Assembly (NCBI RefSeq): GCF_000723165.1 | Contig: NZ_HG322949.1 | Coordinates: 4,410,019 to 4,474,018 of the forward strand | DNA from: Janthinobacterium agaricidamnosum NBRC 102515 = DSM 9628 | Lineage (GTDB): Bacteria > Pseudomonadota > Gammaproteobacteria > Burkholderiales > Burkholderiaceae_D | DNA: 64,000 bases | Direction: 5' to 3' | Part shown: piece by piece, positions 1-64,000 of the stretch | Numbering within the stretch: the stretch's first letter is position 1 | Layout: each line of letters starts with the position of its first letter | Notes under the pieces: model-generated | Told to the model about the DNA's origin: nothing | Seen by the model: the letters and a program-made list of their open reading frames with translations, nothing else | Database searches by the model: none | Position numbers and translations under genes: made by a program

Positions 1-666
1 GTCGCCCTGGATGAACGGGCCATCGTTATGGAACAATTCCAGCGCATACAATAGATTGCCCTGGCCGACTTGCGGCGAATCGGCCAGCAAGGCGCGCCGG
101 TAGCCGTTCTGGCCGACACCGACGCTGGCTATCCCGTCCGGCAACTTGTCGGCATATTGGATGCTGACCGCGCCGGCCGAGGCGAAGTCGCCGTCTTCCG
201 CCGCGTACGGTCCCTTGCGGTATTCGAGGCGGGTGGCCAGTTCCGGTATCAGGAAGTTCAGGTCGCTCCAGCCCTGTCCATGCGCGTGGCTGCGCTGGTT
301 GACCGGCATACCGTCGATGGTCGTACTCAAGTCGGTGCCGTGATCCAGGTTAAAGCCGCGTAAATAAAACTGGTTGGCCTTGCCCTCGCCGCTGTGCTGG
401 CTGACGATCAGCCCCGGCGTGGCTTCCAGCAATTCGCCGGGCCGGTACACGGTGCGCGCTTCCAGTTGCTGCTGGGTCACCACGCCGGCATTGGCCGAAT
501 CGGCGATGCCCAGCTGGCTGGTGCGCGAACCGCTGATCAGCACCGAGGCGGGCGGGCTGCCGCCGTCATCCGCGCTGGCAAGGCCGGGATGGGCTGCGCC
601 CAGCATGGCCAGCATGGCGGCCAACAAGGTACGGCGGGGGCGAGTGGCGTGAAAAATGTGTTGCAT
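1..666 (-). CDS. TonB-dependent receptor, N-terminal part (runs off window)
   Basis: This is the first 222 codons of an outer-membrane TonB-dependent receptor; the rest lies beyond position 1. Residues 1 to about 33 form a signal peptide with a basic start (HATRPRR) and an Ala/Leu/Met-rich core ending near GLASA. A plug domain follows, with the typical run ATPGLIVSQHSGEG, FYLRGFNLDHGTD and TTIDGMPVN, then LATRLEYRKGPY. The ATG at 666 opens the signal peptide, although no clear ribosome binding site precedes it. Such receptors import siderophores, cobalamin, metals or sugars using TonB energy. The plug alone does not reveal the substrate, and no neighbouring uptake gene is visible. Confidence 0.85.
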   Translation of the reverse strand, partial: MQHIFHATRPRRTLLAAMLAMLGAAHPGLASADDGGSPPASVLISGSRTSQLGIADSANAGVVTQQQLEARTVYRPGELLEATPGLIVSQHSGEGKANQFYLRGFNLDHGTDLSTTIDGMPVNQRSHAHGQGWSDLNFLIPELATRLEYRKGPYAAEDGDFASAGAVSIQYADKLPDGIASVGVGQNGYRRALLADSPQVGQGNLLYALELFHNDGPFIQGD

Positions 667-766
667 GGCGATCCGGTCAGGTAAGGGGAAGTTAGGGAAC
701 CCAACAATCTATCCTGATATTCACCCGCGATACAAATCCGGATTCAAAAAACGTTCTCAAATACAA

Positions 767-797
767 CAGCCCCGCGCGGCGCTGGCCGGCGGGGCTG
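767..797 (-). terminator. Rho-independent terminator after the HhH gene
   Basis: The arms CAGCCCCGC and GCGGGGCTG form a strong GC stem. On the minus strand it is followed by a T-rich stretch (TTGTATTTG). It lies about 25 bases past the stop of the helix-hairpin-helix gene and before the receptor gene. Confidence 0.7.
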
Positions 798-820
798 CCT
801 GGCGTCAAACGTGCAGCGGA

Positions 821-1339
821 TTATTTTGCCTTGGCGGCATCGGCGGCAGGAGTAGCGGCGGCCGCGGCGGCGGCTTTGGCGTCTTTCTTGGCGGCGGCCG
901 CGGCGGCCTTGGCTTCTTTCTTGGCGGCTTTCGCGTCTTTTTTGGTATCGGCAGCCGATTTGGGGTCCGGTGCGGCAGCGGCTTCGGCGGCTGGTGCTGC
1001 GGCTGGGGCGTCCTTGGCGGCGGCTTTGGTGGCAGGAGCGGCTTTAGGCTTGACGGCGTCGGCGCCCGGCTTGGCCTGGCCATTCACTTGCAAGCCGGCT
1101 TCCGACAGCTTGACCGAATTCTTGGCGCCTATGCCTTTGACGCGGCTTTCAAAATCGGCCCAGTCCTTGAAGTTGCCGCCCTTGGTGCGCTCATCGATGA
1201 TCTGTTTCGACTTGACGGGGCCGATGCCCTTGACACTGTCGAGTGCGGCCGCATCGGCCTTGTTGACGTCCACCTGCGCGAATGCAAAACCCATGGTGGC
1301 GACCAGGGTCGCCACTGCCAGCATTAGTTTCTTAAACAT
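821..1339 (-). CDS. Secreted ComEA-type helix-hairpin-helix protein with Lys/Ala-rich tail
   Basis: This 172-residue protein has a signal peptide (MFKKLMLAVATLVATMGFAFA). A ComEA-like tandem helix-hairpin-helix domain follows at about residues 22-88 (VDVNKADAAALDSVKGIGPV, then FESRVKGIGAKNSVKL). The last 80 residues are low-complexity Ala, Lys and Asp, in units such as KKDAKAAKKEAKAAA, resembling histone H1 tails. ComEA proteins bind double-stranded DNA in the periplasm during DNA uptake. The tail could add non-specific DNA contacts, but this is inference. The start at 1339 is chosen because GGAGAG sits just upstream and the signal peptide begins there. No other competence genes are adjacent. 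Confidence 0.8.
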   Translation of the reverse strand: MFKKLMLAVATLVATMGFAFAQVDVNKADAAALDSVKGIGPVKSKQIIDERTKGGNFKDWADFESRVKGIGAKNSVKLSEAGLQVNGQAKPGADAVKPKAAPATKAAAKDAPAAAPAAEAAAAPDPKSAADTKKDAKAAKKEAKAAAAAAKKDAKAAAAAAATPAADAAKAK

Positions 1340-1480
1340 ATAGTTCTCTCCGAAGTGTGGTTGCAAGTTGACTCGAACGCAAAGAGCTCAGATGCCAGCG
1401 CCTTGGCGCCTTAACGGCTGCAAACCGATCCGGTTGACGCCATACCATCCCGGCCAGCCAGCGACTGCGCCACATCAAAC

Positions 1481-2024
1481 TTAACGCATTTCGGCAGGGG
1501 ACGCCAGTTCGGGATATTCCTTGAGCAACCTTGCCCGTTCGGCGGCAATGCGGCGCAGTTTTTCTTCGACCTTGGCGATCTGTTCCGGTGCGATGCCGGC
1601 CTGGCGGCCGCGTTCTATATCGTCGCGCAATCTCGGCATGCCGGCATCGGCTGCCTGCACGAAGCCGGCGTACAGTTTCATGTTCTGGCGCGCCTCATAA
1701 GCGCCGTACGCCTTGGGATCGGCCAGTTCCGCGGCACCGGCAGCGCGGTCCGGCCGCTCTGCCTGGCGCTGCAGCGGCGGCGCGCGCGGATCGCCATACT
1801 GCAGGCGGCCGGCGTCTGCGGTTCCAGCGGTGTCAAGGCTACCCGCTGCGCTTGCGGTTCGGCATATTCCGGCGGCAGCGGCGGCCAATTCAGCGGCCGC
1901 GCGGCTTGCGACTTGCCAGCCGCAAGTACGGCAGTGTCCGCTTCTTGCAGTGCCGGCGCGCGCCACAGGACCACGCCCGCCGCGATACACAACAACAAGC
2001 CGCCGGTGGTGCTTTTCTACGCAT
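1481..2024 (-). pseudogene. Hypothetical protein broken by two apparent frameshifts
   Basis: Reading the minus strand in one frame from the ATG at 2024 fails, but two single-base corrections give a coherent protein. The first shift is in the TTTT run at 2013-2016 (AAAA on the coding strand). Adding one A there joins MRRK to STTGG and the hydrophobic segment LLLCIAAGVVLW, a membrane anchor or signal. The second is in the GC-rich stretch near 1797-1803, where the frame passes from EPQTP to GRLQYGDPRAPP. The C-terminal half (YGAYEARQNMKLYAGF, ending in ELASPAEMR) is open to the stop at 1481. It has a charged helical character rich in Glu, Arg and Ala. I recognise no family. It may be a real pseudogene or may carry two sequencing errors. 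Confidence 0.5.
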
Positions 2025-2057
2025 CCTGCCAGACAGATCAGACGAACGGCTCCGCGC

Positions 2058-2798
2058 TTACCAAGATTCCATGTAGGGACGCAAATCGAGTTCGTGGGTC
2101 CAGGCATCGCGAGGTTGGCAATGCAGGTGCCAATAATTGTCGGCGATGTGTTTGGGATTGAGGATACCATCTTGATCCTTCAGGGCATAACGCTCGGGGA
2201 AAGTGCTTTCGATAAACTCGGTATCAATCGCGCCATCAACCACGACGTGAGACACGTGAATGTTCTGCGGCCCTAGTTCCCTGGCCATACTTTGCGCCAA
2301 AGCACGCAGAGCATGCTTGGCTCCAGCAAAGGCAGCGAAGTTCGCAGACCCACGCAGACCTGCCGTCGCTCCAGTGAAAATAATGGTGCCGCGTCCACGC
2401 TGAACCATGCGCTTGGCGACTTCGCGGGCATTAAGGAAGGCACTGAAGCAAGCCATCTCCCAAATCTTGAAGTATTTACGTGCCGTTTCTTCCAAGATAC
2501 TGCAAGCGACATTGGCGCCGATGTTGAAGATCAGTACCTCGATCGGACCATGCTCTATCTCGATTTTTTCGATCAAGGCGATGACATCGTCCTCTTTTCG
2601 AGCGTCACTACCGTAGCCAAAGGCTACACCGCCCTCTGCCCGAATGGCATCAATGGTGGCTTGCAATTTTTCGGCCGAGCGGCGTGTCAGACAAGCGGTG
2701 TAGCCCTCGCTGGCGAATCGCGCCGCAATCGCGCTACCGGTTGATTCACCTGCCCCCACAACAAGGGCAACCCCCTTGGATAATTTTAATTTAGACAT
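2058..2798 (-). CDS. SDR-family protein lacking the catalytic Ser and Tyr
   Basis: This is a 246-residue short-chain dehydrogenase/reductase fold protein. The nucleotide-binding motif is seen as VVGAGESTG (residues 13-21) and the central motif as FNIGA (91-95). Where active SDRs have Ser and Tyr-x3-Lys, this protein has Ala144 and Phe157-A-G-A-Lys161, so two of the three catalytic residues are replaced. It may bind NAD(P) without classical oxidoreductase activity or use other chemistry. It is the last gene of a minus-strand cassette behind the acyl-CoA ligase and the isomerase, and its GC is visibly lower than the core genes. The start at 2798 (MSKLKL) is preferred over an ATG at 2813, as GAAG lies upstream of it. 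Confidence 0.75.
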   Translation of the reverse strand: MSKLKLSKGVALVVGAGESTGSAIAARFASEGYTACLTRRSAEKLQATIDAIRAEGGVAFGYGSDARKEDDVIALIEKIEIEHGPIEVLIFNIGANVACSILEETARKYFKIWEMACFSAFLNAREVAKRMVQRGRGTIIFTGATAGLRGSANFAAFAGAKHALRALAQSMARELGPQNIHVSHVVVDGAIDTEFIESTFPERYALKDQDGILNPKHIADNYWHLHCQPRDAWTHELDLRPYMESW

Positions 2799-3265
2799 AT
2801 ATGCTTCAATCATTAAATGATTCTATTTTTAATTAATAGATGCTATATAAAAGAGCAAGCTTTGTTAATCGTGGGCATACAAGTTCCATCTGCCAATGCG
2901 CTCGCCTTCTCACTGCAATACAACGCTAAGTAAGTCGTGGAAAATGATTGTGAAGTGATGACGAACAGAACCGGATGCGCTGCAAGGCGCCTGTTGCGAC
3001 GCAGTGCGAGCACTGCCAGCAGCAGGCAAGTCTCGCCGACCGTCTTGCAGCGCGCCGGTTAGGGCAGTCAGAAATCACCATAATTTATTACGACCTGCTT
3101 AGATATGGGATCTGATGGCGTGATCACGTCATCGGCAAAACTGGCCTGCTTTCTCAAAATCGAGGCTTGGCGTTTCCTTGGTGAGGTCAGAATGCGGCTC
3201 TCTGTAGTCACTGCAAGAGTTCATTGAACACGGTGGGGAGTTTGCACAGACGGAGCAGTACGCGT
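2799..3265. other. Gene-free stretch with an imperfect inverted-repeat element
   Basis: No convincing gene is present between the SDR gene and the ligase gene. The part next to the SDR start is AT-rich and probably holds its promoter. At 2969-3060 a 92-bp element is bounded by AACCGGATGCGCTGCAAG and CTTGCAGCGCGCCGGTT, which are near-perfect inverted copies. A short minus-strand reading frame ending near 3072 could be the tail of a lost gene, but I recognise nothing in it. Confidence 0.5.
2969..3060. repeat. Inverted-repeat element (17-18 bp arms)
   Basis: The left arm is 2969-2986 and the right arm 3044-3060. They match over 16-17 positions when one is reversed and complemented. The interior also has GC-rich self-complementary pieces. 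It could be a small non-autonomous element or a strong hairpin upstream of the SDR gene. Confidence 0.5.
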
Positions 3266-4891
3266 TCATTCGCCCTCCTTCGTCAACTCGGACCGCAGCT
3301 TGCGTCGCAAAACTTTTCCGATTGCCGATTTAGGCAGCGAGTCGAGCAATGTGATGTGTCGAGGCACCTTATAGGCAGCGAGATTGGCGCGGCAGTACGC
3401 CTCGATGCTCTGTGTCGTCACCCCTGGATTGCGGGGGATAACGAAGAGATGAGGAACTTCCCCACTACGCGCGTCCGGTGTGCCGATGCAGCAGCATTCA
3501 AGCACCTCCTCCATCATCGAAACCACGCCCTCGATCTCTGTGGGATATACGTTGAATCCCGAGACCAGGATCATGTCTTTCTTGCGATCGACCATCGTCA
3601 TGGAGCCCTGCTTGTCCATAACAACGATATCGCCCGTTCTGAACCAGCCATCCGCAGTGAAGGCGCGCACCGTCTCCTCAACGCAGTTCCAGTACCCCTC
3701 GAACAACTGCGGCCCTTTTAGAATAAGCTCCCCAGGCTGACCGATTGGCACGTCTTGCTCTTCGGCATCGACGATGCGCACGTCGGTCGATGGAACCGGC
3801 ATACCGATGGTGCCATTACACCCCCACGGATTGAAAGTCGTACTGGGCGCCGTCTCCGACAGACCGTAGACCTCTGTAATAGGTATACCGCCCGCCGCCG
3901 TCCAACGTTGAGCAACGGCCGCTTGCACGGAGGCACCTGCCGCGGTCACCAATTGGGTTTTCGAGAAGTCGACTTCGGCCAGACCGGGCATATTCAACAG
4001 TCCGCTGAAAAGCGTGTTGACGCCGATCATCATTTCAAAAGGCTGCCGCCCCATCTCTGCGATCACTGTGCCGGGTTCACGGGGATTAGGCACGAGCCGG
4101 CTGCATGCTCCCATTGTAAGGGCAAACACGGTGGTGGCCAGCGGATAGATATGGTACAGCGGCAAAGGCGTGATGATCGAGGCACCATACGCCTCCAGTG
4201 CAGCCCCCGCCCAAGATCGCATCTGAGCCAGACTCGCGGCAAAGCAACGATGCGTTAACACAGCTCCTTTGGACACGCCCGTGGTGCCACCCGTGTATTG
4301 CAGGAATGCGTGGCTGGCCGGTGAGATCGCGACAGAGGCCGGGGCACGCGAACCGACTTGAAAGATGGCGGATGCCAGCGGCACGATCGCGTCGCCGGAC
4401 GGCATGAGTGATTCTGATGCCTTTGCTATCCCCACAAGCGGTGCGCTCAATACAACCTTGAGGGGCGTACGCGGGACAATGCCGCGCAGAGGTTCCACGA
4501 GCATATCGGCGACAATGGCGCAAGTGGCGCCGGAATCCTGCAACTGGTGTTGCAGCTCGCGTGGCGTGTAGAGCGGATTAATTGCCACCACGACTAAGCC
4601 AGAACGAAGCGCGGCGCACAAGCCGACCAGGAACGCATTGCAGGTAGGAAGAATCAGAGCGATGCGATCTCCTTGAGAAATACCCTGCTGCTGAAGATAA
4701 GCCGCTAATTGCTGCGATAGCTTGTCAAGCTGGCCGTAGGTCACCGTCTCACCTAGGCAACTTGCTGCGGGTCTTTCCGTAAACAGCCGGAATGAACGTT
4801 CAATCTGTCGATCCAGAGTGGCCAGGGCTGCGATGTCGATATGGTGTGGAATACCGGTTGGATATGCCTCGAGCCAGCGCTTGCTTTCCAT
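3266..4891 (-). CDS. Acyl-CoA ligase (AMP-forming, FadD-like)
   Basis: This is a 541-residue member of the ANL superfamily that would activate a carboxylic acid via an acyl-adenylate and load it on CoA. The adenylation motifs are all present: YTGGTTGVSKGA (199-210), VYGLSETAP (341-349), GWFRTGD (415-421) and DRKKDMILVSGFNVYPTEIE (435-454). The catalytic lysine is Lys526 in KSAIGKVLR. Length and motifs fit medium- or long-chain acyl-CoA ligases, but the substrate cannot be read from the sequence. It lies between the isomerase and SDR genes on the same strand, so a small catabolic cassette for an acid substrate is plausible. A copy of repeat A sits just upstream of its start. Confidence 0.88.
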   Translation of the reverse strand: MESKRWLEAYPTGIPHHIDIAALATLDRQIERSFRLFTERPAASCLGETVTYGQLDKLSQQLAAYLQQQGISQGDRIALILPTCNAFLVGLCAALRSGLVVVAINPLYTPRELQHQLQDSGATCAIVADMLVEPLRGIVPRTPLKVVLSAPLVGIAKASESLMPSGDAIVPLASAIFQVGSRAPASVAISPASHAFLQYTGGTTGVSKGAVLTHRCFAASLAQMRSWAGAALEAYGASIITPLPLYHIYPLATTVFALTMGACSRLVPNPREPGTVIAEMGRQPFEMMIGVNTLFSGLLNMPGLAEVDFSKTQLVTAAGASVQAAVAQRWTAAGGIPITEVYGLSETAPSTTFNPWGCNGTIGMPVPSTDVRIVDAEEQDVPIGQPGELILKGPQLFEGYWNCVEETVRAFTADGWFRTGDIVVMDKQGSMTMVDRKKDMILVSGFNVYPTEIEGVVSMMEEVLECCCIGTPDARSGEVPHLFVIPRNPGVTTQSIEAYCRANLAAYKVPRHITLLDSLPKSAIGKVLRRKLRSELTKEGE

Positions 4892-4956
4892 AAATTTTTC
4901 TCTTTATTTGTGACTTATATTTAAGCAGGACTTCTGAGAATCCCAGGGGGGACTGC

Positions 4957-5122
4957 TTAGAACCTATCTCAGTAGGGAGCATCGTCGAATGGCTGTTCAT
5001 CAGGAGCGTGGGCAAGGCGCGAGAGGGACACATGGCGGACCATGCTACAACGCCCCCCCTCAGATCCATGCTTCAGAGGGGCTGTCAGCAGGCGATGTAT
5101 TCTCTACCGGGATAGCTTGCTA
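4957..5122. repeat. Repeat family A, copy 1 (full length)
   Basis: The element starts TTAGAACCTATCTCAGTAG and ends CTACCGGGATAGCTTGCTA, imperfect terminal inverted repeats. The interior resembles copies at 5818 and 7099. Its last three bases (CTA) are the stop codon of the isomerase gene read on the minus strand. Confidence 0.8.
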
Positions 5123-5710
5123 GGCCAATGCGTCGCGTACGAAGTCGAGCCGGTCTTGACCGAAATACATCTCCCCGGCAACGAACATGGTGGGAGCGCC
5201 AAACACTCCCCGGGCAACGGCTTCATCAGTGTTGGCACGCAATGCAGCCTTGACCTCCACATCGTTCGTCAGCATAACAATCTGCTCGGCATCGTATCCA
5301 GCATCGACCAGCATCTTGACCGCAATCAAGGGATCATTCAGATTCAGACCATCTCCCCATAAAGCGGAGAAAACGGCTTTCAAGAAGTCTCGCAGCCGTT
5401 CGGGCTGACGTATCTGGATTCCTGCGACGGCGCGCATAAGGAACAGCGTGTTCACCGGGAAATGCGGGTTGCTAGCGAATGGAGCACCATAGCGGCTGGC
5501 AAACCGCTGATAGTCGCGGTGCGTGTACTGGCCTTTCGCGGGAATCGTTGCTGGAGATGTGTTGCCAGTCGCTTGGAAGACACCGCCCAACAACATCGGC
5601 TTGTAGATCAACTCAGCTCCGGCGTGCCGGCAAATCCCAGGCAACTGGGTCCAGGCCAAATAGGCTGCGGGGCTTCCCACATCGAAATAAAACTCAACAG
5701 ATTTTGGCAT
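5120..5710 (-). CDS. 2-hydroxychromene-2-carboxylate isomerase / DsbA-like protein
   Basis: This 196-residue protein has the DsbA-like thioredoxin fold of the kappa-class glutathione transferase and HCCA isomerase family. It opens with VEFYFDVGSPAAYLAW, in which Ser13 takes the place of the redox cysteine, as in that family. Near the C-terminus GVFGAPTMFVAGEMYFGQDRL carries the cis-Pro loop and family tail. HCCA isomerases act in naphthalene-type degradation with glutathione, but many relatives have unknown substrates. The start at 5710 is supported by GGAG eight bases upstream. It is the first gene of the isomerase-ligase-SDR set and diverges from the TetR gene. Its stop codon is formed by the end of repeat A copy 1. 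Confidence 0.85.
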   Translation of the reverse strand: MPKSVEFYFDVGSPAAYLAWTQLPGICRHAGAELIYKPMLLGGVFQATGNTSPATIPAKGQYTHRDYQRFASRYGAPFASNPHFPVNTLFLMRAVAGIQIRQPERLRDFLKAVFSALWGDGLNLNDPLIAVKMLVDAGYDAEQIVMLTNDVEVKAALRANTDEAVARGVFGAPTMFVAGEMYFGQDRLDFVRDALA

Positions 5711-5742
5711 GAAAACTCCAATAGAAAAACGATCATTTAGTA

Positions 5743-5776
5743 AACGAACGTTATATAATGAAGTTGCAGATGTCAA
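5743..5776 (-). promoter_or_regulatory. Putative isomerase promoter with overlapping dyad
   Basis: On the minus strand TTGACA (5776-5771) is followed after 15 bases by TATAAC (5755-5750). A dyad AACGTTCGTT (5752-5743) overlaps the -10 box, where a TetR-type repressor could block transcription. The repressor assignment is inferred from the divergent tetR gene. Confidence 0.4.
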
Positions 5777-5817
5777 TCAAAATTTACCATCTGACTCAGA
5801 CTGGAAGCTGGCAAAGC

Positions 5818-5981
5818 TTAGAACCTATCCCGATAGGGAGCGTCGCCGGATGGCTGCTCATCAGCAGCGTGGTCAAGGCGCGAGGAGGACGCATGGCGTG
5901 CCATGCGACGACGAGCAATGCCGATCCACGCGGGTGAGGGGCGGTCAGCAGGCGATGTATTCTCTACTGGGATAGGTTCTT
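5818..5981. repeat. Repeat family A, copy 2 (full length, 164 bp)
   Basis: It begins TTAGAACCTATCCCGATAG and ends CTACTGGGATAGGTTCTT, an inverted-repeat pair. It lies between the divergent isomerase and TetR genes and has the same length as copy 4. Confidence 0.85.
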
Positions 5982-6096
5982 GGTGGTGTTCAGAGAGAGA
6001 GCATGCTAAGCAGGTAAGCGCATCCTTACAGGAAGCGGTGGAGGGTTGCCATGCCATCGTTGAGACTTTGCTGTCGACCGATGAGCCCGCCTTGAT

Positions 6097-6111
6097 TACT
6101 ATACAATAGTA
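6097..6111. promoter_or_regulatory. Putative TetR operator
   Basis: The perfect dyad TACTAT-ACA-ATAGTA lies 58 bases upstream of the TetR start. Autoregulation by binding here is the usual arrangement in the family. The assignment rests on position and symmetry only. Confidence 0.4.
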
Positions 6112-6168
6112 TATTTGTAGCGCGTTTCCAACAATATGGCTTTCCCGTTTTCAGACACCTGATCAAAC

Positions 6169-6744
6169 ATGCGATATTCAAAAACTCATAAACAGGAAAC
6201 CCGAGAGAAACTACTGCAGAGTAGCCGCGTCGTCGCCAAACGCAACGGTTTCGGCACGACCGGCGTAGATGCCTTGATGGCTGCGGTCGGATTGACGGGT
6301 GGGGCCTTCTACAGCCATTTTGATTCGAAGGAGGACTTATTTGCATCCATCATCGAATTGGAAATGGAGCAAAGCGCCCGGATGCTGGCCGGCGATGAGG
6401 GTTCACAGCCCGACCATATCGCGCAACTTCTCAAGATCTATCTAAGCACTTACCACGCAACACATCCGGGAGAGGGCTGTGCGTTGCCAGCACTCGGACC
6501 TGAGATTGCGCGCAGCTCTCCTGAGATTCGAACTCGCGTGGAGCGAGCCGTCAAACACGTCCACAGCCGCTGGACAGACCGACTGGGTGGCGACAAAGAT
6601 GCTGCCTGGGCATTCGTGGCACAGTGCGTTGGTTCGATTTTGATTGCGCGAGTGGTCGAAAGCGAGCAGACACAGCAGGAAATTTTGTCCTCCAGCCGAA
6701 GATTTATGCTGCAGAGCAGCCCACATCTGAAAGACGCCAAGTAG
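6169..6744 (+). CDS. TetR/AcrR-family transcriptional regulator
   Basis: This is a 191-residue repressor-type protein. The N-terminal TetR DNA-binding domain spans residues 1-60 (THKQETREKLLQSSRVVAKR, then GVDALMAAVGLTGGAFYSHF, then DSKEDLF). The remaining helices form the ligand and dimer domain. It is divergent from the isomerase-ligase-SDR genes and most likely controls them and itself in response to a substrate or acyl-CoA. That is inferred from context. A dyad 58 bases upstream is a candidate operator. The gene is bracketed by repeat A copy 2 and an inverted fragment (copy 3). Confidence 0.88.
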   Translation: MRYSKTHKQETREKLLQSSRVVAKRNGFGTTGVDALMAAVGLTGGAFYSHFDSKEDLFASIIELEMEQSARMLAGDEGSQPDHIAQLLKIYLSTYHATHPGEGCALPALGPEIARSSPEIRTRVERAVKHVHSRWTDRLGGDKDAAWAFVAQCVGSILIARVVESEQTQQEILSSSRRFMLQSSPHLKDAK

Positions 6745-6756
6745 TTGACACACGAT

Positions 6757-6800
6757 TTAGAACCTATGCCAGTAGAGAATACATCGCCTGCTGGGATAAT
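6757..6800. repeat. Repeat family A, copy 3 (fragment)
   Basis: TTAGAACCTATGCCAGTAG followed by AGAATACATCGCCTGCTG is the reverse complement of the right end of copies 1 and 2. It is therefore an inverted end fragment, facing copy 2 across the TetR gene. Confidence 0.7.
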
Positions 6801-7098
6801 GCGCGGACGTGCAAGAAATTCTGTTTGCATGGAGCCGGCTGGCTTTTAATGCATCTCGTTCATGAAGCGTGCGCCGAACAGGCTGGCGACCAGCTTCTAC
6901 CTGTGCTGTGGCAGCGTCCAGTCTTTTCAATATTGGGTCAAGTTACAAACAAGGATTTGGTAGCGACTTTATCGCTGCGGAAGTGGCCATGCAATTCTTA
7001 ACGATCTTTCACAAGCGCATAGCAGGCTATCTGTAGCGCTGCCAATACTTATTGAACTCGTCCAGATTATTGATAAAACTGCTTTATCGGGTTTAGGC

Positions 7099-7262
7099 TT
7101 AGAGCCTATCCCAGTAGTGAGCGTCTTCTGCTGGCCGCGCATCAGCAGCGCGGACCAGGCGTGAGGAGCAAGCGTGGCGAGCCACGCGACGACGAGCAAC
7201 GCAGTCCCCGCTACTGAGGGGCGCCAGAAGAGGGCGTATTCATCTACTGGGATAGGCTCTTA
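7099..7262. repeat. Repeat family A, copy 4 (full length, 164 bp)
   Basis: The ends TTAGAGCCTATCCCAGTAG and CTACTGGGATAGGCTCTTA are inverted copies matching at 18 of 19 positions. The interior shares blocks with copies 1 and 2, such as the CACGCGACGACGAGCAA region. There is no coding capacity. Confidence 0.85.
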
Positions 7263-7303
7263 GCCCGGCGAAAGTGGGTACTGAAATCAGGGTGGAATGA
7301 ACA

Positions 7304-7335
7304 AAGCCCCGCGCGGCGCTACACCGGCGAGGCTT
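7304..7335 (-). terminator. Terminator after rfaE1
   Basis: On the minus strand AAGCCTCGC pairs with GCGGGGCTT and is followed by TGTT. It lies 24 bases past the rfaE1 stop and ends the long minus-strand core block. Confidence 0.65.
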
Positions 7336-7358
7336 AGCTGCAAATCATGTGAAAAACC

Positions 7359-8306
7359 TCAGGCGAACAATTCCTCGCGCGTGACGGTGGCGGTGCCCAG
7401 CTTGCCGACCACGATGCCGCCGGCCCGGTTGGCGGTGCGCACCGCGTCGCCCATGTCCAGGCCCGCGCCCAGCATCGCCGCCATCGTCGCGATCACCGTG
7501 TCGCCGGCGCCCGACACATCGAACACTTCGCGCGCATCGGCCGGCGTGTGCACCACCTCGTGCGCGGTGTACAAGGTCATGCCCTCTTCCGAGCGGGTCA
7601 GCAGCAACGCATCCAGTTTCAATGCGGTGCGCAATTGCTGGGCCTTGGCCGTCAATTGCTCTTCGCTGTTCCAGCTGCCGACGATGCGGCGGAATTCCGA
7701 TTTGTTCGGCGTCAGCAGCGACGCGCCGGCGTAGCGCGAAAAATCGTCGCCCTTCGGATCGACCAGCACGATCTTGCCGGCCGCCCGCGCCGCCTTGATC
7801 ATCTCGGCCACGTTGACCAGGCTGCCCTTGGCGTAGTCCGACATGATGATCACATCATAGTCCGGCAGCAAGGCGTTGAACTGGGCCAGCTTGTCGCGCA
7901 AGATGGTGTCCGAAGGCGCTTCCTCGAAATCGATGCGCAGCATTTGCTGCTGGCGGCCGATGACGCGCAATTTGATGATGGTGGAGATCGCCGGGTCGCG
8001 CTTCAGATAACTCTGGATGCCGCCATCGGCCAGCAATTGGCCCACTTGCGTGCCGGCCTCGTCGGCGCCGACCACGCCCAGCAAGCCGGTGCGCGCGCCC
8101 AGCGCGGCCGCGTTGCGCGCCACGTTGGCGGCGCCGCCGAGCCGCTCTTCGCGTTTTTCGATACGCACGATCGGCACCGGCGCTTCCGGCGAAATGCGGC
8201 TGACGTCGCCGAACCAGTAACGGTCCAGCATGATGTCGCCGACCACCAGCAAGCGCACCGCGCTCAAGACCGGCGCGGCGCCGGCGCGGGGAGCGGCGGC
8301 GCTCAT
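7359..8306 (-). CDS. rfaE1: D-glycero-beta-D-manno-heptose-7-phosphate kinase
   Basis: This 315-residue PfkB/ribokinase-family enzyme phosphorylates heptose 7-phosphate to the 1,7-bisphosphate in ADP-heptose synthesis for the LPS inner core. [20 protein letters not shown] (23-42), GGAANVARN (57-65) and the anion-hole motif DVSGAGDT (263-270, catalytic Asp269) are clear. It ends after the kinase domain. There is no fused adenylyltransferase half, so this is the split RfaE1 (HldA) form, and the partner RfaE2 must be elsewhere. Its start overlaps the end of ugd by four bases (ATGA), indicating translational coupling. It closes the cmk-rpsA-ihfB-lapAB-ugd series. Confidence 0.93.
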
Positions 8307-9670
8307 GCGCGGGTCAGGATCGAACGGCCGATCCCGTGGTATTCAATGCCCGCTTCGGCCATGATGGCCGGCTCGAACAGGTTGCGGCCGTCGAAGATCA
8401 CGGCGTCTTTCAGGCGCGTCTTGATTTGTTCGAAGTCCGGACTGCGGAACGCTTTCCATTCGGTGACGATGGCCAGCGCGTCGGCGCCGCTCAAGGCGTC
8501 CATCGGGCTGTCGGCGAAACGCACCTTGGCGAAATCGACAGCCGGCAAATCGAGCGCCAGCACCCGTTTCGCTTCGGCCATCGCGACCGGATCGTAGACC
8601 GCCACCGTGGCGCCGCGCCGCAGCAGTTGCGCCAGCAGCACGCGCGCCGACGCTTCGCGCATATCGTCGGTATTCGGCTTGAACGCCAGGCCCCACACGG
8701 CAAAGTGGCGGCCCGCCAGATCGTCGCCGTAACGCTTGGCGATCTTGCCGCCCAGGACCATTTTTTGCTGGTCGTTGACCGCCTCGACGGCGCGCAGGAT
8801 CAGCAATTCCTGGCCATAGCCGCGCGCGGTGCGTTCCAGCGCCTGCACGTCTTTCGGGAAGCAGGAACCGCCGTAGCCGCAGCCGGCGTACAGGAAGCTG
8901 TGGCCGATGCGCGGGTCGGAACCGATGCCGTGGCGTACCGCCTCGATATCGACGCCGACCTTGTCGGCCAGGTTGGCCAGTTCGTTCATGAACGAGATGC
9001 GGGTGGCCAGCATCGCGTTGGCGGCATATTTGGTGAATTCGGCCGAGCGCACATCCATCCAGTAGGTGCGTTCGTGGTTGCGGTTGAATGGCGCGTACAA
9101 GGTCTTCAGCAATTCGCGCGCGCGTTCGCCTTCGGCATTCGCGTCGCAGCCGATGACGATGCGGTCCGGCCGCATGAAGTCTTCGACCGCCGCGCCTTCC
9201 TTCAGGAATTCCGGGTTCGAGGCGACCGAGAAGGTCGCATACACGCTGCGCGCGTCGAGTTCGGCCTGCACCGCCGCCTGCACTTTTTCCGCCGTGCCGA
9301 CCGGCACCGTCGACTTGTCGACGATGACCTTGAATTCGCTCATGTACTTGCCGATGTTGCGGGCCGCGGCGACCACGTATTGCAAGTCGGCCGAACCGTC
9401 TTCATCGGGCGGCGTGCCGACCGCGATGAATTGCAGCTTGCCGTGCGCCACCGACGCTTCGATATCGGTCGAAAACTGCAAGCGCCCGGCGGCGCGGTTG
9501 CGCGCGACGATTTCTTCCAGGCCCGGCTCGTGGATCGGAATGCCGCCGCTGTTGAGCAGGGCGACTTTCTTTTCATCGAGGTCGAGACAAAACACGTCGT
9601 TGCCCAGCTCCGCCAGGCATGCGCCGGTCACCAGGCCGACATAGCCGGTACCAATAATTGTGATTTTCAT
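8303..9670 (-). CDS. ugd: UDP-glucose 6-dehydrogenase
   Basis: This 455-residue NAD-dependent enzyme oxidises UDP-glucose to UDP-glucuronate, a precursor for surface polysaccharides and lipid A modification. The N-terminal Rossmann motif is [17 protein letters not shown] (7-23). The catalytic cysteine is Cys270 in YGGSCFPKD, and the C-terminal UDP-binding domain includes [15 protein letters not shown]. Length is normal. It overlaps rfaE1 by four bases and starts 34 bases after the lapB stop, so the genes are probably co-transcribed. The short AT-rich gap with repeated AATTC units before the start is the only oddity. Confidence 0.95.
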
Positions 9671-9703
9671 TCTATCTGCCGCTAAAAATTAATTTAATTC
9701 AAT

Positions 9704-10879
9704 TCAATTCATTACGTTGAGTTCTTCTGTGCGTCGCGGCGGGTAGGTTTCCCAGCGGTTGCATCCCGGGCATTGCCAATAGAATTGGCGCGCCTTGAAG
9801 CCGCAATGGCTGCACTGGTAGCGCGCCAGCTTCTGGGTATAGCCGTGCACCAGGTTTTTCACCATCGACAGTTCCGACCAGATCGCGGCCGGCGCATCCA
9901 TCAAGCGCGCCTCCAGCAATTTATCCAGGCCCAGCAAGGTCGGCGTGCGGCGCAATTCGGCGCTGACCAATTGCTTGGCCGCTTCCACGCCATCGAGTTC
10001 GATGACGGCCTTGAACACCACTTCGATCAAGTCGATCGACGACGCTTCTTCCAGGTAGGAACGGAGCAGGTTGACGCCTTCCTGCGGACGGCCGACCTTG
10101 GTGTAGCCATCCATCAGGCGCTGCGCCACCAGCGCCACGTGCGGCACGCTTTGCTGCTCGACCCGGCGCCATGCCATCAGCGCCGCTTCGACGTCGCCCT
10201 TGGCCAGTAGCGCATCGCCGGTCAGCATGATGGCGCGGACATTCTTGCGGTCGGTTTGCAGCGCTTTTTCCAGCAGCGTCAACGCGTCGTCCGGATGCAT
10301 GTGCACCAGCGAGTCATGCGCCAGTTCGCAATAGAACTGGGCGATTTCCTTTTGGCGCGCGCCGGCGCCGGATTCCTGCAAGCCGATCGCCGCTTCGATG
10401 GCGCGCGGCCATTCTTTTTCGCGCTGGAAGATTTCCAGCAGCGCGCGCCGCGCCTGCACCGCGTATTGGGTGCCGACCAGGTGATTGAAAGTTTCTTCGG
10501 CGCGGTCCAGCAAGCCGGCTTTCAGATAATCCATGCCCAGCTCGTATTCGGCGTGGGCTTGCTGCTCTTGCGGCAAGTCCGGACGCGCCAGCAAGTTCTG
10601 GTGCACCCGGATCGCCCGCTCCGTCTCGCCGCGGCGGCGGAACAGGTTGCCGAGCGCGAAATGCATGTCGGCCGTTTCCGGATCGAGCTTGACGATTTCA
10701 ATGAAGGCGTCGATGGCCTTGTCGTGCTGCTCGTTGAGGAGGAAATTCAGTCCCTTGAAATAGCCGCGCGGCAAGCTGCGCGACTCGGAAACCAATTGAT
10801 GGATGTCGACCCGCGCGGCAATCCAGCCGAGCGCGAAAAACATCGGGATACCCAAGAGCCACCAGAGTTCAAATTCCAT
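9704..10879 (-). CDS. lapB: Lipopolysaccharide assembly protein LapB
   Basis: This 391-residue inner-membrane-anchored TPR protein (YciM) controls LpxC turnover through FtsH and coordinates LPS assembly. It begins with one membrane segment (LWWLLGIPMFFALGWIAA, about 5-22). A series of tetratricopeptide repeats follows to about residue 340, and a rubredoxin-like zinc knuckle closes it with Cys356, Cys359, Cys370 and Cys373 (CSHCGF and CPGCNRW). All expected parts are present. It follows lapA on the same strand, as in most gamma- and betaproteobacteria, and sits among rfaE1 and ugd, which also serve the cell envelope. Confidence 0.95.
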   Translation of the reverse strand: MEFELWWLLGIPMFFALGWIAARVDIHQLVSESRSLPRGYFKGLNFLLNEQHDKAIDAFIEIVKLDPETADMHFALGNLFRRRGETERAIRVHQNLLARPDLPQEQQAHAEYELGMDYLKAGLLDRAEETFNHLVGTQYAVQARRALLEIFQREKEWPRAIEAAIGLQESGAGARQKEIAQFYCELAHDSLVHMHPDDALTLLEKALQTDRKNVRAIMLTGDALLAKGDVEAALMAWRRVEQQSVPHVALVAQRLMDGYTKVGRPQEGVNLLRSYLEEASSIDLIEVVFKAVIELDGVEAAKQLVSAELRRTPTLLGLDKLLEARLMDAPAAIWSELSMVKNLVHGYTQKLARYQCSHCGFKARQFYWQCPGCNRWETYPPRRTEELNVMN

Positions 10880-10967
10880 GCGATTTTTGTATGAAGTGTG
10901 TTGGAAAAGCGGAAGCCCGCATTATCGCCGAATGCCGATCGCCGTGCTGATCGCCGAGCTGATTCCG

Positions 10968-10995
10968 GTGCTGATTATTGTGTGCTGATTATTGT
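10968..10995. repeat. Perfect 14-bp tandem duplication between lapA and lapB
   Basis: GTGCTGATTATTGT occurs twice head to tail. Weaker copies (GTGCTGATCGCCGA) precede it at about 10944. It lies in the 123-base lapA-lapB gap and has no obvious function. Confidence 0.7.
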
Positions 10996-11002
10996 CTACT
11001 TA

Positions 11003-11305
11003 TTACTGGGTATTCACGCCATCCGGCTGCGGCTGTCCGGCCGGCTGGCCGGTGGCGGTTTGCAGCGCCTGGATCGTGGTCTTTTGCTTGTTCGCTTCGC
11101 GCCGGTGGCGGAACACGGTCGGCGTCAACGCCAATACGCCCAGGCTGGCGCCGGCGACAAAAAAGCCGAGCAGCATCAAGACCAGCGGGCCGCGCAATTC
11201 ATAGTTGAGGAAAAAGTGCAGGTCGACTTCCTGCGCATTCTTCAGCGCGAAACCAAAGAACAGCACAAACAGGACAAATCCAACAATGGTGGAGACTATT
11301 TTCAT
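11003..11305 (-). CDS. lapA: LapA family membrane protein (DUF1049)
   Basis: This 100-residue protein has two predicted transmembrane helices. The first is STIVGFVLFVLFFGFAL (about 5-21) and the second LVLMLLGFFVAGASLGVLAL (about 41-60). A basic, Gln-rich cytoplasmic tail follows. It matches LapA (YciS), the small partner of LapB in LPS assembly. The order ihfB-lapA-lapB is conserved across related bacteria. A large hairpin lies between the ihfB terminator and this gene, so lapA may have its own structured leader. Confidence 0.88.
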   Translation of the reverse strand: MKIVSTIVGFVLFVLFFGFALKNAQEVDLHFFLNYELRGPLVLMLLGFFVAGASLGVLALTPTVFRHRREANKQKTTIQALQTATGQPAGQPQPDGVNTQ

Positions 11306-11374
11306 CGGTCAGATCCGGTGTTAGTAACGAACGTGCCAGTGTGGCACAAGAATGCGATTACATCAAAAAAATGC

Positions 11375-11436
11375 TATCGGGAACAGGCCAGGTTTTTCTT
11401 GCAATCTTGCAAAAGAACCTGGCCTGTTCCCCGATA
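11375..11436. repeat. Long perfect-stem hairpin upstream of lapA
   Basis: The left arm TATCGGGAACAGGCCAGGTT (11375-11394) pairs with the right arm at 11416-11436 with one bulged C, a 20-bp stem. The loop contains TTGCAA twice. It lies downstream of the ihfB terminator and upstream of lapA on the minus strand, with no T-tract. It may be a repeat element or a leader structure. Confidence 0.7.
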
Positions 11437-11469
11437 CTGACTGAGTGACAACATGAGTCACAATAAAAA

Positions 11470-11498
11470 AAAGCGGCATCCAACAAGGACGCCGCTTT
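11470..11498 (-). terminator. Terminator after ihfB
   Basis: On the minus strand AAAGCGGC pairs with GCCGCTTT and runs into a further T-tract (TTTTTTTT overall). It starts 40 bases past the ihfB stop. Confidence 0.85.
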
Positions 11499-11537
11499 GT
11501 GCACCGGATACCGGCGTGTCGCTTCCAGCAGACCGGA

Positions 11538-11843
11538 TTAATCCTCGATGATCGGTTGCCCGACCATCGCGTCCACCCGTTCGCGCAATTGTTTACCCGG
11601 CTTGAAGTGCGGCACCCGTTTTTCAGGCACCATCACTTTATCGCCGGACTTCGGATTGCGTCCGATGCGCGGTGGCCGGCTATTCAGGGCAAAGCTGCCA
11701 AAACCGCGGATCTCGATGCGCTGTCCGGTCGCCAGGGCGCCGGTCATCGCATCGAGTATGGTCTTGACGGCATACTCCGCATCCTTGGCCACCAGCTGAG
11801 AATAACGCTCAGCCAGGCGGGTGATCAATTCGGACTTGGTCAT
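11538..11843 (-). CDS. ihfB: Integration host factor subunit beta
   Basis: This 101-residue HU/IHF-fold protein forms the heterodimer IHF with IhfA and bends DNA in recombination, replication and promoter architecture. [17 protein letters not shown] starts the helical dimer part. The signature [20 protein letters not shown] and the DNA-inserting arm [18 protein letters not shown] are both intact. It is 21 bases downstream of rpsA, the usual cmk-rpsA-ihfB cluster, and is followed by a strong terminator. Confidence 0.95.
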
Positions 11844-11864
11844 CTGCTGATCCGCGAACTGGTC

Positions 11865-13577
11865 TTAGTTCTTGTTGTCGAACTTGGCTTTCAACAATGC
11901 GCCCAGGCTGGTGGTGCCCGAAGCTGCGTTGTTGTCGGTAGCGGCCATCTTTTGCATTGCTTCCTGGGTTTCGACATTGTCTTTCGCTTTGATCGACAAT
12001 TGGATACCACGGGCTTTGCGGTCGATGTTCAGTACCATCGCTTCAACGGTGTCGCCAACTTTCAAGTGCGTACCGGCATCTTCAACGCGATCGCGCGAGA
12101 TTTCGGAAGCGCGCAGGTAGCCTTCGACTTCTTCGGACAGTTGGATCACGGCGCCTTTAGGCTCTACCGATTTCACGGTGCCGGTAACCAGCGAGCCTTT
12201 GTCGTTCATGGCTGCGAAGTTGTTGAATGGGTCACCTTCCAGTTGCTTGACGCCCAGGGAAACGCGCTCGCGCTCAACGTCGATGGCCAGAACGATGGCT
12301 TCCAGCTCGTCACCTTTCTTGAAGCGACGCACGGCTTCTTCGCCGGTTTCGGTCCAGGACAGGTCGGACAGGTGCACCAGGCCGTCGATGTTGCCGGCCA
12401 GGCCGATGAACACGCCGAAGTCGGTGATCGATTTGATCGCGCCGCGGACTTTATCGCCCTTCTTGTGGGTAACGCCAAAGTCATCCCATGGGTTGGCTTT
12501 GCACTGTTTCATACCCAGCGAGATACGACGACGCTCTTCGTCGATTTCCAGTACCATCACTTCTACTTCGTCGCCCAGTTGGACAACTTTGTTAGGAGCG
12601 ACGTTTTTGTTGGTCCAGTCCATTTCGGAAACGTGTACCAGGCCTTCGATACCTTGCTCGACTTCAACGAACGCGCCGTAGTCGGTCAGGTTCGTTACTT
12701 TACCGAACAGACGGGTGCTTTGCGGGTAACGACGGGACAGACCGGTCCAAGGATCGTCGCCCAGTTGTTTCACGCCCAGCGAAACACGGTTTTTCTCTTG
12801 ATCGTATTTCAGGACTTTGGCGGTGATCTCTTGACCAACGGTCAGCACTTCCGACGGGTGACGCACACGACGCCATGCCAGGTCGGTGATGTGCAGCAAG
12901 CCGTCGATACCGCCCAGATCCACGAACGCGCCGTAGTCGGTGATGTTTTTGACGACGCCGGTCACGACCGTGCCTTCTTTCAGCGTTTCCATCAGTTTCT
13001 GACGCTCTTCGCCCATCGACGCTTCGATGACGGCGCGGCGGGACAGAACCACGTTGTTACGCTTGCGATCCAGTTTGATCACTTTGAATTCGAGGGTTTT
13101 GCCTTCGAATGGGGTGGTGTCTTTTACCGGACGGGTGTCGACCAGCGAACCCGGCAGGAATGCGCGGATGCCGTTGGTCAGCACGGTCAGGCCGCCCTTG
13201 ACTTTGCCATTGACGGTACCGACGACGATTTCGCCCGATTCCATCGCTTTTTCCAGCGCCAGCCACGAAGCCAGACGCTTGGCTTTGTCGCGCGACAGGA
13301 TGGTGTCGCCGAAACCGTTTTCCAACGATTCGATCGCCACGGAAACGAAGTCGCCTACTTTGACTTCCAGTTCGCCGTGGTCGTTCTTGAATTCTTCAAT
13401 AGGAATGAATGCTTCGGATTTGAGGCCGGCGTTAACGATCACGAAATTGTGGTCGAGGCGCACGACTTCAGCGGAAATAACTTCGCCGGAGCGCATATCT
13501 TGACGCGACAACGATTCTTCGAAGAGCGCGGCAAAACTTTCCATACCGGTAGATTCGGTAGATGTAACTGTAGACAT
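11865..13577 (-). CDS. rpsA: 30S ribosomal protein S1
   Basis: This 570-residue protein has six S1 RNA-binding domains and docks mRNAs with weak Shine-Dalgarno sequences on the small subunit. Repeated S1 signatures are visible, for example [37 protein letters not shown] and [18 protein letters not shown]. The ATG at 13577 (MSTVTSTES) is chosen over a GTG at 13586. The stretch before it has no good Shine-Dalgarno match, as is known for rpsA in E. coli, where S1 controls its own translation; that comparison is inference here. It lies between cmk and ihfB, and the codon choice is visibly more biased than in its neighbours. Confidence 0.96.
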
Positions 13578-13723
13578 AGGGTTCACACAAGTTGACCAGC
13601 AGAGATCGCACGATGCGACTTAAACTGGGTTAGGTTTTTGACACACCCGGGCAGGCCAGGGCCGCCACGGGCACCACATAGTATTTAATAAAGCAATACT
13701 ATTTCACGACTTACTTTTACGGC

Positions 13724-14392
13724 TTACTTGACGACAGCGGCATACCATTTCAACACCTGATCGACGGCCTGATCGGCTGTCATTCCGGACGTATCGAGGA
13801 CAAACGCCCCTTCCGCCGGCACCAGCGGCGCGATCGCACGGTGAGTATCACGTTCGTCTCGCGCCTGCAAATCCATCAGAAGGTCTTCCATAGTAGCAGA
13901 AAATCCCTTGTCTATCAATTGCTTATATCGGCGTTGCGCACGCGCCTCGACACTTGCAGTCAGGAAAACTTTCAACGGGGCATGCGGAAAAATCACCGTG
14001 CCCATGTCGCGCCCGTCCGCCACCAGTCCCGGCGTCTTGCGAAAACCCAGTTGCAAGGCGAACAAGGCTTGCCTTACGGCAGGGAGGGCGGCGATCTTCG
14101 ATGCGGTATTGCCGACCGCTTCGGCGCGGATCGCATCGCTGACATTTTCATGCGCCAGCAGGATTTCGCCGCCGGCGAAGCTGCACTGCAAATGCTCGGC
14201 CAGCTTGGCCAGCGCATGCTCGTCGTGCAAGTCGGTACCGCGGCGTAGCGCACTGAGCGCCGTCAGCCGGTACAGCGCGCCGGAGTCGAGGTAATGGAAA
14301 CCGAGCTTGTCGGCCACCCGGTGCGCCACCGTGCCCTTGCCGGAAGCGGTCGGGCCGTCGATGGCGATGACTGGGATGTGGGATGTCGGCAT
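13724..14392 (-). CDS. cmk: (d)CMP kinase
   Basis: This 222-residue cytidylate kinase phosphorylates CMP and dCMP with ATP. The P-loop is [20 protein letters not shown] (residues 11-30). The NMP-binding segment includes [16 protein letters not shown], and [13 protein letters not shown] is the conserved substrate-binding motif. Length is typical. It stands between aroA and rpsA, an order conserved in many proteobacteria, and the 146-base gap before rpsA probably holds rpsA signals. Confidence 0.95.
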
Positions 14393-14435
14393 ATATATTA
14401 GTGCTGCAGTAGTGTTGCGTTGATTACATTAACTA

Positions 14436-15791
14436 TTAAATCAGGTTTTCGTGCGCGATGCTGGCAAAGGCCGCGAAATACTCGGGGAAAGTCTTGGCCA
14501 CGCATTTCGGATCGTTGATGCGCACTTCCGTGCCACGGCGCGCCGCGCCATCCAGCGAGGCCAGCGAAAAGCACATCGCCATGCGGTGGTCGTCGTAAGT
14601 GTCGATGGTGGCCGGCCGGATCGCCGCCGGCGGCGTCACGCGCAGGTAATCGGCGCCCTCTTCCACCTCGGCGCCCAGCTTGCGCAATTCGGTCGCCATG
14701 GCCGCGATGCGGTCGGTTTCCTTGACGCGCCAGCTGGCGATATTGCGCAAGGTGCTGGTGCCGTCGGCATACAGCGCGGCGATGGCGATCGTCATCGCCG
14801 CGTCGGGGATGTGATTGAAATCGGCGTCGATGGCTTTCAATACGCCGCTGGAACGGGCTTCGATCCAGTTTTCGCCCATCGTGATGGCCACGCCCATCTG
14901 CTGCAGCGCTTCGACGAAGCGCACGTCGCCCTGGATGCTGTCGCGGCCCACGCCCTCGACCCGCACCGGTCCGCCGGCAATCGCGCCGGCCGCCAGGAAA
15001 TACGACGCCGACGACGCATCGCCCTCGACGTGGATCAGACCCGGGCTTTGGTATTTCTGGCCCGGCCCGATGGTGAACGACGACCAGCCGTCCTGCTCGA
15101 CGGTGACGCCGAAGCGCTTCATCAGGTTCAGCGTGATCTGGATGTACGGCTTCGAAATCAGTTCGCCGGCCACCTCGATGGTCACGCTGTGCTGTTGCGC
15201 CATCAGCGGCGCCACCATCAGCAGCGCGGTCAGGAACTGGCTCGACACATTGCCGGCCACTTTCATGCGCTGCGCGTGGATGTGGCCGCGGCGGATGCGC
15301 AGCGGCGGGAAGCCCTGCTCGCCGGTATACTCGATTTGCGCGCCGACTGCGTTCAACGCATCGACCAGGTCGCCGATCGGCCGCTCATGCATGCGCGCCA
15401 CGCCGTGCAGCGTGTAGTCGCCGCCAATCACGGCCAGCGCCGCCGTCAGCGGACGGATCGCGGTGCCGGCGTTCCCCATGAACAGGTCGGCCGCGTGATT
15501 CGGGAAGATGCCGCCGGCGCCTTGCACATGGTGCACCTGGTGCAGCGTATGCGGATCGGTTTGCTCTTCCTGGGTCCAGTGCACGCCCAGCGCGGTCAGC
15601 GAGGTGAGCATCACCAGCGTGTCGTCCGATGCCAGCAAGTCGACGATCCTGGTGGTGCCTTCGGCCAGCGCGGCCAGCAGCAGCACGCGGTTGGAAATGC
15701 TTTTCGAGCCCGGCAGGCGCACGGCGCCCTCGACGTGCATCACCGGCTTTAAATCGAGATGGTGCGGGTAGTGTGTTTTATTCTGACTCAT
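14436..15791 (-). CDS. aroA: 3-phosphoshikimate 1-carboxyvinyltransferase (EPSP synthase)
   Basis: This 451-residue enzyme makes EPSP from shikimate 3-phosphate and phosphoenolpyruvate, the sixth shikimate-pathway step. [19 protein letters not shown] and [17 protein letters not shown] are the family signatures. The Gly in GNAGTAIRP marks a class I, glyphosate-sensitive type. The C-terminal half has [20 protein letters not shown]. It lies 21 bases after tyrA in a run of aromatic amino acid genes, so co-transcription is likely. Confidence 0.95.
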
Positions 15792-15812
15792 GCGAATTGG
15801 TCCTTGAAGATT

Positions 15813-16715
15813 CTAGGGGTGTGAGCGGGCCGCGGCCGGGGCTTCGGCGGACTCGATCGTCGCGATCCACTGTTCGCGGGCGCGCTGGGCGTTGCCGTAC
15901 ACAGCCTCGATGGCGGCGCCGTCGCCGGCGGCCAGCATGCCGCGCAGCTGTGTCAATTGTGACAGGTAGGCATCGAGTTCGTTCAGCAGCGCGGCTTGAT
16001 TGGCCAGGCTGATGTCGCGCCACATTTCGGGCGACGATCCGGCGATGCGGGTAAAGTCGCGGAAACCGCTGGCGGCATACTGGAACAGCAGATCGGCGTG
16101 CGGCTTGTGGGCGATATCGTCGACCAGCGCAAAGGCCAGCAAATGCGGCAAATGGCTGACCGAGGCGAACACCTTATCGTGCTCTTGCGGCGTCAAGGCA
16201 TGGATCAGCGCGCCGCAGGCACGCCACGCTTGCGCGACCCGCTCGACATCGGCCGCGGCATTTTCCGCCAGCGGCGTCAGCACGACTTTCTTGCCCCGGT
16301 ACAGATCGATGATGGCGGCGTCCGGCCCGTTGGTTTCGCGTCCGGCGATCGGATGGCCCGGCACGAACTGATGAACCTTGGCGCCCAGCGCGCGGCGCGC
16401 CGCGGCCACCACATCGGTCTTGGTGCTGCCGGCGTCGCTGAGCACCGTGCCGGCCTGCAGATGCGGCAGCAGCGCCGCCAGGATCGCTTCGGTTTGCGCC
16501 ACCGGCGCGGCGAGCAGCACCAGGTCGGCGCCATCGAGCGCCTGCGCCAGGTCATCCGTCGCGACATCGATGATGCCCAGTTCCAGCGCGCGGGCCAGCG
16601 ACGCGGCCGAACGCTCGACGCCAACCACGGTGCCGACCGCGCCGGCGTGCTTCAAGGCCCGCGCAAACGAGCCGCCGATCAAGCCGACGCCGACAATAAC
16701 AACTTTATTTAACAT
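15813..16715 (-). CDS. tyrA: Prephenate dehydrogenase
   Basis: This 300-residue enzyme oxidatively decarboxylates prephenate to 4-hydroxyphenylpyruvate for tyrosine. The Rossmann motif is VIVGVGLIGGSFARALK (6-22). HQFVPGHPIAGRE and LTPQEHDKVFASVSHLPH carry the conserved substrate-binding and catalytic histidines. There is no chorismate mutase domain. It starts six bases after the hisC stop, which implies one transcript with hisC, pheA and aroA. Confidence 0.94.
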   Translation of the reverse strand: MLNKVVIVGVGLIGGSFARALKHAGAVGTVVGVERSAASLARALELGIIDVATDDLAQALDGADLVLLAAPVAQTEAILAALLPHLQAGTVLSDAGSTKTDVVAAARRALGAKVHQFVPGHPIAGRETNGPDAAIIDLYRGKKVVLTPLAENAAADVERVAQAWRACGALIHALTPQEHDKVFASVSHLPHLLAFALVDDIAHKPHADLLFQYAASGFRDFTRIAGSSPEMWRDISLANQAALLNELDAYLSQLTQLRGMLAAGDGAAIEAVYGNAQRAREQWIATIESAEAPAAARSHP

Positions 16716-16721
16716 AGCGCC

Positions 16722-17834
16722 TCAACCTTCCGCCAGCACCTTGGTCAGCGTCGCGATCAAGACCGCGTTCTCTTGCGGCAAACCGATCGAGATGCGCAGC
16801 CACTGCGGCAAGCCGTAACTGCCGACCGGGCGCACGATCACGCCCTGCTTCAGCAAGGCCAGGTTGATGCGCGCGCCGGCGCCGTCGTCGTCACCGACGC
16901 GGACCAGCACGAAGTTGCCGTGGGACGGCACATATTCCAGGCCCAGCGCGTCGAACGCCTCGGTGAACTGGCGGTAGCCGGCGGCGTTGTTGCGCGCGCC
17001 CTGCTCCAGGAATGCGCTGTCGCCGAGCGCGGCGACGGCGGCCGCCTGCGCCATCGAATTGACGTTGAACGGCTGGCGGATGCGGTTCATCAAATCGGTC
17101 AATACCGGCTGGGCAATCGCAAAACCGACCCGCAAGCCGGCCAGGCCGTACGCTTTCGAGAACGTGCGCGACACCACCAGGTTCGGATACTGTTTCACCC
17201 AGGCCGCCGATTCGTATTGCTGTTCCGGCTGCAGGTATTCGTTGTACGCTTCGTCGAGCACCACCACCACGTGGGCCGGCACCTGCTTCAGGAATGCCTC
17301 CAGTTCGGCCGCCGGCAGGAAGGTGCCGGTCGGATTGTTCGGATTGGCGATGAAGACCAGTCTGGTATCGCTGTCGATCGCGGCAAGCATCGCGGCCAGG
17401 TCATGGCCGTAATCGCGCGCCGGCACCACGATGTGGCGCGCGCCCAGGCCCTGGGTGGCCAGCGCATATACGGCAAACGAATACTGCGAATACACCACCG
17501 CCTGGCCCTGCTGCACAAACGCGTGCGCGGCGATTTCAAGGATATCGTTGCTGCCGTTGCCGAGCGTGATCCAGTCGGCCGGCACATCGTAGCGCGCCGA
17601 CAGCGCGGCTTTCAAATCGAAGCCGTTGGCGTCCGGATAGCGGCCCAGTTCGGCGGCCGCGGCGAACATCGCCTGCTTCGCCGATTCCGGCAAGCCGTAT
17701 GGATTTTCATTCGACGCCAGCTTCACGATGGACGCCTCGTCGAGACCGAATTCACGCGCGACTTCGGCGATCGGCTTGCCGTTCTGGTAAGGCGCGATGG
17801 CGCGGACGTGTTGCGGACCAAAATTATGGGACAT
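16722..17834 (-). CDS. hisC: Histidinol-phosphate aminotransferase
   Basis: This 370-residue PLP-dependent class II aminotransferase makes histidinol phosphate. Members in this gene context often also transaminate aromatic keto acids. Motifs are LASNENPYGLPESAKQAM, DWITLGNGSNDILEI, FIANPNNPTGTFLP and the PLP-lysine region VVSRTFSKAYGLAGLRVGFA. It sits between pheA and tyrA rather than in a his operon, so a role in phenylalanine and tyrosine synthesis is plausible. That role is inferred from location. Confidence 0.93.
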   Translation of the reverse strand: MSHNFGPQHVRAIAPYQNGKPIAEVAREFGLDEASIVKLASNENPYGLPESAKQAMFAAAAELGRYPDANGFDLKAALSARYDVPADWITLGNGSNDILEIAAHAFVQQGQAVVYSQYSFAVYALATQGLGARHIVVPARDYGHDLAAMLAAIDSDTRLVFIANPNNPTGTFLPAAELEAFLKQVPAHVVVVLDEAYNEYLQPEQQYESAAWVKQYPNLVVSRTFSKAYGLAGLRVGFAIAQPVLTDLMNRIRQPFNVNSMAQAAAVAALGDSAFLEQGARNNAAGYRQFTEAFDALGLEYVPSHGNFVLVRVGDDDGAGARINLALLKQGVIVRPVGSYGLPQWLRISIGLPQENAVLIATLTKVLAEG

Positions 17835-17871
17835 GGTATTTTTAATTAAATAAAGTGAACGTAAGTGAACG

Positions 17872-18942
17872 TTAGAGGCTCAGCGGATACGAGCCGAGCA
17901 CCTTGAAGAAGGCGGCGTTATCCTTCAACTCCAGCAGCGCCTGCGCCACCGCCGGGTTGTGCACATGGCCTTCGATATCGACGTAGAAATAATACTCCCA
18001 GGTGCCGATGCGCGCGGGGCGCGATTCGAAGCGCGTCATCGACACGCCATGCCGGGCCAGCGGCGCCAGCAGCTGGTACACGGCGCCGGCCTTGTTCGGC
18101 ACCGCCAATACCAGCGAGGTCTGGTCCTGGCCGGACGGCGCGGTCGCCAACGTGCCGACCACCGCAAAACGGGTGCGGTTGTGCGGATCGTCCTGGATAT
18201 GGCCCTTGATCACGCCCAGCTTGTACTGTTCGCCCGCCATTTCGCTGGCGATCGCCGCCGTGGTCGGGTCGTCGCTGGCGATGCGCGCGCCTTCGGCGTT
18301 GGACGCCACGGCGCGCCGCTCGATCTGCGGGTAATGCTGGTTCAGCCACGCCTGGCATTGCGCCAGCGCCTGCGAATGGGCGCAGATGACCGTGATGCCG
18401 TCCATATTGCCGCTCTTGCTCATCAGGCTGTGATAGATCGGGATCGATATCTCGCCGCTGATGATCAAACTGGTTTGCAGCATCAGGTCGAGCGTGCGGT
18501 TGACCGCGCCTTCCGACGAATTCTCGACCGGCACCACGCCGAAATCGGCGGTGCCAGCTTCGGTGGCGCGGAACACTTCATCGATCGACACGCACGGCAA
18601 GCCGTCGACGGCGCTGCCGAATTGCTGGTACACGGCTTGTTCGCTGAAGGTGCCGACCGGCCCCAGGTAAGCGACCGTGACGCGCTTTTCCAGCGCGCGG
18701 CAGGACGACATGATTTCGCGGAAGATGGTTTGCACTTCGCGGTTGCCCATCGGCCCGGGATTGCGCTCGGCCACGCCGCGCAGCACCTGCGCCTCGCGCT
18801 CGGGACGGAATACCGGCGCGCGGGTTTCGGCCTTGACGTGGCCGACTTGCTGGGCCACCAGCGCGCGGCGGTTGAGTAGGTCAAGAATTTGCGCGTCGAT
18901 CGCATCGATCTCTTCGCGCAATGGTTTTAATTTGTCTGTCAT
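17872..18942 (-). CDS. pheA: Bifunctional chorismate mutase / prephenate dehydratase
   Basis: This is a 356-residue P-protein with three parts. An AroQ chorismate mutase (about 1-88) begins LKPLREEIDAIDAQILDLLN. A prephenate dehydratase (about 95-270) opens VAYLGPVGTFSEQAVYQQFG and has NRTRFAVVG near its end. The C-terminal ACT domain contains MTRFESRPARIGTWEYYFYV, the phenylalanine-binding ESRP motif, so feedback inhibition by Phe is expected. The start at 18942 (MTDKLK) is where homology begins; an upstream in-frame start would add a non-conserved leader. It lies 72 bases downstream of serC. Confidence 0.94.
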   Translation of the reverse strand: MTDKLKPLREEIDAIDAQILDLLNRRALVAQQVGHVKAETRAPVFRPEREAQVLRGVAERNPGPMGNREVQTIFREIMSSCRALEKRVTVAYLGPVGTFSEQAVYQQFGSAVDGLPCVSIDEVFRATEAGTADFGVVPVENSSEGAVNRTLDLMLQTSLIISGEISIPIYHSLMSKSGNMDGITVICAHSQALAQCQAWLNQHYPQIERRAVASNAEGARIASDDPTTAAIASEMAGEQYKLGVIKGHIQDDPHNRTRFAVVGTLATAPSGQDQTSLVLAVPNKAGAVYQLLAPLARHGVSMTRFESRPARIGTWEYYFYVDIEGHVHNPAVAQALLELKDNAAFFKVLGSYPLSL

Positions 18943-19014
18943 GGTGGATGGACTTCGTCTGCTGTATTTCGATCTTTGCCGCCGCTGGCAAAATTCAGGC
19001 TCGTTCAAGCCAGT

Positions 19015-20130
19015 TCAAGCCTTGCCGCGGCCGGCGAACTCATTCAAATAATCGACCAGCGCCTGCACGCCCTCGATCGGCATCGCATTGTAAATCGATG
19101 CTCGCATACCGCCGACGGACTTGTGGCCCTTCAGTTGCAGCAGGCCGCGCTGCTTGGCGCCGGCCAGGAATGCTTCATTCAATGATGCGTCGCGCAGGAA
19201 AAACGGGATATTCATGCGCGAACGGCATTCGGGATCAATCGGGTTGCTATAAAAATCATCGGCGTCGAGCGCCGCGTACAACAGCGCCGCTTTCTCGATA
19301 TTACGCTGTTCCATGGCCGCCACGCCACCCTGGCGCTTGAGCCACTGGAATACCAGGCCGGCGATATAGATCGCATACGTCGGCGGCGTGTTGAACATCG
19401 ACGCATTGTCGGCCACCACTTTCCAGTCGAAGGTCGACGGGCAGCATGGCAGCGCATGGCCCAGCAAGTCTTCGCGCACGATCACCAGCGTCAGACCGGC
19501 CGGGCCGATATTCTTTTGCGCGCCGCCGAAGATGACGCCGTATTTCGACACGTCGATCACGCGCGACAGGATGTGCGACGACATGTCGGCCACGATCGGC
19601 GTATCGGCCGACAGGCCGCCCAGCTCGGGCGTGAAATTGTATTCGGCGCCGTCGATGGTTTCATTGGTGCACAGGTGCAGATAGGCCGCGCCGGGCGTCA
19701 GATTCCATTGCGCTTGCGGCGGCACGGTCGAAAAGCCCTGCGCCCGGGACGACGCGGCGATGTTCACGCTGGCGTAGCGCGCCGCTTCCTGGTGCGACTT
19801 GGCGGACCAGGAACCGGTGACGACAAAATCGACCGTGGCCGGCTTGTCAACGGTCGCGGTGCGGCCCACCAGGTTCATCGGAATCACCGCGTTCTGGGTC
19901 AGCCCGCCGCCCTGCATGAACAGGATCCTGTAATTGTCCGGCACCGCCAGCAAGTCGCGCAGGTCGCGCTCGGCCGCTTGATAGATGGCGCTGAATTCGG
20001 GACCGCGGTGACTCATCTCCATCACCGACATGCCGCTGCCATGCCAGTCGAGCATGTCGGCGGCGGCCTGTTGCAACACTTCCTTCGGCAAGACGGCGGG
20101 GCCGGCGGAGAAATTATAAATGTGGGTCAC
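19015..20130 (-). CDS. serC: Phosphoserine aminotransferase
   Basis: This 371-residue PLP enzyme converts 3-phosphohydroxypyruvate to phosphoserine and also serves the pyridoxine pathway. It begins [20 protein letters not shown] and has [20 protein letters not shown] and the PLP-lysine region [20 protein letters not shown]. The C-terminus [20 protein letters not shown] is typical. It follows gyrA after a terminator and heads the serC-pheA-hisC-tyrA-aroA series, a standard order in Burkholderiales. Confidence 0.95.
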
Positions 20131-20207
20131 GTTGACGGTCCTGGATAGTTGTTAAGTGGATCGCTGGCGCACTTGCCGTATTGGCAAACAGCGGCCATAG
20201 ATAGCAA

Positions 20208-20232
20208 TTGGGGCCCGGATAAGGGGCCCCAA
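20208..20232 (-). terminator. Terminator between gyrA and serC
   Basis: The arms TTGGGGCCC and GGGCCCCAA form a perfect nine-pair stem with a seven-base loop, just past the gyrA stop. The following T-tract is weak, so some read-through into serC is possible. Confidence 0.65.
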
Positions 20233-20237
20233 TCATT

Positions 20238-22928
20238 TTACTCTGCCGTTTCGTCCGGCGCCTGGTCAGGCGCTGCCGCCGGATTGTCGCGCGGTGCCAC
20301 CGGGGCGGCCGAAGCGGCCTCGGTGCTCAACTCGACTTCATCGATATCGGTCTCGACCACCCGCTGCAAGCCGGACAGCTTGGTGCCGTCTTCGACCGCG
20401 ATCAGCGTCACGCCCTGGGTGGCGCGGCCCATCTCGCGGATCTCCGACACCCGGGTGCGAATCAGCACGCCGCCGGTGGTGATCAGCATGATTTCATCGC
20501 TGGTGTCGACCAGCGTCGCGGCCACCACCTTGCCGTTGCGCTCGCTGGTCTGGATCGCGATCATGCCCTTGGTGCCGCGGCCGTGACGGGTGTATTCGGT
20601 GATCGGGGTACGCTTGCCGTAACCGTTCTCGGTCGCCGTCAATACCGATTGCTGCTCGTTCTCGGCCACCAGCAGCGCGATCACGTGCTGGCCTTCTTCC
20701 AGGTTCATGCCGCGCACGCCGCGCGCCGTGCGGCCCATCGGACGCACGTCGTTTTCGTCGAAGCGCACCGCCTTGCCGGAATCGGAGAACAGCATCACGT
20801 CGTGCTTGCCGTCGGTCAGCGCGGCGCCGATCAGGAAGTCGCCCTCGTCCAGGTCGACCGCGATGATGCCCTTTGCGCGCGGATTGCTGAAGTCTCTCAA
20901 AGGCGTCTTCTTGACGGTGCCCAGGCTGGTCGACATGAACACATAATGGTCTTCCGGGAAGACCCGGTTGTCGCCCGACAGCGGCAGGATCACGGTGATC
21001 TTTTCATTGTCCTGCAACGGGAACATATTGACGATCGGCTTGCCGCGCGAATTGCGCGAACCTTGCGGCACTTCCCACACCTTCAGCCAGTACATGCGGC
21101 CGCGGTCCGAGAAGCACAGGATGTAATCGTGGGTATTGGCGATGAACAGCTGGTCGATCCAGTCCTCTTCCTTGGTCGCCATCGCCTGCTTGCCGCGGCC
21201 GCCGCGTTTTTGCGCGCGGTATTCGGTGATCGGCTGGGCCTTCATGTAACCGGTGTGCGACAAGGTCACCACCATGTCTTGCGGCGTAATTAAATCTTCG
21301 GTTTCCAGGTCGGTCGCGTTCAGCTCGATCTGCGAACGGCGCACGTCCTTGTTGCCGGCGCCGTATTCGTTTTTGGCCAGCGTCATTTCATCGGTGATGA
21401 TGACGGTGACGCGTTCCGGCTTGGCCAGGATGTCCAGCAAGTCGGCGATGTGGGCCATCACTTCCTTGTATTCGTTGACGATCTTGTCCTGTTCCAGGCC
21501 GGTCAAACGTTGCAAGCGCATTTGCAAAATTTCTTGCGCCTGGTCGTCGGACAGCTTGTACAAGCCATCGGCCTGCATGCCATAGTGCTTCGGCAGGTGT
21601 TCCGGACGGAAGGCGTCGATGCCGCCGACGGTGGTGCCGTCGCCGGTACGGGCCAGCATTTCGCGCACCACCGACGAATCCCAGGGACGCGACATCAGCT
21701 CGACCTTGGCGATCGGCGGCGTCGGCGCGGCCTTGATGATGGCGATGAAATCGTCGATATTGGCCAGCGCGACCGCCAGGCCTTCCAGCACGTGGCCGCG
21801 TTCGCGCGCCTTGCGCAATTCGAACACGGTGCGCCGCGTGACCACTTCGCGGCGGTGCGCCAGGAAGCATTGCAGCATCTGCTTCAAGTTCAGCAAACGC
21901 GGCTGGCCATCGACCAGCGCCACCATGTTCATGCCGAAGGTGTCTTGCAACTGGGTCTGCTTGTACAGGTTGTTGAGCACCACTTCCGGCACTTCATTGC
22001 GTTTCAACTCGATCACCACGCGCATGCCCGATTTGTCGGACTCGTCGCGGATGTCGGAAATGCCGTCCAGCTTCTTGTCGCGGACGTTTTCGGCGATGCG
22101 CTCCAGCAGCGACTTTTTATTGACCTGGTATGGCAGCTCGTCGACGATGATCGCGATGCGGCCGCCTTCCTTGCCGAATTCCTCGAAGTGGGTCTTGGCG
22201 CGCATCACCACCCGGCCGCGGCCGGTGCGGTAGCCGTCGCGCACGCCGGACACGCCATAGATGATGCCGGCGGTCGGGAAGTCCGGCGCCGGGATGATGT
22301 CGATCAGCTCGTCGATGCTGCAATCCGGATTGCGCAGCACATGCAGCGCGCCGTCGATCACTTCGGTGATATTGTGCGGCGGGATGTTGGTGGCCATGCC
22401 GACCGCGATGCCGGAGGCGCCGTTGATCAGCAAGTTCGGAATCCTGGTCGGCAGCACCGACGGTTCCTTTTCCTTGCCGTCATAGTTCGGCACGAAATCG
22501 ACGGTATCCTTGTCGATGTCGGCCAGGATTTCACTGGCGATCTTGTCCAGGCGGCACTCGGTGTAACGCATCGCGGCGGCGGCGTCGCCGTCGACCGAAC
22601 CGAAGTTGCCCTGGCCATCGACCAGCGTGTAGCGCAAAGAGAAATCCTGCGCCATGCGCACCAGCGTGTCGTAAATCGACGCGTCGCCGTGCGGATGGTA
22701 TTTACCCATGGTTTCGCCGACCACGCGGGCGCACTTGACGTAAGGACGATTCCACACGTTATTCATTTCATGCATCGCGAACAAGACCCGGCGGTGCACC
22801 GGCTTCAAGCCGTCGCGCACGTCCGGCAAGGCGCGGCCGACGATCACGCTCATCGCGTAATCGAGGTAGCTCTTGCGCATCTCTTCTTCGAGGGAAATAG
22901 GAATTGTTTCTTTTGCGAATTGATCCAT
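20238..22928 (-). CDS. gyrA: DNA gyrase subunit A
   Basis: This is the 896-residue topoisomerase subunit that breaks and rejoins DNA. The catalytic tyrosine is Tyr122 in AMRYTECRL. The quinolone-determining region reads [17 protein letters not shown], with Ala83, Ser84 and Asp87 in E. coli numbering. The C-terminal beta-pinwheel includes the GyrA box [10 protein letters not shown] and ends with an acidic, Ala/Pro-rich tail. Ala at position 83 differs from the Ser or Thr of quinolone-sensitive enzymes. The gene starts the long minus-strand core block. Confidence 0.97.
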
Positions 22929-23467
22929 TGGCGGTTCGACTGATCTCAGGCTGTGGTTAACTTATCTGTTACGCAATGTGTGACGCAAACTGCATATCCT
23001 TGGCGGCTGTTGCTCTGGTGGCGGGCGCGGTGACCGGCACACCATGTTGTTAACAGTCAAGCGTACGATTTTAGCATGCGCGCCCGGCGTGCTGCGCAAA
23101 TCTGCGGCAAGCCGCATGGATGGCCGGTTTGCACCGCTTTTGTGCAGTCATGCCTGCGAATAGTGCATAAAAGTAATGTAATTTTCAGTCACTGCCCGTT
23201 AATGTGGCAAAAAGCCCGCGCAAATGTAAGTGCCTTGTAACAAACCGGTGTTTGCGTTGCAGGAAAACAACGACAAGTCTAAAATCGGGGAAACTTTGAT
23301 TTAACCACGTTCGTGTGCCGGGAACGCGTGTGGCAAAATGGTTGTGAAGTTAATTGCAAGTTTCGCAATAGGAAACGAGCGTTTCTAACCTGCATGTTAA
23401 AATCTCGGCACGCAAGTCAAGTAGCGCAGTGTTGTTCTGCGGATATCATCCCCGAAAGGAAAAAAGA
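22929..23467. other. Divergent gyrA-ompA promoter region
   Basis: No gene is seen in these 539 bases between the divergent gyrA and ompA genes. The half near ompA is AT-richer. TTAAAAT near 23396-23402, about 65 bases before the ompA start, is a possible -10 element without a convincing -35 partner. I see no clear operator. Confidence 0.5.
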
Positions 23468-24181
23468 ATGAATAAATTTGTAACGTTGTTTTTCGCTGCA
23501 TCCGCAGTGATTGCTGGCTCGGCTTCGGCCCAGACCCCAACCTCGCCACCGTTCGCGCCAGTGACCACCGATCTGAAAGCACCTAGCCCAAAAAGCGCCT
23601 ATGTGCAAGATGCACGTGGCGTTATCGTCCGTGATCCATTCGGCCTGTGCTGGCGCACCGGCTACTGGACACCAGCTGACGCGGTGCCAGGTTGCGACGT
23701 ACCGCTGTGCGTAGCGCCAGAAACCCTGCAAGACGGCAAGTGCGTCGCACCTCCGCCGCCACCTGTAGCGCCTGCACCGGCTCCAGCCCCTGCACCAGCT
23801 CCAGTACCAGTCGTGGTTGCGCCAACCTCGGAAAAAGTCAGCTTCGCCGCTGATGCATTCTTCGATTTCGACAAAGCCACCCTGAAACCGGAAGGCAAAG
23901 CGAAACTGGACGACCTGCAATCGAAACTGGGCGGCATCAACCTGGAAGTCATCATCGCTGTCGGCCACACCGACTCGGTAGGTACCGAAGCTTACAACCA
24001 AAAACTGTCGATCCGTCGCGCAGAAGCTGTGAAAGCTTACCTGGTTTCGAAAGGTATCGAAACCAACCGCGTGTACACCGAAGGCAAAGGTAAAGCACAA
24101 CCAGTCGCAGACAACAAAACTGCAGCTGGCCGCGCACAAAACCGTCGCGTGGAAATCGAAGTTGTCGGTACCCGCAAGTAA
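23468..24181 (+). CDS. ompA: OmpA family outer-membrane protein
   Basis: This 237-residue envelope protein starts with a signal peptide (FVTLFFAASAVIAGSASA). A middle region contains four Cys residues (GLCWRT, GCDVPLC, GKCV), then a Pro/Ala linker (PPPPPVAPAPAPAPAPAPVP). A C-terminal OmpA peptidoglycan-binding domain follows at about 115-235, with FFDFDKATLKPEGKAKL, VGHTDSVGTEAYNQKLS and RRAEAVKAYL. There is no long beta-barrel, so it is more like the short OmpA proteins of betaproteobacteria than E. coli OmpA. A purine-rich AAAGGAAAAAAGA precedes the ATG, and codon use suggests high expression. Confidence 0.93.
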   Translation: MNKFVTLFFAASAVIAGSASAQTPTSPPFAPVTTDLKAPSPKSAYVQDARGVIVRDPFGLCWRTGYWTPADAVPGCDVPLCVAPETLQDGKCVAPPPPPVAPAPAPAPAPAPVPVVVAPTSEKVSFAADAFFDFDKATLKPEGKAKLDDLQSKLGGINLEVIIAVGHTDSVGTEAYNQKLSIRRAEAVKAYLVSKGIETNRVYTEGKGKAQPVADNKTAAGRAQNRRVEIEVVGTRK

Positions 24182-24224
24182 TTAGTTACTGGCAAACACG
24201 GCGCGCAGCAATGTGCGCCGGCTG

Positions 24225-24253
24225 AAAAAACCTCGCCACGGCGGGGTTTTTTT
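24225..24253 (+). terminator. Terminator after ompA
   Basis: AAAAAACCTCGC pairs with GCGGGGTTTTTT, with a short loop and a T-tract. It lies 44 bases after the ompA stop and before ubiG. Confidence 0.85.
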
Positions 24254-24299
24254 ACGTCCATGGCTGCCGTTTCCGCAAATAGCCGTTATTATTCGACCT

Positions 24300-24995
24300 A
24301 TGAACGCCGATCCCTTAGAACTGCAAAAATTTAGTGAGCTGGCCCATCGCTGGTGGGACCCCACATCCGAGTTTCGTCCCTTGCACGAAATCAACCCCCT
24401 GCGCCTGGAATGGATCAATGCGCGCGTGCCGCTGGCCGGCAAGCGCGTGATCGACATCGGCTGCGGCGGCGGCATCCTGGCCGAATCGATGGCGAAAAAA
24501 GGCGCCAGCGTGACCGGCATCGACCTGTCCGAAAAAGCGTTGAAAGTGGCCGACCTGCACAGCCTCGAATCGGGCGCGCAGGTGCGCTACCAGTTGATCG
24601 CCGCCGAAGACATGGCCGAGCAGGAAGCCGGCCAGTACGACGTGGTGACCTGCATGGAAATGCTGGAACACGTGCCGGATCCATCGTCCGTGGTGCGCGC
24701 CTGCGCCAAGCTGGTCAAGCCGGGCGGCCAGGTATTCTTTTCTACGCTGAACCGCAACCTGAAAGCGTACCTGTTCGCCATCATCGGCGCCGAATACATC
24801 TTGCGCCTGCTGGCCAAGGGCACGCACGACTACGACAAGTTCATCACCCCGGCCGAACTGTCGCAATTCGCGCGCAGCGCCGGCTTGAGCGTCGATGGCT
24901 TGAAAGGCATGAGCTACAACCCGCTGACCAAGATCTACTCGCTGAACCAGGATACCAGCGTCAACTACCTGGTGGCTTGCAGCCGGCCGCTTTAA
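24300..24995 (+). CDS. ubiG: Ubiquinone biosynthesis O-methyltransferase
   Basis: This 231-residue SAM-dependent enzyme carries out both O-methylations in ubiquinone synthesis. It opens [20 protein letters not shown]. The SAM site is [20 protein letters not shown], and [17 protein letters not shown] is also typical. The ATG at 24300 (MNADPLE) is preferred because homology begins there and the longer frame would cross the ompA terminator. It is followed after 55 bases by gph, the common ompA-ubiG-gph order. Confidence 0.95.
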
Positions 24996-25050
24996 CCATC
25001 CTGACCGGCGGCCGTGGCCGCCGTTTTCCTTCATTTATCCGATACCAGCC

Positions 25051-25740
25051 ATGACCACACCTACTGCGCCGCGCGCCATCCTGTTCGACCTGGACGGCAC
25101 CCTGGCCGACACCGCGCCAGACCTGGCGGCGGCGCTCAACCTGCTGCGCAGCAAGCGCGGCCTGGAAGCGACGCCCTACGAACTGCTGCGCCCGACCGCC
25201 TCGGCCGGCGCGCGCGGCATGATAGGCGCGTCATTCGGCATCAAACCGGAAGACGAAGGCTACGAAGAGCTGCGCGTCAGCTTCCTCGACAACTACGCGG
25301 CGGCGCTGGCGGTGCACAGCACCCTGTTCGGCGGCGTACCGGAAATGCTGGACGGCTTGAGCGGACTGGGCCTGGCCTGGGGCGTGGTGACCAACAAGGC
25401 GGCGCGCTTCACCGACCCGCTGATCGGCCAGATCGGCTTGCACAAGGCGGGCTGCGTGATTTCCGGCGACACCATGGCGCATCCGAAACCGCACCCGGCC
25501 CCGCTGCTGGAAGCGGCGCGCCGGCTGGAACTCGCCCCTGAGCAATGCTGGTATGTCGGCGACGACTTGCGCGACATCCAGGCCGGCCAAGCCGCGGGCA
25601 TGCGGACCATCGCCTGCGCCTGGGGCTATTGCGGTGCGGTCGAACCGCAGCACTGGGGCGCCGATTACCTGCTGGAATCGCCGCTGGCCTTGCTGGAAGT
25701 GGTGCGCGGGGTGGTACAGCGCGGGCAACTGGCGGCTTGA
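25051..25740 (+). CDS. gph: Phosphoglycolate phosphatase (HAD family)
   Basis: This 229-residue HAD hydrolase removes phosphate from 2-phosphoglycolate. Motif I is LFDLDGTLADTAPDL, with nucleophile Asp13 and Asp15. The motif II region is GVVTNK, the conserved lysine lies in HPKPHPAPLLEAA, and motif IV is YVGDDLRDIQAGQAAGM. The placement next to ubiG is typical for Burkholderiales, where this gene is annotated gph. Related HAD enzymes with other sugar-phosphate substrates cannot be excluded. Confidence 0.88.
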   Translation: MTTPTAPRAILFDLDGTLADTAPDLAAALNLLRSKRGLEATPYELLRPTASAGARGMIGASFGIKPEDEGYEELRVSFLDNYAAALAVHSTLFGGVPEMLDGLSGLGLAWGVVTNKAARFTDPLIGQIGLHKAGCVISGDTMAHPKPHPAPLLEAARRLELAPEQCWYVGDDLRDIQAGQAAGMRTIACAWGYCGAVEPQHWGADYLLESPLALLEVVRGVVQRGQLAA

Positions 25741-25889
25741 TTATCTGGCATGCGTTTGATGTCGCAGGGGCTTGACGCGGAAGCAGACGAGCCCCGGCCA
25801 AGCAGGTAGATGACGACCTGGAATGGGCAGAGTTTGACATCATCGCAGCTTGATAGGGAAACAAGCCTGCAAGCTTGGGCGAATTGGGT

Positions 25890-25895
25890 TAAAAT
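25890..25895 (+). promoter_or_regulatory. Putative -10 element of the tmRNA gene
   Basis: TAAAAT ends 11 bases before the mature tmRNA 5' end. No good -35 box is visible. Confidence 0.4.
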
Positions 25896-25906
25896 CAAAG
25901 TTCTGT

Positions 25907-26267
25907 GGGGACGACCTGGTTTCGACGTGGGTTGCAAAGCAGCGCAGGGCATACCGAGGGCTGGTTACCTCGTAAATACACCCAGAAAAAACTTAACTGC
26001 AAACGATAAATCGTACGCACTGGCAGCTTAATCGCTGCTAGCTCTAGAACACCTCGTCCCTGGGGTGGGCCGTCAAAAGCTCTGGAGTCATTTACAGGGA
26101 CTCGTCTGATGCTGGGTTACTTAGCATTCGACTAAATAATAGGTAACTCGCTTGTACACAGCGTGCACGTCCGCGTTGTACCGGTTAAATTAAATGGCAG
26201 TGCTAAGTATGTAGAACTGTCTGTAGAGTGCTTGCGGACGCGGGTTCGATTCCCGCCGTCTCCACCA
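25907..26267 (+). ncRNA. ssrA: Transfer-messenger RNA (tmRNA)
   Basis: This 361-nt RNA rescues stalled ribosomes by acting as alanyl-tRNA and as a short message. The 5' end GGGGACGACCTGGTTTCGAC and the 3' end GGTTCGATTCCCGCCGTCTC followed by CACCA form the tRNA-like part. The tag is read from 25999 to a TAA at 26029-26031 and gives ANDKSYALAA, with the hydrophobic ALAA end recognised by ClpXP. The 3' end is the attachment site of a decayed integrative element (26243-29310). A strong terminator follows. Confidence 0.97.
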
Positions 26268-26273
26268 CTGGAT

Positions 26274-26317
26274 AAAAACAAAGGCCCCCGAGCGCAAGCT
26301 CGGGGGCCTTTGTTTTT
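26274..26317. terminator. tmRNA terminator (bidirectional)
   Basis: AAAACAAAGGCCCCCGAGC and its exact complement form a 19-pair stem around a GCAA loop, flanked by A and T tracts. Confidence 0.92.
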
Positions 26318-26415
26318 ATCCTTTCGCTGCCGCCAGCCGGGAACCGCATCCGCGGACGGTACGGACGCGGGGGTTTTGCGGGAATTCGGCGAGCGCAGCT
26401 CGGCGCCGCAAAACC

Positions 26416-26439
26416 GGGTTGCGCTTGCAAGCGCAACCC
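26416..26439. repeat. Perfect 24-bp palindrome
   Basis: GGGTTGCGCTTG is followed by its exact reverse complement with no spacer. Just upstream, GTTTTGCGG and CCGCAAAAC (26372-26414) form another inverted repeat. These lie between the tmRNA terminator and the integrase remnant and may be element-borne binding sites. Confidence 0.5.
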
Positions 26440-26581
26440 TCTCCGATTCGTCTGGCTAGGTTTTGGGGCGCAGGCTGTTTTTCCTAAGCACATCATTGGC
26501 GGCCCGATGTACATCGCGCGGCTGAGGTCGAGTCTGAATGGAAAACCTGACTCCAACTCGTGATGCACAGACATAGGGGCG

Positions 26582-27403
26582 TTTCTGAACAAGTGGCTGG
26601 AGAGGCAGAAAAAACACCTCACCGTCAGCACATACAACGGCTATCGCAAAATCGTCGTTGCTCAGCTGATCCCTTGGCTCGGCACCATCATGCTGTCGGC
26701 GCTGCGCAAGGCGCTGAATGACGCGATAAAGAACGAGCTGATCGAGGTCAATCCTCTGGCGCGCTGGTGCTATTCCAAGGTCGAGGCGCCGCAGTCGAAA
26801 GACGATATCGACCCGTTTACGAAGGAGGAACAAGCGGCGATTTTGGCGCAGGCAACCGGCCAGGGGCGCAACCTGCTGCAGTTTGCCTTCTGGACCGGCT
26901 TGCGCACGTCAGAACTGGTGGCCCTGGACTGGGCCGACGTGGACTTCGTTCGTGGGGTCGTGATGGTGACACGAGCCCTCATCCAGCATTCCAAGGCGGC
27001 GGAGAGCACCAAGACCAACGCCGGCCGCCGCGAGGATAAGCTGCTGGAGCGCGCCATGCATGCGCTACAGGAACAAAAGGCATTCACATGGGTGAAGGGC
27101 GAGGAAGTTTTTCAAAATCCTCGCCTGGAGCGGCGCTGGGAGGGCGACCAGCCTATCCGCAAAACGCTGTGGACGGGGATATTGCAAAATGCTGGCGTAC
27201 GGTATCGCAATCCTTACCAGACACGGCACACGTACGCCAGCATGATGCTATCGGCCGGAGAGCACCCAATGTGGGTGGCAAAACAGATGGGACATGCGGA
27301 CTAGACCATGATTGCTCGAGTATACGGGCGGTGGATGCCGGATGCAGATACATTAGCAGGGAGCCGTGTTGAAATACTATTTGAAAATATTGCCAAGATT
27401 TAA
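26582..27403 (+). pseudogene. Tyrosine recombinase (phage-type integrase), inactivated
   Basis: The frame reads the core-binding piece FLNKWLERQKKHLTVSTYNG and then, through an apparent in-frame deletion, LSALRKALNDAI. The catalytic domain is recognisable: TGLRTSELVALDW holds the first Arg, RNPYQTRHTYASMML the His-x-x-Arg pair, and WVAKQMGHAD the third His. A TAG at 27302-27304 then replaces what is usually Trp (MGHAD-W-TMIARVYGRW). The catalytic Tyr in ARVYGRW and the tail to 27403 are still in frame behind it. The N-terminal arm-binding domain is unrecognisable. The gene starts about 300 bases from the tmRNA end, as expected for the enzyme that targeted it. Confidence 0.8.
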
Positions 27404-27518
27404 CTTCCCTTATTTTGATCAGATCGCATGCGGAAAGTTGACGTAATGCAATATTGCAATATAGGCTCAGGGCATGCGATTTTCTTTCTTTTTCACAATG
27501 CGCAAATACTATGATTTA

Positions 27519-27556
27519 GGTTGACAAATCATGAATAAGTCCGTATTTTGTCAACC
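27519..27556 (+). promoter_or_regulatory. Promoter with inverted-repeat operator for the HTH-ImmA/PIN pair
   Basis: TTGACA (27521-27526), a 17-base spacer and TATTTT (27544-27549) make a near-consensus promoter. The arms GGTTGACAAAT (27519-27529) and ATTTTGTCAACC (27545-27556) are inverted copies covering both boxes. Transcription would begin at or next to the ATG at 27557, so the message should be leaderless, and a bound HTH protein would block the promoter. Confidence 0.65.
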
Positions 27557-28624
27557 ATGGAAAAGTCAAAAATCAATGAGAGAATTCGACGGGCACGCGT
27601 TTCGCGAGGCATGTCGTTAGATGAAGTCGCCCAAAAAATGGGCGATATCACCAAGCAAGCACTGAGCAAATTTGAGAGCGGGAAGATGGCTCCAAACTCC
27701 GCAAGAATCCTTAAGCTGGCAAGAGCTTTAGAGGTAAAGCCGGAGTATTTTTTCCGAAAAGAAACCGTATCACTTGCGCCGCTTGAGTTTAGAAAGCTTG
27801 CCAAAATGCCACTCTATCGGCAGGCGCAAGTTAGCGAACTCATGCATGACCACTTGGACCGATACCTTTCGCTGGAAATGTGTTTTGACGAATCAGTACG
27901 AGCAACTGTACTTCCTCCAAGGTCATTAAAAGTTAGCTCGGTTGAGGAAGCCGAAGAAGCCGCGAACACTTTACGTGCCCGGTGGGCAATCGGCGGAGAC
28001 GCAATTGCCAACCTTACTGATCTCTTGGAGTTCCACGGCATCAAAATAATCTTATTGAATGTATCTGAGGACTTTGATGGCGCGTGCGCCGCGTCCCATG
28101 ACGAAACCAATGTTCTCATTTCACTCAACAAAGATCGTCCAGGTGAGCGAATGCGCTTCACTGCAGCACATGAACTAGGTCACTGGGTCATGGAACTTCC
28201 AGAGTCAATGGATGATAAGACCAAAGAAATATGCTGTCATCGTTTTGCCGGCGCATTTCTGTTCCCCGCTGCACAGGTGAAGGTCGAGTTCGGTGGGCAT
28301 ACTCGTTCAAGAGTTCACCCCCAAGAGTTGCTAAATGCAAAAGAGCTCTACGGTATTTCAATGCAAGCGATTGTTCGACGCCTCAAGGATCTTGGTCTAC
28401 TAAGTCCAGCCGGATACCAAGCGATAACCATTACTATGTCTGGGAACGGGTGGAGAAGGATGGAACCGGGGGCTTTGCCTAGCGAACGCCCTCGTCGATT
28501 TGAGTCCTTAGTATTTCGGGCGCTGGCCGAAGGGATGATTACGGTTTCACGAGCAGCTGAATTCCTTCAAATTCCGATCAGTCAACTTGATGCTGGGGTA
28601 TGTGGCGCACTGGTGCATGAATGA
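27557..28624 (+). CDS. HTH (XRE) protein fused to ImmA/IrrE-type metallopeptidase
   Basis: This 355-residue protein has an N-terminal XRE helix-turn-helix at about 5-62 (INERIRRARVSRGMSLDEVA, then KQALSKFESGKMAPNS). Its peptidase domain contains the zinc motif His205-Glu-Leu-Gly-His209 in FTAAHELGHWVMEL (COG2856 type). Such proteins act as stress- or phage-responsive regulators cleaving a repressor, or as antitoxin-like partners. The ATG at 27557 follows directly on the promoter and inverted repeat, with no ribosome binding site. It overlaps the PIN gene by four bases (ATGA), so translation is coupled. The pair resembles a toxin-antitoxin module, which is inference. GC is lower than in the core genome. 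Confidence 0.85.
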   Translation: MEKSKINERIRRARVSRGMSLDEVAQKMGDITKQALSKFESGKMAPNSARILKLARALEVKPEYFFRKETVSLAPLEFRKLAKMPLYRQAQVSELMHDHLDRYLSLEMCFDESVRATVLPPRSLKVSSVEEAEEAANTLRARWAIGGDAIANLTDLLEFHGIKIILLNVSEDFDGACAASHDETNVLISLNKDRPGERMRFTAAHELGHWVMELPESMDDKTKEICCHRFAGAFLFPAAQVKVEFGGHTRSRVHPQELLNAKELYGISMQAIVRRLKDLGLLSPAGYQAITITMSGNGWRRMEPGALPSERPRRFESLVFRALAEGMITVSRAAEFLQIPISQLDAGVCGALVHE

Positions 28625-29109
28625 ACTTAGTTTACATTAGTGACACAAACATACTAATTGACTTCAGACACGCGGGAATGTTGGAAGTGCTGTTTCAACT
28701 TCCATTCACGCTTTGCTGTACTGACTTTGTTCTGTTCGAGCTCAATGATTTTGACCATGATGAGTTAACTGAAATGGGTTTGTCCGTTGTGGAACTGGAT
28801 GAAGATTCAGTCAAGAGCCTATCTGAACTTACCGACGCGCATAACAATAGTTCACTCGCTGATGTCTCATGTTACTTTTTAGCTAAGTCTACTGGGCGTC
28901 CTCTTTTGACGGGTGATGGACAGCTCAGAAAACAAGCGGCAAAAGATGGTTTACAAGTCCACGGAGCACTATGGCTGCTCGACAGACTGGTGGAAGTAAA
29001 TATTGTAACAAAAATACAAGCTGCCATGGGTTTGCAAGCCATGCTCGCTGCCGGCGCAAGACTGCCACGACAAGAGTGCGCATTACGCATTGCTAACTGG
29101 CAAATTTGA
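28621..29109 (+). CDS. PIN-domain protein, probable ribonuclease toxin
   Basis: This 162-residue protein starts YISDTNILIDF and has the acidic residues of a PIN nuclease: Asp8, Glu40 (FVLFELND), Asp81 (SSLADVSCYFLA) and Asp99 (LLTGDGQL). PIN proteins cut RNA and are often toxins held in check by a partner. Its start overlaps the stop of the HTH-ImmA gene, so that protein is the likely regulator or antidote. This antidote would be larger than usual type II antitoxins. The C-terminal 40 residues beyond the nuclease core are of unknown role. Confidence 0.75.
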   Translation: MNLVYISDTNILIDFRHAGMLEVLFQLPFTLCCTDFVLFELNDFDHDELTEMGLSVVELDEDSVKSLSELTDAHNNSSLADVSCYFLAKSTGRPLLTGDGQLRKQAAKDGLQVHGALWLLDRLVEVNIVTKIQAAMGLQAMLAAGARLPRQECALRIANWQI

Positions 29110-29588
29110 CGTGCTGCATTAATGGAAGCAATGCTTAGACCGACATCTACTTCGTGACGATTTTTTTAATATCTGCAAAATGCCAGCTAATCAAGCGTAA
29201 CGCTATAGAACACTGCATTTTCGGTAGGTTCGATTCCCGCCATCTCAACCACCGGACAAAAAAATAAGGCTCCAAAAGTGCAAGCTCGGAAGTCTTTTTT
29301 TTCCAGACGAAATATTGAGATCCAGGGAAATGGCAAATGCAAAAATAAGTATCGACAAATCGAATAACCCATAAAAAATTCACCTCATCAATTTCGCCGT
29401 CAGCATCACCTGCAACAGCACCGCGCTACAATATCCACCCCGCGCACGCTTGAATCCCCAACTCCTCCCTCCTCGTCTATACTCAACATACCAGTCAGCC
29501 CCAAACGTCGGCAAGCACTGTTAACCACCACAGTATTGCGCTTGTTTCTTGAAGCCGCCAGACTCATCCATGGCCCTCCATTTAAACT
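29110..29588. other. Gene-free stretch with displaced tmRNA end
   Basis: This holds the degenerate tmRNA 3' copy (29227-29300) that marks the right end of the element. About 280 bases of AT- and C-rich sequence follow, leading to the spore-coat-U gene. No further gene is visible. Confidence 0.6.
29227..29300 (+). repeat. Degenerate direct repeat of the tmRNA 3' end (att-like)
   Basis: GGTTCGATTCCCGCC is identical to 26243-26257. It continues as ATCTCAACCAC against GTCTCCACCAC, then follows a decayed version of the terminator stem (GTGCAAGCTCGG). This is the displaced original end of the host gene. Confidence 0.75.
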
Positions 29589-30599
29589 ATGCCTACTATA
29601 AAATCGCCAAGAAACCTCTTTCTTTCGCTATTCACAGTCGTGCTGCTGATGATGACAATAAGCGACGCAAAAGCCGATATATGTTCCGCCTCGATGACGG
29701 ACATCTCCTTTGGCAATGTCAGCCCCGTTTCCGGACAGGATTATTTCGCCAACGGCACACTCAGCATTACCTGCACTTTTATCATCCTGGACGGTAATAT
29801 CATCATCCTTCCGAATATCAACGTCTGCGCCAACCTGGATCCCGGCCCGGGCGCGATTGATATCAACTCCCGGGTTCTGACCAACGGCACCAAGAAAATA
29901 CCGTTCAATTTATATCGGACCGCCACTTACACACCCGCCAATGTATGGGGTGGTTATGCGACCACCAGCTCCATCAATACCTTATTCAGTGGATTGCTTG
30001 CGATTGGCACCAACACCTTAACCTTCCCGGTATATGCCAGAATCTCCGCCAGCGACCTGGCCCTGGCCGCGACCGAGTCCAACGCCACCACCACCTACGC
30101 GACGAATTTCACCGGCGCCGGGACGATTAACTATACGTCGGGCTCCATTATTGTTCGTCCTTGCCAGACTTCCGGCACCACGGCCTCGTTTGGATTCAAT
30201 GTCCGGGCCAACATCATTAATGACTGCCTGATCAATACCACGCCGGTGGCGTTCGGTTCGCGGGGCGTATTGTCCGGAGGTATACGGGCCACCGGTAATG
30301 TCACGGTGAAGTGCACGGTGGCGAACAGTTACAGAATCGTATTGAGCGGCGGCAACGTGACGAATGCACAAAATGACCGCAGGATGAAGAATGCGCTAAG
30401 CAACGAAACTGTTTCTTATCGATTGTCATCCAGCCTGGATGGCCCGATCTGGGGCGATGGCACAGCTGGTACGACGACTTACGATAATGTGGGTACCGGC
30501 GCTAGCCAGCAAGTGACGATCTATGGGCTGATTCCCAGCCAAACCACGCCGTCGCCGGGGGATTATAGCGACAAGGTGACTGCAACCGTCTATTTTTAA
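29589..30599 (+). CDS. Spore coat protein U (SCPU) domain protein, two domains
   Basis: This 336-residue secreted protein has a signal peptide (LFLSLFTVVLLMMTISDAKA) followed by two SCPU domains, at about 31-185 and 205-336. The first starts CSASMTDISFGNVSPVSG. The second has ITLC-type spacing (NDCLINTTPVAFGSRGVLSG) and ends PSPGDYSDKVTATVYF, the typical C-terminus of these beta-sandwich subunits. SCPU proteins are subunits of Csu-type chaperone-usher pili. No chaperone, usher or tip gene is adjacent, so this is an orphan two-domain form. It lies just outside the tmRNA island. Confidence 0.82.
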   Translation: MPTIKSPRNLFLSLFTVVLLMMTISDAKADICSASMTDISFGNVSPVSGQDYFANGTLSITCTFIILDGNIIILPNINVCANLDPGPGAIDINSRVLTNGTKKIPFNLYRTATYTPANVWGGYATTSSINTLFSGLLAIGTNTLTFPVYARISASDLALAATESNATTTYATNFTGAGTINYTSGSIIVRPCQTSGTTASFGFNVRANIINDCLINTTPVAFGSRGVLSGGIRATGNVTVKCTVANSYRIVLSGGNVTNAQNDRRMKNALSNETVSYRLSSSLDGPIWGDGTAGTTTYDNVGTGASQQVTIYGLIPSQTTPSPGDYSDKVTATVYF

Positions 30600-30713
30600 C
30601 CATATTTATCAGTGCCGGGACGCGGCAGAGGCGACCGTCAAGCGCCGTGCCTCCGCGTCCGGCCTGCACGCCGTCCGTTGTACTGGCCGCCGTTCTAGTG
30701 GATAATCTGGCCC

Positions 30714-30962
30714 ATGAACGATACCACTACCCTCCCGCCCCTGCCCGACCGCCTGTCCATCGACCCAAGCAGCCCTTATCATATCGCTGCCGTGTTCGAA
30801 CACGACATCGGCATTAAAATCAACGACAAGGAACGCTCGGATGTCGAAGAGTACTGCATCAGCGAAGGCTGGATTAAAGTACCTGCCGGCAAAACCCTGG
30901 ACCGCCGCGGCCGCGCGATGCTGATCAAATTAAAAGGCAAAGTCGAAGCGTTTTACCGTTAA
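30714..30962 (+). CDS. DUF3297 family protein
   Basis: This 82-residue soluble protein (LPDRLSIDPSSPYHIAAVFE, then DIGIKINDKERSDVEEYCIS) matches the DUF3297 family of short proteobacterial proteins. The family has no known role. The conserved end EGWIKVPAGKTLDRRGRAML is present. It is monocistronic. Confidence 0.8.
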   Translation: MNDTTTLPPLPDRLSIDPSSPYHIAAVFEHDIGIKINDKERSDVEEYCISEGWIKVPAGKTLDRRGRAMLIKLKGKVEAFYR

Positions 30963-31022
30963 TCTGGATGGTCCGGCGTCGGATGGACGCGGATTCCAGC
31001 CTTATCTTCCTTAAAAGTAACA

Positions 31023-31046
31023 GCCCGCCTCGGATTCACGGCGGGC
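31023..31046 (+). terminator. Possible terminator after the DUF3297 gene
   Basis: GCCCGCC and GGCGGGC form a seven-pair stem with a ten-base loop, 60 bases after the stop. There is no T-tract, so termination is uncertain. Confidence 0.35.
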
Positions 31047-31181
31047 AATCACTGTCTCCCCTGCCAGCCACTTTACGGCATCGTGCGCTAACCCACTCCC
31101 CATCCAATTGCCCCGGAATTAACAGATCCTGTTCCCCATTCATGGTATAAAGCGGGCCAGACTTGTTTTGTGACCTATCCA

Positions 31182-32444
31182 ATGACCCGTGGCTTTTACA
31201 TCATCATGGCAGCGCAGTTCTTTTCTTCGCTGGCAGACAACGCACTTTTGTTCGTCGCAATTGATCTGCTGACCAGGATGAACAGCCCGGCTTACCTGTC
31301 GCCGATGCTCAAGCTGTCGTTCGTGTTGTTCTATATCTTGCTGGCCGCTTTTGTCGGCGCATTCGCCGATTCGATGCAAAAAGGCCGCGTGATGTTCATC
31401 GCCAACCTGATCAAGATTTCCGGCTGCGTGCTGCTGTTTTGCGGCGTCTATCCATTGCTGGCCTATGCGGTGGTCGGTTTCGGCGCGGCGGTGTATTCGC
31501 CCGCCAAGTACGGCATCCTGACGGAATTGCTACCGCCTGAAAAACTGGTGCCGGCCAATGGCTGGATCGAAGGCTTGACCGTCATGTCGATCATCCTCGG
31601 CACGGTGATGGGCGGCGCGCTGGTCAGCGAACACGTGTCGGCGCTGCTGCTCGGTTTCGACCTGCCGCTGATGAATACCGGCGTCAACAGCACCACCGAG
31701 GCGGCGATCTGCGTCACCGGCGGCCTGTATCTGCTGGCGTCGCTGTTTAATCTGTTTATCCCCGACACCGGCGCCCGCTACGCGCGCCAGGAGCATAGCC
31801 CGTTCAAGCTGCTGGCCGACTTCGCCGGCTGCGTCAAGATTCTGTGGACCGACAAGCTGGGCCAGATTTCACTGGGGGTAACCACGCTGTTCTGGGGCGC
31901 CGGCGCCACCTTGCAATTCATCGTACTCAAGTGGGCTGAAAAGACCTTGCACATGCGCTTCGAAAACGCCACCAGCCTGGTCGGCGTGGTCGCGATCGGC
32001 ATGGCGCTCGGCGCGGTACTGTCGGCGCGCCTGGTGACCTTGAAGAAATCGCTGTCGGTGCTGCCGTTCGGCATCGCGATGGGCTTGATCGTCACCTGCA
32101 TGCCATGGGTGCATTCGGTGCCGCTGGCATATGTGCTGCTGGTCTTGATCGGTGCGCTGTCCGGCTTTTTTGTGGTGCCGATGAATGCGCTATTGCAACA
32201 TCGCGGCCACGTGCTGATGAGCGCCGGCCATTCGATCGCGGTGCAGAATTTCAATGAAAACCTGTCCATCCTGGCCATGCTGGCGATTTATGCGCTGTTG
32301 CTGAAATTCCATGTCAACCTGGACGTGATCATCGTGCTGTTCGGCCTGTCGGTGGCCGGCATCATGTACTGGATCATCCGGCAGCACGCGGCCAACCAGC
32401 GCCACTTCGATTCGGTGGCGCTGATCGGAGAAGCCAAACACTGA
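31182..32444 (+). CDS. lplT: Lysophospholipid transporter LplT
   Basis: This is a 420-residue major facilitator superfamily transporter with about 12 membrane segments. It flips lysophospholipids across the inner membrane for re-acylation. It starts MTRGFYIIMAAQFFSSLADN, the family opening, and has YSPAKYGILTELLPPEKLVP and NGWIEGLTVMSIILGTVMGG, both typical. An upstream GTG at 31170 is possible, but ATG 31182 fits homologues better. Neither has a clear ribosome binding site. The acyltransferase partner Aas is not adjacent. The envelope-lipid theme continues with lpxO downstream. Confidence 0.9.
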   Translation: MTRGFYIIMAAQFFSSLADNALLFVAIDLLTRMNSPAYLSPMLKLSFVLFYILLAAFVGAFADSMQKGRVMFIANLIKISGCVLLFCGVYPLLAYAVVGFGAAVYSPAKYGILTELLPPEKLVPANGWIEGLTVMSIILGTVMGGALVSEHVSALLLGFDLPLMNTGVNSTTEAAICVTGGLYLLASLFNLFIPDTGARYARQEHSPFKLLADFAGCVKILWTDKLGQISLGVTTLFWGAGATLQFIVLKWAEKTLHMRFENATSLVGVVAIGMALGAVLSARLVTLKKSLSVLPFGIAMGLIVTCMPWVHSVPLAYVLLVLIGALSGFFVVPMNALLQHRGHVLMSAGHSIAVQNFNENLSILAMLAIYALLLKFHVNLDVIIVLFGLSVAGIMYWIIRQHAANQRHFDSVALIGEAKH

Positions 32445-32762
32445 CATCCGCTGGATTAAGAGCATCCAAGCTGACCATGGCGCCAGCCGTGGCCTGCGCT
32501 ACAGACCATGCATGCAACGGTGAAGATTGATAGAATGCTTGCCGTGGCCGATACGATACTTTCATCGGCAACGGGCATTGCATCGTTGCCGATCTATTAT
32601 CCAAGCATGAATATTTTATAAAATAGACATAAATATGCTCTCAAAAAGAGCCTATTCAAGAATTCACACGATCCAAGAGACGAGCAGATGCCGGCGCCAC
32701 ACACCGCACCGGCGCCGTTCTCACCCTGTATCCCTCAAGGGAAAATTTTCACTGGAGTTGCC
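32445..32762. other. lplT-lpxO intergenic region with competing hairpins
   Basis: There is no gene. Three segments can pair in two exclusive ways (32534-32552 with 32564-32579, or 32564-32573 with 32584-32593). An AT-rich stretch with the near-palindrome ATATTTTATAAAATA (about 32612-32626) follows, probably holding the lpxO promoter. Confidence 0.5.
32534..32593 (+). promoter_or_regulatory. Mutually exclusive stem-loops upstream of lpxO
   Basis: Segment 2, ATCGGCAACG, pairs perfectly with CGTTGCCGAT downstream (10 pairs). As part of ATCGGCAACGGGCATT it also pairs with AATGCTTGCCGTGGCCGAT upstream, with small bulges. Only one can form at a time. It may be the end of the lplT transcript or a leader element. 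Confidence 0.4.
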
Positions 32763-33662
32763 ATGAAGTGGGCTGTTGTAGGTATTTATCTATTGGCAAT
32801 GTGCCATATTCATTTCCGCGGCAAGGTGCGCCTGCCCATCTTGCGCCAATTGTTCGACCATTCGTCGTTCATGGCGCCGATCAATATGTTCATGCACTTT
32901 TTCTCGAAAGTGCCGTCGACGCCCTATCTGTCGATCGATAACTTCAAGGAACTGGCGCCGCTGGAACAACACTGGGAAGTGATACGCGCCGAAGCCGAAC
33001 ACTTGATCACGCTGCAAAAGATCAAGGCGTCGGAACAAAATAACGACGCCGGCTTCAATTCCTTCTTCAAGACCGGCTGGAAACGTTTTTACCTGAAGTG
33101 GTATGACGCCAGCCATCCATCGGCTGAACGTTTCTGCCCGCAAACGGTAGCCTTGTTGCGCGGCATTCCGAGCGTCAAGGCGGCGATGTTCGCCGAATTG
33201 CCGGTCGGCGCCAAGCTGAACCCGCACCGCGACCCGTTCGCCGGTTCGCTGCGCTACCACCTGGGCCTGGCCACGCCGAACGACGACCGCTGCTTCATCG
33301 ACGTCGATGGCGAACGCTACAGTTGGCGCGACGGCCGCGCCGTGATGTTCGATGAAAGTTATATCCACTGGGCCGTCAACGGCAGCGACGGCAACCGCAT
33401 CATCCTGTTTTGCGATATCGAACGGCCGATGCGTTTCCGCTGGGCGCAGGCGATCAACCGCTGGCTGGGCCGCACCATCATGACGGCCGCCAGTTCGCCG
33501 AATGAAACCGGCGACCAGACCGGCGGCGTCAGCAAGCTGTTCTATGTTTCGTGGATCATGGGCCAGTATCGCCGCCGCCTGAAGGCGTGGAACAAGACTG
33601 TGTATAAACTGGTCAAGTTCGGCCTGATCATCGGTATTGCCGCGCTGATTATCTTTATCTGA
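32763..33662 (+). CDS. lpxO: Lipid A hydroxylase LpxO-like Fe(II)/2-oxoglutarate dioxygenase
   Basis: This 299-residue membrane protein of the aspartyl/asparaginyl beta-hydroxylase fold adds a 2-hydroxyl to a lipid A secondary acyl chain in the known LpxO family. Iron ligands are His155-x-Asp157 in NPHRDPFAGSLRYHLGL and His202 in DESYIHWAVN. Arg212 would bind 2-oxoglutarate. Hydrophobic segments lie at about 3-16 and 278-297. The ATG at 32763 is preceded by GGAG and begins the first membrane helix; a longer frame from 32688 would add a Pro-rich leader. No lipid A gene is next to it. Confidence 0.87.
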   Translation: MKWAVVGIYLLAMCHIHFRGKVRLPILRQLFDHSSFMAPINMFMHFFSKVPSTPYLSIDNFKELAPLEQHWEVIRAEAEHLITLQKIKASEQNNDAGFNSFFKTGWKRFYLKWYDASHPSAERFCPQTVALLRGIPSVKAAMFAELPVGAKLNPHRDPFAGSLRYHLGLATPNDDRCFIDVDGERYSWRDGRAVMFDESYIHWAVNGSDGNRIILFCDIERPMRFRWAQAINRWLGRTIMTAASSPNETGDQTGGVSKLFYVSWIMGQYRRRLKAWNKTVYKLVKFGLIIGIAALIIFI

Positions 33663-33814
33663 GGATCATGCATGTCTTGATCCTTGGCGCACGCGCCGGT
33701 TTGCCTCGAATGGGCGCGCGCGTTTCAAGCTTGCTGCCCTACGCAAACATGGCGCCATTCCTGACGCCAAAAGGCAAGGCTGCGTTGCGCGACCAGTTGC
33801 CGCGCCAAACTGAC

Positions 33815-33895
33815 TTAGAGCCTATCCCAGTAGATGAATACGTCCCCTGCTGGCGCTCCTCAGCAGACGACGCTCACGACTGGCATAGGCTCTTA
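33815..33895. repeat. Repeat family A, copy 5 (internally deleted, 81 bp)
   Basis: It starts TTAGAGCCTATCCCAGTAG and ends ACTGGCATAGGCTCTTA, with most of the interior missing. Its last three bases (TTA) are the TAA stop codon of the M24 peptidase gene on the minus strand. Confidence 0.8.
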
Positions 33896-34585
33896 AGCGT
33901 AATAGCTATCGTCCAGCAACATATCTTCAAAGAAAGCGCCGAATTGCTTTTCCGGATGGCGGATATGGATTTCCAGTATCCAGCGCATCGCCGATGGCGC
34001 GAACTCGGCGTCGGCCAGCGCGCCGGTATAAATCGTGGCGTGCGGGAAGTCCGACACGCGGTGGCCGCCCAGGTCGAAATTCAATTCCCAGCCCATTTGC
34101 CGGGCCTGGTTGTCGGCATAGGCGTACAGCGCCTGGCCGGTCAGTTTTTGCGTGTGCCACACATGGCGCACATCGTGGAACAACGCTTCGGCGTCGCGTG
34201 CGCATTGGGCGTGTTCGGCATTGTTGCCGACTGTGAAGCTGGCGCCGCCGTCGCCTTCCCAGCTGTCGACGCGCGGCGCGATATCGAGAAAGTAAATATC
34301 GTTTTCCTGCAAGATCACGCCCGGTTCGGACGCCTGTTTCATCGGCTTCATGGTGTTCTTGCCGAAGCGCACCCGGGTCGGGTGCCAGCTCAATGCCAGG
34401 CCGGCCTCGGTCAACACTTTCTTGGCCATCTCCACCGCGTCTTCTTCCAGCATGCCGGGACGGATGTTGGCGGAAATGGCGCGGATGGCCTGGCGGGTTT
34501 TGTTACGCGCCAACAGCATGCCGTCGTCGGAATAAGCGGGACCGACACGTTCGGCTTCGGCTGCAATCGTGGTACTTTTCATCAT
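33893..34585 (-). CDS. M24 family metallopeptidase (aminopeptidase P-like)
   Basis: This 230-residue protein consists of a pita-bread catalytic domain only. Metal-binding residues fit the family: the two Asp in FLDIAPRVDSWEGDGGASFT, a His in NFDLGGHRVSDFPH, and two Glu in RWILEIHIRHPE and FGAFFEDMLL. Relatives include Xaa-Pro peptidases and creatinase-like hydrolases, so the substrate is open. GAGGAA precedes the ATG at 34585. The stop codon is formed by the end of repeat A copy 5, and the protein end (DSYYA) directly abuts the element. Confidence 0.8.
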   Translation of the reverse strand: MMKSTTIAAEAERVGPAYSDDGMLLARNKTRQAIRAISANIRPGMLEEDAVEMAKKVLTEAGLALSWHPTRVRFGKNTMKPMKQASEPGVILQENDIYFLDIAPRVDSWEGDGGASFTVGNNAEHAQCARDAEALFHDVRHVWHTQKLTGQALYAYADNQARQMGWELNFDLGGHRVSDFPHATIYTGALADAEFAPSAMRWILEIHIRHPEKQFGAFFEDMLLDDSYYA

Positions 34586-34726
34586 TTATTTCCTCAAGAT
34601 GCGGTGCGTATCGAATGCCGCTCCGGTAAGGAAATTATCGATGGCGCCGCTATGTGGCGCTGGGCTAAGTACCGCGTTATTCGGACAGCATCGTCGGCTT
34701 TCCTGCCACGCAGGTTCCAGCGACGG

Positions 34727-35695
34727 TCAGGCGTCGCCGTGATGCGAAAAGTTGATGCGATATTGCTTGGCAGATACCCCCAGCCGCTTCAGGAACACTA
34801 GCCGCATCTGGTCGGCATTGCCGAAACCGCAGCGGTAGGCCACGGTTTTCAGCGGTTCGGCATCGCGTTCCAGCATCACGCGGGCGGCGTCGACCCGCAC
34901 GCTTTCTATGAATTCGGCCGGCGTCACCTTGGCGACACGCGCAAACACGCGCGCGAAGTTGCGCGGACTCATAGCGACGATACGGGCCAGGTCCTCGACC
35001 TTCAATTCCTCGTTCAAATGGTCGAGCACGTATTGCTGCACTTGCGCCACCGGCGACGACGCTTCCACCAGCGGCGTCAGGTAGGGACTGAATTGCGACT
35101 GGCCGCCACGCCGCTGGGTGAACACCACCAGCCGCTTGGCGACGCTGAGCGAGACGTCCGGGCCATGATCCTGCGCCAGCAAATACAGCGACAAGTCGAT
35201 GCCGGCGGTGACGCCGGCCGAGGTGTACAGATTACCGTCACGCACATAAATGCTGTCGGCATCGACCCTGGTCTTGATGAACGCCTCGGCCAGCGCCGGC
35301 GCATCGTTCCAGTGGGTAGTCACGGTTTTACCGTCGAGCAAACCGGCGTGCGCCAGCAAGAACGCGCCATTGCAAATCGAGCCATAGCGCCGCGCCCGGG
35401 CCGATGCGGCCACCAGCCAGGCGGAAAACTCGGCATCCCTGGCCTGCTCCGGCAAGTCCGGCCCGCCGGCCATCAGCAGCAAGTCGAAGCTTGCATCGGA
35501 TTCAGAATAATGCTGATGGGCGGCAATCGGCAAACCATTCGAACAGGCGATCGTGCCGCGCCGGGTGCCCAGCACGGTGATCCGGTATTGCTGGTCTGAC
35601 GGCAAGAAACGGTTCGCTTCGGCAAACACATCCATCGGCCCGGCCACATCCAGCGCCTGTACGCCGGGAAAGATCAAGATTGCGACTGTGCGCAT
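34727..35695 (-). CDS. GlxA family regulator (DJ-1/PfpI domain plus AraC HTH)
   Basis: This 322-residue transcription factor has an N-terminal DJ-1/PfpI-like sensor domain (about 1-180), opening VAILIFPGVQALDVAGPMDV and with YGSICNGAFLLAHAGLLDG. An AraC-type double helix-turn-helix follows (about 215-315), with EDLARIVAMSPRNFARVFAR and LKTVAYRCGFGNADQMRLVF. Related proteins control amino acid and amine catabolism. It lies 24 bases after dadA on the same strand and probably belongs to the hxlR-dadA-glxA unit, so it may respond to an amino acid or its product. Confidence 0.88.
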   Translation of the reverse strand: MRTVAILIFPGVQALDVAGPMDVFAEANRFLPSDQQYRITVLGTRRGTIACSNGLPIAAHQHYSESDASFDLLLMAGGPDLPEQARDAEFSAWLVAASARARRYGSICNGAFLLAHAGLLDGKTVTTHWNDAPALAEAFIKTRVDADSIYVRDGNLYTSAGVTAGIDLSLYLLAQDHGPDVSLSVAKRLVVFTQRRGGQSQFSPYLTPLVEASSPVAQVQQYVLDHLNEELKVEDLARIVAMSPRNFARVFARVAKVTPAEFIESVRVDAARVMLERDAEPLKTVAYRCGFGNADQMRLVFLKRLGVSAKQYRINFSHHGDA

Positions 35696-35719
35696 GGATG
35701 CCCTTATGTATTGAAAGAA

Positions 35720-36931
35720 TCAGGCGCCGCGCGCCTGCGCCACGACCTCTGCGATCATGTCGGCCGTCACCGCCGACAAGGTCCAGCCCAGATGCCCATG
35801 GCCGGTATTGTAGAACACGCACGGCGCGCGGCCGCGCCCCACTCTCGGCAACATGGCCGGCAACATCGGCCGCAAGCCGGCCCAGGGAATCACGCTGCGC
35901 GTGCTGACGCCCGGAAAACACTGTTCGACCCAGTCGATCAGTGGACGGATGCGGTCGGCGCGGATATCGCGGTTATCGCCATGAAACTCGGCGCTGCCGG
36001 CGACCCGCAAGCGGTCGTCGCCGAGCCGGCTGCTGACCAGCTTGACGGCGTCGTCGCACAAGCTCACTTGCGGCGCGCCGGTCCGGCTTGGTGCATCGGG
36101 CAAATTGACGGTGATCGAATATCCTTTCACAGGATAAATATTGAGCCGGTCGCCCAGCCCGGCCGCAAACGCCCGGCTGGCCACCCCGGCGCACACCACC
36201 ACGCCATCGAACTGCCAGGTTTCATCCCGCGTCGCCACGCGGACACGGCGGCCGTCGGTCGTCAACGCGGTGATCTGTTGCCCGTAACGGCAATCGACGC
36301 CGAGCCGGACAATGGCGGCGGCCAGGCCGCTGCTAAATTTGTGGATGTCGCCGCTGGCGTCGCTGTCGGTGTAGTGGCCGCCATAATAATGACCGGCCAG
36401 CGCCGGTTCGATGGCCCGCATTTCCGCCGGCGTCACGGCGCGGCGCTGCAGTCCGCCCCGCGCCAGCAATCTGGACACGCCCAGCGCATGCTCGAAACCG
36501 GCCTTGTCGCGGCAGAGATGCAAGATGCCCTGGCGCCGCAAGTCGAAAGCAATACCTTCCGCCTCGGCCGATGCATACAGATGCTGCCGCGCGGCGATGG
36601 CCATCCGCGCCGCCTGCACGGTATTGCGTTCATAGCCGGGAATCGCGGCGATGAATTCGGCAAACCACGACAACTTGTGCCAGCCCGGTAGCGGATGCAC
36701 CAGCAGCGGCGCATCCTTCTTCAACATCCATTTCAATCCCTTCAGCACATTCGCGCCATGGTTCCACGCTTCCGCGTTCGAGGCGGACAATTGGCCGCCA
36801 TTCGCGAACGAGGTTTCCATCGCGGCGTAGCGCTGCCGTTCGATCAGCGTCACGGCAAAGCCGCGCCTGGCCAAGGCATACGCCGTCGTCACGCCGGTGA
36901 TGCCGGCGCCGATCACGGCCACGGTTTTCAT
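35720..36931 (-). CDS. dadA: D-amino acid dehydrogenase-like FAD oxidoreductase
   Basis: This 403-residue DadA-type flavoprotein would oxidise D-amino acids to keto acids and ammonia and pass electrons to the respiratory chain. The FAD motif VAVIGAGITGVTTAYALARR opens the protein. ANGGQLSASNAEAWN, PVKGYSITVNL and YNTGHGHLGWTLSAVTADMI are the usual DadA signatures. The start at 36931 overlaps the hxlR stop by four bases, indicating coupling; longer in-frame upstream starts lie inside hxlR. No alanine racemase is nearby, so the exact substrate is not certain. Confidence 0.87.
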   Translation of the reverse strand: MKTVAVIGAGITGVTTAYALARRGFAVTLIERQRYAAMETSFANGGQLSASNAEAWNHGANVLKGLKWMLKKDAPLLVHPLPGWHKLSWFAEFIAAIPGYERNTVQAARMAIAARQHLYASAEAEGIAFDLRRQGILHLCRDKAGFEHALGVSRLLARGGLQRRAVTPAEMRAIEPALAGHYYGGHYTDSDASGDIHKFSSGLAAAIVRLGVDCRYGQQITALTTDGRRVRVATRDETWQFDGVVVCAGVASRAFAAGLGDRLNIYPVKGYSITVNLPDAPSRTGAPQVSLCDDAVKLVSSRLGDDRLRVAGSAEFHGDNRDIRADRIRPLIDWVEQCFPGVSTRSVIPWAGLRPMLPAMLPRVGRGRAPCVFYNTGHGHLGWTLSAVTADMIAEVVAQARGA

Positions 36932-37380
36932 GGCGCCGTCACCTTGCGCACCAGCGTATCGGCCACCGTCAATGGCCGGCCGGCGCCATCGGAGACATAC
37001 ATCGGCAATACCGGCCGGCCGCTGGCCCGTTCCAGCAACAGCGAATGCGCTTCGTTCTTCTTGAATAAATGGCCTTCGGCCCATTGCCGCAATGCCACCA
37101 CCACCGGGAATAATTTCAAGCCCTTGTCGGTCAGCACGTATTCCTGGTAGGCGCTGCCATCGGATGCGGGCGCGGCTGCGAAGATGCCCTCTTCGACCAG
37201 CGTATGCAAGCGGTCGGTCAGGATATTGCGCGCCACCCCCAGGCTTTTATGGAATTCGCCGAAGCGGCGCATGCCGTCGAACGCGTCGCGTATCAGCAGC
37301 AGACACCAGCGGTCGCCGATCACATCGAGCGCACGCGCCACCGGACAATGGTCGCCCTTCAAACTCTTTCGTTTCGCCAT
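36928..37380 (-). CDS. HxlR family transcriptional regulator
   Basis: This 150-residue winged-helix regulator opens with CPVARALDVIGDRWCLLLIR and the recognition region RFGEFHKSLGVARNILTDRL, both typical of HxlR. Cys12 is in the place often used as a redox or electrophile sensor in the family. It heads the unit hxlR-dadA-glxA with a four-base overlap to dadA. A dyad AGTT-N9-AACT upstream (37407-37423) resembles HxlR operators and may serve autoregulation. Confidence 0.87.
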   Translation of the reverse strand: MAKRKSLKGDHCPVARALDVIGDRWCLLLIRDAFDGMRRFGEFHKSLGVARNILTDRLHTLVEEGIFAAAPASDGSAYQEYVLTDKGLKLFPVVVALRQWAEGHLFKKNEAHSLLLERASGRPVLPMYVSDGAGRPLTVADTLVRKVTAP

Positions 37381-37406
37381 GATTTACCTGCCTGAATGGG
37401 GATAGT

Positions 37407-37423
37407 AGTTGCATTTTAAAACT
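37407..37423. promoter_or_regulatory. Possible HxlR operator
   Basis: AGTTGCATTTTAAAACT lies 27 bases before the hxlR start, with inverted ends AGTT and AACT. This is the general form of HxlR-family sites. Evidence is limited to position and symmetry. Confidence 0.3.
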
Positions 37424-37478
37424 GAAACCATCACACCTCAAGAAGTTTCAATTTGCTACTACATTCAGGAATTCATCA

Positions 37479-37571
37479 TGTCCGAGGCGCACATCAGCCA
37501 GTCTCTGCCCTTGATCAGGCCCGGCTCGCTCAATCGCCGCGGCACGCGCCAAAGGTGGCGCGTGCCATGAA
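37479..37571 (+). other. Short reading frame, possible gene remnant
   Basis: AGGAATTCATC precedes an ATG that opens 30 codons (MSEAHISQSLPLIRP onwards). The frame ends in the terminator-like hairpin at 37541-37566. It is divergent from hxlR and may be a truncated leftover of an HxlR-controlled gene. I recognise no family. Confidence 0.25.
37541..37566 (-). terminator. Hairpin after the DJ-1 gene
   Basis: GGCACGCGCC and GGCGCGTGCC form a perfect ten-pair stem with a six-base loop, 14 bases after the stop of the minus-strand DJ-1 gene. The T-tract is poor. Confidence 0.45.
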
Positions 37572-37579
37572 ACCAGGAG

Positions 37580-38161
37580 TTACAGCTTGATCTCGGTGCC
37601 CAGCAAGGCCAGGAATTGCGACAGCCACTGCGGGTGCGCGGGCCAGGCCGGCGCGGTGACGAAATTGTCGTCGGTCACCGCGTGCGTCACGTCGATATCG
37701 GCATACTCGCCGCCGGCCAGCCGCACTTCCGGCGCGCACGCCGGGTAGGCGGAAATCAGCTTGCCGCGGATCACGTCGGCGGCGGCCAGCAATTGCGCGC
37801 CATGGCACACCGCCGCGATCGGTTTTCTGGCCGATGCGAACAGGCGTACGATGTCGATCACGCGCGGGTTCAGGCGCAGGTATTCCGGCGCGCGGCCGCC
37901 GGCGATCATCAGCGCGTCGTAACTGGCGGCGTCGATGTCGTCGAAACTGGCGTTGAGGGCAAACAGATGGCCCGGCTTTTCAGTATACGTTTGGTCGCCT
38001 TCGAAATCGTGGATCGCGGTCTTGATCTTGTCGCCGCTTTTCTTGCCGGGACACACAGCATGCACCGTATGGCCCACCATGATCAGGGCCTGGAACGGCA
38101 CCATCGTTTCATAATCTTCCGCAAAATCGCCCGTCAAAAACAGAATTTTCTTCGCCGCCAT
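37580..38161 (-). CDS. DJ-1/PfpI family protein
   Basis: This 193-residue single-domain protein has Glu15 and Cys119 in [10 protein letters not shown], the nucleophile elbow of the family. It starts [20 protein letters not shown]. Members are described as deglycases, glyoxalases, proteases or stress chaperones. Length and motifs fit the PfpI/YhbO type group, but activity cannot be assigned. It is monocistronic and ends in a strong hairpin. Confidence 0.82.
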
Positions 38162-38299
38162 TTGATTCTCCTATGAAAGATCGTTTCGATAAATTGGCTT
38201 ACCAACTTTATAACTATCCTTATCTTAGCCTGTTCGTACCTGTTTTACCGGTTTTCCTGATAATTTCGATGGACTTTTACCGCATCCGGAGAGTCCAAC

Positions 38300-38806
38300 A
38301 TGCACACCAACGATAACAGCAGCCGCGATTTCCCCTTGTCAGCCGGCATCTTGCTGGGCCTCGGCCTGGGCGGCTTTTTCGATGGCATCGTATTGCATCA
38401 GCTATTGCAATGGCACCATATGCTATCGAGCACAGGGTATCCCGCCACCACGCTGGGCAACCTGAAATTCGAGGTGGTCTGGGATGGCATCTTTCATGCA
38501 TCGACTTATATCTTCGTGCTGGCCGGCCTGCTGATTTTATGGCGCGCGGCACGCCGCCATCACGCCATCTGGTCGGGAAAATTATTGGGCGGCAGCATAC
38601 TGGCCGGCTTTGGCCTGTTCAACCTGCTGGAGGGCAGCATCGACCATCATCTGCTGAAAATTCACCACGTGAATGAAACCGTACCGCTGCAGCAATGGCT
38701 GTATTGGGACCTGGCTTTCCTGGCATGGGGCGCGCTGATGCTGCTGGCCGGCTGGCGGCTGTGGCGGGCCGGTAAAAGGCAAAGCGGACGTGGACGCATG
38801 GTTTGA
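38300..38806 (+). CDS. DUF2243 domain membrane protein
   Basis: This 168-residue protein has four predicted transmembrane helices: about 14-34 (AGILLGLGLGGFFDGIVLHQ), 66-84, 96-111 and 135-152. Conserved His-rich patches LHQLLQWHHMLSS and EGSIDHHLLKIHHV sit at helix ends and could bind metal or heme. The family (DUF2243) has no settled role. It is 35 bases upstream of the monooxygenase gene on the same strand, so co-transcription is possible. Confidence 0.8.
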   Translation: MHTNDNSSRDFPLSAGILLGLGLGGFFDGIVLHQLLQWHHMLSSTGYPATTLGNLKFEVVWDGIFHASTYIFVLAGLLILWRAARRHHAIWSGKLLGGSILAGFGLFNLLEGSIDHHLLKIHHVNETVPLQQWLYWDLAFLAWGALMLLAGWRLWRAGKRQSGRGRMV

Positions 38807-38841
38807 GGCAAAATGTCCACTCTTCATCCAAGGACACCGCC

Positions 38842-39141
38842 ATGATTTTTGAAATCGCCCACATCCAGGTTACACCCGATTCCCACGCCGCGTTCGAAGC
38901 GGCCGTCACCAAGGCCATTCCCTTGTTTCAACGCGCCCGGGGCTGCAATTCGATGAAGCTGGAACGCTCGATCGAGCATCCCGACGCTTACCGGCTGGTC
39001 GTTAGCTGGAGCACGCTGGAAAACCATACCGTGGATTTCCGCAACAGCGAGGATTTCCTGGAATGGCGCCGCCTGGTCAGCGGCTTTTTTGCCGTTGCGC
39101 CGCAAGTCGAGCACATGAATACCGTGCTGACCGGCTTTTAA
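38842..39141 (+). CDS. Antibiotic biosynthesis monooxygenase (ABM) domain protein
   Basis: This 99-residue dimeric alpha-beta barrel protein of the ABM family starts [20 protein letters not shown] and has [20 protein letters not shown]. Family members include quinol monooxygenases and heme-degrading enzymes, and many have unknown function. The ATG at 38842 opens the domain and is preferred over an upstream frame start at 38803. Its stop overlaps the convergent pncB stop by two bases. Confidence 0.78.
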
Positions 39142-40337
39142 ATTGACGCTGCCGGAAGGTGAAACACTTGGCGTAAATACGCGAGGAAAGTTTCATCCTT
39201 GCATAGAGTCTTGCCGGGCGAATCGGATAATTTCGCCACCGACTGGCCATTGCAGCGCACCAGTTTCATCACGACATTCAGCGGCGTCAAGCCGACGTCG
39301 TTGGTCAAATTGGTGCCGATGCCAAAACCGGTCATGATGCGGCCGGCGAAATGGCGGTACAGTTCAAATGCTTTCGGCAAGTCCAGGCCATCGGAAAACA
39401 CCAGCCGCTTGGTATTGGCGTCGATGCGCAAGCCCGCATAATGCGCCAGCGCCTTTTCGCCCCAGATCACCGGATCGCCGGAATCGTGGCGCAAGCCGTC
39501 GAACAGCTTGGCGAAATACAAGTCGAAATCGGCCAGGAAGGCGTCCATGCCGACCACGTCGGTCAGCGCCACGCCCAGGTCGCCACGATATTCCTGGACC
39601 CAGTCTTCCAGCGCCGCCTTCTGGAAATCGCGCAGCCGCACGCCAAACGCCTGGAACGACTGCATGTATTCATGCGCCATGGTGCCGATCGGTACCATGC
39701 CGAGGCGTTTTGCCAGGTACACATTCGAGGTGCCCTTGAAATATTGCGGCACTTCGCGCGCCAGCGTCAGCACGACTTCATCTTGCCAGGCGGCGGAAAA
39801 ACGGCGCCGCGTGCCGAAATCGGAAAATTCAAACGGATGGCGCTCGCGCGGCTGCTGGCCGAAAGCCTTGATCGCGTCCAGCTTCGCGGCCAGCCGGCGG
39901 CGTCCCTCCTGCAGCGCGGCTTGCTGGTCGAAGCGGCGGAAATACAATTCATTGACGATGTACAGCACGAAAATCTCGAAACCCATCACGTGCACTTGCG
40001 GACCGGCCGCATGCACCTGCAAGGTGTGGCCATCGCTGCTGACCTCGATGAATTTGCGCTGGAAGCGGAATACCGTCAGGAAATCGACGAAATCGCTTTT
40101 CATGAAGCGCAAGGAGCGCAAATACGCCAGTTCATCTTCGGCGAACGACATCGAGCACAGATGGTCGAGCTGCTCTTCCAGTGCGTGTTTCAGCTCGGCC
40201 AGCGGATACTCCGGGGTATTGCGGCAAACGAATTCATATTCGGTATGGGTATTCGGATGCCAATGCAGCAACGCCTGCCACATCGTGAATTTGTATAAAT
40301 CGGTTTCCAGCAGACTACGTACTATCGGGATCATCAT
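39138..40337 (-). CDS. pncB: Nicotinate phosphoribosyltransferase
   Basis: This 399-residue enzyme joins nicotinate to PRPP to give nicotinate mononucleotide in NAD salvage. It starts [57 protein letters not shown] and [20 protein letters not shown] are family signatures. The gene follows a nicotinamidase-like hydrolase on the same strand, so nicotinamide could be converted to nicotinate and then to NaMN. A fragment of repeat A sits between the two genes. ATG 40337 is followed at once by a second in-frame ATG. Confidence 0.93.
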
Positions 40338-40403
40338 TTACTTTCAAGACTGCTCTCAAGCCAGAATAGTACGCCAGCCAAACGGTTTTAGCTGAAAACA
40401 CCA

Positions 40404-40447
40404 AGACTTATCCCAGGAGAGAATACATCGGCTGCTGGAATAGATCC
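40404..40447. repeat. Repeat family A, copy 6 (degenerate fragment)
   Basis: ACTTATCCCAG followed by GAGAATACATCGGCTGCTGG is close to copy 3. It lies between pncB and the cysteine hydrolase gene. Confidence 0.55.
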
Positions 40448-40461
40448 CAAACCAATGACGA

Positions 40462-41343
40462 TCAGCGGCCGGCATTGTTCAATAATTCCGGCAAGATATC
40501 CTCGGCGTGGGCCAGGCGCAGCCCGCGTGCCGCCATGTCGCGCAAGAACGCGTGATGCTGGTCTTCAAAACCGCTGACCGGACTCATGCAATCGGTCAGC
40601 AACACCAGTTTCGACAAGGCCGCCCGGCCGCCTTGCTGTTCCACATAATCGGCGATATGTTCGGTGGTCGCCTTGACGCAATGGCTGCTCGCTTCGCCGC
40701 AAATATAGAGGATGGCCGACCGGTTCAGGTTTTCCACCAGGCCAACGTTAAACTGGGTGGCGGGATCGTCGGCATCCGGCACTTCCGCCATCACCGCCGA
40801 ATAATGCTCGGTCCACGGATTCGATCCCTTGCTGACTTTGGCCGCGATGCCCAACGCGGCTTCTTCCCACGCATCGCAGGCGCTGCGCACGTCGTCATGC
40901 ACATTGTGGCCCCAGGATCCGATTTCGCAATGCACCGGCCACACCATCAGCGTGTAGCGGCCGGCCGCTTCCAGCGCATCCAGGTAAGCCAGCACGCGCG
41001 GCAAGGCGCCATCCTTGCGCGGCAAAAATTTCTGCTGGCGCACATCCTCGGCGCGGATTGGCGTGAACGGCAGCACCGGCCGGCCATCGCCGTGGCGCCA
41101 GAAAACCGGATGGGCGATATCGTAGCGATGGTGCGAATCGAGCGTCACGGTGATGGCCGTCAAGCCGGCAGCGCCGCGCCGTATCAGGCTGGCCACGCGC
41201 CGCATGTCCTGATGCGCGCCCGGCACCGGCAGCGACGGCGCGCGCGGCTGGCCGTTCAAAGGATCGAGCGGCAGGTAAGCGGCGGGCAAGTCGCAAAAAT
41301 CGTTTTGCGGATCGATGACGAGCAAGTGCAAGGGGCGTTTCAT
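40462..41343 (-). CDS. Cysteine hydrolase, nicotinamidase-like
   Basis: This 293-residue isochorismatase-fold protein has the catalytic triad Asp11 (VIDPQNDFCDLP), Lys172 (KVSKGSNP) and Cys222 (GEASSHCVKATTEH). Metal ligands of the nicotinamidase type are suggested by TLDSHHRYDIAHP. The next gene on the strand is pncB, which supports deamidation of nicotinamide in NAD salvage. It is longer than typical PncA (about 210 residues), with an insert around residues 85-170, so a related amide substrate is possible. Confidence 0.75.
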   Translation of the reverse strand: MKRPLHLLVIDPQNDFCDLPAAYLPLDPLNGQPRAPSLPVPGAHQDMRRVASLIRRGAAGLTAITVTLDSHHRYDIAHPVFWRHGDGRPVLPFTPIRAEDVRQQKFLPRKDGALPRVLAYLDALEAAGRYTLMVWPVHCEIGSWGHNVHDDVRSACDAWEEAALGIAAKVSKGSNPWTEHYSAVMAEVPDADDPATQFNVGLVENLNRSAILYICGEASSHCVKATTEHIADYVEQQGGRAALSKLVLLTDCMSPVSGFEDQHHAFLRDMAARGLRLAHAEDILPELLNNAGR

Positions 41344-41417
41344 GGGATTCCTCGGTGGCGCTGCAAGGCTGCGGAAGGTGGATCATAATGGCGTTTGGAT
41401 AAAATATAAACCATGCC

Positions 41418-41654
41418 ATGCACCCGCCATCACGCTCGCCGCTCCGTCCCGACAAACTGCTGCTGAGCAAATGGAGCGCCGTTGTGCCCGGCAATAAGGA
41501 AAAACACTTTCTGGTGATCAAGGTTATCGAAGCGCCGGAGCCGGGCCAGCCGGTCACGCACGTGGAACTGGAAGCGATCTATACCAGACGGGTAACGATA
41601 CTCGCGTGGCGCGAGCTGGAGGATGCCAGCGTGTGGCGGCGCGGCTGGCAATGA
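41418..41654 (+). CDS. TIGR02450 family Trp-rich protein
   Basis: This 78-residue protein with the motif LLLSKWSAVVPGNKEKHFLV and spaced Trp residues (KW, LAWRELED, VWRRGW) matches the TIGR02450 family of small conserved proteins of unknown role. It is divergent from the hydrolase gene. Confidence 0.75.
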   Translation: MHPPSRSPLRPDKLLLSKWSAVVPGNKEKHFLVIKVIEAPEPGQPVTHVELEAIYTRRVTILAWRELEDASVWRRGWQ

Positions 41655-41808
41655 TAGCCGCGCACCGGCGCCGATTGATGTGAAGGTGCCATGGCAGCAC
41701 TTCCTGATAACGCAGGGAGGCGGCACATCGCATTTGCAATCATGTTGCTACTGCATTACCATCGATGAAATTCATGGAATTTACATCATTAGCATCGATA
41801 TTTTAGAT

Positions 41809-42726
41809 ATGCGTGAACCCGGCCTCCCCTCCCTCGACCAATTGCGTGTGTTTGTCGCCGTCATCGACAGCGGCGGTTTTGCCCATGCGGCACGACAATT
41901 GCACCGTACCCAGTCGGTCATCAGCTACACCATCGCCAACCTGGAAGACCAGCTCAATGTGGTGTTGCTGGACCGCGGCAAGCGCAAGCCGACGCTGACC
42001 GAGGCCGGCAAGGCGCTGCTGGCCGACGCGCGCGCGATTTCGCTGAAAGTCGATGGCATGCGGGCCCGCTCCAAGGCGCTGGCCGGCGGCCTGGAAGCGG
42101 AAGTGTCGCTGGTGGTCGACGTCATGTTCCCGACGTGCGTGCTGGTGCAATTGCTCGAAGAATTCCAGCGCGAATTCCCGACCGTGACACTGCGCCTGCG
42201 CGTCGAAGCGATGGGCGCGGTCATGCAACTGGTGCTGGACCGGGTCTGCCATATCGGCATCGGCGGCTGGAAACCGGTGATCAGCGATGCGATCGAGCGG
42301 GTCGCGTGCGGCCACGTGCGGATGATGCCGGTGGCGGCGCCGGCCCATGCGCTGGCGCAGATCGACGGCATCGTGCCGACCGCGCTGGCGCGCGAACATA
42401 TCCAGCTGGTGTTGACCGACCGTAGCAAATTGACGGAAGGCCAGGATTTCGGCGTGCTGGGATTGCGCAACTGGCGGCTCGGCGACCTCAGTTCCAAGCA
42501 CGCGCTGCTGCGCGCCGGCCTGGGCTGGGGCAGCATGCCGGAAGCGATGATACGCGAGGATCTGGCCAGCGGACGGCTGGTGCAGCTCAAGCTCAGCGTC
42601 GACAATGTGATGCAGTATCCGGTCTACCTGTTCCACCGCGGCGACACGCACCCGGGCCAGGCGGGGCAATGGCTGATGGAGCGCTTTTCGGAACAGTTGC
42701 CGCTGCTGCTGGAACGCGGTTTCTGA
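41809..42726 (+). CDS. LysR family transcriptional regulator
   Basis: This 305-residue protein has a winged HTH at about 6-65 (LDQLRVFVAVIDSGGFAHAA, then LHRTQSVISYTIANLEDQL) and a periplasmic-binding-protein-like effector domain at 90-295. The ATG at 41809 opens the HTH; earlier in-frame starts add an unrelated leader. The target is unknown, as no divergent gene lies close by. The small gene 46 bases downstream could share its transcript. Confidence 0.88.
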   Translation: MREPGLPSLDQLRVFVAVIDSGGFAHAARQLHRTQSVISYTIANLEDQLNVVLLDRGKRKPTLTEAGKALLADARAISLKVDGMRARSKALAGGLEAEVSLVVDVMFPTCVLVQLLEEFQREFPTVTLRLRVEAMGAVMQLVLDRVCHIGIGGWKPVISDAIERVACGHVRMMPVAAPAHALAQIDGIVPTALAREHIQLVLTDRSKLTEGQDFGVLGLRNWRLGDLSSKHALLRAGLGWGSMPEAMIREDLASGRLVQLKLSVDNVMQYPVYLFHRGDTHPGQAGQWLMERFSEQLPLLLERGF

Positions 42727-42772
42727 TTTCCGTTATGATGGCCGCCACTTTTTTATTCAACGGGGAAACAGC

Positions 42773-42991
42773 ATGGCCGGCATGGACGATTTCGTCAACA
42801 AGCAAAAGGAAGGTGCGCGCTTCGTCATCACCGCGCACATGCTGCGCCTGCCGGTGCAGCAATTCGACAGCCTGGCCCGGGAATGGATGGCCGATGGCGG
42901 CCCCGGCTTTACCGTCAGCGGCGTGCCGCACCGGGTGGTCGTCGACGGCAGTTTTTTCATCAGCCGCATCACCGTGACGCGTACGGTGTAG
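42773..42991 (+). CDS. Small hypothetical protein
   Basis: This 72-residue frame starts MAGMDDFVNKQKEGARFVIT with GGGGAAA before its ATG. It has a mixed alpha-beta look (VSGVPHRVVVDGSFFISRIT) and no signal or membrane segment. I do not recognise a family. Its stop adjoins repeat B copy 1. Confidence 0.65.
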   Translation: MAGMDDFVNKQKEGARFVITAHMLRLPVQQFDSLAREWMADGGPGFTVSGVPHRVVVDGSFFISRITVTRTV

Positions 42992-43057
42992 GGCGCCAGA
43001 CAAAACGCTCAGGGCAAGGCGATGCAACGCCGCCATGGGCGTTTTGTCAGGCGCTCT
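42992..43057. repeat. Repeat family B, copy 1 (66 bp palindromic)
   Basis: The ends GCGCCAGACAAAACGC and GCGTTTTGTCAGGCGC are inverted copies. The core (CAGGGCAAGGCGATGCAACG) is shared with the copy at 56431. It lies between two convergent genes and encodes the last three residues and stop of CbpM. Confidence 0.8.
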
Positions 43058-43367
43058 CGATTCCGGCGGCGCGCAGGCGGTTCTTCAAGCGCCGGACCTC
43101 CTCCGATAAATCGACCACCAGCGCCGCCAATTCCTCATTGGCGTCGAACACGTTTTCGATGTCGCGCAGGCGGCGCGCGCGGCTCAGGTCGAGGCTGGAA
43201 AAACGCCATGCCGTCACTTGCGGCGGCACGTCCTGCAACAGCAGGCCGGTGCGCACCCGGCGCACCACCCAGTCCGGCTCGACCGCGCAGGCGCGCGCCA
43301 GCTCTTCCAGGTTCAGTGCCGTCTCTTCCAGCAATACCCCGTTCACGATCGGTGTCTGCGCCATCAT
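43047..43367 (-). CDS. cbpM: Chaperone modulator CbpM
   Basis: This 106-residue MerR-like helical protein (LNLEELARACAVEPDWVVRR, ending VVDLSEEVRRLKNRLRAAG) binds the J domain of CbpA and limits its activity. It starts one base into the cbpA stop (TGATG), with GAGGGG upstream inside cbpA, so translation is coupled. The final residues (E-S-A) and the stop codon come from repeat B copy 1, so the natural C-terminus may have been altered by the element. Confidence 0.88.
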   Translation of the reverse strand: MMAQTPIVNGVLLEETALNLEELARACAVEPDWVVRRVRTGLLLQDVPPQVTAWRFSSLDLSRARRLRDIENVFDANEELAALVVDLSEEVRRLKNRLRAAGIESA

Positions 43368-44284
43368 CAAGTCCCCCTCTGTTGACGCGGATTGAAGGCC
43401 AGCTCGCGCGCCATGGTTTCATACAATTCGCGCGCCCGCGCGGTATCGGCCGGCGGCAAGGCCACTTCCAGCAGCAGGTACAAATCGCCGGGCTGCTTGC
43501 CGGGAATGCCGCGTCCCTTCAGGCGCAGCTTGCGGCCGTTTTGCGAACCTTGCGGCACCGTCACGCTGACCGTGCCGGATGGCGTGGCCACATCGATCTG
43601 TCCGCCCAGCGCCGCTTCCCACGGCGTCAGCGGCACCGTTTCAAACACGTCGCGTCCTTCGACGCGGTAGCGGCTGTCGGGCCTGAAGCGGATTTCCAGG
43701 TACAGGTCGCCGGCCGGCGCGCCGCCGCTGCCCGGCTGGCCCTGGCCGGACAGGCGCAATTGCTGGCCTTCCGTCACACCGGCCGGAATGTTGATATCGA
43801 GCGTGCGTTCGCGCGTCGTCAGCCGCCCCTGCGCGTCGGCTTGCGGCATGCGCAGGCTGATGCCGCGGGTGGCGCCGCGGTAGGCATCGGCCAGCTCGAT
43901 GTCGATGCTGGCGTGGCTGTCGTCGCCGCGCATCTGGAAGCCGCCGCCGCGCCGCCGCGCGCCGCCGACATGGGCGAACAGGTCGGCAAAAAAATCGCTG
44001 TCGTTGATGTCGCCGCCGCCGCCGAAGGACGCGCCCCAGTCGGGCGGCGGCTGGAATGGCTGGCCGGCCGGCTGCTTGCCGAGCTGGTCGTAGGCGGCGC
44101 GCTTTTCCGGATCGCCCAGCACGCCGTAGGCTTCATTCAATTCCTTGGTGCGCTGGTCGGCGTCGGCTTCCTTGCTGACATCGGGATGGTATTTGCGTAT
44201 CAGCTTGCGATAAGCTTTCTTGATCCCGGCCTCGTCGGCCGATGGCTCGATACCCAGCGCCTGGTAATAATCCTTGTAGTCCAC
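43367..44284 (-). CDS. cbpA: Curved DNA-binding protein / DnaJ-type co-chaperone CbpA
   Basis: This 305-residue protein has a J domain (1-70) with the His33-Pro34-Asp35 motif. A Gly/Phe-rich linker (FGGGGDINDSDFFADLFAHV) and two DnaJ C-terminal substrate-binding domains follow (about 120-290, LDINIPAGVTEGQQLRLSGQ). There is no Cys-rich zinc domain, which separates CbpA from DnaJ. CbpA works with DnaK and binds DNA in stationary phase. The start is GTG at 44284, behind GAGGAG. It is paired with cbpM. Confidence 0.92.
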   Translation of the reverse strand: MDYKDYYQALGIEPSADEAGIKKAYRKLIRKYHPDVSKEADADQRTKELNEAYGVLGDPEKRAAYDQLGKQPAGQPFQPPPDWGASFGGGGDINDSDFFADLFAHVGGARRRGGGFQMRGDDSHASIDIELADAYRGATRGISLRMPQADAQGRLTTRERTLDINIPAGVTEGQQLRLSGQGQPGSGGAPAGDLYLEIRFRPDSRYRVEGRDVFETVPLTPWEAALGGQIDVATPSGTVSVTVPQGSQNGRKLRLKGRGIPGKQPGDLYLLLEVALPPADTARARELYETMARELAFNPRQQRGT

Positions 44285-44481
44285 CGCGCATGCTCCTCAA
44301 GGTTTATTGTCCGCCAGCGTAGCCGGGCGGTAACGCAAGAGTACACGAATTGCCCAAAACGGCGCGCCAGTGCGGCCGGCATTATGATATTTGTATTCAT
44401 GATGCCGAGTTCTTGTACGATTGTCAGTATAAAATCACTGTCTTGCCCCATTCTTAACTCGACCCGCCATCACGCCGCCCC

Positions 44482-45876
44482 ATGCCCCATGCCACCCTGA
44501 CCCTGCCCGCCGTCCGCAATGAAGTATCCGCGCTGTGGAAGCTGGCGTGGCCGATGCTGATCGGCCAGCTCGCCACCGTCGGCATGGGGGTGGCCGACGT
44601 CGCCATGACCGGCCATGCCAGCGCCGAGGAACTGGCGGCGGTGTCGCTCGGTACCGCGATCTGGACCATCGTACTGGTCACCGTCAGCGGCATCATGATC
44701 GCCATCAATACGCTGGTGGCGCACGAGGTCGGCGCGGCACGGCTCGACCGCATCCCGCACATCGTGCGCCAGTCGATGTGGAAAGCGGCCGGCATCGGCC
44801 TGCTGGCCTGCCTGCTGACCAACCTGGCCGCGCTGGTGTTCGACCATTTGTACCTGGCGCCGCAAGTGAGCCGCAAGGCCGCGCTGTTCGTGCACATCAT
44901 CAGCACCGCGCTGCCGGCCTTCGCCGCCTACCGCGCGCTGTACGGCTACAGCGCCAGCATCAACCAGACCAAGCCGGTGATGGTCATCGCGCTCGGCGCG
45001 CTGCTGCTCAATATCCTGATCAACTGGCTGCTGATCTATGGCCACTGGGGCTTGCCGGTGTTGGGCGGACTCGGCTGCGCGGTCGCCACCAGCGCCTGCA
45101 CCTGGCTGATGCTGGCCGCGATGCTGGTCTATATCCGCGCGGCGCCGGCCTACCGCGCCACTTATCCATGGGGCCGCTGGGAGTGGCCGCACTGGCCGCA
45201 ATTGCGCGCCATGCTGCAGCTCGGCCTGCCGATCGGCGTCACTTATTTCGCCGAGGTCAGCGCGTTCGCCATCATCAGCCTGCTGGTGGCGCGATACGGC
45301 GTGGTGCAAGTGTCGGCGCACCAGATCGCGCTCAATTTCTCCTCGCTGGTGTTCATGGCCCCGCTGTCGTTCGGCATCGCGCTGGTGACGCGGGTCGGCC
45401 AGTCGGTCGGCGAAAATAATCCGCGCAAGGCGCGCTTCGTGTCGTGGGTAGGGGTGGCCATGTCGCTGTCGGCGGCGCTGGTGTCGGCGGCAGGCATCAC
45501 GCTGTTTCGCCATGAAATCGCGCGCGGCTACACGTCCGACCCGGCGGTGCGGGAACTGTGCGCGCAATTGCTGCTGTTCGCCGCACTGTTCCAGTTATCG
45601 GACGCGACCCAGGTCGCCACCGCGTGCGCGATCCGCGGCTACAAGGTGACGCGCCCGCCGATGCTGATCCAGTTGCTGGCGTTCTGGGGCTTTTCGCTGC
45701 CGCTCGGTTATGTGCTGGGACTGGCGCCGGGCTGGTTTCCATGGTCGCCGGCGGCGCCGATGCAAGCCGCCGGTTTCTGGATCGGCCTGGTGCTCGGCCT
45801 GACGGTGGCGGCGGTGCTGCTGACCTGGTATTTGAACCGCTTGTCGCTGGACCGGATACGCGAGGCGCAATTTTAA
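44482..45876 (+). CDS. MATE family efflux transporter
   Basis: This 464-residue membrane protein with about 12 helices belongs to the NorM-like MATE group that exports cationic drugs with sodium or protons. It starts WKLAWPMLIGQLATVGMGVA and has two homologous halves, the second from about residue 245 (MLQLGLPIGVTYFAEVSAFA). PMLIGQ and HQIALNFSSLVFMAPLS are typical. It is divergent from cbpA, and no regulator is adjacent. Confidence 0.88.
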   Translation: MPHATLTLPAVRNEVSALWKLAWPMLIGQLATVGMGVADVAMTGHASAEELAAVSLGTAIWTIVLVTVSGIMIAINTLVAHEVGAARLDRIPHIVRQSMWKAAGIGLLACLLTNLAALVFDHLYLAPQVSRKAALFVHIISTALPAFAAYRALYGYSASINQTKPVMVIALGALLLNILINWLLIYGHWGLPVLGGLGCAVATSACTWLMLAAMLVYIRAAPAYRATYPWGRWEWPHWPQLRAMLQLGLPIGVTYFAEVSAFAIISLLVARYGVVQVSAHQIALNFSSLVFMAPLSFGIALVTRVGQSVGENNPRKARFVSWVGVAMSLSAALVSAAGITLFRHEIARGYTSDPAVRELCAQLLLFAALFQLSDATQVATACAIRGYKVTRPPMLIQLLAFWGFSLPLGYVLGLAPGWFPWSPAAPMQAAGFWIGLVLGLTVAAVLLTWYLNRLSLDRIREAQF

Positions 45877-46086
45877 AAAGCTACAAGTCAAACAATAAGC
45901 GCGCCAAAGACCGCCGACTTGCCGTTTTCACCAAAGGAAAATCGGCGATCGGCCCGCTATTGCGTGGCACGCCGTATCGCTTAAACAGCACCGCTGTGGT
46001 ATCTTCTTACGGTTGAGCAATACGATGACACCGGATTGCCCTGCATGCGCCCTCTTTTCTTCACCGAAACATTCAGCGAGACCTCC

Positions 46087-48306
46087 ATGCGTTTTATTCT
46101 TTGTTTCCTGGCCGCTCTGGCCAGCGTGCCGGCAACGGCCGAGCGCCTGACCCTGGACCGCATCCAGGCCGATCCGGCCCTGGCCGGCCCCGACGTGCGC
46201 TCCCTGAAAGTGTCGCCGGACGGCGCCCGCGTGACTTTTTTACGCGGCCGTCCCGACAACCAGTTCCAGTTCGACCTGTGGGAATTCAACCTGAAGGACA
46301 AGGCCGCGCACCGGCTGGTCGACTCCAAGGCACTGGCGCCGAAAGAAGAGCTGTCGGACGCCGAAAAAGCGCGCCGCGAACGCGAACGCACCGCCAGCCT
46401 GAACGGCATCCTGAGCTATAGCTGGTCGCCCGACGGCAAGCAATTGCTGGTGCCGCTGGCCGGCAAGCTTTACCTGGTCGATGTGGCCCAACCCGACGCC
46501 GCGCGGCTGGTCGCCAGCGGCGACGTGCTGGACCCGAAAATCTCGCCGAAGGGCCGTTACCTGTCTTTCGTGCGCCAGCAAAACCTGTTCGTGATCGACT
46601 TGAAGACCGGCCAGGAACGCCAGTTGACCAGCGATGGCGCGGGCACGGTGCATAACGGCGAGGCCGAATTCGTGGCGCAGGAAGAAATGCACCAGCTCAC
46701 CGGTTATTACTGGGCGCCGGACGATTCCGCGATCGCCTACAAACGCTACGACGAAGCGCCGGTGCCGGTGGTGCGCCGCTTTGAAATCTTCGCCGACCGC
46801 ACCGACGTCGTCGAGCAGCGCTACCCGGCCGCCGGCGATCCCAACGTGCTGGTGCAATTGCGCATCGTGTCGCCGCAAACCGGCGCGCAACGCCAGGTCG
46901 ACCTGGGCCCGGACAGCGACATCTACCTGGTGCGCGCCGACTGGAGCGCGGACAGCAAGGACCTGGTCTACCAGCGCCAGTCGCGCGACCAGAAGCGCCT
47001 GGACCTGGTCGCCGTCGATGCGGCCACGCTGGCCCAGCGCACCTTGCTGACCGAAACCTCGAAAACCTGGGTCAGCATCAACGACGACCTGTACTTCCTG
47101 AAAAACCGCAAGGGCTTCATCTGGTCGTCCGAGCGCAGCGGCCGCAACCACCTGTACCTGTACGATATGAACGGCGCCTTGCTGCATCCGATTTCGAGCG
47201 GCGCATGGGGCATCGACAATGTGCTGGCGGTGAATGAAAAAGCCGGCCGCGTGTTCGTCTCATCGAACCGCGACGCGGTGATCGACAAGCAAACCTACGC
47301 GCTGGCGATCGATGGCAGCACGGCCGACCAGCCGAAGCGCATCACCCAGGCCGACGGCTGGCATGAATCGTCGTTTGCCCGCAATGGCGAAGTGTTCGTC
47401 GATACTTTCTCCGATCCGGCCACCCCGCCGCAAGTGAGCATCCGCCGTCCGGACGGTGCGATGGTCGGCTGGCTGGAACACAATGAGCTGAAGACCGGCC
47501 ATCCGTACGCGCCCTACCTGGCCGACCATTTGCCGACCGAGTACGGCAGCATGCAGTCGAAGGATGGCCAGACTTTGTATTATTCGCTGATCAAGCCATC
47601 GAACTTCAATCCGGCCAAACGCTATCCGGTATTCCTGTCGACCTACGGCGGCCCGCATTCGCAGCACGTGACGCGCCGTTGGGACAGCAAGGGCTTCGAC
47701 CAGTACATGGCGCAACAGGGTTATGTGGTGTTCCGGCTGGATAACCGCGGCTCGTCGCGCCGCGAACGCGCTTTCACCGATGCGATCTATCACAACCTCG
47801 GCAAGGCCGAAGTCGAAGACCAGCTGACCGGCATAGACTGGCTGGGCAAGCAGAGTTTTGTCGATGCCAGACGCATCGGCGTGTTCGGCTGGAGCTACGG
47901 CGGTTTCATGACCTTGCGCCTGCTGTCGGCCGCATCCGACAAGATCGCGATGGGCGTGTCGGTGGCGCCGGTGACCGACTGGTCGCTGTACGACACCCAC
48001 TATACCGAGCACTTCCTCGGCATGCCGAAGGAAAATGCCGCCGGCTACCAGGACAGCACGGTGTTCGCGCACCTGGACGGCTTGAAATCGCCGCTGCTGC
48101 TAATCCACGGCATGGCCGACGATAACGTACTATTTACCAATACCACGCGCATGATCGATGCGCTGGTCAACCGTGGCGTGCAATTCGACCTGATGACGTA
48201 TCCGGGCGCGAAACACGGCATCTCGTCGCGCGCCGGCCAGCGCCATGTGTACGCCAGGATCGCCGCGTTCTTCAACCAGCACCTGGGCGGCGGCAGCGCG
48301 CCCTGA
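46087..48306 (+). CDS. S9 family peptidase, dipeptidyl peptidase IV type
   Basis: This is a 739-residue secreted serine peptidase. A signal peptide (RFILCFLAALASVPATA) is followed by an eight-blade beta-propeller (about 40-480) and an alpha/beta hydrolase domain. The triad is Ser603 (FGWSYGGFM), Asp678 (HGMADDNVLF) and His710 (GAKHGIS). Glu199-Glu200 (QEEMHQL) matches the double Glu that holds the free N-terminus in DPP-IV. It should release X-Pro dipeptides from peptides in the periplasm. The start at 46087 begins the signal peptide; an earlier frame start adds a charged leader. Confidence 0.92.
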   Translation: MRFILCFLAALASVPATAERLTLDRIQADPALAGPDVRSLKVSPDGARVTFLRGRPDNQFQFDLWEFNLKDKAAHRLVDSKALAPKEELSDAEKARRERERTASLNGILSYSWSPDGKQLLVPLAGKLYLVDVAQPDAARLVASGDVLDPKISPKGRYLSFVRQQNLFVIDLKTGQERQLTSDGAGTVHNGEAEFVAQEEMHQLTGYYWAPDDSAIAYKRYDEAPVPVVRRFEIFADRTDVVEQRYPAAGDPNVLVQLRIVSPQTGAQRQVDLGPDSDIYLVRADWSADSKDLVYQRQSRDQKRLDLVAVDAATLAQRTLLTETSKTWVSINDDLYFLKNRKGFIWSSERSGRNHLYLYDMNGALLHPISSGAWGIDNVLAVNEKAGRVFVSSNRDAVIDKQTYALAIDGSTADQPKRITQADGWHESSFARNGEVFVDTFSDPATPPQVSIRRPDGAMVGWLEHNELKTGHPYAPYLADHLPTEYGSMQSKDGQTLYYSLIKPSNFNPAKRYPVFLSTYGGPHSQHVTRRWDSKGFDQYMAQQGYVVFRLDNRGSSRRERAFTDAIYHNLGKAEVEDQLTGIDWLGKQSFVDARRIGVFGWSYGGFMTLRLLSAASDKIAMGVSVAPVTDWSLYDTHYTEHFLGMPKENAAGYQDSTVFAHLDGLKSPLLLIHGMADDNVLFTNTTRMIDALVNRGVQFDLMTYPGAKHGISSRAGQRHVYARIAAFFNQHLGGGSAP

Positions 48307-48345
48307 GCCGCCCACCCACCGTCCGTTGATGCATGACGGGCAAAA

Positions 48346-48370
48346 AAACAGCCGCTTGAAGCGGCTGTTT
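48346..48370. terminator. Bidirectional terminator between the DPP-IV and CsbD genes
   Basis: AAACAGCCGC pairs with GCGGCTGTTT around TTGAA, with A-rich and T-rich flanks. It serves two convergent genes. Confidence 0.85.
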
Positions 48371-48390
48371 TCTTATTCCTGGACGCAAGC

Positions 48391-48573
48391 TTAACGCTTG
48401 GTCGCGTCCTTGACGGCTTCCTTCAGATTGCCCACTTGCTGCTGGGCCTTGCCTTCGGCCTGGTTCAACAAGCCCTTGGCTTGCTGTTCCTTGCTGCCGA
48501 CCAGTTTACCGGCTTCTTCCTGGATTTTGCCGCCGATGTCCTTGACTGCCCCTTTGACTTGATCTTGGTTCAT
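48391..48573 (-). CDS. CsbD family stress protein
   Basis: This 60-residue hydrophilic protein (MNQDQVKGAVKDIGGKIQEE, then GKLVGSKEQQAKGLLNQAEG) belongs to the CsbD family, which general stress pathways induce in many bacteria. AGGAATGCAAA precedes the ATG at 48573. The molecular role is unknown. Confidence 0.88.
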   Translation of the reverse strand: MNQDQVKGAVKDIGGKIQEEAGKLVGSKEQQAKGLLNQAEGKAQQQVGNLKEAVKDATKR

Positions 48574-48808
48574 TTTGCATTCCTCGCTTAATCGGTTAAT
48601 ACATCTGATACCGAACCAGTTTCGGCTCGCCTTGCGGACCACACGATGTTGTTCGTGTCGATGTAGTGAGATTAAAGGATCATGCTGGCAAGCTCTGTAC
48701 GGTTCCTCACATAAACAAAAATCACGTCAATTCAATTACTTATGCTGGCCGGCCATGGCGGCGGCGCCCTGCCGCGCCGCCGCAACCGCTGGTCAATCCG
48801 TCAACACC

Positions 48809-50878
48809 TTACCAGACCCGCACGCGCTGTTCCGGCGCCAGGTACAACTGCTGCCCCGGCTGGACGCCGAAGGCCTGGTACCAGGCGTCGAGGTTGCGCA
48901 CGGTGGCGCTGCGGTACGCCGCCGGCGCGTGACCGTCGGTCAGAATTTGCTGGCGCACAGCCGCCTCGCGCGCCTTGTTACGCCAGGTGTGCGCAAACCC
49001 GAGGAAAAATTGCCGGTCGGCGTCAGCCTGCACCGGCTTGCCTTGCTGCGACGCCTTGAACGCATCGTAGGACACCGCCAGCCCGGCCAGGTCGGCCAGG
49101 TTTTCGCTCAGCGTCAACTGGCCGTTGACAGCCAGGTCGGGGAACGGTTGGTAGGTCGAATACTGCGCCGCCAGCGTACCGGCGGCAGCCTTGAAATGCG
49201 CCAGGTCGGCTTCGCTCCACCAGTCGCGCCAGCGGCCCTGGGCGTCGAATTGCGCGCCCTGGTCGTCGAAGCTGTGGCTGATTTCATGGCCGATGGTGGC
49301 GCCGATGCCGCCATAGTTGGCCGCGTCCGATGCATTCGGATCGAAGAATGGCGCTTGCAAGATCGCCGCCGGGAAGTTCAGCGCATTTTGCAGCGGCAGG
49401 TTGACCGCGTTGACCAGTTGCGCCGGCATCGCCCATTCGCTGCGGTCGACCGGCTTGCCCAGCTTCGCCAATTCCTGGCGGTAGTGGAATTGCTCGGCGC
49501 GCAGCGCATTACCCAAGGCGTCGTGACGGCCGATCTTCAAGCCGTCATAACTTTTCCAGTGGTCCGGATACGCCACGCCGACGTACAGGGTTTTCAATTT
49601 TTCCTGCGCCTGCGCCTTGGTGGCAGGCGCCATCCAGTCGAGCCGGTCGATGCGGCGCGAGAACGCGGCGACGATATTGCTGACCATGTGCTGCACGCGC
49701 ACTTTCGATTCAGGCGGAAAATACTGTTCGACGTACAGCTTGCCGACCGCGTCGCTCAGCGCCGCATTGGTCGAGGCCAGGCCGCGTTTCCAGCGCGCCG
49801 ACTGTTGCGGCGTGCCGCTCAGCGCGCGGCCGTAAAAGGCGAAACGCTGCTCGGACACAGCTTTCGGCAAGGTCGTCGCAAAATGGTTGATCGTATGAAA
49901 GCTGAGGAAATCCTTCCAGGTCGACAGCGGCGTGGCCGCCACCAGCGCCGCGGTACCGGTGAAGGCGCCCGGATGCCAGACGATGAAATCGCGCTGGCCG
50001 GCCAGGCCGGCGCTGGCGAAAAAAGCGTTCCAGTCCAGGCCGGGCGCCTTGCTGGCGAAATCGCTGCTGCGCCACTGGTTGTTGCCCTTGGCGACATCGG
50101 CCGAATCTTCGCGGCTGGCGTGGACTTCGGCGATGTTGCGCTCCAGTTCGAACACGCGCGCGGCGCGGGCTTCGGCATCGGCATCACCGCCGGCCAGCTT
50201 CAGCATGCTGGCGATATAAGCTTGGTATTGCGTGCGCAGCCCGGCCATGCGCGGGCTGTCGGTCAGGTAATACGCGCGGTCCGGCATGCCCAGACCGCCT
50301 TGCAGCAGGTACGGCACATTGTGCGAGGTCTCGTTCAGGTTTTGGGCGATCCACAGGCCGAACAGGTTTTCAGTGAAAAATCTGGTATCGTTAAGCGGAT
50401 CGACGTCGGCCCGCAAACTGGTGCCCAGCGCGTGCGCCAGGGCGGTCTTGTCGCGCAAGCCATCGATGCTCTTGAGCAACGGCTTTAATGGCGCCAAACC
50501 TTTGGCTTCGATCCCCGCCTCATCCATATAGGCTTGATAATAAGCGCTGACCTGCTTCGCCTCGGCCGAGGCGGTCCGGTTGGCCGGAATGGCGGCGATC
50601 AATTTGAGGAGGCGCTGGTTGCCGCTCTCGGACAGACTGGCGAACGAACCCCAGCTGCTGCGGTCGGCCGGAATCTCGGTCTCTTGCATCCAGCTACCGT
50701 TGGCGTAGTCATAAAAGTTATCGCCAGGCAAAACTACAGCGCTGGCCGCTTGCCCAGCCGCAGGGCTGGACTGGTCCGCCGCGAAGGTTGGCGCCAGGGT
50801 CAGCGAGGCGCCCCAGAATGCCATGGCGATGGCGATTTTCAGGGGAGTCCGGTGCAATGACGGGTTGCTAGATGGCAT
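48809..50878 (-). CDS. M13 family zinc metallopeptidase (neprilysin/PepO-like)
   Basis: This 689-residue secreted peptidase has a basic N-terminus and signal segment (IAIAMAFWGASLTLAPTFAA). The zinc site is His531-Glu532-x-x-His535 in GATIGHEISHSFDDQG, and the third ligand is Glu592 in SENLADLAGL. VNAVNLPLQNALNFPAAIL matches the substrate-binding region, and the C-terminal Trp (RVRVW) is conserved in M13 enzymes. It would cut short peptides in the periplasm. It is monocistronic and diverges from the HDOD gene. Confidence 0.92.
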   Translation of the reverse strand: MPSSNPSLHRTPLKIAIAMAFWGASLTLAPTFAADQSSPAAGQAASAVVLPGDNFYDYANGSWMQETEIPADRSSWGSFASLSESGNQRLLKLIAAIPANRTASAEAKQVSAYYQAYMDEAGIEAKGLAPLKPLLKSIDGLRDKTALAHALGTSLRADVDPLNDTRFFTENLFGLWIAQNLNETSHNVPYLLQGGLGMPDRAYYLTDSPRMAGLRTQYQAYIASMLKLAGGDADAEARAARVFELERNIAEVHASREDSADVAKGNNQWRSSDFASKAPGLDWNAFFASAGLAGQRDFIVWHPGAFTGTAALVAATPLSTWKDFLSFHTINHFATTLPKAVSEQRFAFYGRALSGTPQQSARWKRGLASTNAALSDAVGKLYVEQYFPPESKVRVQHMVSNIVAAFSRRIDRLDWMAPATKAQAQEKLKTLYVGVAYPDHWKSYDGLKIGRHDALGNALRAEQFHYRQELAKLGKPVDRSEWAMPAQLVNAVNLPLQNALNFPAAILQAPFFDPNASDAANYGGIGATIGHEISHSFDDQGAQFDAQGRWRDWWSEADLAHFKAAAGTLAAQYSTYQPFPDLAVNGQLTLSENLADLAGLAVSYDAFKASQQGKPVQADADRQFFLGFAHTWRNKAREAAVRQQILTDGHAPAAYRSATVRNLDAWYQAFGVQPGQQLYLAPEQRVRVW

Positions 50879-51026
50879 GGTGATCCTTTCCGCTTCATGT
50901 ATGAAAATAATATCCCGCCAGAGCTTATCAGGGCTGCTTTAAGAGAACCTGAAATTTTTTGCGCGGCCTTGAAAATGAGCATATAGTTAATCGGCGGTAA
51001 AAACAGCCCACCATCTGGAGACCCCC

Positions 51027-51854
51027 ATGAAACTTGAGGCGCTATTTCAACATTCGCAAGCTTTGCCGGCAGCACCCAAAGTGGTCGCCGAGTTGATCAA
51101 TAGTTTCAACGATGCCGGGGTCTCGACGGAGGAAATCGCCGCCAAGGTGGCCGCCGATCCGGTGTTGAGCGCCAAATTGCTGCGCCTGGCCAATTCCGCC
51201 TACTACCACGTGTCGCGCAGCATCGGCACGGTCGACGATGCGGTGCTGATGCTGGGTTTCGTGACGGTACGCACGCTGGTCATCAGTTCCGGCCTGGTCA
51301 GCGGCTTTAAAAGCGTACCCGGCCTCGACTTGAAGCAATTCTGGCGCTACAGCCTGCACACCGCCGTCTCGGCCAAGTGGATCGCCAGGGAAGCCGGCGA
51401 AAATACCGATTTGGCGTTTACCATCGGCATGATGCACGCCATCGGCCAATTGGTGATCCATGCGGCGATGCCGGAACAAGCCATGCAACTGGACAAGATC
51501 GCCGGACCGCTCGATTCGCGCCGGCTGGATGCCGAACAAGTTTCGCTGGGTTACTGTTTTGCCGATGTCGGCGCCGAACTGGCCAGTCGCTGGAAATTCC
51601 CGGCCCCGTTCGGCGCGGCCATCGCCGCCTTCCCGGCCCCGCTGGCGGCCGCGCCGCTGAACCGGATGGCAGCCGTGGTGCATCTGGCGGCGTGGCGCGC
51701 GCGCATCGATGAAAGCCAGCTGACATCGGATGAAGCGAGCGCCTGCTATCCGACCGAAGTTGCCGCCGCGCTCGGCCTGAAAAGGGGCGTCTTGACCGAC
51801 AATATGCCGTCGCCGGATGAATTAAGTGCCGGACTGGAAGAACTGGTCGCATGA
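51027..51854 (+). CDS. HDOD domain signalling protein
   Basis: This 275-residue protein is almost entirely an HDOD domain (about 8-205), with LPAAPKVVAELINSFNDAGV, DPVLSAKLLRLANSAYYHVS and FTIGMMHAIGQLVIHAAMP. HDOD proteins are HD-like helical domains without full phosphodiesterase motifs and regulate motility, competence or stress in several bacteria. It has no GGDEF, EAL or receiver partner domain. The downstream FliT-like gene has its own flagellar-type promoter, so a link to motility is possible but unproven. Confidence 0.87.
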   Translation: MKLEALFQHSQALPAAPKVVAELINSFNDAGVSTEEIAAKVAADPVLSAKLLRLANSAYYHVSRSIGTVDDAVLMLGFVTVRTLVISSGLVSGFKSVPGLDLKQFWRYSLHTAVSAKWIAREAGENTDLAFTIGMMHAIGQLVIHAAMPEQAMQLDKIAGPLDSRRLDAEQVSLGYCFADVGAELASRWKFPAPFGAAIAAFPAPLAAAPLNRMAAVVHLAAWRARIDESQLTSDEASACYPTEVAAALGLKRGVLTDNMPSPDELSAGLEELVA

Positions 51855-51881
51855 AGCCGAGCGGCCAGACCCTGTAAACAT

Positions 51882-51901
51882 GCGGCTTTCGGGCCGCTTT
51901 T
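51882..51901 (+). terminator. Terminator after the HDOD gene
   Basis: GCGGC pairs with GCCGC around TTTCGG and is followed by TTTT. It lies 28 bases after the stop and before the flagellar-type promoter. Confidence 0.6.
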
Positions 51902-51942
51902 ACCCTCTTTAAAAATATTTTCAATTATTTTTCAAAAAACCC

Positions 51943-51969
51943 TAAAGTTCCCCCTGAGCCCGCCGTTAA
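51943..51969 (+). promoter_or_regulatory. Sigma-28 (FliA) type promoter for the FliT-like gene
   Basis: TAAAGTTC, an 11-base spacer and GCCGTTAA match the flagellar consensus TAAAGTTT-N11-GCCGATAA at 14 of 16 positions. Transcription would start about 37 bases before the ATG at 52016. Confidence 0.7.
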
Positions 51970-52015
51970 TCTAGACAAGCGGTAATCCATTACCATTCTA
52001 GACATAGGTGTGCTC

Positions 52016-52306
52016 ATGACTTCCAACGATGTTCTCGCTGTATATGAAAATATTGCCGGACTGACCAATCAAATGGTCGTGGCGGCGCGCGGCAGCGACT
52101 GGGATGGCTTGAGCAAACTGGAAGGTCAGTGCGCTACCGAAGCCAGTGCGGTTGCCGGCGGCGCCGTACCGGCCCTGAGCGGCGCGCCGCGCATGCGCAA
52201 AATCGACTTGCTGCGCCAGATCCTGGCCAACGACCGCGAAATCCGCAACGTCACCGAACCGTGGATGGCGCAATTGGCCAAGGTAATGCCGGAAGCACGG
52301 CTGTAA
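52016..52306 (+). CDS. fliT: FliT-like flagellar protein
   Basis: This 96-residue helical protein (NDVLAVYENIAGLTNQMVVA, then MRKIDLLRQILANDREIRNV) resembles FliT, the small chaperone of the filament cap FliD. The sigma-28 type promoter upstream supports a late flagellar role. No other flagellar gene is adjacent, so this is an isolated copy. ATG 52016 has AGGTG upstream; a GTG at 52010 is an alternative. Confidence 0.68.
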   Translation: MTSNDVLAVYENIAGLTNQMVVAARGSDWDGLSKLEGQCATEASAVAGGAVPALSGAPRMRKIDLLRQILANDREIRNVTEPWMAQLAKVMPEARL

Positions 52307-52324
52307 TAGCAACAGTCATCATCG

Positions 52325-52347
52325 AAAGCGCCCGCGGGCGCTTTTTT
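52325..52347 (+). terminator. Terminator after the FliT-like gene
   Basis: AAAGCGCCC and GGGCGCTTT form a perfect nine-pair stem followed by a T-tract, 18 bases after the stop. Confidence 0.9.
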
Positions 52348-52517
52348 TACGCCTGGTCTGAGGGTGGTACGCCGGCGTGTTCGGTTTCCTACTCGACATA
52401 ATCGAGATACATCCGGCGACTACAGTGCGGCATGGGCTCAAGGCTTGCTGTTGGATACCAACGGCAAGCATACGGCCCCCAGTTTGCCCACCCTTCTTTA
52501 TTAGCCAGGAAATATCC

Positions 52518-53042
52518 ATGATGAAATCGCTTCAGCTCGGCTTGCTCGCCGTCGCATTGGCGTCGTCCGCGTTCGCCGCCGCCCCGGCTACCGGGCCGGC
52601 CACTGTCCCCGCCGCGAATACCGCAAGCGCTTCGCCCATCTATGGCGTGACCATCCCCGATGGATACCGCAAGTGGGAAATGATCGCGCCAGCCCATGAG
52701 ACCGATCCGCTCAACGAGTTGCGCGTAGTGCTAGGCAATCCGATCGCGATGAAGGCGATCGAGGCCAACTCGCTGCCCTTCCCGGACGGCACCATCCTCG
52801 CCAAGCTGGCCTGGAAGCATGTGCAATCGACCGAATCGCCACCCGCCTACGTTCCCGGTGCGGCCACCACCGTGCAATTCATGGTCAAGGACTCGAAAAA
52901 ATACGCCAGCACCGGCGGCTGGGGATTTGGCCGCTTCATCAACGGCAAGGCCACCGATGAAGCGCAGCACCAGACCTGCTTCGCTTGCCATCAAGCATTG
53001 GTGAAGAATCACGATTTTGTGTTTACCCGCCTGGCGCCGTAA
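52518..53042 (+). CDS. Cytochrome P460 family protein
   Basis: This 174-residue secreted protein has a signal peptide (LGLLAVALASSAFAA). A P460 beta-sheet domain begins YGVTIPDGYRKWEMIAPAHE, and a single heme c motif Cys-Phe-Ala-Cys-His (QTCFACHQALVKN) lies near the C-terminus. Known P460 proteins oxidise hydroxylamine or bind NO in the periplasm; many homologues have no assigned substrate. AGGAAA lies before the ATG at 52518. It ends in an intergenic region rich in hairpins. Confidence 0.85.
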   Translation: MMKSLQLGLLAVALASSAFAAAPATGPATVPAANTASASPIYGVTIPDGYRKWEMIAPAHETDPLNELRVVLGNPIAMKAIEANSLPFPDGTILAKLAWKHVQSTESPPAYVPGAATTVQFMVKDSKKYASTGGWGFGRFINGKATDEAQHQTCFACHQALVKNHDFVFTRLAP

Positions 53043-53354
53043 TAAGCGGGAGCGGCACGAGAATTCTGGAGAGCGAGCACCAGGTATCTCCTGGTGTCGC
53101 CTCTTCGCCGGTTGCATCCGGCGTCCGCGAGCGCATTGCCGGCATCGCGGACCGCTTCCGGATCAGGACGTTTATGCAACGTGAACACCTGTGATCCGCG
53201 CCACGCCATCGGTGGTGACTGCGGCAGGTCCTGACCCGTTTTTTTGTAGTGCATGACCGTAGCCCATCACTACTGAATTAAGTATAAGCCAATATTTTAA
53301 ATTTAGGCAACTGAATTGAAATACAGGAATATTTTTCTTTAAGTAATTTTCTGA
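53043..53354. other. Convergent intergenic region with a run of four hairpins
   Basis: There is no gene between the convergent P460 and FimV-like genes. Four stem-loops follow in series: 53074-53100, 53106-53123, 53123-53152 and 53159-53198. The last 100 bases are AT-rich. Confidence 0.55.
53074..53198. repeat. Cluster of stem-loops
   Basis: The stems are CACCAGG/CCTGGTG, CGCCGG/CCGGCG, GTCCGCGA/TCGCGGAC and CGGATC/GATCCG. None has a T-tract. It could be a structured 3' region for one or both genes, or a degenerate repeat element. Confidence 0.5.
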
Positions 53355-54425
53355 TTACTCCGGCCGCGGCGCTTCTTCCGTCAATTCTGGCGGCTCAGGC
53401 AATTCCGCAGGCGGCGGCGCCAGTTTTTTGCGTTGGAACGGCTTGCGCAGCAAGACCCAGTATCGATTGTCTTTCTTCCGGTTGCGGAACAAATGCACGC
53501 CCAGGCCGATCAATAGCAACAGCAAGACCGCGCCCAGCGCCAGCCAGGCCATCGGGCTGAACCAGCCGGCGGACGCCTTCTTTTCCACATGCGGCGGCTT
53601 TTTCAACGCTGGCGGCTTCAACGGCGCCGGCGGTTCGACCATGGCCACTGGCGGCGCCGCCAACGCATGCTGCAATACCTTGACCTTGCCTTCCAGCTCC
53701 GCCAGCTTGCTGGCCAGCGCGGCATTCCCGGCATCCAGCGCGGCGCATTGCGGGCCGCTATCGGCAGCCGCCTGCGGACCGCAAGTGGCCGGGGCGGGCT
53801 GGCGCGGAGGCGGCGCCGGCCTGGCCACCGGCGGCTTCGGTGCGGCAGCTTCAGCAGTCGGAGCAACAGCGGCAGCAGGCACGGTCCTGGCGGGCAAAGC
53901 AACGCGCGCCTTGGCGGCCGGCACGGCGGGATCGCGCGCCGGTGCCGCTGCGGCCACAGCAGGCGGCACGGGTAATGGCTGCGGTAGCGGCGGCGCTGGC
54001 GGCGCGGGATTGGCGCTCAAGCCGAGCGTGGCGATGCGCACCTTGCTGCGCCCGCCCGCGCTCAACTCCAGGAACACATGCAGATAGGTGGCATCGATGC
54101 GCTTGCGCGACGTCAGATGCAGAAATTGTTTTGCTCCGCGCTGGACGATGCTGATATCGACGCCGTCGAGCGCCGGATTCCTCGCGATATTGGCGCCGCG
54201 ATACACATCCGGCGACGCCACGCGCACCCGCAAGCCATTGATGTCATCGGCGGCCAGCGCAGTCAGTTCGATGTCGGCGGTCAGCGGCTGGCCGATGTAC
54301 GACAACACCGTGATATCGCCCAGCTCGGCCGCCTCGACCGCGCCGCCGGCCACGGCGCACAGCGACGCGGCCAACAGGATGGCGCCGGTGCGGCGTGTCA
54401 AACCGAAAAATATGCTGCGATGCAT
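53355..54425 (-). CDS. FimV N-terminal domain-like membrane protein
   Basis: This 356-residue protein has a signal peptide (1-32) and a domain opening ELGDITVLSYIGQPLTADIE, the N-terminal motif of FimV and its relatives. A long Pro/Ala-rich region (about 140-225) follows, then a short coiled stretch (NAALASKLAELEGKVKVLQH), one membrane helix (about 291-310) and a basic-to-acidic tail. FimV organises polar pili and type II secretion at the pole by binding peptidoglycan. No LysM or TPR is visible, so this is a shorter relative of unknown function. Confidence 0.7.
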   Translation of the reverse strand: MHRSIFFGLTRRTGAILLAASLCAVAGGAVEAAELGDITVLSYIGQPLTADIELTALAADDINGLRVRVASPDVYRGANIARNPALDGVDISIVQRGAKQFLHLTSRKRIDATYLHVFLELSAGGRSKVRIATLGLSANPAPPAPPLPQPLPVPPAVAAAAPARDPAVPAAKARVALPARTVPAAAVAPTAEAAAPKPPVARPAPPPRQPAPATCGPQAAADSGPQCAALDAGNAALASKLAELEGKVKVLQHALAAPPVAMVEPPAPLKPPALKKPPHVEKKASAGWFSPMAWLALGAVLLLLLIGLGVHLFRNRKKDNRYWVLLRKPFQRKKLAPPPAELPEPPELTEEAPRPE

Positions 54426-54567
54426 GGAGTAGCCGCTTATTGCAATAAGGAAAGTGTATCAGCTATAACGGCAGAAAATCGCTGAAGTATAGCCTTGAGG
54501 CATCTTCCGGCGCGTTTTTCCAGGGCGGAGTACACTCGTGAGTCTGATTCAAGACGAAAGGAACACT

Positions 54568-55962
54568 ATGAGCAGCAGAATGGAGCGCGATAGTTTCGGC
54601 CCGATTGAAGTACCCGCGGATAAATTATGGGGGGCGCAAACCCAGCGCTCGCTGGAACATTTTCACATTTCCACCGAACGCATGCCGCCCGAACTGATCG
54701 CGGCGCTGGCCACCGTCAAGCGCGCGGCCGCCCACGTCAACCTGGGCCTGGGCTTGCTGGAAGGATCGAAGGCCGTCGGCATCACCCTGGCCGCCGATGA
54801 GGTACTGGCCGGCAAGCACGCCGGCGAATTCCCGCTGGCCGTGTGGCAAACCGGTTCCGGCACGCAGAGCAATATGAACATGAATGAAGTGCTGGCCAAC
54901 CGCGGTTCCGAATTGATGGGCGGCGTGCGCGGCGGCGAACGCTTGCTGCACCCGAATGACGACGTCAACCTGGGCCAGTCGTCGAACGACATTTTCCCGA
55001 CCGCAATCCACGTCGCCGCCGCGCTGGCGGTGGCCAATAGCGTGCTGCCGGCGCTGCGCCAGTTGCGCGCCACGCTGGACGCCAAGGCGACCGCCTTCGC
55101 CGGCATCGTCAAGATCGGCCGCACCCATTTGCAAGACGCCACGCCGCTGACGCTGGGCCAGGAATTTTCCGGCTATGTGGCGCAGCTCGATTTTGCCGAA
55201 CACATCATCAATGCCGCCTTGCCGCCGCTGCTGCAACTGGCGGCCGGCGGCACCGCCGTCGGCACCGGCTTGAATGCGCACGTCGAATTCGCCGACAAGA
55301 TCGCCGCCGAACTGGCGGCCCGCACGGCGTTGCCATTCGCCAGCGCCAGCAACAAATTCGCCGCCTTGGCCGCGCACGATGCGCTGGTCGCGGCGCACGG
55401 CGCGCTGAAAACGCTGGCCACCGCGCTGATGAAAATCGCCAACGACGTGCGCTGGATGGCGTCCGGCCCGCGCTCCGGTCTCGGCGAAATCACCATCCCG
55501 GAAAACGAACCGGGCAGCTCCATCATGCCGGGCAAGGTCAATCCAACCCAGTGCGAGGCGCTGACCATGCTGTGCTGCCAGGTGTTCGGCAACGATGTCG
55601 CCGTCACGCTCGGCGGCGCATCGGGCAACTTTGAATTGAATGTGTTCAAGCCACTGATCGCGCATAACTTCCTGCAAAGCGCGCGCCTGCTGGCTGACGG
55701 CATGCTCAGCTTCGACGAACATTGCGCGCACGGCATCGAGGCGAACCGCGAACGCATCGGCGAATTGATGGAGCGTTCCTTGATGCTAGTCACTGCGCTG
55801 GCGCCGCACATCGGCTACGACCGCGCCGCGCAAATCGCCAAGAAGGCGCAGCACGAAGGCACGACCTTGAAGGAAGCGGCGCTGGAACTGGGCTTTGTGA
55901 CTGCGCAGCAGTTTGAACAGTGGATCGTACCGCTGGACATGACCCGGCCTGACGCTAAATAA
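54568..55962 (+). CDS. fumC: Fumarate hydratase class II
   Basis: This 464-residue iron-free fumarase of the TCA cycle starts [20 protein letters not shown]. The superfamily signature [17 protein letters not shown] is intact, as are [19 protein letters not shown] and the active-site region [30 protein letters not shown] precedes the ATG at 54568. A nine-pair hairpin without T-tract (55975-55996) follows. Class II enzymes resist oxidative stress, in contrast to the iron-sulfur class I. Confidence 0.96.
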
Positions 55963-55974
55963 ATACGGCAGATT

Positions 55975-55996
55975 GAAGACCTGGCGACAGGTCTTC
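55975..55996 (+). terminator. Hairpin after fumC
   Basis: GAAGACCTG and CAGGTCTTC pair around a GCGA loop. No T-tract follows, so termination is uncertain. Confidence 0.45.
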
Positions 55997-56104
55997 CAGT
56001 AGACTGTTGGCCCCGGCAATTTTTACCGCTTCGACAGCGCCTGCCAAAAGACCAGCGACATGTCGTCCAGGTGCTTAAAACACATTATTAGAATTGAGGA
56101 TAGA

Positions 56105-56323
56105 ATGCAAAAAGTAAGCTTTGACCTGACATCGGATTACGTCGAATTGAATCAGCTGTTGAAATTGAGCGGCCTGTGCGACAGCGGCGGCGCCGGCAAG
56201 GTACTGGTGGCCAGCGGTGTCGTATCGGTCGACGGCAAGAAGGAATTGCGTAAAACTTGCAAGATCCGCGCCGGCCAGACCGTCGGCATCGGCGATATCC
56301 GCATCAGCGTGGTAGCCGCCTGA
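56105..56323 (+). CDS. Small S4-domain RNA-binding protein (YbcJ-like)
   Basis: This 72-residue protein is a single S4 RNA-binding domain (YVELNQLLKLSGLCDSGGAG, then VLVASGVVSVDGKKELRKTC, then RAGQTVGIGDIRI). Relatives such as YbcJ associate with ribosomal RNA. GAGGATAGA precedes the ATG at 56105. Confidence 0.85.
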   Translation: MQKVSFDLTSDYVELNQLLKLSGLCDSGGAGKVLVASGVVSVDGKKELRKTCKIRAGQTVGIGDIRISVVAA

Positions 56324-56430
56324 GCCGGCTAACAACGCAGGCAATTTTGTATTTCAGATACCCTAGCTGTTCAAACCGGGCTGAGCGCGATCAAATCGAC
56401 ATTGATGAAGTTGTTTATATTGTAATGCAG

Positions 56431-56496
56431 GGTACCTGACAAAACGTTCAGGGCAAGGCGGTGCAACGCCGCCATGGGCGTTTTGTCAGGTGCTCT
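56431..56496. repeat. Repeat family B, copy 2 (66 bp palindromic)
   Basis: CCTGACAAAACGTT and GGCGTTTTGTCAGG are inverted ends. The core CAGGGCAAGGCGGTGCAACG differs from copy 1 at one base. It lies between the S4-domain gene and the DUF883-like gene. Confidence 0.82.
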
Positions 56497-56532
56497 GGGT
56501 ATATCAACCAGAACAGCTTGAAGAGGGGCGCC

Positions 56533-56820
56533 ATGGACAACTCCGCGCAAAATATCGAAACCCAGCACCGCCTGATCGGCGACTTGCGCATGGTGATAGA
56601 AAACGCTGAAGCATTGCTGCGCAATACCGACAAATACAGCAGCGCAATACATCAAAACGCCCGCGCCAGGCTGGAACAGGCCTTGCTGTCAGCCACCGAA
56701 GAATTGGCCCGCTTTGAAGACGCCCAGCTCGACCGCATGATCGCCACCACCGCAGCGGCCAGCGAACGCTGCGACGACCGCAGCGGCGAAGCGCGTGTAC
56801 TGCGCGCATTCGAGCGCTAG
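56533..56820 (+). CDS. DUF883 (ElaB/YqjD)-like small protein without membrane anchor
   Basis: This 95-residue charged helical protein (HRLIGDLRMVIENAEALLRN) resembles the N-terminal part of the DUF883 ribosome-associated membrane proteins. The C-terminal membrane helix of that family is absent and the protein ends RVLRAFER. GAGGGG precedes the ATG. It may be a soluble variant. Confidence 0.65.
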   Translation: MDNSAQNIETQHRLIGDLRMVIENAEALLRNTDKYSSAIHQNARARLEQALLSATEELARFEDAQLDRMIATTAAASERCDDRSGEARVLRAFER

Positions 56821-56830
56821 CCCCACGCTT

Positions 56831-57295
56831 TTACCGCAGAGCTTTCTTCCCCAGCAAGGCATCCAGCGACAAGCGTCCCGGACCGAAGGCAAACAAGGCC
56901 AGCAATAAAGCGCCCCAGTAAAAATGGTCGTTGATCGCCGCCGGACATTCGAATGAAAACAATTGTGGGTAAGAAATCACCGCCATCGCGTTGACGAAGA
57001 ACAAGGCCAGTGCTGCCGGACGCGACAGCAAGCCGGCGAACAGCAATATCGGCAGGCACAGTTCACCCGTTGCGCCCAGCACCGCGGCCAGATCCGGCGG
57101 CAGTAGCGGTACCTGGTATTCATCGCGGAACAGCGCCAGTGTCGCGCCCCAGTCGCTGACCTTGATCATGCCGGCTTTAAAGAACTGCCAGCCGACATAC
57201 CAGCGGATGAACAAGCTCATCAATGAGCCAGCCCAATCGCCGATGACGGCATCAAAACGGGTAGTGCCACGGTACAAGTCCAGTATGGTTTTCAT
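56831..57295 (-). CDS. DoxX family membrane protein, third gene of the bufferin operon
   Basis: This 154-residue membrane protein has four predicted helices (SLMSLFIRWYVGWQFFKAG, LAAVLGATGELCLPILLFAG, PAALALFFVNAMAVISY and FYWGALLLALFAFGPGRL). DoxX proteins commonly accompany DUF2282 and DUF692 genes, where they are called BufD. They may connect maturation or metal handling to the respiratory membrane, which is inference. It lies 75 bases after the fusion gene on the same strand and ends the operon. Confidence 0.85.
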   Translation of the reverse strand: MKTILDLYRGTTRFDAVIGDWAGSLMSLFIRWYVGWQFFKAGMIKVSDWGATLALFRDEYQVPLLPPDLAAVLGATGELCLPILLFAGLLSRPAALALFFVNAMAVISYPQLFSFECPAAINDHFYWGALLLALFAFGPGRLSLDALLGKKALR

Positions 57296-57370
57296 GATTT
57301 TCTCGATAGGGTGGTAAACAGCCGGCCCAGGAACCGGATGGGGATAGAGTTAAGACAATTGTTCGAGCAG

Positions 57371-59014
57371 CTACGTTGCGTGGAGCATTCCGCAAATCAA
57401 ACCATGTTCGACCCATGACTGCATATTCGCCGCGACGTCGAAGTTGTCATCGAGATCGAACGCGGCATCGAGCGCGGCGCCCATATTGCCGCCCTGCGCC
57501 AACACCGCCAGGGCCGCATGCGTCGCCCGGTCCAGCAGCAGTACTTGCGGCTTCCAGCACGGCCGGCCGACGATGGCGTAGCTGGCCGCATGCAACTCGG
57601 CCGGGAATGGCGCCGCCGCTGGCTGATGCGCTTGCCATAAAGGTGCGATGGCCCATGCCGATACCAGCAGCCAGGCCGCCGGATGCAAGACCAGCCGGAC
57701 ACTTTCCAGCTGATCGGGCGTCAGCGCGCCCAGTTCGGCAGCCGTGGTCGGCACGGCGTCGGGCGCATAATGGGCCCGGTGCAAAGCCCATTCCAGGCGC
57801 GCCATGTCCGCCAGGTAAGGCAGCTCGGCAACATGCGGAAAGTCCGCCAGGAATGCGGCAAACGATGCGCCGTAGCGGTTCAGGTCGGGATTATCGGATG
57901 GGTGCTCCATGCCGTAAGCCCGCGTCAAGCCGCCAAAAAACTCTGCGCCGACCAGCAAGCGCACTACCGGATAAGCGTTCGCCAGGGTTTTCTCCCACGT
58001 CACGGTCAAATTGCCGCGATACAAGGCCAGGCGGTGCGCCACATGCGGGTCGTCCTTGCAATGTTCCAGTATCAACGCCGTAGCGGCCGGCTCGAATAGC
58101 GCATCGGCAAAGTCTTGCTGCAGACTTGCCATGCCAGCGGCGACCAGCGCCGTGCCGCGGCCAGTGGCGGCATGCGTCGCGGCTGGCGCGGCGGCATAGG
58201 CAGCAGCAATCGCGTCCGCCTTGGCGGCCTCGCCCAGCAACACGTCGAGTGCAGGAATATCGCTATCCCATTCGATCAGCGTCGGCACCTTGCCAAAACG
58301 CTGCAAGGCAGCCTGGTACAAGGCCCATACCGGTTCAGCGACGGCCGCGCCATGATTGTCGATCAGCGCTTGCGGCGTCGCCAGGTGGCCGGCAAGGTGG
58401 ATCTCGCCGACGCTGCCGACAGCAATCGCAGCGATCGCTTGCAGCGCATCCTCTTGATGGTTGCACTGGTTCACGTACAGGTTATTGATGTCCAGCAGCA
58501 AGCCGCAACCCGTGCGCGCGGCCAGCGCCGCCATGAATTGCGCCTCGCTCATGCTATCGTCGCGGAAACGCACATAGGTGGACACATTTTCCAGCAAGAT
58601 CGACCGCTTCAATACCTCTTGCACCCGCTCGACCCGCTGGCACAGCAAATCCAGCATCGATACGTTCAAGACCAGCGGTAATAAATCGTTCAGTTGCCGG
58701 TCGAATACCGCGCCCCAGCATAAATGCTCGGATACCAGCGCCGGTTCGACTTGCTCGACCAGCGCACGCACCCGCTGCAGATGTTGTTCAGAAAATCCGC
58801 GCGCCGACCCCAGGCCCAGGCCGACGCCATGCAGGCTGAAGCGGTAATCGCGCCGCAATTGTTGCAGCACATGCCAGTCCCAGCCAGCCTGGTCCAGATA
58901 ATTCTCGGTATGGACTTCCAGCCAGGCCGCTGGCGGCCGCTGTTCGACGAACTGGCGGTAATGCGGGGCCCGCAATCCCACTCCCGTGCCGCTGAAAACC
59001 AGAGTGTGCGACAT
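57371..59014 (-). CDS. DUF692::DUF2063 fusion, bufferin maturation enzyme and partner
   Basis: This 547-residue protein joins two proteins that are usually separate. Residues 1 to about 270 are a DUF692 multinuclear non-heme iron oxidase (MNIO, BufB/MbnB type) with putative metal ligands in [56 protein letters not shown] and GEIHLAGH. After an Ala-rich linker (about 265-290), residues 290-547 are a DUF2063 partner protein (BufC type) with [20 protein letters not shown] and [20 protein letters not shown] enzymes oxidise cysteines of a precursor peptide, and the partner binds it. The precursor is encoded 33 bases upstream. The frame is continuous. Confidence 0.88.
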
Positions 59015-59047
59015 GATAGCCGGGCCCCGTTATGCTAAAAAATGAAA

Positions 59048-59302
59048 TTACTTCGCTGGCGTCAGGGAACCGCCGACTTTTTCGCAGGTGCCTTTGGCGA
59101 CATATTTCCACTCTTTCGGCGACATGTCGACTTTCGACTGGCCGGCGCAGGAATGGCTGCCGTTGGCGGTGGCGCAATCGTTTTGGCCGGCCTTGGCCAC
59201 ACCGAAGCATTTGTCTTTGGCGCCAGTATCGGCGGCGCTGGCGGTACCTGCTGCGCACAGACCAGCAAGGGCGGCGGCGATCAAGGCTTGACGTTTGTTC
59301 AT
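59048..59302 (-). CDS. DUF2282 bufferin-type metallophore precursor (BufA1-like)
   Basis: This 84-residue protein has a signal peptide ([20 protein letters not shown], to about ASA at 21-23) and a mature part with four Cys: Cys32 ([14 protein letters not shown]), Cys43, Cys52 (GSHSCAGQS) and Cys73 (GTCEKVGG). This spacing is the hallmark of DUF2282. Members were recently shown to be periplasmic copper-binding peptides (bufferins) whose cysteines are modified by the MNIO enzyme. AGGAGAAATACC precedes the ATG at 59302. It is the first gene of a three-gene operon. Confidence 0.9.
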
Positions 59303-59558
59303 GGTATTTCTCCTGGATAAAATGGGGTAAAAAACGTACAACGGATTGAGCAGCTTAAAAACTTGAAACCGATGCTACATCGCTGCAACTGAACGGTAGT
59401 CGCGGCGGCATGCCGATTCCTTACACACTTTTTTTAAAAATTTCGACATGATCAATTTCCCTTAGGAAATGACAACTTGGATTCTACTGAATTCAACGGG
59501 AACATCAGTGGAATTTATTGAGGCACAGCGGCAAAGCAACAGCGTATGCCGGAATAAA
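59303..59558. other. Bufferin operon leader and promoter region
   Basis: There is no gene. It holds a possible ECF-type promoter (59397-59425) and an 88-base leader before the bufferin precursor. An AT-rich block follows, up to the terminator at 59559. Confidence 0.5.
59397..59425 (-). promoter_or_regulatory. Possible ECF sigma factor promoter of the bufferin operon
   Basis: On the minus strand TGTAAG (59425-59420), a 17-base spacer and CGACTA (59402-59397) resemble ECF promoters of the GTAAC/CGTCTA kind. The leader would be about 88 bases. No sigma or anti-sigma gene is in the operon. Confidence 0.4.
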
Positions 59559-59597
59559 AAAGCCCCGCGAGTGCTGCATCGGTGCACGCGGGGCTTT
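59559..59597 (-). terminator. Terminator after the YjfB-like gene
   Basis: On the minus strand AAAGCCCCGCG pairs with CGCGGGGCTTT and ends in a T-tract. It also insulates the bufferin operon from upstream transcription. Confidence 0.85.
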
Positions 59598-59695
59598 CCA
59601 GGCAAAAAAGTCTAAAAAAACAATAAAATCCTGCCCACGCCATCTGCATGGCGCTTTATTTCACTACCCGTCCGATAGGCAATTAACCGCAACAA

Positions 59696-59896
59696 TCAGG
59701 CAGTGGTATTGATACGGCTACCGAGATGCGGGGGCAGGTTCGGTGTCGATTGCACTGGCGGCAAGGATTCGATCAGCGCGGTCGCGGTCGAACTCTGGAT
59801 ATCCTGTGCTTTTTTCAAAACGGCAATACCGACTGCTTGCTGTGTCCCGGTTTGGGCCATAGTTATTGATAATTGCGCAATTCCGCCGACGTCCAT
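59696..59896 (-). CDS. YjfB-like putative motility protein
   Basis: This 66-residue protein (MDVGGIAQLSITMAQTGTQQ, then AVGIAVLKKAQDIQSSTATA) resembles the YjfB family of small putative motility proteins. GGAGAACGAT precedes the ATG at 59896. The sigma-28 type promoter just upstream supports flagellar-regulon control. The function of the family is unknown. Confidence 0.75.
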   Translation of the reverse strand: MDVGGIAQLSITMAQTGTQQAVGIAVLKKAQDIQSSTATALIESLPPVQSTPNLPPHLGSRINTTA

Positions 59897-59924
59897 ATCG
59901 TTCTCCATTAAGGGTCTAACAGTA

Positions 59925-59951
59925 TTAACGGGTAGCCAGGGTAATACTTTA
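59925..59951 (-). promoter_or_regulatory. Sigma-28 (FliA) type promoter for the YjfB-like gene
   Basis: On the minus strand TAAAGTAT (59951-59944), an 11-base spacer and CCCGTTAA (59932-59925) match the flagellar consensus at 13 of 16 positions. The predicted start lies about 20 bases before the ATG. Confidence 0.62.
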
Positions 59952-59954
59952 GCT

Positions 59955-60527
59955 TTATTTTGAGCATGGCGGCGCATGCCCGATACGCGCGAGCAGCCAT
60001 GCCAGCACGTCTTGCTGCGCATTCAAGTCCAGCCAGCGCACGCCGGGACGCAGATTAGCGGGCGCGGCAGTATCGGACGCGACCGCGATGACATGCGGGT
60101 CTGAGGGGTACAGCGGCGACTGGCCCAGGTCGGGGCGGAAGATTTCCAGCTTGGCTATGGGATCGTTTTTAAACCCTTCCACCAGCGTCAGGTCGGCCGC
60201 TCCCATGCGCGCCAGTTGCTGGCTCAAGGTCGGTTCCGGCGCACCGCGCAATTCATGCACGATGGCAAAGCGGTACGGCGACGCGACCAATACCTCGGCA
60301 GCCCCGGCCAGGCGCAGCCGCGCACTATCCTTGCGCGGCGGCTCCAGTTCCAGGTCGTGATGGCTATGCTTGATCAAATTCACCCGCAAACCACGCGCAG
60401 ATAGTTGCGCGACAAGGAATTCCAGCAAAGTCGTCTTGCCGCTGCCTGAACGGCCAATCACGCCCAGCACATTGCGCGCGGCGGCGTCCGCCGCCACGCC
60501 AGGGGGAATGGTAGTTTCTTGATGCAT
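59955..60527 (-). CDS. mobB: Molybdopterin-guanine dinucleotide biosynthesis protein B
   Basis: This 190-residue P-loop GTPase-like adaptor assists MobA in making the MGD cofactor. The Walker A motif is [14 protein letters not shown] (Gly25-Lys31-Thr32). [20 protein letters not shown] and [20 protein letters not shown] are conserved MobB features. No other molybdenum cofactor gene is close by. It lies just upstream of the sigma-28 promoter of the YjfB-like gene on the same strand. Confidence 0.92.
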
Positions 60528-60642
60528 GAGCCAGCCTTCTGCCGTCGGTAAGAATGGCGCCCATTATACGCAGCCATGGGGAATGGGAAAAACAGTCCGC
60601 TCCTCCTGGGTGCGCCGGCGGCACAAGACTATGCCACGCCGC

Positions 60643-60675
60643 CATCGGCATCGGCATCGGCATCGGCATCGGCAT
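60643..60675. repeat. Hexanucleotide tandem repeat CATCGG x5
   Basis: Five perfect copies of CATCGG and a partial sixth lie between the mobB start and the phosphoesterase stop. This simple-sequence repeat is non-coding on both strands for the genes called and could vary in copy number. Confidence 0.8.
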
Positions 60676-60689
60676 TTTGCCAGCCGCCG

Positions 60690-62126
60690 TCATCCCCGTG
60701 GCGCAGGAGCATCCAGTTTGCCGCGCTTCCTGCGTCGCTTTCCAATCGCCAGCGGGATGGTGGCAGGCTTGTCGCCCGGCGGCTTTGTATGCCTGGCGAC
60801 TTTGGCGATTTGTTTTTCGGCGGCGATCGCCCCCGCTTCCTCGGCCGACAACATCATCGTCATCGATTGCGCCGTCACGGCATGCATGCCGCTCTCCCAC
60901 GCCGCCGAGGCAAGCAGCGCGGCTTCCGGCAGCGCCGGCAAGCTGCGCGGCTGCGCTTCCGACAGCAGCGGCCCCAGGTGCGCGGCCGCGCCCACTCTCG
61001 GCCCCATGTCCGGGATAGTCCCCTCCATCGAGCGGCAAAAGCGCAGCAGGATGGTTTTGATGATGGCACTGTGGTCCAGCACGCCATGGTGGACACTGCT
61101 TGCGGCCACCCATGGCGAAATGGCGAAGGCCGGCACGCGCACGCCGTATTGGCGGAAAGCCGGGTCGGCGTCGATCGCCGCGCCCGGCGCGACATGGTCG
61201 TAAAAGCCGCCATGTTCGTCGTAGCACAGGATCAGCAGGGTGTCGTTCCAGCCGGGTCCGTTCGACAGCGCTTGATACACTTGTGCGGCCAATGCCTGGC
61301 CGGCACGCACGTCGGCCGGCGGATGGTCGTCGTTTTCAAAGAAATGCGGATCGATCCATGATACGGCCGGCAAAGTGCCGGCCAGCGCGTCGCCGATAAA
61401 GCCGTAGCGGCGCTGGCTGGAACCGAAGGGCTCGTAATGTTCCGAAGTCCGGTAATGATCGTCGGTCAGCGCCAGGCTCCATGGCTTCCAGAAGGAATAA
61501 AATTTCCAGCTGACGCAGGCGCTGTCCAGGTGCCGCACAAAGGACTTGTTGGCGTACAAGGGAACCCGCTTGCTATCCTTGCTGCCGGCCGCCTTGCCGC
61601 TGATGGCGTACAGCCGGTTCGGCCAGGTTGCGCCGGGTACCGAACTGTACCAGCGGTCGCACACGCAAAATTGTTGCGCAAGAAAATCATAAACCGGCAA
61701 GTCGGCGGCATTGTAATACCCCATCACCAGCGGGAAATCGGCATCGCCCGGGTGCGTCAGCAGGTAGTCGTCGATAAAACCGCCATTACCATTAGACAAT
61801 TGCCGCGCCACCGATGCGCCGCCATGGCCCGGATCCTGGTCCGGCCTGAACGCCGTCCGCGCCAGGTGATGTACCGGATAGTCGCGGCCCGCGTGGCTAT
61901 TCATAAACCCCGCCTGCAAGCCATCGATATCGCCGCGCCCGCCCTCCAGGCTCAGATAACCGAGCATATGGTCGAAGGAACGGTTTTCCATCATCAGCAC
62001 GACGATATGCTTGATCTTGTCGAGATTGGCGATAGCGGCAGCCAGCCCGATGGCGGCGCGCTGCGACAACTCGCCCGCGCCATCGGACGACTCTGAGGAT
62101 ACGGCGGTTCCGATATTCATACGCAC
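60690..62126 (-). CDS. PF04185 phosphoesterase (phospholipase C-like)
   Basis: This 478-residue protein belongs to the phospholipase C/acid phosphatase (PF04185) family of alkaline-phosphatase-fold hydrolases. IKHIVVLMMENRSFDHMLGY holds the metal and nucleophile region. VPGATWPNRLYAISG and ILCYDEHGGFYDHVAPG supply further metal ligands. No signal peptide is visible, unlike most secreted phospholipases C, so it may be cytoplasmic or exported by another route. The C-terminal 60 residues are Ala- and Lys/Arg-rich. The substrate cannot be inferred. Confidence 0.82.
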   Translation of the reverse strand: MRMNIGTAVSSESSDGAGELSQRAAIGLAAAIANLDKIKHIVVLMMENRSFDHMLGYLSLEGGRGDIDGLQAGFMNSHAGRDYPVHHLARTAFRPDQDPGHGGASVARQLSNGNGGFIDDYLLTHPGDADFPLVMGYYNAADLPVYDFLAQQFCVCDRWYSSVPGATWPNRLYAISGKAAGSKDSKRVPLYANKSFVRHLDSACVSWKFYSFWKPWSLALTDDHYRTSEHYEPFGSSQRRYGFIGDALAGTLPAVSWIDPHFFENDDHPPADVRAGQALAAQVYQALSNGPGWNDTLLILCYDEHGGFYDHVAPGAAIDADPAFRQYGVRVPAFAISPWVAASSVHHGVLDHSAIIKTILLRFCRSMEGTIPDMGPRVGAAAHLGPLLSEAQPRSLPALPEAALLASAAWESGMHAVTAQSMTMMLSAEEAGAIAAEKQIAKVARHTKPPGDKPATIPLAIGKRRRKRGKLDAPAPRG

Positions 62127-62232
62127 TCCCTGGGCCGGCGTGGATCTGATGGCGACCTAGGTTCGACTCACTGTGCGTCTTATTGTTCAGCAGATTGCTG
62201 CTGGGTTTGATCTGTCACAAACAAGCACGGCA

Positions 62233-62883
62233 TCAATACGGCACGCGGTAGCGGTAGCCTTTGAAACTGAAGATGGCCGACTTCGGTTGCAGCTTCTCCA
62301 GCACCAGGCCGGGCGCCACTTCCTCAGCTTCGTGGCGCAGCACCTTGTCGATCAACAACAGGCGCTCGGCCGGGTCTTTCGAATAGATATAACCGCCCAG
62401 CGCTACTGGCGGAATCTGGCGCTGTATCGGTTCCGGCAAGTCGCGCAACCCCGGCACCGCTTCATCGGCGGCCGCCACCGGCTGCGCCACGGCAGCCGCC
62501 GGGACCGGGACCGCAGCAGGCTTGGCAACGGCAGCCGGCGCTACCGTTGCCACTGGCGCCACAGGCTCCGGTTTGGGCGCCGGCGCCGCCATCGGGGCGG
62601 GAACGATCAGCAGCGGCGCGGCAGGCGGCGCGGCCGTTGGCGTGACCGCGGCGACAAGCGGCGCAAGTGGCGCCGTGCCGCTGTCCGCCTGCCATGGCTG
62701 GCGCCAGGCCAGCAATCCGCCGCCGGCCAGCAGCACGCCGGCGCCGAGGACCAGCCACAGCGGTTTGCGGCTGGCGGTCGCGGCACGTGCGGCGTCATGC
62801 AATTGCGGCGCGTGTATGGTTGGCAACTCGCCCAACTGGCGTTCTGCCTGGGCTTTCTTTAATGCTTCTAAAATATAGGACAT
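62233..62883 (-). CDS. gspB: General secretion pathway protein GspB
   Basis: This 216-residue inner-membrane protein starts MSYILEALKKAQAERQLGEL, the usual GspB N-terminus. One membrane helix (LWLVLGAGVLLAGGGLLAW, about 39-57), an Ala/Pro linker and a C-terminal periplasmic domain (LPEPIQRQIPPVALGGYIYS, ending KSAIFSFKGYRYRVPY) follow. GspA and GspB form a complex that helps insert the type II secretin through peptidoglycan. It directly follows gspA, whose stop at 62885 nearly touches this start. Confidence 0.88.
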   Translation of the reverse strand: MSYILEALKKAQAERQLGELPTIHAPQLHDAARAATASRKPLWLVLGAGVLLAGGGLLAWRQPWQADSGTAPLAPLVAAVTPTAAPPAAPLLIVPAPMAAPAPKPEPVAPVATVAPAAVAKPAAVPVPAAAVAQPVAAADEAVPGLRDLPEPIQRQIPPVALGGYIYSKDPAERLLLIDKVLRHEAEEVAPGLVLEKLQPKSAIFSFKGYRYRVPY

Positions 62884-62884
62884 A

Positions 62885-64000
62885 TTATTTCCCGGCCACG
62901 GCAACGGTGAGCGGCGCCGCGCCGGACAGGCGCGGCTCCTTGCCGCCGCCCAACTGGATCAAGCGGATGAATGTTTTTGGTCCAGCCACGCCATCGGCCT
63001 TCAATTTTTGGCTCTGCTGGAATTCGCGCAGCAAATCTTGCATATGGGCGTCCAGCGGCTGCTTGCCGGCAGGCTTGGGCAAGCCGTGCAATTGCGCCAG
63101 CTGGCGCGCCAGCCAATCGACGTCCGGGCCTTTGTCGCCAGCCGTCACCTCATCGCGCCAGCTGCGCGGCGCGCGCCAGAAGGTCACGAAGGCGCCGTCG
63201 AAACGCGCCGCCAATTGGTCCGGGCTGACGGTTTGCGGCTTGCCGCCGATATTGAGCGTGGCGCTGCTGTCGCTGAGGCTGGTCAGCAACACGTAGGCCG
63301 GGGTGCCGGCGGCGTCGGACAAGGCCAGCATCGCCGGCCGGTCCAGCAGCCGTAATTCATCCAGGCCGCCCTTGCTGGCATGGCAGCGCAAATTCATTTT
63401 CAATGCGACCTGGCAAGGCTCGCCTTCCGGCAAGGCGTCGCCCCATAACGCGGCCAGCTGGCGCAAGGTATCCGCGCTGCTGCTGGCCGGCAAAATGATC
63501 GGCGCGACGATGGCAGCCGAAGCCGGCGCCGGAACCGCTGCGGCGGCCTTGGCCAGCGGCCGTGGCGGCGTGGCGGCGTGATGCGCAGACACTTGCCATG
63601 CGACCAGCGCGCTGATGGCGGCGCCGGCCACCACGCCCAGCGCCACTTGCTGCCAGCGTCCGTTCCGGACCACGGGCGCATCGCCTTGCCCGCCAAAGAT
63701 TTCAGCGGCGGCGCGGGTCAAGATGGTGCGGTTGACCTGCTGCTGGTTTTCAACATACGCGCCCAATAGCGCCCGGTCGCACAAGGAATTGATACGGCGC
63801 GGCACGCCCCGGCTCAATTGATGCACTTGCGCCATCAGCCGCGCCGGGAATGGCACGGCCGACACCAGGCCCGCCACCGCCAGCCGGTGGCTGACGTAAC
63901 TGGCGGTTTCATCGGCGGACAGCGAGCCCAGGTGGTAGCGCGCGATGACGCGCTGCGCCAGTTGCTCCAGTTCCGGCCGGGCCAGCATGGCGCGCAATTC
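62885..64000 (-). CDS. gspA: General secretion pathway protein GspA (ExeA-like), C-terminal part
   Basis: This is the C-terminal 371 codons of an ExeA/GspA protein; the N-terminal AAA+ ATPase with its P-loop is beyond position 64000. The visible start is the end of the ATPase lid (ELRAMLARPELEQLAQRVIA, then QLSRGVPRRINSLCDRALLG). One membrane helix (LGVVAGAAISALVAWQVSA) and a periplasmic part with a peptidoglycan-binding domain (DAHMQDLLREFQQSQKLKAD, GVAGPKTFIRLIQLGGG) follow. It would use ATP on the cytoplasmic side and bind the wall on the other. It forms an operon with gspB. Confidence 0.88.
   Translation of the reverse strand, partial: ELRAMLARPELEQLAQRVIARYHLGSLSADETASYVSHRLAVAGLVSAVPFPARLMAQVHQLSRGVPRRINSLCDRALLGAYVENQQQVNRTILTRAAAEIFGGQGDAPVVRNGRWQQVALGVVAGAAISALVAWQVSAHHAATPPRPLAKAAAAVPAPASAAIVAPIILPASSSADTLRQLAALWGDALPEGEPCQVALKMNLRCHASKGGLDELRLLDRPAMLALSDAAGTPAYVLLTSLSDSSATLNIGGKPQTVSPDQLAARFDGAFVTFWRAPRSWRDEVTAGDKGPDVDWLARQLAQLHGLPKPAGKQPLDAHMQDLLREFQQSQKLKADGVAGPKTFIRLIQLGGGKEPRLSGAAPLTVAVAGK

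Follow-up and report, generated by a model that had tools for sequence, protein, structure and literature searches.

Bufferins, as described in PMC12452194, are peptides exported by Sec in which two central cysteines are modified and the outer two form a disulphide; in Caulobacter, the thiooxazoles of Buf1 bind copper and the peptide aids growth in excess copper. The Buf1 bufABC clusters with doxX and the gigPABT cluster of C. metallidurans share a DUF2282 precursor with a Sec signal peptide and four mature cysteines, an MNIO enzyme, a DUF2063-RRE partner, a DoxX protein and their gene order (PMC12452194, PMC10304878). The gig operon was named for its induction by gold, is also induced by copper, and lies divergent from the ECF gene rpoQ (PMC10304878). 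Captophorins has been proposed as a class name (PMC13097082).

Most studied MNIO enzymes need a partner, whose presumed role is to hold the substrate. In HvfBC the partner is required for the active mixed-valent Fe(II)/Fe(III) state, and the two proteins associate weakly, which led researchers to build a fusion by hand; coexpression of the pair reportedly gave markedly less activity than this artificial, direct HvfB-HvfC fusion (PMC13419390, bioRxiv July 2026). The protein analysed here shares with it an N-terminal MNIO and a C-terminal PME-type-1 partner in one chain, but the engineered enzyme is man-made, has no linker and acts on oxazolin, whereas ours is natural, has a linker of approximately 30 residues and accompanies a DUF2282 peptide. 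MovX likewise holds a recognition domain (winged-helix/RRE) and an MNIO in a single chain, although the available portions of PMC12452194 and PMC13419390 mention no DUF2063 domain in it, and its substrate, MovA, is modified at a C-terminal Asn (Table 1 of PMC12452194). The TglHI heterodimer (8hi7) and MbnBC consist of two separate proteins with other substrates, and show 8-23% identity in fold alignments.

The window, the whole stretch of 64,000 nucleotides of Janthinobacterium agaricidamnosum DNA that was analysed, contains three minus-strand genes for a precursor, a fused maturase and a DoxX protein (Table 1), at the positions given by an earlier note on this DNA; the upper limit set there, 59425, coincides with the base at which an ECF-like promoter site starts. 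The note's assignment to a bufferin-type operon also held, as the DUF2282, BufB-level MNIO, DUF2063 and DoxX profiles were matched, with the Pfam matches of the precursor (88.1 bits against a PF10048 cut-off of 22.4), PF05114, PF09836 and DoxX all above their cut-offs. Present among the features of Buf1 clusters are the DUF2282 precursor with four conserved cysteines and a Sec signal peptide (the latter recognized by eye), a bufferin-type MNIO adjoining it, a PME-type-1 partner composed of DUF2063 and an RRE-type domain, and the DoxX gene, which is common in such clusters without being obligatory (PF07681, 57.1 bits; 48.7 bits against the NCBIfam HvfX model, below its cut-off of 80). Absent are a separate partner of ~250-260 aa, as a single 547-aa frame is found instead, and the ECF sigma and NrsF genes of some clusters, which were sought among five flanking genes. 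Compared with the Buf1 and gigPABT clusters, the window operon thus has bufB and bufC as one gene and an additional cysteine in the signal peptide and, in contrast to gigPABT with its divergent rpoQ, no adjoining sigma or anti-sigma gene. The fused partner makes the operon a variant, and its membership of the Buf1 class stays. We consider it likely that this Janthinobacterium operon is a bufferin operon of the Buf1 type, gigPABT-like, with BufB and BufC joined in a single polypeptide that functions as proposed below; the predicted product is very probably a copper-binding peptide.

Table 1. Features of the bufferin-type operon and its surroundings, in window coordinates.
Feature	Position	Strand	Remarks
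DoxX-family membrane protein gene (GigT/HvfX position)	56831..57295	-	154 aa; PF07681
Fused BufB-BufC maturase gene	57371..59014	-	547 aa, without internal stop
RRE-type domain, ~residues 441-543	57386..57694	-	
DUF2063 domain, residues 298-389	57848..58123	-	PF09836, 74.4 bits
Ala-rich linker, ~residues 271-297	58124..58204	-	low model confidence near residues 281-290
MNIO (DUF692) domain, residues 10-270	58205..58987	-	PF05114, 331 bits; MNIO_BufB, 353.7 bits; fold matches
bufA1-type precursor gene (DUF2282)	59048..59302	-	84 aa; ATG 59302, stop 59048; PF10048, 88.1 bits
Sec signal peptide of precursor, ~residues 1-23	59234..59302	-	read by eye; contains C16
C16 codon of precursor (signal-peptide core)	59255-59257	-	clade-conserved Cys
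AGGAG ribosome-binding-site-like sequence, precursor gene	59310..59314	-	from sequence
ECF-sigma-type promoter-like site TGTAAGG-N16-CGACTA	59397..59425	-	~97 bases upstream of precursor ATG
Phosphoesterase gene	60690-62126	-	flanking gene

The ribosome-binding-site-like AGGAG supports the listed ATG as the start of the precursor gene, position 59341 being merely an upstream TTG in the same frame, and the fusion gene starts 33 bases past the end of the precursor gene. The five flanking genes scanned encode an aspartase/fumarase-type lyase, a DUF883 protein, a YjfB-type protein, MobB and the phosphoesterase, and none looks to belong to the operon. Just past the 3' end of the phosphoesterase gene lies a perfect CATCGG hexanucleotide repeat of 5.5 copies (60643-60675), and elsewhere in the window is a tmRNA gene (25907-26267, plus strand) with the tag ANDKSYALAA.

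The genome consists of one contig of 5.95 Mb with three MNIO genes. Both other loci encode BufB and BufC as split genes. At one of them (L163, C1:269083) these accompany a tandem pair of six-Cys precursors; at the other (L164, C1:5746525) they accompany two six-Cys precursors and a DUF2282 precursor, together with an alpha/beta-hydrolase-like gene in between, a DoxX-like protein and a sensor-kinase-like gene nearby, these last three named by eye. Fused and split systems therefore coexist in this genome, the window operon being the only fused one of the three.

The precursor had been described as a four-Cys peptide with a signal peptide, which fits its mature part (C32, C43, C52 and C73); the total is five, since C16 lies within the signal peptide. 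Precursors of the window's clade start roughly MNKRxALxAAALAxxCA, and a cysteine in the signal-peptide core occurs in 58 of the 62 distinct precursors of the fused clade (L133 and L149 counted in), in both split members of that clade (L099 and L104), in none of eight other fused loci and in one of 95 other split loci, 11 loci without a clear start being left out. We rejected this cysteine as a correlate of fusion because split members of the clade have it and other fused loci lack it; it is a marker of the Oxalobacteraceae clade. The residue preceding the cysteine of a lipobox is small. That preceding C16 is mostly bulky when the clade is inspected by eye, which makes a lipoprotein cysteine unlikely. 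The signal-peptide cysteine may nevertheless matter, given that preliminary data are reported in which the signal peptide contributes to recognition by BufB-BufC (PMC12452194).

Upstream of the precursor gene, TGTAAGG-N16-CGACTA looks like an ECF sigma promoter. Of 173 deduplicated stretches upstream of bufA, 39 contain the pattern TGTAAGG-N14-17-CGAC (16/69 fused and 23/104 split), the spacer being 16 (22 matches), 15 (16) or 17 (1); many of the stretches stem from related genomes and so are not independent of one another; there were no matches on the reverse complements and a mean of 0.05 in 20 first-order Markov shuffles. The site is the sole match within the window, and genome-wide the pattern is not enriched, with three matches compared with 10 for a reversed-pattern control. 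No sigma or anti-sigma gene was found among the five flanking genes scanned, and the two NrsF matches elsewhere in the genome (L285 and L286), each beside an ECF gene, are unlinked to the three MNIO loci; at L285, TGTAACC-N16-CGAA stands upstream of nrsF. A second, weaker type of site, TGTAAC[CG]-N14-17-CGA[AC], was present in 11 of the 104 stretches from split loci and in none of the 69 from fused loci, with nine reverse-complement matches. Sigma-70 promoter and terminator matches (1 and 6) were not used, as these counts are near the 1.7 and 4.7 expected in shuffles.

The maturase is, as the earlier note had it, a continuous 547-residue fusion of MNIO and DUF2063, with both Pfam domains found in one open frame. 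Its metal-site motifs are conserved, in line with the note's reading of intact metal ligands, whose loss had been named there as a refutation, and to the DUF2063 identity of the partner a C-terminal RRE-type domain has to be added. The MNIO half exceeds the cut-off of the NCBIfam MNIO_BufB model NF050167 (353.7 bits versus 310), while it does not reach those of the HvfB equivalog (210.8 bits; cut-off 360) or MbnB TIGR04159 (39.5 bits; cut-off 325) and also falls under those of the ChrH and ApyH equivalogs. The partner half scores 49.5 bits against the NCBIfam HvfC model, far below the cut-off of 142; the split partner at L163 in the same genome is likewise low, at 47 bits. AlphaFold2 gave a confident full-length model (mean pLDDT 90.1, pTM 0.89). 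Because a search of the partner half against PDB sequences returned no credible match (best E 0.036), a fold search was performed, in which the AlphaFold models of the two halves matched both subunits of the heterodimer TglHI. Matches of the MNIO half were 8hi7_B, 3bww and MbnB.

Among 4,921 homologues (E<=1e-10), the best 120 all combine the two Pfam domains in a single protein of 534-586 aa, indicating that the fused frame is no sequencing accident, and, the window's own entry aside, are 64-71% identical to the fusion. Their names include Janthinobacterium, Duganella, Rugamonas, Massilia and Pseudoduganella, and several database homologues are already named 'MNIO family bufferin maturase'. 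The earlier note had called for a search of how often the two domains are fused; this found fusion to be ordinary in the Oxalobacteraceae and present elsewhere. MNIO is encoded in 85 of 145 genomes of this family, with 129 matches in total, of which 115 loci were read as 44 fused and 71 split, the remaining 14 being divergent or fragmentary (including G138 and G111, with frames of >600 aa). A fused maturase occurs in 44 of the 85 MNIO-bearing genomes, 14 of which also have a split one. In wider samples, where fusion counts are lower bounds covering only suspicious rows among the matches listed, reading of the loci confirmed at least seven fused genomes outside the family in the order (300 genomes, 144 with a match, family members included; G239, G220, G253, G327, G291, G200 and G397) and at least five in the class (369 genomes, 220 with a match; G783, G576, G688, G650 and G525). 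The phylum sample (349 genomes, of which 121 had a match) yielded seven further loci for reading, G811, G1025, G877, G1098, G572, G1056 and G950, and no fusion among them. A scan of named genomes kept 80 loci, 31 of them fused, including those of Ideonella and two Omnitrophota MAGs, a set that is biased as its query was built from fused proteins. That the fusion is a rarity of this genome was thus rejected, since it is common in the Oxalobacteraceae and recurrent in other lineages.

A long open frame was not accepted as proof of fusion, given that G753, G754, G811, G1025 and G362 proved to be split or without a partner when read, and loci with a single stop between the halves were counted as split (G623, G507, G450, G743, G877, G1098, G572 and G1056). 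At L192-L199, except L197, the split BufB and BufC genes touch or lie 0-27 bases apart, and several of these pairs are in one frame with a single stop between, making them natural near-fusions.

The fusion appears to have arisen several separate times. A tree built from 209 MNIO domains, of which 69 are fused, 137 are split and 3 are unscored, selected from 277 rows by dropping near-identical rows of the same state and most rows in which no partner was found, requires at least 13 changes between the fused and split states, as does a careful, hand-picked tree of 90 rows (36 fused), which gives 13. AU tests were applied to the main Buf1-type fusions, as 24 fused rows constrained together with the two split members of their clade, and to eight fusions of the Buf2 type, and rejected a single clade in each case (p 7e-5 and p 4e-4, respectively), with p values that lean low because the groups, defined by fused state and precursor type, were named after the first tree had been seen; one ancient fusion spread by descent or by transfer of the fused gene was rejected on these tests. 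On the careful tree, the fused lineages that stand well apart are the large Oxalobacteraceae clade to which the window belongs, L087, L076, a gammaproteobacterial group (f193), L169, an Omnitrophota pair and an Ideonella/gammaproteobacterial group, of which the f193 group and L169 are in the tree and outside the AU test sets. The separate standing of L186, L060, L075 and L133/L149 is less certain: L060 and L075 are long branches, and the large Oxalobacteraceae clade with L133/L149 added was not rejected (AU p 0.36). The tree is blind to gain versus loss, the split state being the wider one. Domain order was MNIO followed by partner, which is also the gene order, in all 97 frames with both domains; this was checked for the reverse order as well, since locus reading demanded a partner after the MNIO. 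Fusions accompany Buf1 (DUF2282) and six-Cys Buf2-type precursors alike, Buf2 meaning here only loci without a DUF2282 match (nine fused), as our home-made Buf2 profile also matched Buf1 precursors. We found no printed description of a natural MNIO-DUF2063 fusion in the mainly open-access literature searched, including the available portions of PMC12452194, PMC13419390, PMC13097082, PMC12538549, PMC12257519, PMC12141560, PMC12710340, PMC13174530 and PMC8719888. The bufferin class is known and the fused architecture is already in sequence databases; what we did not find described in these sources is its natural, repeated fusion.

In the mechanism that we propose, an ECF sigma factor encoded elsewhere would turn the operon on under metal stress, as the promoter-like motif suggests. 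By analogy with homologues, the RRE/DUF2063 half would capture the precursor in the cytoplasm via its Sec signal peptide and present C43 and C52 to the MNIO half for conversion to 5-thiooxazoles at its mixed-valent diiron site. The fusion would fix enzyme and partner at a permanent 1:1 ratio and remove the assembly step, so that modification could precede export, and should help most where a Sec-signalled substrate needs to be modified before it leaves. The modified peptide would then exit by Sec and lose its signal peptide, a C32-C73 disulphide would form and the peptide would bind excess periplasmic copper, with DoxX assisting in an unspecified way. Fusion is not required for such a pathway, as split BufB/BufC pairs are equally successful (71 of 115 family loci) and this genome itself keeps two of them.

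It is quite possible, though we would not bet on it, that this is an ordinary bufferin operon whose overlapping or touching genes were joined by stop loss or a small indel at no cost or gain. In 147 distinct split loci with a partner, the commonest bufB/bufC gaps are -4 (23 loci) and -17 (18), negative values that are partly an artefact of longest-ORF calling; in some split loci only one stop codon interrupts a frame shared by the two genes, and linker length varies between 14 and 98 aa (median 29, over 77 fused proteins that are complete and distinct), all of which agrees with a neutral event. L099 and L104, inside the large fused clade, may have reverted to being split, although the AU test does not demand this (the clade without its two split members was not rejected, p 0.21). 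A neutral origin sits less easily with a fused state that persists through the large Janthinobacterium/Duganella/Massilia/Rugamonas/Pseudoduganella clade at ~65-70% identity, with repeated origins in the same order every time and with the activity gained by the engineered HvfBC fusion (PMC13419390). At the opposite extreme, single-chain maturases would be a recurrent solution selected by a race between modification and Sec export, with the fused enzyme gating precursors to Sec and the Oxalobacteraceae signal peptide having changed together with the enzyme, its conserved cysteine read by the RRE or the iron site; we regard this stronger version as doubtful.

We think it improbable that the product serves another metal or stress, such as gold, mercury or oxidative stress, more than copper: the naming of gig for gold induction (PMC10304878) and the MerC-bufferin fusions, for which roles beyond copper are discussed (PMC12452194), point that way, but copper induces gig as well, and Caulobacter Buf1 binds copper and helps growth in its excess. 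Release of the BufC half by an internal start or by proteolysis, which would leave a heterodimer as the working enzyme, is very unlikely; the Ala-rich, low-confidence linker offers a possible protease site at residues 281-290, against which stands the overall confidence of the full-length model. We retain as the likelier reading a Buf1-type operon with a single-chain maturase that acts before export.

Many natural, ready-made single-chain versions of an enzyme and its partner exist. They are spread over several bacterial lineages, accompany two or more classes of precursor and are good material for structures and kinetics. Sister pairs of split and fused systems offer a direct test of what coupling the enzyme to its partner is worth, and also of how a Sec-targeted peptide gets modified before export.
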